Source of the DNA: a virus
DNA: 33,870 bases
IMG/VR virus record: IMGVR_UViG_3300032296_002371
Coordinates: 1-33,870 of that record
Reading direction: 5' to 3' (one strand)
Shown: positions 1-33,870 of the stretch, piece by piece
Layout of the letters: each line of letters starts with the position of its first letter
Position numbering within the stretch: the first letter of the stretch is position 1
Notes under the pieces: model-generated
Told to the model about the DNA's origin: nothing
The model's database searches: none
What the model saw: only the letters and a program-made list of their open reading frames with translations
Made by a program: the position numbers and the translations under genes

Positions 1-172
1 CATGATCCCATTGATACGCATGTCCTTTACCACCTAAACAAGCTGGAATTATATGGTGACCTTCATAATAAATCCTAGTTTTATCAGATGCTGGTTTTTT
101 TACTCTTAATCCTAAATTATATTCTGATTTTGCTCTATGACACAGTTGGTCATATATTCTTTGATAATTCAT
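1..172 (-). CDS. HNH homing endonuclease, N-terminal part (cut by window edge)
   Basis: This frame was translated by hand because it is too short to stand out as an open frame. It starts MNYQRIYDQLC and runs off the left edge after 57 codons. Residues about 35-48 read YYEGHHIIPACLGG, the first half of an HNH nuclease (paired His, then P-x-CLGG). The same motif occurs in the complete HNH gene at 26899-27543 as YYEKHHINPKCLGG. Such free-standing HNH proteins usually nick or cut DNA at a specific site and spread their own gene. It lies just downstream of groEL, directly after a hairpin terminator, with a promoter-like motif at 278-285. The second half of the nuclease and any DNA-binding domain lie outside the window, so integrity cannot be judged. 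Confidence 0.75.
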   Translation of the reverse strand, partial: MNYQRIYDQLCHRAKSEYNLGLRVKKPASDKTRIYYEGHHIIPACLGGKGHAYQWDH

Positions 173-178
173 AAAATG

Positions 179-232
179 AAAAATGGCTCAAAAGAAGCAA
201 AGGTCGTGCGATGACCAATGCTCTATGAGCCA
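179..232 (-). terminator. Hairpin terminator downstream of groEL
   Basis: On the minus strand a 7-bp outer stem (TGGCTCA with TGAGCCA) encloses further pairing (GAGCA with TGCTT, GGTC with GACC) around the loop ATCGCAC, followed by TTTTT. This fits an intrinsic terminator closing the chaperone operon. The HNH start codon lies only 7 nt after the T-run, so the hairpin could also restrain nuclease expression. Confidence 0.6.
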
Positions 233-277
233 ATAAGTTTATTATAGACAGTTAATCGCACTAACTTCCTATCTATA

Positions 278-285
278 ATAAATAT
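278..285 (-). promoter_or_regulatory. Promoter-like ATATTTAT motif after groEL
   Basis: The coding strand reads GAACATATTTATTATAG, matching the motif found ahead of many genes here. It lies between the groEL stop and the HNH gene, 106 nt before the HNH start, with the terminator hairpin in between. It may drive the nuclease gene independently of groEL. Function is inferred from recurrence only. Confidence 0.4.
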
Positions 286-301
286 GTTCATTTTTAGAAT
301 A

Positions 302-1906
302 TCACATCATTCCAGCCATGGGATCTAGTTGCGAACTCTCGTCCTTGTCCTTTTTCTGGAATACGATAGACTCTGTGGTGATTATTGTACCAGCGACAGA
401 CGCCGCGTTTTTTAGCGCAGTTATCACAACCTTTGCTGGGTCGATGATGCCTGCTTCGATTCCGTTCACCAACTTGTGATTCTTCGCGTCGTAGATTTGA
501 CCTTCGACTGGCGTATATAGCCACCAATCTTCTACTCCAGCGTTAGATAGGATCTTTTTGAAAGGAGCACTCATTGCGCTTTTTACTATGCTCCAAGCGA
601 TGGATTGTCCTCTGTTAGTTTGGGATAGTCTGTAAAGAAGGCTTCCTCCTCCCGGTACGATACCGTCTGACAACGCTGCTTTTGTTGCGTAAAGAGAGTC
701 TTCCAATCTATCTTTCTTCTCTTTGATCTCAACCTCAGAGTTTCCTCCAACGTTTATGATTGCTACTCCACCTATCATTTTGCCTAAGCGTTCTTGTAGC
801 TTTTCCCTTTCGAAGAACGATGTTGCTTTCTCGATCTGTTCTTTTATCTCGTTAGCTCTTGCTTCGATCTTCTCTATTTCTCCTTTACCGTCAACGATGG
901 TTGTTTCGTCCTTAGATACTGTTACAAGTCTTGATGTTCCGAGGTACACGCTTAGGTTAGCTGCGGTGATTTTATCAAGCTTGTGTCCCTTGTCTTTGGA
1001 TAGCAAGTGTCCTCCTGTCAACACCGCAATGTCTTCTAGGATTAGAGTCTTTCTGTCTCCAAAGTCTGGCGCTTTAACTGCGCATACTTGTACGATTCCA
1101 CGCATCTTGTTAACGATCATTGTAGCCAGTGCCTCGTCTCCAAAGTCCTCAGCTATCACTAGCAATGGTTTGTTCTCTGAGTTGGCTTTCGTCATAACTT
1201 GTAAGAGTTCCTGTGCGGTAGATATACGTCCATCGTACAACAGAATGTACGGATTCTCCAATACTGCCTGCATAGTCGTGTTGTTAGTCACGAAGTACGG
1301 ACTCTTGTAGCCTCTTTCGAACTGCATACCCTCAACCACCTCTAGCTCTGTTTCACCAGACTTTGATTCTTCGATTGTAACCACGCCTTCCCTACCAACT
1401 TTGTCTATAGCTGCAGCAATTAGATTTCCAACCTCTGTATCGTTGTTACCGGATATGGAAGCCACGTGCTTGATTTGCTCCTCGGAACTTATGTCTACTG
1501 AAAGACTCTTGATCTCTTTTACGATTTCTTCAACGATGTTATCTATCTCCTTCTTTACAGCTACTGCGTTAACTCCCTGACGAATTTCCTTCAATCCTGC
1601 CTTAACCATTTCTGTAGCTATGAGAGTAGACGTTGTTGTACCATCACCAGCTTCGTTTGCTGACTTGATCGATACTGCCTTCAAAAGCTGGGCTCCTATG
1701 TCTTCGATGTCGTCTTCTAGCTTGCTAAAGGCCCGGGCCACGGATACGCCGTCTTTACTAATTTTAACCTCTCCGTTTTGTTCTCGGATCAGTACTGTTC
1801 TACCGCCCGGTCCCAATGTGGAAGACACGGTCTCGTTTAGCTTCTCAATGCCAGCCAATAACTTTTCTTTTAACTCCTGTCCGAATAAACTTTTTGTTGT
1901 GCTCAT
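302..1906 (-). CDS. groEL: GroEL chaperonin (phage-encoded)
   Basis: A 534-residue group I chaperonin, slightly shorter than the usual 545-550. It should form the 14-mer barrel that folds proteins with GroES and ATP. ATP-site segments are visible: TLGPGGRTVLI near 30-40 (the usual Lys of GPKGR is Gly here), KDGVSVA at 51-57 with the conserved Asp52, and GDGTTT near 87. The apical segment around EDFGDEALATMIVNKMRG and the late motif RLEDSLYATKAA, which carries the catalytic Asp region, are present, as is GGG in the equatorial domain. The C terminus ends DPMAGMM, a shortened form of the GGM tail. The gene follows groES by 6 nt and ends the chaperone operon. The probable role is folding capsid or other phage proteins, either replacing or supplementing host GroEL. 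The family assignment is secure. Confidence 0.97.
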   Translation of the reverse strand: MSTTKSLFGQELKEKLLAGIEKLNETVSSTLGPGGRTVLIREQNGEVKISKDGVSVARAFSKLEDDIEDIGAQLLKAVSIKSANEAGDGTTTSTLIATEMVKAGLKEIRQGVNAVAVKKEIDNIVEEIVKEIKSLSVDISSEEQIKHVASISGNNDTEVGNLIAAAIDKVGREGVVTIEESKSGETELEVVEGMQFERGYKSPYFVTNNTTMQAVLENPYILLYDGRISTAQELLQVMTKANSENKPLLVIAEDFGDEALATMIVNKMRGIVQVCAVKAPDFGDRKTLILEDIAVLTGGHLLSKDKGHKLDKITAANLSVYLGTSRLVTVSKDETTIVDGKGEIEKIEARANEIKEQIEKATSFFEREKLQERLGKMIGGVAIINVGGNSEVEIKEKKDRLEDSLYATKAALSDGIVPGGGSLLYRLSQTNRGQSIAWSIVKSAMSAPFKKILSNAGVEDWWLYTPVEGQIYDAKNHKLVNGIEAGIIDPAKVVITALKNAASVAGTIITTESIVFQKKDKDESSQLDPMAGMM

Positions 1907-1912
1907 ATTTTT

Positions 1913-2206
1913 TTAGTTTTCTAAGATTGCTAATATTTCTGTTTCTTTAATTAAAATGTAGTCTTCACCGTCAACTGTTACTTTCATCGATCCCATCTTA
2001 GGAATCAACACCTTCTGTCCCGGTTGCAATTTCGTCTTGTAATAAGTACCCTGTTGCCAGTTGTAAGTGTCAGATGAAGCTACTACTTCTCCCATTTCCG
2101 GAAGGTCTTTGCCCAAATCTGGAATTATTATGGCTCCATAGGTTTGTTCTTCTGAATCCACCGTTTTCAGAACAGCGATTCCGTTAATCGGTTTTAATTT
2201 ACTCAT
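1913..2206 (-). CDS. groES: GroES co-chaperonin
   Basis: A 97-residue GroES, the lid of the GroEL barrel. I chose the ATG at 2206 (MSKLKPINGIAVLK), which gives the normal family length. An in-frame upstream ATG would add 18 basic residues unlike GroES and overlap the preceding gene. The mobile loop and first strands are recognisable (EEQTYGAIIIPD, then PEMGEVVA), followed by the beta-barrel segments GQKVLIPKMG and EDYILIKETEILAIL. It lies 6 nt upstream of groEL, so the two are almost certainly co-expressed. Unlike T4, which supplies only a GroES replacement (gp31) for host GroEL, this phage carries both partners. Confidence 0.95.
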   Translation of the reverse strand: MSKLKPINGIAVLKTVDSEEQTYGAIIIPDLGKDLPEMGEVVASSDTYNWQQGTYYKTKLQPGQKVLIPKMGSMKVTVDGEDYILIKETEILAILEN

Positions 2207-2220
2207 GTTTCTGTTTTTGT

Positions 2221-2412
2221 TTAATCGTTTATTATTTCGGCCTCCTCTATCAATTGGCAAAAGTACATGATGTTGTCCTTTCTGAAGACAGTATCAGTTC
2301 TTAACCAGTCTTTGACCATGTCAACGTTTTTTATGCGTTCTTCTGGCCAAGCTCTCTTGATCTGGTAGAGGGATCCGTTTACTGAAATGTAATTTTTACA
2401 AATAGATAACAT
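2221..2412 (-). CDS. Small hypothetical protein between hsp20 and groES
   Basis: A 63-residue protein (MLSICKNYISVNGSLYQIK to EEAEIIND) that I do not recognise. It has no signal peptide, membrane segment or metal motif, and is mixed charged and aromatic with an acidic C terminus. It fits the gap between hsp20 and groES in the same direction, with 14 nt to the groES start, which supports its being a real operon member. One arm of a 13-bp inverted repeat ends 6 nt before its start codon. Function unknown. Confidence 0.6.
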   Translation of the reverse strand: MLSICKNYISVNGSLYQIKRAWPEERIKNVDMVKDWLRTDTVFRKDNIMYFCQLIEEAEIIND

Positions 2413-2417
2413 AACTT

Positions 2418-2430
2418 TACTTGGTAGGCT
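2418..2430. repeat. 13-bp inverted repeat, left arm (flanks hsp20)
   Basis: TACTTGGTAGGCT on the plus strand is the exact reverse complement of positions 2913-2925. The two arms bracket the hsp20 gene. In the transcript the arms could pair, or they could be the ends of an inserted cassette. Confidence 0.7.
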
Positions 2431-2435
2431 TAACT

Positions 2436-2846
2436 TTAATTGATGGTGATTTCTTTTAAGATTTTGGTCTTTTCTGCGGGAACGTCTAATATAAGAAGTC
2501 CCTTTTCCATCTTAGCCTCTAACTTTGCTAGATTGTATTTGTCAGCAACTCTCCAAGCTAGGTCGAAGGATCGTCTTGCTATTCCACGTTGAATGTACTC
2601 ACGCGACTCTGTTTCACCAGGTCCATCGTGAATAACCCTAAGCGTATTGCCTTCTACTTGGATTTTTAGGTCTTTCTTTTCCAAACCTACAACGGCCAGT
2701 TCAAACCTTAGGCCTGTGTCAGTTTCGTAAATGTCTACGGGATAATTGATCTTTGTCTTGATGCTGTTGAAAGTGGAAGTGGTGTCAAAGAAATTCTTCC
2801 ACATGATGTCGAATGGGTCCATTGCCCAATGTTGTAATTGTGTCAT
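2436..2846 (-). CDS. Hsp20 / small heat-shock protein
   Basis: A 136-residue alpha-crystallin-type holdase, close to the IbpA family in length, which binds unfolding proteins without ATP. The core begins near residue 36 (YPVDIYETDTGLRFELAVVG), continues through KKDLKIQVEGNTLRV, and ends with the signature A-x-M-E-K-G-L-L-x-L-x-V-P near 110-122. A short C-terminal tail, KEITIN, contains the I-x-I motif that helps oligomerise the family. It is the first gene of the chaperone operon that continues to groES and groEL. Unusually for this window it has a perfect AGGAGG ribosome-binding site, and it is bracketed by a 13-bp inverted repeat. Both features could indicate separate acquisition. Confidence 0.93.
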   Translation of the reverse strand: MTQLQHWAMDPFDIMWKNFFDTTSTFNSIKTKINYPVDIYETDTGLRFELAVVGLEKKDLKIQVEGNTLRVIHDGPGETESREYIQRGIARRSFDLAWRVADKYNLAKLEAKMEKGLLILDVPAEKTKILKEITIN

Positions 2847-2852
2847 TTTAAA

Positions 2853-2858
2853 CCTCCT
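2853..2858 (-). promoter_or_regulatory. Strong Shine-Dalgarno site of hsp20
   Basis: AGGAGG lies 6 nt upstream of the hsp20 ATG. None of the major gene starts inspected (groEL, groES, nrdJ, polA, ssb, uvsX, sheath, tube) has such a site; they have A/T-rich leaders instead. This one is an exception in the window. Confidence 0.75.
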
Positions 2859-2912
2859 GTGTTTTGTGCTCCTATAAAGTGAGCGGTTAATGTTTGTTTT
2901 TTCGTAACTGCT

Positions 2913-2925
2913 AGCCTACCAAGTA
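2913..2925. repeat. 13-bp inverted repeat, right arm (flanks hsp20)
   Basis: AGCCTACCAAGTA on the plus strand is a perfect reverse complement of 2418-2430. It lies in the hsp20 leader, between the promoter-like motif at 2939-2946 and the ribosome-binding site. Confidence 0.7.
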
Positions 2926-2938
2926 CTAGTGTTTGTAT

Positions 2939-2946
2939 ATAAATAT
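2939..2946 (-). promoter_or_regulatory. Promoter-like motif upstream of hsp20
   Basis: The coding strand reads CAGTATATTTATATACAAAC. It contains the recurrent ATATTTAT motif and lies 93 nt before the hsp20 start, in the 138-nt gap after the preceding gene. It is the likely start of the hsp20-groES-groEL transcript and would leave a leader of about 85 nt that contains the inverted-repeat arm. Confidence 0.45.
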
Positions 2947-2984
2947 ACTGATTTATCAAAACTTATTACAATTTATGTTTATGG

Positions 2985-3524
2985 TTACTTATGTATTAGC
3001 ATGTTTCCCTTAACTTCCAATCTTGGGTGATCTTTAGCCACTTTGTTCAGTATGAGTTTCACAAGCCTATCTCTACTCGTTGATATTGGAGTGAAAGACA
3101 GCTTGTTTGGTACTTTATTTAAAAGAAACTCAGGTACTATTTCATTGGTTATTATTTTGTACACTGTGTTTAATCGTCTCTCGTCTGGGAGATCTATCAC
3201 CATATCTTTGTCTTCAAGCTTACTTTTATCGTATACAAGTACCTCCTTTCCTTCTATACTCACAACGTAAGCCGACTTGACATCGTTCTTCATGGGTAAT
3301 AGAAGTACTCTCATTTTGTTACCAACTCTATCTGTAAAGTCCCAAGTATACTGAGATGATCTTTCGTATGCGTGTGTATCGTGTTGATTTATCGAAAGCT
3401 CTACTAGCTCTGAATAAAAAACTTCTAACAGGTCGCAGTATTCTGTCTCGTTAACATTTTCTTTTAACGCTTTATTTACAGCTGTTTCGTAGTGTTTGGG
3501 TATCATGTTCTTAATTTTATGCAT
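2985..3524 (-). CDS. Hypothetical protein coupled to DNA polymerase
   Basis: A 179-residue soluble protein (MHKIKNMIPKHYETAVNKA to EVKGNMLIHK) that I cannot assign. It has an acidic, helical N-terminal part, a central segment that looks like beta strands (MRVLLLPMK, AYVVSIEGKEVLVYD), and a basic C-terminal part (SRDRLVKLILNKVAKDHP). It has no transmembrane segment, signal peptide or Cys cluster. Its ATG overlaps the polymerase stop by 8 nt, which suggests translational coupling and perhaps a replication-related role. That link is only by context. Confidence 0.8.
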   Translation of the reverse strand: MHKIKNMIPKHYETAVNKALKENVNETEYCDLLEVFYSELVELSINQHDTHAYERSSQYTWDFTDRVGNKMRVLLLPMKNDVKSAYVVSIEGKEVLVYDKSKLEDKDMVIDLPDERRLNTVYKIITNEIVPEFLLNKVPNKLSFTPISTSRDRLVKLILNKVAKDHPRLEVKGNMLIHK

Positions 3525-5826
3525 GTCCGTCGCGCATATTTTTAGCTATTTGCGGTATAGCGACTAAAGGCACGTTTAGCTTTGTTGTATTTTCCATTTT
3601 ATCTTGTACTATCTCTGCAGCCTCTTTTGCTCTAGACTCCTCTACTTCCATTAAGAGCTGATCGTGCACCTGTGCACAAACCCAACCGTTTATGCCTCTT
3701 TTTTGGAACTCTCGATTGATTGCTATAGCAGCTCTATTCACCACCGAAGCGGCCATACTCTGTATCTGAAAGTTCATCGAAGAGTTCACTCCGTTCTTGT
3801 ATTGGCTTATCAATCTGGTTGCCTTAACTTGTCCGTACTGTTTCTCTAATTGCTTTTTGAAATCGTAGTTCATTATTGAATCACCAAACACTTCGTATAT
3901 CTTCTTTAGATTGTCCAAGTGTCGTATTCTACCAACTTGTGTTTTGATGTAACCATTCTCTTTAGCGAACAACTTTGACTCTTCCATCCACTTCTTAAGA
4001 TTTGGGAATCCGTTTAAGTATCCGTTAACAAGTTCTTCTGCTTCCTTTCTCTTAACTCCTATAGTCATGCCAAGCGCGTAAGGCGACATTCCGTAAGGGA
4101 TACCAAGTGAATAAGCTTTAGCCTTGTTTCTGAGAGCTGGTGCTACCTTCTTTAAGAAGTTAGAGTCCTTTGGATCTGGTGAGTACTGGTGTAGTTTCTC
4201 TGTTTTTATGGCAATGGTCGAATAGAAGTCGTAGTCCTTAAAGAATATCTCGTACAGTCCCTCGTCACCTGATACGTGAGAGAACACTCGAGGCTCCAAC
4301 GATGAATAGTCACAGTCTATGAAAATGTTGCCTTCTTTTGGTACGAAGAATGCTCTGATCATGTTATTGTACTCTACCACTATTGGATCGTCGTCTCCTT
4401 CTTCTTTGGGTCTTGGTAACTGCTGAGCGTCTGATCCGTACCTGCCGGAAACTGTTGCGTGTTGCTTGTAGTAGAAGTAGTAATTACCTCCCTCCTCTGA
4501 CTCTAGGAAGCGATCTACGTAGGTTGACTTTATCTTAAGAAGCTTATTGTATATCCTAAGGCTCTTGGCCCAGTTGTGCTTCTTGAATATAGATTGTATG
4601 AGATCGTCGTCGAACTGGGGTTTACCAGTCTTTGTGGTTGACAGTGGTTGTATGCCTAAAGCTCCGAATGCTATCTCGCCCAAGTGATCCTTTGACTGAA
4701 TGTTGAAGTAGTTTCCGTTGTTTTGGTCCTTCCACATCTTAACTGCTATCTTGATCTTAATATCTTCCTCAAGGAAAGTTGGATCGTTGGTCTCAAAGAA
4801 GGACTTTATTGGTCCGTCTTCGAGGTTTGCCACAGAGTTTGCGGTTATAGAGTACTTACCGCTCGCTAACTTATCGAAAGGCAACTTAAGCTCCTCTACT
4901 AATTCTTGAGCGTATGCACCTTTGTTGCTTGGCGGATAGTCCTCCAACGCTCTGTACATCACCCAAGTGCGCACCTCTGGCTTTTCTAACAGTTCCTTTG
5001 TTACTATGCTGTGGTACCTAACCAAGTCGTCAGACACTCTCTGTTTAGCTTGGGTGATGAGTTCCATGTCTAGCTTAACGCCACACTCCTCCATGGGTAT
5101 GGTAACTTCCTTGTATAGAGGCATCACTTCGTCCTCGTAAAAGAACTTGGTTAGTCCCTCCTTTTCAAGTATCTGGGAGAAATAGTTGTAGATCCTAAGC
5201 GTTAGATCGGTATCTGCAACAGCGTACTTCCCAAGTATGGATAGATCAGCTTTGTAAATCTCGTAGTTGGTTGAAGACGTTGATCCGCCGTTTGCCTTTA
5301 TTGACATTTTCAGCTCTATCTGCTCTTCGTTTGCTTCCTTCTCTACGTCAAGTCCTATCTCAGATTGAACCGACTTAGCTATCTCTTTCAAAGCGAAGGG
5401 AGAACTTGATCCGAAACCTGCACCTTCCTCCCTTACAGTGTGCACCATCAACATCGTATCAGCGTGCACGCTTGGAGTTAGATTTATTCCGTAAAAGCAT
5501 TTAACGAACCTTGTGTCAAAAGACAGGTTGTGTCCGATTATCTTTTTGCCAACAAGCATTTCTATTAGCTTCTTAGCAACTTCGTGACAAGGCTTTCCAT
5601 CTATTTCGTTCTCCACAAGCTTACCGTCAGAATATATCATCGTTGGGTAGTAGTAACCTGTACCCTGTTTGGTAGTTACTGAGAAACCTATTATCTGTCC
5701 TTTTCTCGTGTTTAATGAATTGGTCTCCGTATCGAATGCTATTAGATCGGATTCCGATATGTACTTTGCTAACTCTTTTGTCTTTTCCGTTGAATCTACT
5801 ATTACATAACTTTTTTCTGTTGTCAT
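3517..5826 (-). CDS. polA: Family A DNA polymerase with 3'-5' proofreading exonuclease
   Basis: A 769-residue replicative polymerase. The exonuclease domain (about 1-220) has DTET at 32-35, IGHNLSFD at 97-104 and YAVADTD near 201-207. The polymerase domain (about 240-769) has the T-x-SGRYG template motif near 458-464, motif A DYSSLEPR from Asp506, the O-helix RNKAKAYSLGIPYG at 566-579, and motif C VHDQ with Asp722. There is no 5'-3' nuclease domain; that function is a separate gene at 11605-12621. Two positions stand out. The residue equivalent to E. coli Phe762 is Leu574, and motif C reads HDQ where HDE is usual. Both catalytic aspartates are kept, so the enzyme should be active. It sits 3 nt after a small Cys-containing gene and is coupled to the next unknown gene. 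Confidence 0.96.
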   Translation of the reverse strand: MTTEKSYVIVDSTEKTKELAKYISESDLIAFDTETNSLNTRKGQIIGFSVTTKQGTGYYYPTMIYSDGKLVENEIDGKPCHEVAKKLIEMLVGKKIIGHNLSFDTRFVKCFYGINLTPSVHADTMLMVHTVREEGAGFGSSSPFALKEIAKSVQSEIGLDVEKEANEEQIELKMSIKANGGSTSSTNYEIYKADLSILGKYAVADTDLTLRIYNYFSQILEKEGLTKFFYEDEVMPLYKEVTIPMEECGVKLDMELITQAKQRVSDDLVRYHSIVTKELLEKPEVRTWVMYRALEDYPPSNKGAYAQELVEELKLPFDKLASGKYSITANSVANLEDGPIKSFFETNDPTFLEEDIKIKIAVKMWKDQNNGNYFNIQSKDHLGEIAFGALGIQPLSTTKTGKPQFDDDLIQSIFKKHNWAKSLRIYNKLLKIKSTYVDRFLESEEGGNYYFYYKQHATVSGRYGSDAQQLPRPKEEGDDDPIVVEYNNMIRAFFVPKEGNIFIDCDYSSLEPRVFSHVSGDEGLYEIFFKDYDFYSTIAIKTEKLHQYSPDPKDSNFLKKVAPALRNKAKAYSLGIPYGMSPYALGMTIGVKRKEAEELVNGYLNGFPNLKKWMEESKLFAKENGYIKTQVGRIRHLDNLKKIYEVFGDSIMNYDFKKQLEKQYGQVKATRLISQYKNGVNSSMNFQIQSMAASVVNRAAIAINREFQKRGINGWVCAQVHDQLLMEVEESRAKEAAEIVQDKMENTTKLNVPLVAIPQIAKNMRDGHA

Positions 5827-5828
5827 AA

Positions 5829-6029
5829 CTAACTTTCTTTGTCTTTATTTTTGTATGGAAATAATTCGTTTAATTTCGCCTGTCTTCTCGAGCAACCGCA
5901 ATCTTCATGACCCAGAGACTCAGCTATCTTTTGAGCCAATTGGTCTATCATAAGAAGTTCTGTGATCTTGGCTACTGTGTCTCCAAGACCCTCAGACTGT
6001 TTGTTTGCTTTCTGCTGCTTTTTCTTCAT
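5829..6029 (-). CDS. Small CGC-motif protein before DNA polymerase
   Basis: A 66-residue soluble protein with a lysine/glutamine-rich N terminus, a helical middle (GDTVAKITELLMIDQLAQKI) and the compact motif DCGCSRRQAKLNELFPY at about 43-59. The paired cysteines with basic residues could bind a metal or nucleic acid, but I know of no assigned function. The gene begins inside the end of the preceding membrane-protein gene (38-nt overlap) and ends 2 nt before polA, so it is part of that operon. Confidence 0.65.
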   Translation of the reverse strand: MKKKQQKANKQSEGLGDTVAKITELLMIDQLAQKIAESLGHEDCGCSRRQAKLNELFPYKNKDKES

Positions 6030-6192
6030 CTTTTTTCATTTTTACGCTAAAGAAGAGTATCATTACCTGATTTGCCAATGTCTGAAAGTCCCTCTTTAAC
6101 TTTGTTATTTTAGCGTGTTGGTATATCTGTAACACCAACAATACTATACATATGATGAAATACGCATTTTCTCGAGTGATAACGAATGTCAT
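5992..6192 (-). CDS. Small single-span membrane protein
   Basis: A 66-residue protein with one hydrophobic segment at about 11-27 (YFIICIVLLVLQIY), then a basic stretch HAKITKLKRD, a second weakly hydrophobic part (LANQVMILFFSV) and a charged Lys/Glu-rich tail. This is a membrane-anchored phage protein of unknown role. It overlaps the next gene by 38 nt in a different frame. The overlap is unusually long, so one of the two starts may be annotated too early. Confidence 0.55.
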   Translation of the reverse strand: MTFVITRENAYFIICIVLLVLQIYQHAKITKLKRDFQTLANQVMILFFSVKMKKDEEKAAESKQTV

Positions 6193-6212
6193 GTTTTTAT
6201 TGTAAATATAAC

Positions 6213-6407
<195 letters not shown>

Positions 6408-6426
6408 TTATTTTAAAAAATTTACA

Positions 6427-8361
6427 TTACTTTATTGGACATGCACCTCCAGCGCACTCTGCTAATTCCATATCATCTTCTTTGAACTCAACACTTTTGA
6501 TTGGCGTTGTTTTACTCGCCATGTCTTCATACTGCTCCTTGGTTATTGTCTCATAAGGAGCTTGATCGAACCCGTGTCCGTGATACAGTAGAAACGATAC
6601 AGTTTTTATTTCGTGTCTAAAGTGCTCTTTTAAATATTTTTTAATATCCTCTATGTCCTCTTTCTTATAGTAAATCGTACAGCTAACAGAGTTATCTGAC
6701 CACTCTTTCTGCATTCTTCTAATCATGTCCATCTGAGTCTTCCAATCGTAATCTGCAGCTACTGGCGTAGATTCTGGAAGTTTACACGGAAAAGAAACGA
6801 CCATAGTAGATCTATCTTCTGTACCATCAAACTTTATCTGAGGCTCTATGTGATACCCGTGAAGTCTACAAACGCTTATCAGTGGAGATTCAGATGATAT
6901 TCTAACTCTGCGTATATAGTAGGGTCCAGCTGGATTTGGATGCACCCCTGGGGTTACTCCGGCTAAAAGCGAAAGAGTTCCTGAGGGTTTCACAGTGGTT
7001 AGTTTTATACTTTCGGGGAATCCTTTCTCTCCTGAATACCACTTATCGTAACCTCTCAACCAAGTATAAGCGTCTTTAAGCCAACTACGCTGTTCTTCTG
7101 TTGCTTGGAGTATCCCTGTCATACCGATACCCATTCTCATGTTTTTGTTTACTATTCGCTCTGTGTCTTTAAGTGAACAGTGTAAAGCTAAAGAGTGCTT
7201 GTTCATACGATACGCATAGGTCAACACCTCTTTTAACTCTTCGTAGGATTCGATGTTTGGTAAGTAAACCTCAGCAAGACAGCACGTTTCTTTATCAGCC
7301 AATGACTGTTCAGCACAAGGGTTAAAACCCTCCACTTCTGGATCTGGATACTGAGTTTCTCCGGTTCTACCAACAATTTTTGCCAACTCTAGATTAATCA
7401 ATCCGTAAGGCTCACCCTGATTATAAGTGTCCCAAAACTCTTTAGGTATATCATCGATATCTTCTGGTGCTACTATGGAATTGTTGCTCATCGCTCTCCA
7501 ATTGGGTATAGTTCCCAAATCCCACCTTTTTGCTTTTAAATACTCCAAATCGTCAAAATCACCAATGGCTATTTGAGCTGATCTACGCACATTTCCCGCT
7601 ACTACCACATAACCAATGATATTCATTATGTCAAGACAATCTATAGGTCTTAACTTCTTATTTGCTCTTTGATTAAGAATTCTATGTATTTCGTTTATTC
7701 CCCAACATAAATCCTCTGGACCGGAAGCTGTTCCTCCGAATCCCTTGATTAGCGCTCCTTTTGATCTTATACAGATGGTCGAATAAGAAAACCCCTCTCC
7801 TCCATAGAAATGAGCCTTAAGCACCTTTCCCAACAGTTTCACCCAACCTTCTCTAGAATCAGGGACTATGAAATCTGCGTCTTTTGTATCCTTTCTCTCT
7901 ATTTTTATTTTGCCTTTTAATTTTGGCAATTGGTACACATTGTGCTTTTGTATATTGTATCCCACTCCACTACCTAGCATGAGCATCTCGAATGTCCAAA
8001 CGAAAGGCTTTATTGGATCGTTAACTACGGTAAAAGCACAATTTTGCAAAGAAGGCAATCCAAGCCTGTCTACAGTTTTGGTACCCAATTGCCACATGAA
8101 TCTACCTGCTGTGGAGAACTTCAATTTCATTCTCAATTCAGCGTATCGCTGCTTCTCTTCTTCGGTAAAACCCACTTTTAGTTGCTTGTCGGAAGCTTCT
8201 AGCTCTCTTTGAACAACTTGCCAAAACTCTTCTGTTTTTGAATTAGAATCGTCCTCTTTTAGCCGTCTTGCGTAAGTCCTTTTGAAAGTTATGTAACCTA
8301 TCTCTCCCCAAGGTACTTCTATGTCTTTAAAATCGATGTTTGATTTTTCAAAAATGTTCAT
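6427..8361 (-). CDS. nrdJ: Class II (B12-dependent) ribonucleoside-triphosphate reductase
   Basis: A 644-residue monomeric reductase that makes dNTPs using adenosylcobalamin instead of an NrdB subunit, resembling the Lactobacillus leichmannii RTPR type. Visible elements are NCAFTVV with Cys108 (first redox cysteine), the finger-loop motif NPCAEQSL at 347-354 (radical Cys349, Glu351), CC at 360-361 (second redox cysteine), VKPSGTLSLLAG, and the C-terminal shuttle motif CAGGACPIK (Cys636 and Cys641). The family is often about 740 residues, so this version is compact. No NrdB-like gene occurs in the window, consistent with class II. Activity would depend on cobalamin from the host or environment. 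A promoter-like AT stretch and a small palindrome precede it. Confidence 0.93.
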   Translation of the reverse strand: MNIFEKSNIDFKDIEVPWGEIGYITFKRTYARRLKEDDSNSKTEEFWQVVQRELEASDKQLKVGFTEEEKQRYAELRMKLKFSTAGRFMWQLGTKTVDRLGLPSLQNCAFTVVNDPIKPFVWTFEMLMLGSGVGYNIQKHNVYQLPKLKGKIKIERKDTKDADFIVPDSREGWVKLLGKVLKAHFYGGEGFSYSTICIRSKGALIKGFGGTASGPEDLCWGINEIHRILNQRANKKLRPIDCLDIMNIIGYVVVAGNVRRSAQIAIGDFDDLEYLKAKRWDLGTIPNWRAMSNNSIVAPEDIDDIPKEFWDTYNQGEPYGLINLELAKIVGRTGETQYPDPEVEGFNPCAEQSLADKETCCLAEVYLPNIESYEELKEVLTYAYRMNKHSLALHCSLKDTERIVNKNMRMGIGMTGILQATEEQRSWLKDAYTWLRGYDKWYSGEKGFPESIKLTTVKPSGTLSLLAGVTPGVHPNPAGPYYIRRVRISSESPLISVCRLHGYHIEPQIKFDGTEDRSTMVVSFPCKLPESTPVAADYDWKTQMDMIRRMQKEWSDNSVSCTIYYKKEDIEDIKKYLKEHFRHEIKTVSFLLYHGHGFDQAPYETITKEQYEDMASKTTPIKSVEFKEDDMELAECAGGACPIK

Positions 8362-8402
8362 TATACTTTATTTTTTACTGTTTTTAAACAATATAATATA
8401 CC

Positions 8403-8420
8403 TTAGAGATTTCTCTCTAA
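8403..8420. repeat. Perfect 7-bp palindrome upstream of nrdJ
   Basis: On the coding strand TTAGAGA and TCTCTAA enclose GAAA, which would be a GNRA-type tetraloop in RNA. It lies 42 nt before the nrdJ ATG, immediately upstream of the AT-rich GGTATATTATATTG stretch. No T-run follows it on the coding strand, so it is not a typical terminator. It could be an operator or an RNA element. Confidence 0.5.
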
Positions 8421-8450
8421 AAAATTTCAATAATAAATTTTGTGTTTGTT

Positions 8451-8651
8451 TTACTTGGGTAGTGTGCCTTTACTGTTATCAGTTGCAGCAATAGAAGACG
8501 GATTGGATTTTGTCCTACCAGCAGCATTATTATTGGTGCGACCCTTTCTTAATACTTCGCTTAATATGAATCCTACGTATTTTATGGGGTTTTCAATTAT
8601 TCTATAACTGTCCCCTTTTGGTGCCATGTTAAATTTACTAAGCAAACTCAT
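8451..8651 (-). CDS. Small hypothetical protein after the helicase
   Basis: A 66-residue protein (MSLLSKFNMAPKGDSYRII to TDNSKGTLPK) that I do not recognise. I chose the ATG at 8651 rather than an in-frame ATG at 8699 because a clear copy of the promoter-like motif (8672-8679) lies between them and would overlap the longer coding region. The N-terminal half is hydrophobic-amphipathic (NPIKYVGFILSEVLRKG). The C-terminal half is polar, low-complexity and rich in Asn, Ser and Lys. It is the only gene between the helicase and nrdJ. Confidence 0.6.
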   Translation of the reverse strand: MSLLSKFNMAPKGDSYRIIENPIKYVGFILSEVLRKGRTNNNAAGRTKSNPSSIAATDNSKGTLPK

Positions 8652-8671
8652 AGTTAATCCGTTTTGTATTA

Positions 8672-8679
8672 ATAAATAT
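8672..8679 (-). promoter_or_regulatory. Promoter-like motif upstream of the 66-residue protein
   Basis: The coding strand reads TTAGCATATTTATTAATAC, ending 20 nt before the chosen start at 8651. It belongs to the recurrent ATATTTAT set and lies just after the helicase stop. Confidence 0.45.
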
Positions 8680-8695
8680 GCTAATTTTTGATTGT

Positions 8696-9172
8696 TCACA
8701 GGCCGAGTTCAAAAAACTTATTTGACAAATATTTTTTCTCATCGTTATCTATTCTACTGAATCCAGAGGGGGCTGAACTCGTATCCACCTTAAGCTCTGA
8801 GTCGTCCATTTCAGACGCGTCTATGTCTATGTGTCCGTTTGCTGTGTTTATTTTGGCAGAGAAAGTCATTCCATCACTTCCAAACCTGTTTTTGATAACG
8901 TGAATCCTACCTGTACCCGCAAGCTTGTCTCCCCTTTTTCTTGATAGAGACATAGCAAAGTCGGCTATCATGATCTTATCGTAAGAACCAGCTATCTTGT
9001 CTGCTTCAATGATGTCACTGTGAGCACCAGAATTATGACTATATATGTCATTTGCAAAAAACATATGAGTATCTTCTACTGTAATGTCTATAGTATTAGT
9101 ATCTCCTATGAGTTCTATGCTCTCTATTTCGACCAAGTCGAACATTTCTGTTTCTAAGTTGTGTTTATTCAT
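8696..9172 (-). CDS. Split intein C-half fused to C-terminal part of replicative helicase
   Basis: A 158-residue protein in two parts. Residues 1-47 are an intein C-terminal fragment with block F TIDITVEDTHMFFAND and block G ending IYSHN, the splice-site His-Asn. Ser48 is the +1 nucleophile. Residues 48-158 (from SGAHSDIIEADKIAGSYDKI) are the C-terminal end of a gp41/DnaB-like helicase core (MIADFAMSLSRKRGDKLAGTG). Joined in trans to the N-half (10291-11601), it would restore SQVNR-SGAHSD and a helicase of about 458 residues, close to T4 gp41. Its ATG overlaps the endonuclease stop (ATGAATAA), so its translation is probably coupled to the nuclease gene. Splicing activity is inferred; all motif residues I looked for are present. 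Confidence 0.92.
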   Translation of the reverse strand: MNKHNLETEMFDLVEIESIELIGDTNTIDITVEDTHMFFANDIYSHNSGAHSDIIEADKIAGSYDKIMIADFAMSLSRKRGDKLAGTGRIHVIKNRFGSDGMTFSAKINTANGHIDIDASEMDDSELKVDTSSAPSGFSRIDNDEKKYLSNKFFELGL

Positions 9173-10250
9173 TTAATAAAAATTTTTTACATTTATTTAA
9201 AACCGAATCTTTGTCAGTTTTCCATTCGTTTTCCCAAATAACTATGACATTATACCCAACCGACTTTAAGAATTCATATCTGGAATTGTCTTTTTTCCAA
9301 GTATCTTCTGCTATTTTACCATTTATAAAATCGTCTTTTTTGTATATCTTAGGATTAGCATGCCAATAATCTCCGTTAAACTCTATAATATTATTCTTAT
9401 ATTTAAAATCTACTTTTATAATATTATTACTGTTGTAAAATAATTGTTCTTCGTTTAATTCAAAAAATTTAGTATCTTGTTCAGTTAAGTTTAATTCTTT
9501 GTATAGTTGCCAAAAAAGATCTTGAGACATTTTACTATAGTATTTATTATGCGAAGTCGTTTTGTTTATAAACTCTAAATGTTTTGTTTTGCCTAACGAT
9601 TCTCCATATCTATCAATAAAAAACTCTAAATCACGTTTATGATAATTTCTTAAAGACTGTTTAGCTAACTCTTCGTCACCATCATGGTATTTTATCCAAT
9701 AGTTTTTACACCGAGGAGATGTCTTTTTACGCAATTCTATGTATTTATCATACTCTTCACTCCCTTTATCGTGGCCGTATCTTTTTATAAAAGCTTCGAT
9801 AGAGGTTGTGTCTTTTATACTTCTACACATTTCTACGCCATCATCTCCGTAGTCATCTAGGTATCTTTGCTTAGATACCATATACGATTGACGTTCGTTT
9901 CTCTTTTTCCAACGTTTATAGCCATCCTTCACTCCGTATCTAATCTGGTATTCTTCTAGTGTTCTACCGTTTTTCCATTTTTTTTCTTTAAAATTCTCCT
10001 CCTGAGATTTAAGCTTTTTACTCAATCTTTCATTCCACTTCTTTTCTCCAAGTTCTTTACCATATCTTTCTATACACGATTCTAAAGAGTATGATATTTT
10101 CTTTTTCTTTAAAATATCTGCATACTCCTTTCCGTATTTTTTTTCATAATATTCACTAGTTCTACTACATCTTTTTTTATAGTCTTGCCACATTTCATTA
10201 GCTTTCTCTTCTCCGTATTTTTTAATCCATGCGGGTAATACTGCTGCCAT
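9165..10250 (-). CDS. Vsr-like homing endonuclease within the fractured helicase gene
   Basis: A 361-residue protein. The start is placed at ATG 10250 (MAAVLPAWIKKYGEEK) because the promoter-like motif at 10264-10276 would overlap a longer version from 10286. About eight imperfect repeats of roughly 25 residues, each with Y-G-x-x-x-G (WIKKYGEEK, CIERYGKELGEKKW, YQIRYGVKDGYKRW, FIKRYGHDKG, FFIDRYGESLGK), fill residues about 8-235 and probably bind DNA. The C-terminal domain contains VDFKYKNNIIEFNGDYWH, then SRYEFLKSVGYNVIVIWENEW, which resembles the Vsr/PD-(D/E)xK-like nuclease core. Free-standing nucleases of this type between split-intein halves are known from phage 'fractured genes'. The region is visibly more A/T-rich than the helicase parts. 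Confidence 0.85.
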   Translation of the reverse strand: MAAVLPAWIKKYGEEKANEMWQDYKKRCSRTSEYYEKKYGKEYADILKKKKISYSLESCIERYGKELGEKKWNERLSKKLKSQEENFKEKKWKNGRTLEEYQIRYGVKDGYKRWKKRNERQSYMVSKQRYLDDYGDDGVEMCRSIKDTTSIEAFIKRYGHDKGSEEYDKYIELRKKTSPRCKNYWIKYHDGDEELAKQSLRNYHKRDLEFFIDRYGESLGKTKHLEFINKTTSHNKYYSKMSQDLFWQLYKELNLTEQDTKFFELNEEQLFYNSNNIIKVDFKYKNNIIEFNGDYWHANPKIYKKDDFINGKIAEDTWKKDNSRYEFLKSVGYNVIVIWENEWKTDKDSVLNKCKKFLLNE

Positions 10251-10263
10251 ACTGTAATTTATA

Positions 10264-10276
10264 ATAAATATGTAAC
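10264..10276 (-). promoter_or_regulatory. Promoter-like motif between helicase N-half and endonuclease
   Basis: The coding strand reads GTTACATATTTATTATAAA, ending 13 nt before ATG 10250. The core GTTACATATTTATT is identical to copies ahead of the tail sheath and tape measure genes. It would give the endonuclease and the coupled helicase C-half their own transcript. Confidence 0.5.
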
Positions 10277-10290
10277 AGTGTCTCAAAAAT

Positions 10291-11601
10291 TTACTTTTTT
10301 ACAAAAAGCTTGTCTCCAACTTTTAATCCAGTAGCTATAGACTTTAATTGTTTATATTGGGTGGGTAAGATATGGTTAGCAGATACATTTATCTCTTTTC
10401 CATTCTTTAACTTTATTTTGTATGTAGGTTGTCTTTCTACTGGGAATACTCTGGTAACAGACCTAAAACCTTTATGAGTTAGTACCATATCACCAACCTT
10501 CAAATCACCTATTCTCTGTTTACCGCTCGGCGTATCAACTTGATCATCTACATTATGACATCGGTTAACTTGTGAAACGGTCCATATAGGTGTGCGAATC
10601 TGCCTTGCCAAACCCTTGATTGAAGTGTATACATCGTCGATTTGATCTTTTCTCTCTGAAGACTTGGACTTAGATCTCAATAAGTCTACGTAATCGATGA
10701 TGACTAGATCTGGTTTGTGCCCAAGGGTTACGCACTTCTGAATGTGAGTCTCAATGCTTGAAGGAGTGGTTTTTCCCATTGGATACTCTTTGATGATTAG
10801 CTTGCCTGGTAATGAATTAATGGTCTCCTCTATCGTCTTTCTGCTATCTTCCTTATGAATGTTTTGAAAGTCAATGCCTGTTAGTATGGAATCGTAACGC
10901 TTACCTACGTACTCTTGCGAAAGCTCCAAAGTGTAGTGACAAACAGTATATCCCATCTTTACGGCAGTGGCTCCAAGATTAATTAAGAACCACGACTTAC
11001 CTCCGCCAGGAGAACCCAATACCATGCCTAGGTCACCAGCGCCCAGTCCTCCCATCAATAGATCGTTGATGTGTGGCCAAATGGTTGGTACCGCGCCTCT
11101 CTCTTCCAATCTATATCTGCTTTCCAAGTCCTTTTCGTACTCGTGTCCCAAGTCCCTACTCTGTCCAGCTTTGAGAGCTTGATCGATCATTGATCTGATG
11201 TCATCGTACTGTCCCTTTGTCAACAGTTCTACTGAGTTCATCAAAGCCTTTTTCAACTGTTGGTTCTTACAGAAGTTACTGAACTCTGTCTCGACGTACT
11301 CTTGGTCTTCGTTGATTGCTTTTAGCGCCTCTTTAAGCTGCTCAACTATTGTTACCTTCAACACGTCGTTCTCTATCTTCTTCACCTCAACAGATAGGTA
11401 CTCTGGGGTTGGATTGGCGTGATACTTAGAATAGTACTTAAGTGTTTCTTCAACTATCCACTTGTGAGCTGGATTGTCGAACTCCTCTGGATTCAATAGA
11501 TCATAAACTCCGTGTAAGAACTCCTTGTGTTTTAGAAGCGACGATATCACCTTTATTTGAAAAGATACGCCGTACGCCTGTAAAGTGTTTAATGTACTCA
11601 T
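10291..11601 (-). CDS. Replicative DNA helicase N-terminal part fused to split intein N-half
   Basis: A 436-residue protein. Residues 1-347 are a gp41/DnaB-like hexameric helicase with an N-terminal helical domain, Walker A GSPGGGKS, Walker B LVIIDYVDLL and IRTPIWTVSQVNR at the break. Residues 348-436 (10294-10560) are an intein N-fragment with Cys348, block A CHNVDDQVDTPSG, block B INVSANHILPT with its His, and an end at VGDKLFVKK before a stop. The partner half is at 8696-9172. It resembles the gp41-type split inteins known from phage metagenomes in layout and in the P-T end of block B. The gene follows the flap exonuclease gene by 3 nt. Without splicing the ATPase would lack its last 111 residues, so trans-splicing is presumably essential. 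Confidence 0.94.
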   Translation of the reverse strand: MSTLNTLQAYGVSFQIKVISSLLKHKEFLHGVYDLLNPEEFDNPAHKWIVEETLKYYSKYHANPTPEYLSVEVKKIENDVLKVTIVEQLKEALKAINEDQEYVETEFSNFCKNQQLKKALMNSVELLTKGQYDDIRSMIDQALKAGQSRDLGHEYEKDLESRYRLEERGAVPTIWPHINDLLMGGLGAGDLGMVLGSPGGGKSWFLINLGATAVKMGYTVCHYTLELSQEYVGKRYDSILTGIDFQNIHKEDSRKTIEETINSLPGKLIIKEYPMGKTTPSSIETHIQKCVTLGHKPDLVIIDYVDLLRSKSKSSERKDQIDDVYTSIKGLARQIRTPIWTVSQVNRCHNVDDQVDTPSGKQRIGDLKVGDMVLTHKGFRSVTRVFPVERQPTYKIKLKNGKEINVSANHILPTQYKQLKSIATGLKVGDKLFVKK

Positions 11602-11604
11602 GTA

Positions 11605-12621
11605 TTAATTATATTTGCTTAAGTTAAAAAAATGATTGTGTAACCAAGTCCTCGGATCTTTTATACTCGCCCCTAGATCGTCTTCTTCGTATAATCTAAG
11701 AAATTCTTGCGAATTAAACTGCTTATAGGGTTCGAGTATTACATTTTTTATTACTTGTGCGTCTTCGTCAGGAATGTTTGGAGACCTAAGGTCCATCAAT
11801 AGCTTATTTATCTTTATTTGGCTTTTGAAGTTGATTATGCTATCGTGAATCTTCTTGTTACCGTCTTCGCAAACTTGAAGAACCTCTTCCAGAGTCATTT
11901 CCGTGCTCTTGGCCAGCGCGGGGAATTCCTTAAGTAAAGTCTTAGGTCCTAAGCCTATAACGCCTGGTACGTTATCCCCTGAGTCCCCAAGAAGCATCTT
12001 CTGTAATAAGAAGTTGTTAGGATGCACTCCGTACTCTGAAAGCACTCTACCTTCGTTATACAGGATCTTCTTTGTTGGAGAATACACGGTTACCTTTTCG
12101 CTCACCAGTTGTAAGTAGTCCCTATCGCTAGACATGATAGTTATGTCTCCGTCTACTATTGAAGTCAAATGTCCTATGACGTCATCCGCTTCTACTTTAT
12201 CGATGGAGAGTATGTCAACTGGCAAACACCGCAAATACTCTATCAGTCTCACAAGCTGATTGGTTATGGATTCTGACTCCTCTTCTTGGCTTTCGTAATG
12301 GTCCCAATTTGTTATTCGCCTTATGCCTCTGTTTGCTTTGTACTCTGGATAAATGTATCGCTTGTTTGTTGAAGACCCTTTGCCATCGAACACCAATATG
12401 ACCCTTGTCGGTCTCACTATGTTTATGACCGAACCCATCGACCTAAGAAACCCAGTTAGTCCACCTATGGGCGTTAAATTCCTGTTTGTGTGCTGTATGA
12501 CCGCGAAAGCTCTCATGAACGTATTCAACGAGTCTATCATCAACACACGACTGTTTACCTTCAACGCCTCTTGTTTTTCTTCTTTTAAGGAGTCGAACAA
12601 TTTTTTATAGTCTTCTTTCAT
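11605..12621 (-). CDS. 5'-3' exonuclease / flap endonuclease
   Basis: A 338-residue FEN-family nuclease, like T4 RNase H or the N-terminal domain of Pol I, that would remove RNA primers and flaps. Metal-binding acidic motifs are visible: LMIDSLNTFMRAF (Asp30), VILVFDGKGS (Asp79), VEADDVIGHL near 144-153 and MSSDRDYLQL near 165. They are followed by the helix-3-turn-helix segment LLGDSGDNVPGVIGLGPKT. It supplies the nuclease missing from the polymerase at 3517-5826. It lies between uvsX and the helicase with gaps of under 10 nt, so it is co-transcribed with both. Confidence 0.92.
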   Translation of the reverse strand: MKEDYKKLFDSLKEEKQEALKVNSRVLMIDSLNTFMRAFAVIQHTNRNLTPIGGLTGFLRSMGSVINIVRPTRVILVFDGKGSSTNKRYIYPEYKANRGIRRITNWDHYESQEEESESITNQLVRLIEYLRCLPVDILSIDKVEADDVIGHLTSIVDGDITIMSSDRDYLQLVSEKVTVYSPTKKILYNEGRVLSEYGVHPNNFLLQKMLLGDSGDNVPGVIGLGPKTLLKEFPALAKSTEMTLEEVLQVCEDGNKKIHDSIINFKSQIKINKLLMDLRSPNIPDEDAQVIKNVILEPYKQFNSQEFLRLYEEDDLGASIKDPRTWLHNHFFNLSKYN

Positions 12622-12630
12622 TTTTTAGTT

Positions 12631-13701
12631 TTATTCTGAGTCGTCGTACATTACCGATGTTTCAACTTCTTCCTCCACTATATCAAATGTATCCGAGCCT
12701 AGAACCTTTGCCCATTCGTGAGAGTGAGCATCTTGGTAAGCTTTGATAGCCGCTGGTTTATCGTCAACAAATCCGTGCGGAGTCATTATCACTTTTGCAA
12801 CAGCTGTGACTCCAGTAACGTGGTTCTTATCGCAAGAAATCCTTGTTCTCTTAGCGAACTCTACATCTTTACCACCTTTGGTAGCTTTGATTTTGTTCGT
12901 ACCAGCCTTTGCTATGCTACCGAACGTGATAACTAATGAAGCGTCAAACATCATAGTTGTACCTCCTTTATTTTGCAACGTAGGCTGTCCCATTGGGTGA
13001 TCTGGTTTTGCTACCCACACTTTATTAATAGCGATAAGGGTATTTGTGTATTGTTGGCTTTCTTTTCTTGACAATACTATTCTTTGGTTTATGTAATTAC
13101 CGAACTGGGTAGACATTGCTCCTGCAGCCCACTCGTTATTATTGGTAGACTTCTCGATAGACATTTTACACGGTATCGAACCAACTGAGTCCCAAAAGAA
13201 ACACAGGTCGTATGGCAGATTGCCTTTCTTCTGTTCATCCAAAATATCAGCGATAAACGAAGCTACGTCTTCAATACACTGTAATTTTTCCCTGTCAACA
13301 AATATAAAGAATCCGTCGTAATCACACACGACACCGTCTTCGTTAGCTACCTCATTAAATTCCAGTCCCATCAATCTTGCGTGTTCCCAAGACCACTTCA
13401 TCTCTGTGATTATAAATACGGGGAGTACTCCCATCTTTTGACATGATACTGCTGCTTCAAGTAAAGCTGTAGTCTTACCAGTATCAGAGTGACCTCTTAA
13501 TAAATTTATGTGACCCATCGGTAGACCTGGTATCTGTAACGCCTCTTGAAACGCTTTCGATAACGGTATCCACCTGTCATCTTTGAACTTTACTGATGTG
13601 GTGCTAAGGTTCTTTTTCTTTTTAAAATTCTCTAAGTTGAATCCTCCCTTAACCGCAGTGGATATAGCACCGTTCAGACTTTGTTTTTTTTCTTTTGCCA
13701 T
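12631..13701 (-). CDS. uvsX: RecA/UvsX-like recombinase
   Basis: A 356-residue strand-exchange ATPase. Residues 60-80 contain GLPMGHINLLRG followed by the Walker A GHSDTGKTT (70-78). The Walker B-like segment is YDLCFFWDSVGSIP, and the loop NKVWVAKPDHPMGQP with NKGGTTMMFDASLVITFG corresponds to the DNA-binding L2 and following strand. The C terminus is acidic (DIVEEEVETS). In T4-like phages UvsX drives recombination-dependent replication together with gp32 and gp41, whose counterparts are adjacent here. No UvsY or UvsW homologue was recognised in the window. A GC-rich hairpin separates it from the SSB gene. Confidence 0.93.
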   Translation of the reverse strand: MAKEKKQSLNGAISTAVKGGFNLENFKKKKNLSTTSVKFKDDRWIPLSKAFQEALQIPGLPMGHINLLRGHSDTGKTTALLEAAVSCQKMGVLPVFIITEMKWSWEHARLMGLEFNEVANEDGVVCDYDGFFIFVDREKLQCIEDVASFIADILDEQKKGNLPYDLCFFWDSVGSIPCKMSIEKSTNNNEWAAGAMSTQFGNYINQRIVLSRKESQQYTNTLIAINKVWVAKPDHPMGQPTLQNKGGTTMMFDASLVITFGSIAKAGTNKIKATKGGKDVEFAKRTRISCDKNHVTGVTAVAKVIMTPHGFVDDKPAAIKAYQDAHSHEWAKVLGSDTFDIVEEEVETSVMYDDSE

Positions 13702-13714
13702 ATTAGATTAAAAT

Positions 13715-13731
13715 GCCCCTCTGGGAGGGGC
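13715..13731 (-). terminator. Hairpin between ssb and uvsX
   Basis: A 7-bp GC-rich stem (GCCCCTC with GAGGGGC) has a 3-nt loop. On the minus strand it is followed by ATTTTA, a weak T-run; on the plus strand by TTTTTTT. It could be a bidirectional or leaky terminator that lets abundant SSB transcript end while some reads through into uvsX. It begins immediately after the ssb stop codon. Confidence 0.6.
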
Positions 13732-13736
13732 TTTTT

Positions 13737-14516
13737 TTAGAAGTTAAAAATGTCATCGATGCGAGAATCGACGCTTGGTTTACCCGTGTTCAAAGAAAAC
13801 TTTGGGGTTTCTACTGGAGCGGCGGGCGTTTCTTCTGTTTCTTCCTCTTCGCTCTCAGGGTTTAGATAACCCAACAAAGCAGCCTTCATGTCGTCGTAGC
13901 TGTATCGCTTGAATTGCGCAGTAGGATCTGGCTGTTCTGTCATCCACTTTTTAACTTGATCTGCGTTCTCTGATAAAGGGGTGACCTTTGTTCTCACGCG
14001 AATGGTAGATTTGTTGTAAGTCAAACCAGTTGACTCCTTACCCAACGTTTCGATCGTGATGTCTCGTCCCTGTAAAGGATCTGTGTAGTCTCCCACGTCC
14101 TCGTCTTCAGCTATTGATAAAAGATCCATGAAGATTTGTTTACCGAAGCCCCAAAGCATAACGCCCTTATCTTCTTCGTTTCTAACAATAACGGGTACGA
14201 AAACGCGCATCTTCGGTTCAAGCTTCTTGGCCAGTTGCCAGTCCTCACGGTTTGAAGACTTTCTAAGACCCTGTGCGAACTCTACGATTGGATCTTTTTC
14301 TCCGAAGTTTGTCAGAGCGATCATAGTCTTGTTTCCGATCTCGTAGTGGAAATAGAGCTCTTTGAATGGGTTTGACTTGTTGTAGGCAGACGGTAATACT
14401 CTCACCGAATGCTTACCTACTGTTGGGGACCAAAGGGTTTTTTGAAGCTCTCCTTTGCCACCGCTTTTTGGATTTTGCAAAGATTGTAGTCTTTGTCTTA
14501 GCATGTTAATGTCCAT
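13737..14516 (-). CDS. Single-stranded DNA-binding protein, T4 gp32-like
   Basis: A 259-residue protein with the usual gp32-type organisation. The basic N terminus (MDINMLRQRLQSLQ) suits cooperative binding, and the OB-fold core includes GKHSVRVLPSAYNKSNPFKE and LYFHYEIGNKTMIALTNF. The linker near 219-241 is acidic (ESEEEETEETPAAP), and the tail ends DSRIDDIFNF, the kind of acidic C terminus that recruits partners. Unlike T4 gp32 it has no cysteines, so no zinc site. It should coat ssDNA for the helicase, polymerase and UvsX. The following hairpin and the preceding promoter-like TATATTTG suggest its own strongly expressed transcript. Confidence 0.88.
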   Translation of the reverse strand: MDINMLRQRLQSLQNPKSGGKGELQKTLWSPTVGKHSVRVLPSAYNKSNPFKELYFHYEIGNKTMIALTNFGEKDPIVEFAQGLRKSSNREDWQLAKKLEPKMRVFVPVIVRNEEDKGVMLWGFGKQIFMDLLSIAEDEDVGDYTDPLQGRDITIETLGKESTGLTYNKSTIRVRTKVTPLSENADQVKKWMTEQPDPTAQFKRYSYDDMKAALLGYLNPESEEEETEETPAAPVETPKFSLNTGKPSVDSRIDDIFNF

Positions 14517-14541
14517 AGTATGTATACTGTTTGATAAAAAA

Positions 14542-14549
14542 CAAATATA
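14542..14549 (-). promoter_or_regulatory. Promoter-like element upstream of ssb
   Basis: The coding strand reads CGTATATTTGTTTTTTATC, 26 nt before the ssb start. TATATTTG matches both the phage ATATTT motif and the Bacteroidetes -7 consensus TAnnTTTG. I saw no clear -33 element. Confidence 0.4.
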
Positions 14550-14580
14550 CGAAAAAAAATCGAAAGGAGAAAATTTTATT

Positions 14581-15006
14581 TTACAAGTTCACGATTTTTT
14601 TAATTTCGGTATTTAGCTTCCGAAATTTGGAGTCTTGCACCAGCAGTATTGAGTTTTTGTAATCTTGCCAGTTAACGGGGTATTTGTTATCAAGGACTCC
14701 ACCGTTCAAGCTCATTATTAGAGCGTTAAGAGAGTTGATTGTGTATAGTGTGTTAGTCTCTTTCTTTCTGTGAACCAAGATGGTGTTCTTCATTATCCTT
14801 GGTTGGTCATCAGTGTAGTCTATGTTGTAGGTACACATTAGCTCTGAGGATTCGGGTGAGCTAAGAACGAATATCTTTTTGTAAAGCACCGAGTATTCAC
14901 GGTTTATTGACTCTATCAGTTCGTTTAGCCCCTCTTCTGTGGTAAATGTGCAAAAAAGCTTGTTCTTTAGCATCTCTCGTGTTATTCTGTATTCTTCGTT
15001 AAACAT
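14581..15006 (-). CDS. Hypothetical protein next to ssb
   Basis: A 141-residue soluble protein (MFNEEYRITREMLKNKLFC to FRKLNTEIKKIVNL) that I do not recognise. It has two cysteines, no membrane segment and a mixed alpha/beta character. Distinct stretches are KKIFVLSSPESSELMCTYNI and NTLYTINSLNALIMSLNGG. It lies between the second polymerase-like gene and ssb, so a replication accessory role is possible but unsupported by motifs. A promoter-like motif lies only 2 nt upstream of this ATG, so either the gene is read from further upstream or the true start is the ATG at 14973. Confidence 0.75.
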   Translation of the reverse strand: MFNEEYRITREMLKNKLFCTFTTEEGLNELIESINREYSVLYKKIFVLSSPESSELMCTYNIDYTDDQPRIMKNTILVHRKKETNTLYTINSLNALIMSLNGGVLDNKYPVNWQDYKNSILLVQDSKFRKLNTEIKKIVNL

Positions 15007-15008
15007 TT

Positions 15009-15016
15009 ATAAATAT
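15009..15016 (-). promoter_or_regulatory. Promoter-like motif in the gap before the ssb-adjacent gene
   Basis: The coding strand reads AAACATATTTATAAATG, part of the recurrent ATATTTAT set. It abuts the annotated start codon, leaving almost no leader. Confidence 0.3.
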
Positions 15017-15025
15017 GTTTGTTTT

Positions 15026-16300
15026 TTACAAAAAGTATGTTTTTCCGTGTTTGTGTTTTACTACCATTTGATCTTGCTCTAGTATATCCTTTATTTGCAC
15101 CAATAACTCTTTGCCATCGGACACGGAGTAATCAAAAAGGAAAGCATCGTAAGTTATCAACACAAGTTTTGTCTTCTTTCCTTCTAATATGTCTTTCAGT
15201 TGGAGAATCTTCTCTGCGTTTCTCTTGGTTTCTAAGTTCTGTACGTAGTAGTTCAACAGCTTGCTATCGTACATGTCTTCTTCCCTTGTTAGAGTTATTC
15301 CAGTGGGTAGCTCCATGGACTCACCAGGCGCACACCCTTGACTCAATTTTTTTGATAACGTTACCATCGCACTAAAGAACTCTATGTGCTGGTAAGCTTC
15401 TGGTACGCCACCATATAGGTTTTTAAAGCTTATTGTCTTAGACTCTTTGTACTCTTCTTCTGTCAGCGTGTCTTTGTTGAAGTACTGCTTACCAAGGTAT
15501 TCGTGCACTGAGCTTTCTTTGAAATGATATCCGACTTCTTTACCTATTAGCCTGAGGTGGTAGCCGTCGAAATCGAACTCTACGAAGTAGTCGTTGGCAG
15601 GTACGAAACAGTCCCTGTGCTCCTTGTCCTTTGGGATTGCCAGGAAGTTTACGCCGTTGAACGAGTTCGTTGGCCTGCCTGTTTGGTTGTGTAGGTTGTA
15701 TTGGTTGTAAATAAAAGATTTTGATAAAGACGCTTGGTTTTCTAACAGCTTAAACTTTTCGAAGAACTGTTGCTCTTTTATCTTGATTGGGTTGCTCTCT
15801 ACGTAATTGTACGCACTTATCACCTTATCTATTTCTTGGCTATAAGACGAGTTTAAGCAGTCTTCGTAGTGCTTGTACAACCGCTCCATGTGTTCGTAGT
15901 GTTTTACCAACGGTATTATGTTGTTTATTCCTGAGAACCCACGGTACTTCGATTCGTACTCTACTTGTATGGCTGTTTTTTGATCTTTGGCGTCCTGTTT
16001 TAAGAATTGCAAATCTACCACGCCGTTGTGATCCAAGAAGTGCGTGTGATACTTTTTATCTACCACGTAAACCCTTTTGTGCTTATTTATGAAATCTAAC
16101 ACAAGTTTGTTATCCAGTGGAAAAGACTCGCTGTGCTCTATGCTGAATACGTAGCCTTTATCTTCACCCCTGTAATAGTATAAAGAGATCTTTGCAAGCT
16201 TTGGATGATAGCTGTAGTTGTTTGGAATTACTTGAAGAAAGCAACTGTCTCGTGGTTGTAACTTTGATAGCTGCTCCTCCGTTTCTATGACGAAGTACAT
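15026..16300 (-). CDS. Divergent family A DNA polymerase-like protein without proofreading motifs
   Basis: A 424-residue protein from ATG 16300; a TTG at 16318 would add six residues. Its C-terminal 230 residues carry a recognisable polA palm/fingers pattern. There is NLHNQTGRPTNSF near 202-214, like the TGR template motif. Motif A is FDFDGYHLRL (Asp243; His replaces the usual Glu). The O-helix-like segment SKTISFKNLYGG has Lys288, Phe292 and Tyr296, and motif C is ITYDAFLF (Asp385), where HDE has become YDA. Both catalytic aspartates are kept. The N-terminal 195 residues show no DxE exonuclease motif and are unassigned. It is a second polymerase besides the one at 3517-5826. It could be an accessory or translesion polymerase, a primase-like enzyme or a repurposed remnant. 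Confidence 0.7.
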   Translation of the reverse strand: MYFVIETEEQLSKLQPRDSCFLQVIPNNYSYHPKLAKISLYYYRGEDKGYVFSIEHSESFPLDNKLVLDFINKHKRVYVVDKKYHTHFLDHNGVVDLQFLKQDAKDQKTAIQVEYESKYRGFSGINNIIPLVKHYEHMERLYKHYEDCLNSSYSQEIDKVISAYNYVESNPIKIKEQQFFEKFKLLENQASLSKSFIYNQYNLHNQTGRPTNSFNGVNFLAIPKDKEHRDCFVPANDYFVEFDFDGYHLRLIGKEVGYHFKESSVHEYLGKQYFNKDTLTEEEYKESKTISFKNLYGGVPEAYQHIEFFSAMVTLSKKLSQGCAPGESMELPTGITLTREEDMYDSKLLNYYVQNLETKRNAEKILQLKDILEGKKTKLVLITYDAFLFDYSVSDGKELLVQIKDILEQDQMVVKHKHGKTYFL

Positions 16301-16352
16301 AACTCTTATTTTTTTCAAATGTAAACATAAATACGCAAATAGTAATAACTAT

Positions 16353-16988
16353 CTATTGGGTGGGTCTAGAGAACTTTGCGTACTCGTCTCCTATGTAGGT
16401 CTTCAACCCCAAAAATCGTTGATCTGTGGTCTCAATCAGTCTCTTGTTTGTGTCTACTATGCCAGCTCTTATATCGTATTGGGAAAGCCTCACCGTATTT
16501 AGCGGTCCGGTTAGTTTCCACAGTATCTTCTCTGTTTGATAGAAAGAAACATCGTATAGCGCTGATCCATCTTGTATTTTATTATACTCTTCTACTGAGA
16601 TCTCCTTTATGTAACCTGTTTCGTTTACCTTCTTAACAAAGTATCTATTGAAGTAACCTCTATTGTAATCGGAATCTAATGGCTTTGGTTGATACCCGGC
16701 TGGTTCTGTTGGATCTAAAGCGCCAGTTTGGGCTTTTGTGGTTGAAGCTAAAGTTCTTTTCGAGGAATTTGGTAACAAAGGCAAATTAAGACCTGGAGAG
16801 TTTGGATAACTAACATTTTTAGACAACTGTTCGTTTTGTCCTACAATTGGGTTTGCTCCTGAGAAAAACTTTCCGTCGTAGGTTTCGTAGTACTTTCCAA
16901 CGTACGGTTTTCCGTTTAGTGTGAACTCTTTGCCTGTAGAGTTTAAGTTTGGTTTTATTCTAAATGATGGATAGTATTTTAGCGACAT
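16353..16988 (-). CDS. Putative structural protein downstream of the tail hub
   Basis: A 211-residue protein from ATG 16988 (MSLKYYPSFRIKPNL). An upstream TTG would overlap the hub gene and add 13 unlikely residues. It is rich in Tyr, Gly, Asn and Pro, with a conspicuous segment GKPYVGKYYETYDGKFFSG near 28-46, then a low-complexity linker (LNLPLLPNSSKRTLASTTKA) and a more ordered C-terminal half. It has no signal or membrane segment. It begins 10 nt after the hub gene and ends the tail module, so a baseplate or tail-tip role is likely by context. I know no named family. Confidence 0.75.
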   Translation of the reverse strand: MSLKYYPSFRIKPNLNSTGKEFTLNGKPYVGKYYETYDGKFFSGANPIVGQNEQLSKNVSYPNSPGLNLPLLPNSSKRTLASTTKAQTGALDPTEPAGYQPKPLDSDYNRGYFNRYFVKKVNETGYIKEISVEEYNKIQDGSALYDVSFYQTEKILWKLTGPLNTVRLSQYDIRAGIVDTNKRLIETTDQRFLGLKTYIGDEYAKFSRPTQ

Positions 16989-16998
16989 AGTAATCTTT

Positions 16999-19900
16999 TT
17001 ATGCGAAAGAAAAAATAGTGTCTCCAACTATAATTTTTCCTGGTGAATTTTCCAACTTTCTTTTATAAGATATATCTGTTCCATCCACGTACGCTGAGTT
17101 TAGATTCGATGTAAAGTTCACATACCTCTTATCTATTTTAATTAACTCTGCTATAATTCCATCGTATATTGAGAATTCAATAGAAGAGCTTGGGCCCTTC
17201 ACATAATTGTCTGATGGCAAACTCCCGTTTCGTGGTGTTCCTGTGACAGCTTGAAATTGTAGAGGTAGTGTTAACTCTTCATATATAGTTCTTCTAGAAT
17301 TCCTCGCTCTATTTATCATAACAGCTGCACACCAAGTCGCCTGTTTCGATCTATCTTTGTAGTTGGACTCAGCATATGCTGCGGCTATTAAACAGTTCCA
17401 ATCGTTGTCTATAAGCGTTCTTCCCAAATACTGCTCTGCTGTCTTTTTAGCGTCCATTGCTTTTTGATCTTTGGAAGCTACGAAATTAGTTCTGTAATTT
17501 ATTATACCGTTATTCGTTGCGTTAACACCGCTTGTAAGCAGCACTAACGGTATGTCTTTCCATTTTTCGGCTTTATCCTGTTTTCCGACCTTTTGTTTGT
17601 AATCTCCCTTTCTTTTTACGTAATACATGTTGGCTTTAACGTCTGTGGTCCAAGTATTGTTCTGTATGGTATGTTCCAACCCAGTTATTATGAATCCCAC
17701 CTTCCTTGTTTCGGTCTGACCCATTCCGTACTTGTAGGAATAAGGCAGCAACTCTTCGTTTATTGTGAAAGCTTGGTATATTGCCATTGAGGATATTCCG
17801 TCTGTATTAAAGTTCACGGATATTGGAAGTAACATCGCAGCCCTTAGGTTTGGATCGGCATCGGAATTCCTAGCTTTTGCAACCCTCTCTATGTAGTAGT
17901 TGACGGCTTGATCCACCATTCCTTCTGATCTTAATCCTCCGTAGTAGAAACTATTTACAGCTTCGTTGAACCTGGAAGCTGCAACTGCTCTTTGTTGACG
18001 GTCAGAGCTACTGTTTGATATAGCAATCTTTGCATTGTCATTTGCGCCAGTTGTTACTTTTTTGTACCTATCTATTGCAAAAAGGTTTAAACCCCCTATG
18101 GAGGTACCGTCTATTCCAAGCGTTGATTGGTTTCTGACGTCGGAGTTTGCTCCTACGAAAGCCGTACTTCCAAGTTTGCTACTGTTTTCTGTTGTTATGG
18201 AAAGCGATCTTGCGATAGACTCTTTACCAAACAGCGGGAGTTCTATGTTCTTGTTACTGTCTTCGTAATGTACGTTTTCTCCAGGTATAAATTGATCGTC
18301 TGTGACGTAGAAACAATTGGATTGATCGTCGTAAGCCAACCTAAATATGTTGAAGCTGCCTAAACACTTTCCAAGGTCAGAAAATATCTCCTCTATCAAC
18401 GGTCTAAAGTACACAGAGTTGGTTTCGTCTCTTTGCGAGTGTCTCTTTACGATATCTAACAGATAATCTATGCTAACCAATGCGTTCATGGTTTTTCCAC
18501 GGTAAACGACAGTGTTATTTGTTGATTTTTCCACGGACTTGAACTTTGGAACGTAATCGGATACCGCGTCGTACTTCCATAAATCAGAAGAATCGCTTCC
18601 GGAACCGATCCTTAGACCGTCTTTGCTTATTAGATCCTTATCAAAAAGCTTTTTATACGAATCTGAATTACCGGTAAATGGAACAACAAACTTGTATGGG
18701 TTTGCCGTCAACATAAATTCCGAAGACAACATCACATTGCTTCCCTGATTGAAATCAAGATAGAACATTGGGATGTTTATGTTTGCATCTGAAGTATCGT
18801 ACAGAAAACAACAGTGGTTCAACATCATAAAAAAGAACCCGAGAGGAATGTAAGTTGGATAGTGAATGTCACCCCCGTCAACTAGATTTTTAGATTGATA
18901 GTACGGTATAACGTAAGACGTGAGCAGTTCTTTAAAATTGACTTTGTATTCAGGATGGTCTAATTCAGCGAATATGGTCTTTTTTTTATCATCGATTTTC
19001 ATGAGACCCCTGTGAAAACCGTAGTATAAGTTTGTTTTGTACCTCAACATTTTGTCCATGCTACCGTTAAGGTACGTCGTTCTACTCTCATCAGATATTC
19101 TGCCTTCTTTGAAAGGGTCTCCAGTTGCATTTACCACATCCCTAAGTATGCTTCCCGCTATCGATCTCATTGCTCCGTCTATGAACAAACCATTGTACAA
19201 CCTATCGCTGTGTTTATCGTCTGTCCACGTTATGCTTTTAACCTGATCCAACAAACCTATATCGCTTATTGTTTCTGATATAGTTGTTATCTGTACAACC
19301 CTCAACATTGTCTCCAATTGGGAAGTGTACATTGCTTGTTCGAAATTTTGAAGTTCTTTTGCATCTATAGACACGTAATCCTGTTGTGTTTCTGGCGGGG
19401 TTTGTGTTGCATTTAGCTGAGAAGATTGATTGACATCTATTCGATTTACGAAGCCGTTAATGCTATTAGGCGCGGGTATTAGCTGCGAAAATAAATTAAA
19501 GTCATTAAAAATAATAGCAAACGGAACTTTTACAGTTTGTTTTTGCGGTACCACAGTTTCTTTGGCGGCAACGTCCTGTATCTGCTTATTTATCCATATT
19601 GTGGCCTCTACAACAGCTGCTGCTTCAACGTTAACTATTTGTGTTATGTCGCCTCTTTTTGCGCCCAGTCTTAAAAACTTTAAAGAGTACGTGTTATTTT
19701 TATCACTTACGTAATTGTATATTGCTTCTTCTATAGCGGCTCTATTATCTTTTTCTGAGACTAAATCTATTGTATTTTTTAGGCTTCTAACCTCTCCATA
19801 AGTATTATCGTATCTCACTTCAAAACTGTAATCTACTTTTTTTCCATCTACGCTGTAACTATACACCGCCTCATATAAAGTAGTTAGATTTTCTCCAAAG

Positions 19901-21426
19901 CCGAATTTTGCATCATATGAGGGATTATATTCAGCTAATCGAAAATCTCCATATACCTTACCTGACGTTTTTTCTTTTAGTACTGTCAGTAAATTGGTGT
20001 TGAGTTCGTTTTTTTGATATAGATGTAAAGAGTTTGCGTCTATGTTTAATTTAGCAGTATTTATACCGTAATCTTCTCCAGAATTTTGAATAAGTATCAA
20101 TTTATCTTTAGACGTACTGTAAAAATATGTTAGCCTATCCTGTTTATCTTCAACTCTGTAGCCTATTTCCGATTTTCCTTCTATCGATTGATAAACTTTT
20201 CGCAAATCATATCTAGAAGCTGGTAGTTTTCCGTTTAATATATCAGATACGAACTCTTTAGTTGTTCTCTGTTGGCCTGAGAAAGGTTCACCATTTTCGT
20301 TTAATACTCTATTTGTAGATGGATCGCAGCTATACTTTATTGAACCTTTTTGATTTACAGAATATTTGTAGTTATAATAAAATATATAATCTTTGAAAGG
20401 GCCTTCGCCGTTTTTACCAGTTGCTCCAGTTACTCCGTTCGAAAATGTTTTTAATTCTAAAGTATTACCTATTAAATTTCTCACACATGGAGGGTAGGAG
20501 TTGGGATCTTTTGAAAGTTCCTGAGCCTCTTGTTGTCTTCGATTCTGCTTCTCTATTTCTGCGTTTTTTTGATTGATAGCAGTAAGTTTACTTGCCAATA
20601 GATTTATGGCTTCTTTGTATATCTTTGGTAGAGAATTTAGTGAATTCACCCTCATCGATTCAGCTAACATACCAGGAGCCATTATCTTTATCCGGCAATC
20701 GTAACCCCCTTCAGAATTGATAGAAAAGCTATAATTAGTAACTATACCCAGCATTCCACCGTAGTTTCCCTCTGTCTCTCTTACTGCTTTAGCTATTTTT
20801 ATCCTTATTGTCTCCTTATCTGGATCACCTGTGAACGGATCTACTGCAGAGTCCTCTGACTTTCTTAACGTATCTTCTACCAAAAGGTCGTTGTTTGCAT
20901 CCTCCCTCTTTTGTTTGTAATAAAACGTATTTCCCCACTCAACGAGCATAGAATATCCTATCTTGAAATACAGTATGTCTATAAGGTCCAACTGCGCCTT
21001 TGTGTTTGCTTTGAAGTCTATCTCTGCTATCAGTATTGAACCCAGCTTACCTTGAGTTATGATTTTTGCGTTTGTTATCCCCGCCATTGGTCTAAAACCG
21101 TAGGTTTGATCGAATGCCTCTTTTGAATAATACGGTTTTAATTCGTACGTGAATCCTGAACCGCCTGTATTTTTGTAAGCAGACATTCCTCCAAACAACA
21201 CATTATTTTTTGCAAGTTCCGGACCGGGGTAAGTGGGGATCCCAGACAGAGATCCGCTGACATCAACAGAGGAAACAACTCTAACCCAACCGCTTTTGTT
21301 TGCAGTGTATACCAGCGCTTGGTTGTCTCTCTTATCTAGAGTCTTTTTAGACCTTATCTTTAACTGATTTATAACGTAGTCAGGAATAGGCTGTCCAAGT
21401 ATGTTGTCTATCTGTGTGTAACTCAT
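16999..21426 (-). CDS. Giant baseplate hub protein with C-terminal SleB-type cell wall hydrolase domain
   Basis: A 1475-residue protein, the largest here. The first 1300 residues look like a structural hub: N-terminal MSYTQIDNILGQPIPDYVI, many beta-rich Tyr/Asn segments, and a Glu/Gln-rich helix near 295-315 (INQKNAEIEKQNRRQQEAQE). Residues about 1320-1475 resemble the SleB/hydrolase_2 family: IAAAYAESNYKD with the candidate catalytic Glu1353, then WCAAVMINRARNSRRTIYEE and LPLQFQAVTG, matching the A-V-x-x-N-R and Q-F-x-A-V pattern. Such a domain cuts peptidoglycan, here probably during DNA injection, as T4 gp5 lysozyme does with a different fold. Upstream neighbours are a gp53-like wedge and the tape measure. 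Hub identity is from position and size; the hydrolase call is from motifs. Confidence 0.85.
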   Translation of the reverse strand: MSYTQIDNILGQPIPDYVINQLKIRSKKTLDKRDNQALVYTANKSGWVRVVSSVDVSGSLSGIPTYPGPELAKNNVLFGGMSAYKNTGGSGFTYELKPYYSKEAFDQTYGFRPMAGITNAKIITQGKLGSILIAEIDFKANTKAQLDLIDILYFKIGYSMLVEWGNTFYYKQKREDANNDLLVEDTLRKSEDSAVDPFTGDPDKETIRIKIAKAVRETEGNYGGMLGIVTNYSFSINSEGGYDCRIKIMAPGMLAESMRVNSLNSLPKIYKEAINLLASKLTAINQKNAEIEKQNRRQQEAQELSKDPNSYPPCVRNLIGNTLELKTFSNGVTGATGKNGEGPFKDYIFYYNYKYSVNQKGSIKYSCDPSTNRVLNENGEPFSGQQRTTKEFVSDILNGKLPASRYDLRKVYQSIEGKSEIGYRVEDKQDRLTYFYSTSKDKLILIQNSGEDYGINTAKLNIDANSLHLYQKNELNTNLLTVLKEKTSGKVYGDFRLAEYNPSYDAKFGFGENLTTLYEAVYSYSVDGKKVDYSFEVRYDNTYGEVRSLKNTIDLVSEKDNRAAIEEAIYNYVSDKNNTYSLKFLRLGAKRGDITQIVNVEAAAVVEATIWINKQIQDVAAKETVVPQKQTVKVPFAIIFNDFNLFSQLIPAPNSINGFVNRIDVNQSSQLNATQTPPETQQDYVSIDAKELQNFEQAMYTSQLETMLRVVQITTISETISDIGLLDQVKSITWTDDKHSDRLYNGLFIDGAMRSIAGSILRDVVNATGDPFKEGRISDESRTTYLNGSMDKMLRYKTNLYYGFHRGLMKIDDKKKTIFAELDHPEYKVNFKELLTSYVIPYYQSKNLVDGGDIHYPTYIPLGFFFMMLNHCCFLYDTSDANINIPMFYLDFNQGSNVMLSSEFMLTANPYKFVVPFTGNSDSYKKLFDKDLISKDGLRIGSGSDSSDLWKYDAVSDYVPKFKSVEKSTNNTVVYRGKTMNALVSIDYLLDIVKRHSQRDETNSVYFRPLIEEIFSDLGKCLGSFNIFRLAYDDQSNCFYVTDDQFIPGENVHYEDSNKNIELPLFGKESIARSLSITTENSSKLGSTAFVGANSDVRNQSTLGIDGTSIGGLNLFAIDRYKKVTTGANDNAKIAISNSSSDRQQRAVAASRFNEAVNSFYYGGLRSEGMVDQAVNYYIERVAKARNSDADPNLRAAMLLPISVNFNTDGISSMAIYQAFTINEELLPYSYKYGMGQTETRKVGFIITGLEHTIQNNTWTTDVKANMYYVKRKGDYKQKVGKQDKAEKWKDIPLVLLTSGVNATNNGIINYRTNFVASKDQKAMDAKKTAEQYLGRTLIDNDWNCLIAAAYAESNYKDRSKQATWCAAVMINRARNSRRTIYEELTLPLQFQAVTGTPRNGSLPSDNYVKGPSSSIEFSIYDGIIAELIKIDKRYVNFTSNLNSAYVDGTDISYKRKLENSPGKIIVGDTIFSFA

Positions 21427-21428
21427 TA

Positions 21429-21737
21429 TTACCTATTTGCGTTATCTTGCTTATACGAATTGTTTACTGTTATTGGGTTCTCTGGAATTCTGAGCTGTAT
21501 ACCTATCGGGGGATATATGGAATCTCCTGGCAAATCATTAGCCGCAGCTATGATCCACCAATAAGTCATATCGTTGTAGAAATCCAAAGCCAAAAGATCC
21601 AATCTGTCTCCAAGCGTGGTTATAACATAGTTGTCGTTTTCTGTAACAGGCACGTCAGGGTATACGTTTGTTTGATACATCTGATTCTTTTGATCTGTGT
21701 CCCTTGTTAGCGGTATGGTTTCGTATCTGTTTGGCAT
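21429..21737 (-). CDS. Baseplate wedge gp53-like / LysM-like protein
   Basis: A 102-residue protein. Its centre fits the LysM-like fold used by phage tail protein X and T4 gp53: TTLGDRLDLLALDFYNDMT at 41-59, then YWWIIAAANDLPGDSIYPP and GIQLRIPE. These small proteins join wedges or bind the hub in baseplates. The gene sits between the tube-cap-like gene and the giant hub, with a 2-nt gap to the hub start. The N terminus (PNRYETIPLTRDTDQK) is polar and the tail is Asn/Lys-rich. Family is fairly certain; whether it acts as gp53 specifically is inferred from position. Confidence 0.8.
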   Translation of the reverse strand: MPNRYETIPLTRDTDQKNQMYQTNVYPDVPVTENDNYVITTLGDRLDLLALDFYNDMTYWWIIAAANDLPGDSIYPPIGIQLRIPENPITVNNSYKQDNANR

Positions 21738-21747
21738 TGTTTAATAT

Positions 21748-23394
21748 TTAGCTTGGTAGACTAGGAGTTCCTGTTCCCGATGCGTTTGTATACAATATCA
21801 ATCTTTTATCGGAAGGCGATTTAACCTTCTTAGGAATCTCTTCATGTATTGGTCTAAAAGTCACAGCAACATCAACGTAGTGTGGCATTTGGTAGTTATT
21901 CTGTATTTCCCATGAGGAATCTTGATTCACGGTTACATTTACACTCTCTAAGAAACCAGGCATTCTATATATGTAGTCTCCAACTGTTACCCTAGTCAGC
22001 GATGTTCTCATGACCCCATTTTCAGAATAATCTGGATAAGTTTGAGAAACAAGCGCGTTTAGTTTATCGTATAAAGGTACTAAATCCTGTCTGTTTTCTA
22101 CTGCCATTCTAAAAGAAAAGCCTATAGTTCGTGTAAAACCTTGATATATGAAAAAGTCTTCACCTCGGCCCAAATATTTGAAGTTTTGGTATATTGCTTG
22201 GTTGTTATCAGTTATTCCATTAGTTAGATAGGCTCTGAATTGTAAAAATAAACCGCTTACAGGATTATCATTACTTATACACTCAAAACCAAATTTAATC
22301 ACGTCTTTTTCGTCTATATTTGAAAAAGATCTATCTAATGTATTGGTCGTATTTGAGGTTTCCCATGCGTTGTCGTAGTAGGTAAATACACCGCGGCGAG
22401 CTATGGCGTCTCTTGTTCCACGTTTTGACATTGCATAATACGTCTCTCTGTCTTCTATAGAACCGCTTTCATATTTTTTAAAATCTTGTATTGAGAATGT
22501 TAGTGCGTCTTCTTCGGAGTTTTCTAAATCAGTATAACTCTTTTTACTATCGTTTATTGTCTGAGAAAATATCTGGTCGTAAGTCATCCCGCGCTTTGTC
22601 TTCCTAACGGCTTTCGAAGTATCGTCGAACCTTCTTATGGTTGTGTTTCCTATACCGTACACCGATCCAGGTCCACCAACATAAGCTTGTATTACGTTCC
22701 TATTTAATGATATGCCCAGTTGGTTTATCTTTTCTATAGCACCAAGAACTGAATCCGTTGATGTTAGCGTTTGGGTGGATTGCAACTTAAGCTGTTGGAG
22801 TATGAGTAACCTATTCTCGTTCTTTACCTGTTCTGAACTCATCAGGTTCTGCGCTCCCACTATGTCTTTATAATACTTAGACAACGTATCGAAAGGAAAT
22901 AGACCGTGTCTTGGAAGGTGAAATCCCGTTCCCGATACTCCCACTTGAGCTTCTGTATTCTTTCCGTAGTTGTATATGCGAGTGTTCTCTAAGACGCCTG
23001 GAATAGCGCTAACTTCTCCGAAAGCGTTGCTTAAGCTTATACCTGTTTCTGTCTTCGGGTTAGTCAGTTGAAGTCCTATTTGCTTCTGGACGAACGCTGT
23101 GCCCCTTGGTGCGTCTTTTAAAAACCTCTTTATCCTCTCCTTGTCTATCTTTGAGGATATTGTTAGAGTTTGCGTACCTATCTCAAAATCTACGTTGCCA
23201 CCCCTTATTGGATAGTCCAAAGAGTTGCTATTCACTCTAGCGTATTCAACCAAATCCGGAGGGGGATTTTGGGTTGCGTACCTGTCCCCTATTATGGGCG
23301 TCTTTATGTAAGGTTGCCCTGAATCGCCGCTGTTCAGTCTGTCTCTACCGAACTTGAGCGATGTTAGGTTTGTTTTTAGATCTAATAGGGGCAT
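21748..23394 (-). CDS. Baseplate / tail tube initiator-like protein
   Basis: A 548-residue structural protein. The N-terminal part (LLDLKTNLTSLKFGRDRL, then GDSGQPYIKTPIIGDRY) and middle are polar and rich in Asn, Thr and Gly. The C-terminal 170 residues have a tube-like pattern: FKYLGRGEDFFIYQGF, GFSFRMAVENRQDLVPLYDK, YPDYSENGVMRTSLTR, VGDYIYRMPGFLESVNVTV and SWEIQNNYQMPHYVDVAV. This looks like the tail tube fold seen in T4 gp48/gp54, which cap the baseplate and start tube polymerisation. It follows the tape measure gene by 13 nt and precedes the gp53-like wedge. The structural role is likely; the specific gp48/gp54 analogy is inference. Confidence 0.72.
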   Translation of the reverse strand: MPLLDLKTNLTSLKFGRDRLNSGDSGQPYIKTPIIGDRYATQNPPPDLVEYARVNSNSLDYPIRGGNVDFEIGTQTLTISSKIDKERIKRFLKDAPRGTAFVQKQIGLQLTNPKTETGISLSNAFGEVSAIPGVLENTRIYNYGKNTEAQVGVSGTGFHLPRHGLFPFDTLSKYYKDIVGAQNLMSSEQVKNENRLLILQQLKLQSTQTLTSTDSVLGAIEKINQLGISLNRNVIQAYVGGPGSVYGIGNTTIRRFDDTSKAVRKTKRGMTYDQIFSQTINDSKKSYTDLENSEEDALTFSIQDFKKYESGSIEDRETYYAMSKRGTRDAIARRGVFTYYDNAWETSNTTNTLDRSFSNIDEKDVIKFGFECISNDNPVSGLFLQFRAYLTNGITDNNQAIYQNFKYLGRGEDFFIYQGFTRTIGFSFRMAVENRQDLVPLYDKLNALVSQTYPDYSENGVMRTSLTRVTVGDYIYRMPGFLESVNVTVNQDSSWEIQNNYQMPHYVDVAVTFRPIHEEIPKKVKSPSDKRLILYTNASGTGTPSLPS

Positions 23395-23407
23395 GATTTT
23401 TTATTTA

Positions 23408-25756
23408 TTATACTATACCGTTTGGATTTGTGAATCTACTATAATCTATTTTTACGTATTGATCATTAACTTCGTTGGACGCTCTGCCTATCGTCTTCTT
23501 TTCCACCTGTACTATTGAATTAACGACTATGGGTCTTGCTCCTTGGAAACCAGCGTTTTGCTGTTGTGTACCGCCCTGTTGTGCAACTACTGCTTGCGGC
23601 GTGGGTTGATTTACTGACATTGCTCCAAAATCTCCACCCATGGCTCTTATGTTATTTGCCATTCCTGCGGTTGTTCCCTGTATTGTGTCTGCTCTGCTTT
23701 GCCACACCGATTTGTCAGTGAAAGGCAAATGAGATACGAATCGCGCAACATCAGCTAAAAGTTCTCCAGAGAAAGCTATGAAGTCAGCGATAGCGTTCTT
23801 TATAGTTCCTATTATACCCTTTATAGTGTCTGGATTGGTGAGTTTGTTTACAAAAGCTTCTATCTTTTCTATTATTTTTCCCCTTTCTATGAAGTCTATA
23901 ACAGATTGTTTTATCTTTTCTATTAAAGCCATCAATTTTTCTTGTGTTGAAGCTTGTAACATGCTCTGATACGCTTGCTCGCCCATAGCTGCAGCCATTT
24001 TCTCCTCTGTACCGTATTTTTTAAGAGCTAATTCATACATCTCTCTGGCGTTCTCTGTACCTTTTGCTCCTAGTCTGGAGTACAGCTCTTGCTTCTGTAA
24101 CATGTCGGCCATTTGGTCCCTAGACATGCCCATCGATTGAGCAAAGGATTCGGCAGCTATTCTGTTCATGTTCAAGAAATCAGCTGACGATCCCACCTGT
24201 CTGTTTATCTCCGCTGCTGCTCCTGCTAGATCGTTGTTTAGAAATAACTCTCTTGCTTTATTAAGATTTATGTCTCTACCTGTCAATACTTGGGCTTCCA
24301 TCTCTTTTGCTATGCTTGATTCTACGTCCAAAAACGAATCGGCCACAGAGTCTAATTGCTTCATGTCCATTCCCATAGCTTTTATCGTCAAAAGACTCTT
24401 TGTAAGCTGGGCAGGATATTTAGAGAACGTCAATCCCAATACTCCGGAAAGGTTTGAAACCTCTTTTAGTATCTTCTGATAATTGAATTGTACGCCTGTG
24501 GCCCTTTCTAAACCTTTAACTTGCGCCAACACATTTTTAGCAACGCTTTCTGTAGATTTGCCTGTTATCGTAGAAACTTCTGCTAATTTTGCTCTAGTTT
24601 CAAGCTCCAATCCAGCAAAGTCTTTCAACATTATATTCGTCTGTAACGTGGCGTCAGAAAGTTTGTTATTTACTTCTAGCTGACCTGCCAATTCTGAGTA
24701 AGACTCTAGCATTTTTTTGGAAGTAACAAACACATTACCCTGACTTAAAGATACGTCTTGGAAATGTCTGTTCAATTGTCTTGCTTGTGCAGAAGTCATT
24801 CCCAGGTTTCTACCGGCTTTGACTATCGCATCGTCTACTCCAACAACCACATCTAATAAAGCAGAGAATCCGTCTACTAGTCCACCAATAAGGCCTCCTA
24901 CGAAAGGTATGTTTTTTGCCATGCTAGATATTCCGCTCGTAAGACCAGATATTACGCCTCCACCTTCAGGAGTTAATCCCTTTAGTCCTGTCATGGCGCC
25001 CTCAAAAGTTTTTGATATAGCAGTTTTTGCTAATTTTGCTGATGCTACTAAAGCTAGTCCTAGCGCGGAGGCAGCTATTACCCACCTTTTTGTTGTTTTT
25101 TCTCCTTCTCTAGCTTCTTCTACTATTTTTCCATATAATTTACCACCTACTCCAAGATATTTATTTGTTAATCCCAAAAGCTTTCCTGTAAATCCAACAG
25201 ATTTAGCTATGTCTTTTTCAGATTCGTATTGTTCTTGTACGTATTCGGTCTGTTTTTCTGCTAGTTTTACAGCCTCTTTTTGAGTTATGTATGCAACTTC
25301 GTCTACCTTTAATCCGTCCTTCATCCGCTCTACGCGTTTTTGCTCATAAGCTAATATCTGATTTATATAACCTAATTTTGTTTTATCTCCCAATATAGCA
25401 GCGTCTTTTTGCCTCTTTTGTAAATCTGCTATTTTAGACTGAGCTTTAAAATACTCATTAACATTTGATATACCCGTTCTACCATCTTTTTGTATCTCTT
25501 TCTCTAATTGTTGTAATCTTGTCGTTTCTGTTATTTGTTTCTGTCTAGACTTTTCAAGCTCCTTATTTATAGTCCTTAAATTAAGTGTATCTTTATTTAG
25601 ACCTTGTATCTTTCCTTGTATTTTTTCATAAGCAGATAAAGACTGATTGAGGTATTTTATAGAATCTTTTAAAAGATTGTTATAATCTCCCTGATCTTTT
25701 TTGTACTCTTCTGTAAAAGCACGAATGTCTTTTGGATCTAAATTTTTATCTGCCAT
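23408..25756 (-). CDS. Tail tape measure protein
   Basis: A 782-residue protein that would set tail length and help DNA or protein pass into the cell. Residues about 20-190 are strongly coiled-coil (KELEKSRQKQITETTRLQQ, KAQSKIADLQKRQKD). About 225-310 has hydrophobic, Gly/Ala-rich spans (WVIAASALGLALVASAKLA, NIPFVGGLIGGLVDGFSAL) typical of tape measures. The middle is helical with repeated Ala/Leu heptads, and the C-terminal 90 residues are Gln/Gly-rich and flexible. It comes directly after two tail-chaperone-like genes and before the tube-cap-like gene, the expected order. At 782 residues it predicts a fairly short tail if the usual length relation of about 1.5 angstrom per residue holds. 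Confidence 0.88.
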   Translation of the reverse strand: MADKNLDPKDIRAFTEEYKKDQGDYNNLLKDSIKYLNQSLSAYEKIQGKIQGLNKDTLNLRTINKELEKSRQKQITETTRLQQLEKEIQKDGRTGISNVNEYFKAQSKIADLQKRQKDAAILGDKTKLGYINQILAYEQKRVERMKDGLKVDEVAYITQKEAVKLAEKQTEYVQEQYESEKDIAKSVGFTGKLLGLTNKYLGVGGKLYGKIVEEAREGEKTTKRWVIAASALGLALVASAKLAKTAISKTFEGAMTGLKGLTPEGGGVISGLTSGISSMAKNIPFVGGLIGGLVDGFSALLDVVVGVDDAIVKAGRNLGMTSAQARQLNRHFQDVSLSQGNVFVTSKKMLESYSELAGQLEVNNKLSDATLQTNIMLKDFAGLELETRAKLAEVSTITGKSTESVAKNVLAQVKGLERATGVQFNYQKILKEVSNLSGVLGLTFSKYPAQLTKSLLTIKAMGMDMKQLDSVADSFLDVESSIAKEMEAQVLTGRDINLNKARELFLNNDLAGAAAEINRQVGSSADFLNMNRIAAESFAQSMGMSRDQMADMLQKQELYSRLGAKGTENAREMYELALKKYGTEEKMAAAMGEQAYQSMLQASTQEKLMALIEKIKQSVIDFIERGKIIEKIEAFVNKLTNPDTIKGIIGTIKNAIADFIAFSGELLADVARFVSHLPFTDKSVWQSRADTIQGTTAGMANNIRAMGGDFGAMSVNQPTPQAVVAQQGGTQQQNAGFQGARPIVVNSIVQVEKKTIGRASNEVNDQYVKIDYSRFTNPNGIV

Positions 25757-25774
25757 TTACTATATGCTATACAA

Positions 25775-25787
25775 ATAAATATGTAAC
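25775..25787 (-). promoter_or_regulatory. Promoter-like motif upstream of tape measure gene
   Basis: The coding strand reads CGTTACATATTTATTTG, ending 18 nt before the tape measure ATG. GTTACATATTTATT is identical to the copies ahead of the sheath gene and the homing endonuclease in the helicase locus. Confidence 0.5.
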
Positions 25788-25791
25788 GAAG

Positions 25792-26115
25792 CTATTTTTT
25801 GGGAGCTTTCTTGCTTGTGTGGTACGAGAACTGTTTGGACGCCTCCATGACCTCTTTTGGTATCTTTACCTTACTCATGTCTGTCTTATTTGTAACAACC
25901 TGATTAGCTTCGTTTCTCATCTGCTCAAGTTTCTCCAAATGAGCGTTGATCTTCTTTATGTTGAACCTTCTATGAAGCACAGGCATGTTCCAAACCTCGG
26001 ACCAAGAGAAACCTCCGCCTCCGTGGTACACAAGCTCAAAGCACTCTGTCATGAACACAGGCTTGTACTCTATCCCCGGAAACAAAGGATACCATATAGC
26101 GGTGCCGCCGTTCAT
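25792..26115 (-). CDS. Tail assembly chaperone-like protein, second member
   Basis: A 107-residue protein (MNGGTAIWYPLFPGIEYKP to HTSKKAPKK). The middle, GGGGFSWSEVWNMPVLHRR followed by FNIKKINAHLEKLEQMR, has the W-x-x-V-x-x-M-P-x-x-x-R pattern I associate with short proteins that follow a tail chaperone gene, equivalent in place to lambda T in G/GT. The tail is Lys-rich. It starts 4 nt after the stop of the upstream gene and is in the +1 frame relative to it, with an open reading path back to a CCCCC run in the upstream gene. It may therefore be made alone, as a frameshift fusion, or both. It lies just before the tape measure gene, which chaperones of this kind usually bind. Confidence 0.7.
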   Translation of the reverse strand: MNGGTAIWYPLFPGIEYKPVFMTECFELVYHGGGGFSWSEVWNMPVLHRRFNIKKINAHLEKLEQMRNEANQVVTNKTDMSKVKIPKEVMEASKQFSYHTSKKAPKK

Positions 26116-26119
26116 ATTG

Positions 26120-26887
26120 TTAATCTTCGAACTGGGGGAAGAAGAACGAAGCGCCCATCGGCATGTCTGTAGTGATCTCTTCTCCGTTGTTTAGGGTAAA
26201 AGTGATCTTAGTGTCTATGTCTGGTGTGTTCTTTGCTATGTCCTGTCTTAGAGCCACAGCGTCCCTTGCCAAAAGGTAACCCTCGTCCACAAATTCCCTG
26301 ATTGTTTTTGTGCTGTAATCTCCGTTGACTGAGGTGATCTGGTGTTTTAGTCTTGTGGACAACTGACCGATCTCTGCGTTTGCAACCTTCTTCATTCCCT
26401 TTATCTCTGCGTCGATCTTCCTATCGTCTTCAACCGTCAATAGCCTGTAGGTAACGGTGTTCTTTGAGTGGGGTAGTACAAAAGTGAACTCGTTCTTATC
26501 GTCGTAAAGGTTATAGTCTACCTCTTTGTACTTCAACGACTGTAGATCTATTGTAACCGACTCCTCTTGCTCGGAACCGTCGGCCTTGTACTTGAACGTA
26601 TAGTCCTTCCCGTAACCTAGGATTCTGGCTGCTATCAGAAGCGCATTCCGATCGCCCAGGAGCAGATCCTCGTACTTTATTTCGCTTTTAATAACAGACT
26701 TAAGCATGCGTTCTATAGCTAAGCCCTGACGTAACAGATTCGCATTGGTGAGAATGTCTTCAGTTTTAGCAGTCATGTAATACATCTCTACTGTTCCAGA
26801 AGATAGTGGATTATCTTTTGCGTAAAGTTTTCCCTTGCTTGGAAGATCGATGATTTCTGATGGAATCTCAAATTTTGCTGTGCTCAT
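26120..26887 (-). CDS. T4 gp26/gp51-like baseplate hub assembly protein (tail chaperone position)
   Basis: A 255-residue protein beginning MSTAKFEIPSEIIDLPSKG, with YYMTAKTEDILTNANLLRQG near 35-54 and LLLGDRNALLIAARILGYG near 76-94. The IDLPSKG-x-x-Y and E-M-x-x-x-T-A-K-x-E-D-I-L pattern matches my memory of the T4_baseplate family (gp26/gp51). The second half is charged, with DDRKIDAEIKGMKKVANAEI, and ends MGASFFFPQFED. It lies between the tube gene (interrupted by an HNH gene) and the tape measure, the position of tail assembly chaperones in other phages. The last codons contain TTC CCC CAG, a possible +1 shift site. Confidence 0.75.
   Translation of the reverse strand: MSTAKFEIPSEIIDLPSKGKLYAKDNPLSSGTVEMYYMTAKTEDILTNANLLRQGLAIERMLKSVIKSEIKYEDLLLGDRNALLIAARILGYGKDYTFKYKADGSEQEESVTIDLQSLKYKEVDYNLYDDKNEFTFVLPHSKNTVTYRLLTVEDDRKIDAEIKGMKKVANAEIGQLSTRLKHQITSVNGDYSTKTIREFVDEGYLLARDAVALRQDIAKNTPDIDTKITFTLNNGEEITTDMPMGASFFFPQFED
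26132..26140 (-). other. Possible +1 ribosomal frameshift site
   Basis: The coding strand reads TTC CCC CAG near the end of the gp26-like gene. A peptidyl-tRNA on CCC could re-pair one base forward (CCC-C), moving into the frame that runs open through S-S-K-I-N-N into the next protein. The opposite (-1) frame closes after eight codons. Not a classical -1 slippery heptamer; suggestive only. Confidence 0.3.
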
Positions 26888-26898
26888 TTTTTTTTATT

Positions 26899-27543
26899 TT
26901 ATATGTATTGTATTTTTTGTTTTTTTATCCAATTATAAATAGAATTTCTACTTACTTTATAATAGTTTGAAGCTGATTTTAACGTTGGAAATTCTAATCC
27001 AGATTCTATGTGTTTTACCTTTCTTGCCATACTGTGTAACTCATCCTTCTTTCCTTTTTTTAAGTTGATCTCATCGCTATACTTCATCCATATCTTACGA
27101 TCTCTAATTTTATTTCTAGTTTCTTCAGAGTATTTTTTGCCTTTATTAGCTAGACTTTGAATCTCTTTTACTTTATCAGAATGAGTTTTTCCTAAGAATC
27201 CTTTGGGATTATTTTCTCCAGAGTTATTTTTTAAAAAAGCCAATCTTGCTTCTTCATACGATCTAGAGCTTGGTATATACCTAAGTATTTTTTCGTTCTT
27301 TTGATTACACATTCCCCAAAAAGATAGAACTATATTTTTATCGTTTGGATATATTTTGTATAAAATCCTATGAGCTAAAAAGTGTTCTTTTGCTGTTAAG
27401 AGTACTAAATTTTCTTTACTATCGTTACCTCCCAAACATTTAGGATTAATGTGATGTTTTTCATAATATACGCCATTACCTTTTCGTCTATTCATAGACT
27501 TTCTTGAGTTCATAAACCTATCATATAGTTTAGCGTAATCCAT
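26899..27543 (-). CDS. HNH homing endonuclease with NUMOD-type DNA-binding domains
   Basis: A 214-residue free-standing nuclease. The HNH core at about 26-62 reads YYEKHHINPKCLGGND, then NLVLLTAKEHFLAHRIL. Residues about 115-160 (GKTHSDKVKEIQSLANKGKK, then SEETRNKIRDRK) look like NUMOD3 repeats. Residues about 172-214 (HIESGLEFPTLKSASNYYKV, then SRNSIYNWIKK) look like a NUMOD1-type helix-turn-helix. It interrupts the tail module between tube and gp26-like genes, is more A/T-rich than its neighbours, and follows a terminator with a promoter-like motif just before its ATG. The first half of the motif is shared with the partial HNH gene at 1-172, so the two may be relatives. It probably spreads by cutting uninserted relatives. 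Confidence 0.9.
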   Translation of the reverse strand: MDYAKLYDRFMNSRKSMNRRKGNGVYYEKHHINPKCLGGNDSKENLVLLTAKEHFLAHRILYKIYPNDKNIVLSFWGMCNQKNEKILRYIPSSRSYEEARLAFLKNNSGENNPKGFLGKTHSDKVKEIQSLANKGKKYSEETRNKIRDRKIWMKYSDEINLKKGKKDELHSMARKVKHIESGLEFPTLKSASNYYKVSRNSIYNWIKKQKIQYI

Positions 27544-27548
27544 TATTT

Positions 27549-27556
27549 ATAAATAT
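27549..27556 (-). promoter_or_regulatory. Promoter-like motif before HNH gene
   Basis: The coding strand reads GTATATTTATAAATAATGG, with ATATTTAT ending 5 nt before the start codon. It overlaps TATAAATA, the T4 late promoter consensus. Spacing to the ATG is very short. Confidence 0.35.
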
Positions 27557-27578
27557 ACATATATTAAATTTATTGCAT

Positions 27579-27602
27579 AAAAAAACCTCTCGAGTAGAGA
27601 GG
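27579..27602 (-). terminator. Intrinsic terminator after tail tube gene
   Basis: On the minus strand a 6-bp stem CCTCTC/GAGAGG with a 5-nt loop is followed by TTTTTTT. It lies 35 nt after the tube stop and before the HNH gene, and should end the sheath/tube transcript. Confidence 0.8.
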
Positions 27603-27636
27603 CTTTAGAAAAGTTGAAAATTAAGAATTGAGTAGC

Positions 27637-28122
27637 TTAATAATTGAGCAGGCAGTAATCCATCGCGAGTGTTAAGCTAATCTCTGTGGGGTCTTGTGTA
27701 GAATAATCGTAAGATCCGAAGTTTGTTTCCTTGATGAACGCGCCCTTAAGAATCCACTCTGATACTATGTCACCAACCGGTCCCAATATGTTCATGCTAC
27801 AGTCCTTCTTGTAAAAGTCAGAGTAACCGTCGCGGCCTGTTACCGATTCGTGATGCAATCTCACCCATTCCATAACAGCTTGTTGTCCGCTTGGGCTGAT
27901 GGGGTTATAAAGACTTAGAGTCATGTCTCTCCATTCGGCTTTTCCTTTAAGCTTACGGTATACGTTGATGTGATCCAACTTGATCTCGTTCAATGTAATA
28001 CCAGGCGCGTCAGCCTTTTTAATCATGAAAGAGGGAATACCGTCTACGAAGAATACGAACCGGTTCTGTACCGTTGGTTCGAATGATGTAAACATTATTT
28101 CGTTGCTATCCAAGATAGGCAT
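27637..28122 (-). CDS. Tail tube protein, T4 gp19-like
   Basis: A 161-residue protein that would form the inner tube of the contractile tail. The pattern is typical of the gp19 family: NRFVFFVDGIPSFMIKKADA near 20-39, then GITLNEIKLDHINVYRKLKG, WRDMTLSLYNPISPSGQQAV and WVRLHHESVTGRDGYSDFYK, ending with SLTLAMDYCLLNY. The family is normally about 160 residues, so it is full length. It follows the sheath gene, with a 48-residue gene between, has its own promoter-like motif 23 nt upstream, and is followed by a strong terminator. This suits an abundant structural protein. Confidence 0.92.
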   Translation of the reverse strand: MPILDSNEIMFTSFEPTVQNRFVFFVDGIPSFMIKKADAPGITLNEIKLDHINVYRKLKGKAEWRDMTLSLYNPISPSGQQAVMEWVRLHHESVTGRDGYSDFYKKDCSMNILGPVGDIVSEWILKGAFIKETNFGSYDYSTQDPTEISLTLAMDYCLLNY

Positions 28123-28144
28123 GTTGTTGTGTTTTTATTCTTTT

Positions 28145-28152
28145 ATAAATAT
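28145..28152 (-). promoter_or_regulatory. Promoter-like motif upstream of tail tube gene
   Basis: The coding strand reads AAGCATATTTATAAAAG, ending 22 nt before the tube start. With the terminator after the tube gene it could give a separate, strong tube transcript. Confidence 0.45.
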
Positions 28153-28154
28153 GC

Positions 28155-28301
28155 TTATTTACCTTTTTTGTCTTTCGCAACCTTATCTTTCTTCTTTTCG
28201 TCCTTAGCTCCTTTTTTCTTCTGCAATTCTTTCTTTATGCTCTCGTAAAGGGCTTTTGGCACTCTAATCTCTATCAGTGTATCGTCGCTTATGTGTTTCA
28301 T
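28155..28301 (-). CDS. Small lysine-rich protein between sheath and tube genes
   Basis: A 48-residue protein found by translating the 200-nt gap between sheath and tube. It starts MKHISDDTLIEIRVPKALYE and continues with SIKKELQKKKGAKDEKKKDK to a run of Lys and Asp, with TAA at 28155. The first half looks folded (amphipathic strand and helix); the last 20 residues are highly basic and probably disordered. It has a proper ATG and fills the gap in the operon direction. The function is unknown; a basic tail could bind DNA or an acidic partner. Confidence 0.6.
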   Translation of the reverse strand: MKHISDDTLIEIRVPKALYESIKKELQKKKGAKDEKKKDKVAKDKKGK

Positions 28302-28320
28302 CTGTCTGTTTTTTTATCTA

Positions 28321-30498
28321 TTAACTAAAACTAGCACCGGTTTGGGTGATGTTAAAGTTCAAGTATATGAATTCAGCTGCTCTTGTCGGCTGTAAGTATA
28401 TGCTACCGATCAATTGGTTTCTGTCTATAACGTCAGGAGTGTTGTTCGTTTCGTCCATTATCACTTGGAAAGCGTATAGACCCTGGCGCTGTTGAACTGT
28501 TTCCAAATACGGGTTAACTTGGTTCAAGAATCTGTTTCTTGTAGCTTGAGTGTTTGGCTCGAATACCAAAGTTTCTCCTATCTGACCGATATAGCTCTTA
28601 AGCTCTATCAACATTCTTCTAACGTTCACACGATCCGTAGCGGACGCTTTTGACTGTAACGTCTTCTGACCGTATACAACCGTTCCTATTCCGGGGAAGT
28701 TAGCGATCGGGTTAACACGGCCTTGATACAAAGCGTTTCTGTCGCTGTTGCTAAGCTTTCTTTCCGGCTGTAACACTGTTCCCATTCCTCCTCTATTTAA
28801 ACCTGCGGGAGCAAACCATTCTGCGGCTATCTTATCGTTGTATTCGTATATAGCAGGGATCAAAGTAGAAGCTGGTACAAAGTTTATTTTGCCTGTCTCT
28901 CTGCTTCTAACTTGCAACCATGGCCAGTAAGTAGCTCCGTAAGAGTTATCGTAGTTGGACGCTTCGTTTGTCGCTTGGGATAGGTTTTGAGCGTATCCAA
29001 CTGTGTCTATTACGGCTATACAATCTCCACGCTCTTGTGCCAAAGTCAACAAACTATTGATTTGACTTGGAGCGTTTTGGCTTGTTAAACCAGGCGCGAA
29101 TATTGTATCGAATCTATAAGCGTCTTTATTTCCTAATAAGCTTAAAGCTACGTTATAGTTAGATCTTAATAGACCCTGAATGTTGTTTGAATTCGTATCA
29201 GTGGTGGTTGTTGGTATGCTCTCATAAAGATTCAAAGAAGCTAATCCAAAACTACCGTAAAGAGCTCCTGTTGCGCCACCGAATGCACCGTTAACTGAAC
29301 CAGATCCCAACAAAGGTAAACTTGTAAAGTATTCTGATTTTGGTTGACCAGTAGCGTCGAAGTAACCGGGAGTTGGTGTGTTTACAGACTTAACTCGCAC
29401 GTACTTGCTCTTGTTTTGGTAGCTACCGTAAGTTTGTAAGTAGTAATTTCCAAATTCGTCTGCAACAGCTACTTGGTATTGATCCCCTATAACGTACCCT
29501 ATGTAGTTATTTTGGTTTGGATCCAGGGATAAACCTGTCCAAGTTTCTAATATTGTTTTGTTGTTATTGTAATCGTCTCCGCGTCTTACTAAAAGGCTAA
29601 ACGTTCCTGAGCCTGAATCCACTGAAGCTATTTCCCATCTTATGTTTGCGCTAGAACCGGTAGGGAGTGCTCCGTTTGTCACTGTTCCACCAACGTTGTT
29701 CATTGTAACACCGGTAGATAAAGTTTCAAGAGTAAACGCGTAGTCGTTAACAGGGTTTGTACCGCCTGATAAAGTTCCCAAAAGCGTCATAGATCCAGTT
29801 GTAGCTCCAAACCAACCGCCAACATAAAATTTATATCCGTTGAAAGATGTACCAGCGCCAGAAGCGCTAACTATTAAGTTATTTCCTTGAGCTGTTATAG
29901 TCACTCTTGTTTCAGATGCGGCGTACGTATTATTGAACGTTGCTAAAGAAGAACTCCATTGTGCCAAAGTGTAAGCGTTACCTGCGTTTGGACTAAAATA
30001 ACCGTAATCCAATTGCGCATTGTAATCATTATAATCTACGCCAAAGGTAGCGGGTAAAATGTATATGTAGTTGTTGTTATTGTCTACTATTGTAAAGGGC
30101 GTGTAAGATCCAGTTTGCGATGCATTCAATCCACTAACACTCAAGGTAGCAGTGGCTATAGTACCTGAAACAGCATTAGTTGAATTTAGTACAGAAGCCG
30201 TAGCAGAAGTATAAGATCCTGAGGCTACTCTGGTAACCAACAAAGAATCTCCTCCCTGCTCAAAGTAATTTAAAGCTGCAACGCTGGTTAAATATTCGTA
30301 ACTATACCCACCAGAAATAAAAGCTGCCCCGAAGATGGCTTTATATTCTGAATAAGAAGTCACTCTTGTTGGAATGTTAACGGGTCCTGTTACTGTTGGA
30401 CCTAATATTGTGGCTCCTGTTTGTAGTGGGCCTTGGGTTATTTGTGATAGATCGTTCTCTTGTAAGAAAACGCCTGGTGAAATCAACACTTCGCTCAT
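28321..30498 (-). CDS. Tail sheath protein, T4 gp18-like
   Basis: A 725-residue contractile sheath subunit. The N terminus is characteristic (SEVLISPGVFLQENDLSQIT, then ILGPTVTGPVNIPTRVTSY). The C-terminal domain has the conserved pattern ANFPGIGTVVYGQKTLQSKA, then TDRVNVRRMLIELKSYI, and ends with LQPTRAAEFIYLNFNITQTG, the strands that link neighbouring subunits. The middle 110-480 is Gly/Ser/Thr-rich and more variable, probably surface domains; the protein is somewhat longer than T4 gp18. It has a strong promoter-like motif upstream and is followed by a small gene and the tube gene. Confidence 0.96.
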   Translation of the reverse strand: MSEVLISPGVFLQENDLSQITQGPLQTGATILGPTVTGPVNIPTRVTSYSEYKAIFGAAFISGGYSYEYLTSVAALNYFEQGGDSLLVTRVASGSYTSATASVLNSTNAVSGTIATATLSVSGLNASQTGSYTPFTIVDNNNNYIYILPATFGVDYNDYNAQLDYGYFSPNAGNAYTLAQWSSSLATFNNTYAASETRVTITAQGNNLIVSASGAGTSFNGYKFYVGGWFGATTGSMTLLGTLSGGTNPVNDYAFTLETLSTGVTMNNVGGTVTNGALPTGSSANIRWEIASVDSGSGTFSLLVRRGDDYNNNKTILETWTGLSLDPNQNNYIGYVIGDQYQVAVADEFGNYYLQTYGSYQNKSKYVRVKSVNTPTPGYFDATGQPKSEYFTSLPLLGSGSVNGAFGGATGALYGSFGLASLNLYESIPTTTTDTNSNNIQGLLRSNYNVALSLLGNKDAYRFDTIFAPGLTSQNAPSQINSLLTLAQERGDCIAVIDTVGYAQNLSQATNEASNYDNSYGATYWPWLQVRSRETGKINFVPASTLIPAIYEYNDKIAAEWFAPAGLNRGGMGTVLQPERKLSNSDRNALYQGRVNPIANFPGIGTVVYGQKTLQSKASATDRVNVRRMLIELKSYIGQIGETLVFEPNTQATRNRFLNQVNPYLETVQQRQGLYAFQVIMDETNNTPDVIDRNQLIGSIYLQPTRAAEFIYLNFNITQTGASFS

Positions 30499-30520
30499 TG
30501 TGTATGGGTTTTATCTATCA

Positions 30521-30533
30521 ATAAATATGTAAC
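30521..30533 (-). promoter_or_regulatory. Promoter-like motif upstream of tail sheath gene
   Basis: The coding strand reads AAAGTTACATATTTATTG, ending 22 nt before the sheath ATG. It is one of three copies of the 14-nt form GTTACATATTTATT and lies in the 48-nt gap after the preceding small gene. Confidence 0.5.
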
Positions 30534-30546
30534 TTTATTCCAAAAC

Positions 30547-30789
30547 TTATTTACTGAACTCACCAGTTTCTAAATTAATGCTAACCATCCCGTACTTGTC
30601 GTTGAGCTCCGATACCAATTCTGTCTCTTTCTTTTTTATCTCTAATATGTTCTCTTTTACTTGCTTTACTTGATCATCTATCAATGTTTTCTGATACTCC
30701 AGTTCTCCCAATGCAGATACTGCTTGTAAAACGTCCTCTCTTATCAATTTGAGTCTATCTAACTCTGTTTGCGTTAACTTATTTTCCAT
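30547..30789 (-). CDS. Small coiled-coil protein upstream of sheath gene
   Basis: An 80-residue protein that is mostly one long amphipathic helix (LTQTELDRLKLIREDVLQAV, then QKTLIDDQVKQVKENILEIK). A short C-terminal strand pair NDKYGMVSINLETGEF follows. Heptad-like leucine/isoleucine spacing predicts a coiled coil, probably oligomeric. Its start overlaps the end of the preceding membrane-anchored protein by 11 nt, so the two are probably made together. It has no recognised family; a tail or virion assembly role is suggested only by the next gene being the sheath. Confidence 0.7.
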   Translation of the reverse strand: MENKLTQTELDRLKLIREDVLQAVSALGELEYQKTLIDDQVKQVKENILEIKKKETELVSELNDKYGMVSINLETGEFSK

Positions 30790-31060
30790 TTTTTACTTTT
30801 TTAGCTGTTGTTTTTTTAGGAGCTGATTTTTTTGTCTTGTTTGTCTTTGGTTTAGCTTCTTCTAGCTCTTTTTGAAGCTCCTTCACTATGTCTTCTTTTA
30901 TAGGTGTAGACATTACCTCTTCCCTATAAACTACAGGTTCTGGTAAAATTGTTTCTTCTACGAGAGGCTCTTCCTCCTCCGTGTTAGCTTTCTTTTTGCT
31001 TAGATTGAAATAAACCAACGCAGATACTAGCGTAGCTGCTACAATGATTGTTAGTAACAT
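30779..31060 (-). CDS. Membrane-anchored protein with charged tail
   Basis: A 93-residue protein with an N-terminal hydrophobic anchor (LLTIIVAATLVSALVYFNL, about 2-20) directly followed by SKKKAN. An acidic, proline-containing stretch comes next (EEEEPLVEETILPEPVVY), then a helical acidic part and a highly basic tail (KTNKTKKSAPKKTTAKKVKN). The positive charge after the anchor suggests the tail faces the cytoplasm. The Ala/Lys/Pro-rich end resembles nucleic-acid-binding tails but is low complexity. A promoter-like motif precedes it, and it is coupled to the coiled-coil gene. Function unknown. Confidence 0.65.
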   Translation of the reverse strand: MLLTIIVAATLVSALVYFNLSKKKANTEEEEPLVEETILPEPVVYREEVMSTPIKEDIVKELQKELEEAKPKTNKTKKSAPKKTTAKKVKNGK

Positions 31061-31095
31061 AAATTGTTTTTTTGTTAACGTATGTATTTACAAAT

Positions 31096-31103
31096 ATAAA
31101 TAT
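31096..31103 (-). promoter_or_regulatory. Promoter-like motif before the membrane-anchored protein gene
   Basis: The coding strand reads TTGTATATTTATATTTG, ending 35 nt before the ATG at 31060, in the 81-nt gap after the DUF1353 gene. It marks the likely start of a new transcript leading to the sheath region. Confidence 0.4.
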
Positions 31104-31141
31104 ACAACATTCTACGAAAGTTATACATTAAATCTTTTGGG

Positions 31142-31546
31142 TCAGACGAATTTGTACCACCACAGCCAACCCAACAATCTAACGAAAGCGTATCTAATGT
31201 AGTTGTCGAACTTATTATCATTTGTCAAGTTGGTCCAAAAAAGCATCTCTTTATCGCACTGCAATCTAGTCATATTATGGTCTCTTATGACGTAAAGTCT
31301 ATCGTGGACCAAGTAACCAAAAAGCCCATCGTTAAAAGGTCTAACTATCGACCATAACCACTTTGGTACTGTAGACATATCGTACAAGAAACCCTTTGGT
31401 ACGTTTATTATTTTATCGTTGCTGAGTTTAACCGTTATTGGTTGTTGTATCTTCCAATATTTTTGGCTGTTGTTTGAGTAGACGTAAGATTGGGTTATGA
31501 GCTCGTCTGTCATTAACTGCTCTATAACGTTTTCTTTGGTTATCAT
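31142..31546 (-). CDS. DUF1353 family protein
   Basis: A 134-residue protein with the pattern I know for the phage family DUF1353: the central stretch VPKGFLYDMSTVPKWLWSIV, then RPFNDGLFGYLVHDRLYV, and a Trp-rich C terminus VRLLGWLWWYKFV. The conserved Asp/Ser and His-Asp residues look like a functional site, but no activity is established for the family. It is common near lysis or tail genes in phages and prophages. Its ATG overlaps the preceding membrane-protein stop as ATGA, and it is the last gene of the five-gene string containing the lipoprotein protease. Confidence 0.82.
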   Translation of the reverse strand: MITKENVIEQLMTDELITQSYVYSNNSQKYWKIQQPITVKLSNDKIINVPKGFLYDMSTVPKWLWSIVRPFNDGLFGYLVHDRLYVIRDHNMTRLQCDKEMLFWTNLTNDNKFDNYIRYAFVRLLGWLWWYKFV

Positions 31547-31833
31547 GGTTTTGAAAAATAATAAATTATATCAAATATGATAAATAAAACAGTAGGAATA
31601 CTAGCTCCTATCACTGTCCATTTTAAATCCCTCCAATCAAACACTGTTTCTTTTATTCTGTCATCGTATATTTCCTTTACAACACCAATACTTGCTGCTG
31701 CAATAAATCCTATAATAGATGATGCCCACTGTTCAAATGCAAAATTAGCAAGAACAAATACGCAAAACCATACTATTATTCCTGCCCAAAAATGCATTTC
31801 ATCATCGAGTTTTTTAAATCTAATTCTTATCAT
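31543..31833 (-). CDS. Three-span membrane protein with KEIYD motif
   Basis: A 96-residue protein with hydrophobic segments at about 15-32 ([19 protein letters not shown]), 39-55 ([18 protein letters not shown]) and 72-92 ([20 protein letters not shown]). The pattern H-F-x-A-G with G-x-x-K-E-x-Y-D and D-W-x-D-L resembles small membrane proteins in other Bacteroidetes phages and the DUF2279/YfiM-like group, from memory. It overlaps the neighbours on both sides as ATGA, following the protease and preceding DUF1353. A holin-like or envelope role is possible but unproven. Confidence 0.7.
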
Positions 31834-32753
31834 AGTCCTACTAAATTTCTAATTATTAAACTATCGTTTTGTAAACTATTACATCCAAATGATGTTGGCC
31901 CTATCCACCATAGTCCAGGTCTGTAATAAGAATTACCCATTATAGGAGACACTGTTCCTGTTTTATTTCCTGATCCAAATATGCTATAATCGTTTAGAAA
32001 GTTACAATTAGCATCATACTCAGCTTGGTGATAGAGTCCCATTGTGTGGCCTACTTCGTGTGAACAAGCTTCTTGAATATATTTTTGACTATATTGTAAA
32101 GCTTTACTAAACACAAAACATGGAACGTCCAATCCCCACTTAATACCATCTAAATAAGCCACTCCACCAGCGCTACCGTACCATTCTCTGTATTCTGTTA
32201 TAATAACCTTCTGCCTCCTTAGAACTGAGGCTGCTTTATATACGTTAGAATCTGTTGTGATGTTTACTGTTTTGAACTGAGCAAAGTCTACTCTAACACT
32301 ATCAGTTACATTCTTTATTTCTGTGGGGCTGAGTCCTGATGGTGTAGCATAAAAAGCAGTTCCTCCGTTCCAATACCCTGTATTCACCATCTCTCCATCA
32401 AAATCTAAAAATATCACCCAAGGTCCTGTTCCAACAACTGGAGGGAAGGGTGTTGCATCGCAAGCGTCACCTACACCGTCTTTATCGCTATCTAATTGAT
32501 CTGAATTGAATGTTGTTGGGCAGTTGTCTTTTGAGTCTACTATGCCGTCTTTATCTCTGTCACGATTTCCTCCAACACCGTTTCTAAAAGCTATCTCCTG
32601 CTCTTCTTTAGACATCCTCGCTACGGTATTGTATTTACCGTCTAGAAAGTCACACACCTCAGGTTGTTTGTTTACGGGTGTAGTATCTGTTTGTTTTCTG
32701 CAGCTAACAAGTAGCAATAATACAAGCGCTAGTTTAAGCGTAGATAGTCGCAT
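31830..32753 (-). CDS. Metzincin-like lipoprotein metalloprotease with thrombospondin type-3 repeats
   Basis: A 307-residue exported protein. Residues 1-18 are a lipoprotein signal ([18 protein letters not shown]) with Cys18 as lipidation site. CRKQTD after it lacks the acidic run used for surface export in Bacteroidetes, so a periplasmic location is favoured. Residues about 64-98 carry two calcium-binding type-3 repeats ([15 protein letters not shown], then [12 protein letters not shown]). The protease domain (about 110-307) contains [13 protein letters not shown] with zinc ligands His232, His236 and His242, catalytic Glu233, and SPIMGNSYY (Met272) as the Met-turn. This is an intact metzincin signature. 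A secreted protease of this kind is unusual for a phage and resembles Bacteroidetes host proteins. It starts inside the preceding membrane-protein gene (20-nt overlap). Confidence 0.88.
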
Positions 32754-33147
32754 ACAGTAGTCCGGTTAAAATGGCTAACAATAGGTAAACGAGTCTTTCT
32801 GTCCAAAACCCCCACTTCAGTCCTACTCTCTCTATCCAATCTATCACTGAATTGGTTTTAGTCGAAACGTAATCTAGTTCCTTATCGGTCCATAAGTTTA
32901 AAAGCGGATCGTAAAATACACCCCTAACAGAAATGTAAAACAGAGCGTATAACCCAACTTCTATTGGACTCGGCGTATAGTAGTAATCTGTGTATATTAG
33001 AGCCACACACACTGCGAACAGGATAGCTCCCAGAGTGATTGTCGTGAGCTTGGACACGTTCTGTACTTTACCGTAAGATATTGTTATCCTAAAGCTTTCG
33101 ATAAGCACAGATGCGATAACAGCAGCTATGGTGTACAGTACGAACAA
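32734..33147 (-). CDS. Multi-span membrane protein (TTG start)
   Basis: A 137-residue protein with about four hydrophobic spans: 1-17 ([14 protein letters not shown]), 37-54 ([16 protein letters not shown]), 63-77 ([18 protein letters not shown]) and 118-137 ([19 protein letters not shown]). A soluble loop, [20 protein letters not shown], lies before the last. No ATG is available near the front; TTG at 33147, two bases after the upstream stop, is the best start and implies coupling. It overlaps the protease gene by 20 nt. Not assigned to any family; a role in envelope disruption or protease delivery is only a context idea. Confidence 0.65.
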
Positions 33148-33148
33148 A

Positions 33149-33451
33149 TTACTCGTTTATAAACCAAACATCGTGATGGTCAGGCCACAAGAAGAACCAA
33201 AAGAAGATACTCGCAACAACGAACCAAAAGATGGCAAACTTAAACCATCCTTGCTTTAAAAACGGTAAGTTTATTTTAGATTCAACCCATTTAGTTCCAC
33301 CTGGGTATCCCAAAGATTCTTTTTGAAAGCTACCAGATTTTGAAGCTTTGTAGGCTAGGATTAAAAACGGGATGATTGGTAAGTAGCAGATGGCAAGAGC
33401 AATAAACATGTCAAGCGATTCTGCGAGGGGTGCAAGTGCTAATAGTGTCAT
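33149..33451 (-). CDS. Two-span membrane protein
   Basis: A 100-residue protein with hydrophobic segments at about 13-34 (MFIALAICYLPIIPFLILAY) and 70-90 (FKFAIFWFVVASIFFWFFLW), separated by a polar loop with KESLGYPGGTKWVESKINLP. It ends with PDHHDVWFINE. It is the first gene of the membrane-protein/protease string and has a promoter-like motif 20 nt upstream. Size and topology resemble a class II holin, but sequence gives no direct support for that. Confidence 0.7.
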   Translation of the reverse strand: MTLLALAPLAESLDMFIALAICYLPIIPFLILAYKASKSGSFQKESLGYPGGTKWVESKINLPFLKQGWFKFAIFWFVVASIFFWFFLWPDHHDVWFINE

Positions 33452-33470
33452 AAATTGTTGTTTTATATTA

Positions 33471-33478
33471 ATAAATAT
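33471..33478 (-). promoter_or_regulatory. Promoter-like motif before the membrane-protein/protease operon
   Basis: The coding strand reads GCTGATATTTATTAATA, ending 19 nt before the ATG at 33451 and just after the stop of the partial gene. It probably starts the transcript that carries five coupled genes. Confidence 0.45.
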
Positions 33479-33483
33479 CAGCT

Positions 33484-33870
33484 CTATTTCTTAAACGCAG
33501 TAAGCAGATTTCCTACTACATCTACTGTCGATATGTTTCTCAAACGCTGTGCAAACGGATCTGAGCTTGTTTGTATTTCGTTTGATAGTGATTCCATACT
33601 TAGAATAGCAGATCCAGTTGTATTGTCTGTCAATACACCGCTTCTAACGTCTTGCGGTGAAGCCATTCTCAGTGTACCTGTGTTTCCAGAGCCAGGACCA
33701 TATGTTGTTCCAAATCTAACGTTTGATGTAGATGGTAGATTAGGAAATGTATCACTAGAATATAATGTTCTATCTGATCCACCAAATGTAAAGAATCTTG
33801 CTTGTGTTGTTGCTGTATTGTCTAGAAATAGGTTTTGACAGTATATTGCTTGTTTACCGTTTACATTTAC
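33484..33870 (-). CDS. Unidentified protein, C-terminal part (cut by window edge)
   Basis: The frame ending in TAG at 33484 stays open to the window edge, giving 128 residues (about VNVNGKQAIYCQNLFLDNTA to VVGNLLTAFKK). An internal ATG at 33666 is unlikely to be the start because coding-like sequence continues upstream. The composition is rich in Thr, Ser, Gly and Asn (TFGGSDRTLYSSDTFPNLP, RFGTTYGPGSGNTGTL), which suggests a virion or tail structural protein. No family is recognised and the N terminus is outside the window. Confidence 0.65.
   Translation of the reverse strand, partial: VNVNGKQAIYCQNLFLDNTATTQARFFTFGGSDRTLYSSDTFPNLPSTSNVRFGTTYGPGSGNTGTLRMASPQDVRSGVLTDNTTGSAILSMESLSNEIQTSSDPFAQRLRNISTVDVVGNLLTAFKK

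What the first reader, a model, noticed from the sequence alone, without database searches (positions are those of the whole stretch)
8696..11601. Replicative helicase fractured by a split intein with an endonuclease gene in the gap
The helicase breaks exactly at SQVNR; the N-half continues into an intein N-fragment (Cys1, block B His) and the C-half begins with an intein C-fragment ending His-Asn before Ser+1. A Vsr-like homing endonuclease gene fills the break. Fractured genes of this layout were described from phage metagenomes (Dassa and coworkers). The residues needed for trans-splicing are all visible, so this is a candidate new fast-splicing split intein, with fragments of 89 and 47 residues.
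Basis: partly seen in the sequence, partly recalled or inferred. Interest (0 to 1): 0.85.

Follow-up and report, generated by a model that had tools for sequence, protein, structure and literature searches.

The report
Phage helicase split by mobile intein
A phage carries its DNA-copying helicase as two genes that should be stitched back together as protein by a split intein, with a DNA-cutting gene parked in the gap; near-identical relatives with and without the insert show that the whole cassette has jumped between phages recently.

Summary
On the minus strand, N-half 10291-11601 is 347 helicase residues plus an 89-residue intein N-fragment; C-half 8696-9172 is a 47-residue intein C-fragment plus 111 helicase residues. 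A free-standing Vsr/EDxHD-type endonuclease gene (9165-10250) lies between. Ligated helicase: 458 residues. The splicing residues (Cys1, His63, His46-Asn47, Ser+1) are invariant across aligned carriers. It is a new member of a known kind: 'fractured genes' with gp41-type split inteins.

Added here: (1) a relative with a 99%-identical N-extein and an empty site; (2) carrier L002, whose 1,529-bp cassette differs at 0.5% of bases (2/120 fourfold sites) while the flanking helicase differs at 64/164 fourfold sites, so the cassette moved recently, with borders within about 20 bp; a second carrier trio shows the same; (3) the first five C-extein codons, including Ser+1, travel with it, whereas empty alleles mostly have Ala or Met there; (4) relatives show truncated, remnant and absent endonucleases with the intein under purifying selection; (5) two lineages have the helicase fractured twice; (6) cultured Shigella phage ESh36 has a fractured T4-type gene 41.

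Splicing and DNA cleavage remain untested.

The parts
10291..11601 (-). Helicase N-half gene (436 aa): N-extein + intein N-fragment
10561..11601 (-). N-extein, DnaB-type replicative helicase residues 1-347, ending ...WTVSQVNR
   Evidence: PF03796 E 1e-21; phrog_19 E 1e-65
10294..10560 (-). Intein N-fragment, 89 aa; Cys1 and block-B His63 invariant in the 14 sequences aligned
   Evidence: gp41-1 intein 6qaz E 1.2e-15 / 7e-25 with profile; alignment A2
10251..10290 (-). AT-rich spacer between the N-half stop codon and the endonuclease ATG; contains ATATTTATTATAAA, partly conserved in relatives
9165..10250 (-). Free-standing endonuclease gene, 361 aa (ATG start; a TTG-initiated reading would begin at 10286): N-terminal array of YGxxxG repeats, C-terminal Vsr/EDxHD nuclease domain
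9360..9410 (-). Nuclease motif D281...E290-FNG-D294-YW-H297
   Evidence: D281, E290, H297 invariant and D294 nearly invariant in 40 homologues
9165..9172 (-). 8-base overlap ATGAATAA of endonuclease stop and C-half start (possible translational coupling)
   Evidence: endonuclease and C-half also overlap in L084/L085
8696..9172 (-). Helicase C-half gene (158 aa): intein C-fragment + C-extein
9032..9172 (-). Intein C-fragment, 47 aa, ending HMFFANDIYSHN
   Evidence: TIGR01443 above cut-off; A3 profile to 6qaz E 1.6e-7
8699..9031 (-). C-extein, 111 helicase residues from Ser+1
   Evidence: phrog_19 positions 514-591; contiguous with the N-extein in empty alleles
9017..9031 (-). Co-converted first five C-extein codons SGAHS (MGSKD in empty near relatives L003/L004); identity with L002 extends 20 bp, 9012-9031
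10561..10572 (-). 12 bp of N-extein identical with carrier L002 before divergence begins (upper limit of the co-converted N flank)
10995..10996 (-). Second intein site (Walker A, GGGK^S, after residue 202): empty in the window, occupied in relatives L167, L169, L174, L180, L181

Best explanation
A mobile fractured-gene cassette. The helicase is made as two polypeptides that associate through complementary intein fragments. The class-1 pathway (Cys1 N-S shift, transfer to Ser+1, Asn47 cyclisation) would release both fragments and ligate ...SQVNR to SGAHSD..., giving an uninterrupted 458-aa helicase. The free-standing Vsr/EDxHD endonuclease would cut intein-less helicase alleles in co-infecting phages; repair from the carrier copies the whole IntN-endonuclease-IntC unit plus a few bases of both flanks, including the Ser+1 codon the recipient usually lacks. 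Shown here: anatomy, homology, conserved catalytic residues, empty and occupied alleles, recent horizontal transfer of the cassette, short co-conversion, purifying selection on the intein after endonuclease loss. Inferred: splicing, cleavage and the homing mechanism.
For: Intein homology and invariant C1, H63, H46-N47, S48. Nuclease domain: the two best PDB chains by rank are Vsr 1cw0 and I-Bth0305I 3r3p (Foldseek probability 1.00 each, TM 0.58 and 0.72 normalised to the target). Empty near relatives L003 (99% aa in the N-extein) and L004 (97%) with unbroken helicase. Window against L002: 7 of 1529 mismatches in the cassette against 114 of 1041 and 45 of 336 in the exteins; fourfold sites 2/120 against 64/164 (Fisher p 5e-16). 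Independent trio L010/L012/L165: extein pS 0.54-0.87, intein pS 0-0.012, endonuclease pS 0.006-0.025. +1 residue in 75 empty alleles: Ala 47, Met 25, Ser 2, Thr 1; Ser in every carrier of this site seen. The helicase tree rejects one clade of the carriers win, L002, L010, L012, L165, L167 (p-AU 7e-59). Intein dN/dS about 0.05-0.11 among carriers with a remnant or no endonuclease. No second DnaB_C match in a 175-kb carrier contig.
Against: No biochemical data. Structure-search E-values are weak (0.11 and 0.25; nothing at E <= 0.001), although the two best-ranked folds are the expected ones. Metagenome contigs could be chimeric at shared cassettes (L009 and L011 end inside the endonuclease), though window and L002 have consistent divergence on both flanks. 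For L085 the helicase tree alone does not reject grouping with the window's clade (p-AU 0.17), while its intein does not group with the other outside carriers (p-AU 0.004).
Confidence: 0.87

Rival explanations
1. Active split intein, but the cassette spreads by ordinary phage recombination or hitch-hiking; the endonuclease does not home it.
For: Phages recombine freely: the RNR gene next door is exchanged for a different one in L002/L003. Several carriers have lost the endonuclease.
Against: Transfer borders lie within about 12-29 bp of the cassette ends in two independent carrier groups, which break repair at the insertion site predicts and unfocused recombination does not; the window's endonuclease keeps its active-site residues and full-length copies show dN/dS well below 1.
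Confidence: 0.08
2. The helicase halves work as a non-covalent two-subunit enzyme (genes in pieces) and splicing is not needed.
For: Phage genes-in-pieces enzymes without inteins exist (a genes-in-pieces RNR that keeps its function is cited in PMC3322345).
Against: Both termini carry intact intein fragments with invariant catalytic residues and strong purifying selection, even where the endonuclease is gone; the break lies directly after the conserved SQxNR motif of the ATPase core.
Confidence: 0.03
3. Broken helicase: the insert inactivated the gene and the host or another helicase replaces it.
For: The record is a fragment, so a second helicase cannot be excluded.
Against: Both halves are open and under strong purifying selection (extein dN/dS 0.02-0.03 against L002); the only DnaB_C match in 40-175-kb carrier contigs is the fractured one.
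Confidence: 0.01
4. Assembly or sequencing artefact.
For: Metagenomic record.
Against: Same three-gene layout in many contigs from different samples, including identical 8.2-kb stretches from separate samples for relatives, and the same kind of layout in cultured-phage records.
Confidence: 0.01

Closest known systems
Fractured genes with split inteins and free-standing endonucleases (Dassa et al. 2009, NAR 37:2560, doi 10.1093/nar/gkp095; not held in the library, features recalled)
   Same: Conserved phage replication enzyme broken by a split intein with a Vsr-related endonuclease gene in the gap
   Different: Here empty and occupied alleles and recent transfer with co-conversion can be read directly; relatives show endonuclease decay and double fracture
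gp41-1 and gp41-8 split inteins
   Same: Same family: window IntN and IntC match the gp41-1 structure 6qaz; fragment lengths similar; the recalled gp41-8 junction SQLNR/S suggests the same insertion site, as in relatives L182-L187 (QLNR^C)
I-Bth0305I / EDxHD (Vsr-like) homing endonucleases
   Same: Nuclease fold and acidic/His motif; extended DNA-binding part
   Different: Free-standing gene between intein halves, with an N-terminal array of YGxxxG helical repeats; cleavage untested
Aeromonas phage Aes PolB and Pseudomonas phage MIJ3 PolB split inteins
   Same: N-half, endonuclease gene, C-half order; Aes records annotate a VSR endonuclease
   Different: DNA polymerase B, not helicase; MIJ3 has an HNH endonuclease (PMC6892783)

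Membership tests
Fractured gene (Dassa arrangement) | Conserved enzyme gene broken into two ORFs at one point | tested here: met
   Exteins contiguous in L003/L004 and about 70 other empty relatives and in cultured Flavobacterium phage immuto
Fractured gene (Dassa arrangement) | Intein fragments at the break on both halves | tested here: met
Fractured gene (Dassa arrangement) | Free-standing endonuclease gene between the halves | tested here: met
   in 85 related loci (redundant) none has the endonuclease fused to the C-fragment
Fractured gene (Dassa arrangement) | Protein trans-splicing of the halves | not testable with these tools
   needs expression
Class 1 split intein, gp41 type | Cys1, block-B His, penultimate His, terminal Asn, nucleophilic +1 | tested here: met
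Class 1 split intein, gp41 type | Homology of both fragments to a gp41 intein | tested here: met
   6qaz: E 7e-25 (IntN) and 1.6e-7 (IntC) with profiles
Class 1 split intein, gp41 type | Same insertion site as gp41-8 | tested here: inconclusive
   gp41-8 sequence not found in held papers; relatives L182-L187 with QLNR^C are only suggestive
Class 1 split intein, gp41 type | Very fast splicing | not testable with these tools
   kinetics needed
Vsr-like / EDxHD homing endonuclease | Vsr-type nuclease fold | tested here: met
   AlphaFold model, nuclease domain pLDDT 89-98 by blocks; best PDB matches Vsr and I-Bth0305I, probability 1.00, but E 0.11 and 0.25
Vsr-like / EDxHD homing endonuclease | Conserved acidic/His active-site residues | tested here: met
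   D281, E290, H297 invariant, D294 nearly so; residue-by-residue match to I-Bth0305I not made
Vsr-like / EDxHD homing endonuclease | Cleaves the empty site and promotes homing | tested here: inconclusive
   Footprint of homing; activity not testable

The most novel reading that the evidence does not exclude
IntN, endonuclease and IntC form one homing unit that invades essential phage helicases and brings its own +1 nucleophile by co-conversion. In related phages it has met a second such element at the Walker A site, so that one helicase is encoded in three pieces; the middle polypeptide bears an intein fragment at each end, and two orthogonal trans-splicing reactions are needed for every helicase molecule.
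Probability: 0.65. Interest if true: 0.65.

Novelty: new member of a known kind. Interest (0 to 1): 0.52.

Why it matters
Fractured genes were proposed as a route to split inteins, with the endonuclease as the presumed mover. The allele pairs found here (nearly identical helicases with and without the cassette, and nearly identical cassettes in diverged helicases) make that proposal directly testable with defined donor and target DNA. Relatives at the same site run from full to truncated to absent endonuclease while the intein stays intact, a picture of how a gene stays broken after its mover is lost. The new intein fragments and the natural three-piece helicase are also useful leads for protein ligation tools.

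Tried and rejected
Dassa 2009 and Carvajal-Vallejos 2012 are not held; gp41-8 letters were not found in held papers, so insertion-site identity with gp41-8 stays a lead. A special promoter in the IntN-endonuclease spacer was considered: ATATTTATTATAAA with up to 2 mismatches occurs 5 times in the window (about 1 expected; 1 of 100 shuffles reached 5), but the pattern was chosen after seeing the sequence and the region is AT-rich, so it is suggestive only. RNA folding of the spacer gave nothing clearly conserved. The AU test for L085's helicase position was not significant, so horizontal transfer to that lineage rests on identities (helicase 41%, intein 74%) and on the intein tree. L181 first looked doubly fractured but has a contiguous LAGLIDADG-type intein at the Walker A site. 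A genome-contig scan found no cellular relative. The IntN/IntC mosaic of L167 against L169 may be an assembly chimera and was not pursued.

Full report
Observation. The window is a 33,870-base virus record. Its minus strand carries, in order of transcription, single-strand-binding protein, UvsX-like recombinase, exonuclease, helicase, class II RNR, DNA polymerase, Hsp20, GroES and GroEL; the stretch from single-strand-binding protein to RNR has the order of cultured Flavobacterium phage immuto. The helicase lies in two ORFs, as described: N-half 10291-11601 (347 + 89 aa) and C-half 8696-9172 (47 + 111 aa), with a 361-aa ORF between. The N-extein ends at SQVNR and the C-extein begins SGAHSD. 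In about 70 relatives these two stretches are continuous in one helicase gene.

Intein. The N-fragment matches the gp41-1 intein structure at E 1.2e-15 alone and 7e-25 as a profile of carriers. The C-fragment scores above the curated NCBIfam cut-off for an intein C-terminus and matches gp41-1 at 1.6e-7 as a profile. Cys1 and His63 are invariant in 14 sequences, and His46-Asn47-Ser+1 in 12. The start MxxHxL...F, conserved in relatives, supports the 47-residue length of the C-fragment.

Endonuclease. An AlphaFold model built on 40 homologues has a confident C-terminal domain (blocks at pLDDT 89-98 from residue 241 to 360). Its best PDB matches are Vsr (1cw0) and the catalytic domain of homing endonuclease I-Bth0305I (3r3p), probability 1.00 each, though with E-values of 0.11 and 0.25. 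Asp281, Glu290 and His297 are invariant and Asp294 nearly so. The N-terminal two thirds are helical repeats with a YGxxxG motif, a likely DNA-reading array (inference). In 85 related viral loci (redundant) this family is never fused to the intein C-fragment, and in 63 a separate intein C-like ORF follows; host genes include DNA polymerase B at YGD^TDS, terminase at its Walker A motif, RNR and helicase (genes named by eye from motifs, the IntC threshold was loose, and the search is not a census).

Mobility. Contig L003 has a helicase 99% identical to the window's in the N-extein, with no insert; L004 97%. Contig L002 carries the same cassette: 7 differences in 1,529 bp, while the exteins differ at 114 of 1,041 and 45 of 336 positions. 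Fourfold sites differ at 2 of 120 in the cassette and 64 of 164 in the exteins (Fisher p 5e-16). Divergence begins 13 bp upstream and 21 bp downstream of the cassette. A second set, L010/L012/L165, has high to saturated extein synonymous divergence (pS 0.54-0.87) around a nearly identical cassette (pS 0-0.025). These are footprints of two separate recent spreads of the unit.

Co-conversion. Empty near relatives read SQVNR^MGSKDDIIEADK and the carrier SQVNR^SGAHSDIIEADK, so five codons after the site came with the cassette. Of 75 empty alleles 72 have Ala or Met at +1, which cannot serve as the splicing nucleophile (established intein chemistry), whereas all carriers seen have Ser. Replacement of a non-splicing +1 residue by co-conversion is known for the haloarchaeal MCM-a intein, Pro to Ser (PMC10643990), so the principle is not new.

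Life cycle at one site. Full endonuclease: window, L002, L010, L012, L084/L085. In-frame shortened: L165 (308 aa). Divergent at the active site, with GDYWH replaced by CEYWH: L170. Remnant: L172-L178. None: L166-L169 (48-nt gap) and L179 (15-nt gap). The intein fragments remain intact, with dN/dS about 0.05-0.11 among these lineages, so splicing appears to be under selection without the endonuclease.

Double fracture. In L166-L168 (one phage in three records), L169 (an 88% relative whose upstream part is off the contig) and the distant L180 the Walker A site GK^S/T is also occupied by a split intein with its own Vsr-like endonuclease. The helicase is then three polypeptides, the middle one carrying intein fragments at both ends. 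L174-L178 have a contiguous, endonuclease-free intein at that site, and L181 a contiguous LAGLIDADG-type one. I found no report of such a three-piece gene in the held library, which lacks the key 2009 paper, so this is not a claim of priority.

A cultured case. Shigella phage ESh36 (ON528746, marked UNVERIFIED) has T4-type gene 41 in two halves around a 332-aa ORF, with an intein N-fragment 42% identical to the window's, at another site (SDIAE^SAG; the C-fragment ends Lys-Asn). 599 phage records match the gene and only ESh36 holds the insert.

Verdict. The kind is known; the member is new; the comparative evidence for recent homing is the main addition. Splicing, its speed and cleavage are untested.

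Noticed in passing
L167:1486-4797 (also L166, L168, L169, L180): Helicase fractured twice by two different split inteins; the middle polypeptide has an intein fragment at each end; the Walker A break has its own Vsr-like endonuclease, the second break has none left (L167, L169).
   Followed up: partly
L210:2382-5362 (Shigella phage ESh36, ON528746.1): T4-type gene 41 helicase of a cultured phage fractured by a split intein at a further site, with an unannotated weakly Vsr-like ORF in the gap; the gene matches about 600 T4-like records without the insert.
   Followed up: partly
window 6427-8361: The class II RNR gene directly downstream of the helicase is 97% identical in L004 but replaced by a different RNR (about 29-33% identical) at the same place in L002 and L003: recent gene replacement.
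   Followed up: partly
L174:4992-6113: RNR gene next to the doubly intein-bearing helicase is itself broken by an intein N-fragment after VVAGNVRR.
   Followed up: no
L167 against L169: IntN nearly identical (pS 0.018) but IntC diverged (pS 0.50): recombination inside the element or an assembly chimera.
   Followed up: no
L090, L094-L099 and other PolB loci: Many DNA polymerase B genes split at YGD^TDS with Ser1/Thr+1 intein halves and the same endonuclease family; possible cysteine-less split inteins.
   Followed up: no
window 302-2846: Phage encodes GroEL, GroES and Hsp20 homologues side by side.
   Followed up: no
window 26899-27543: A second homing endonuclease-like gene (phrog_655) near tail genes.
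   Followed up: no
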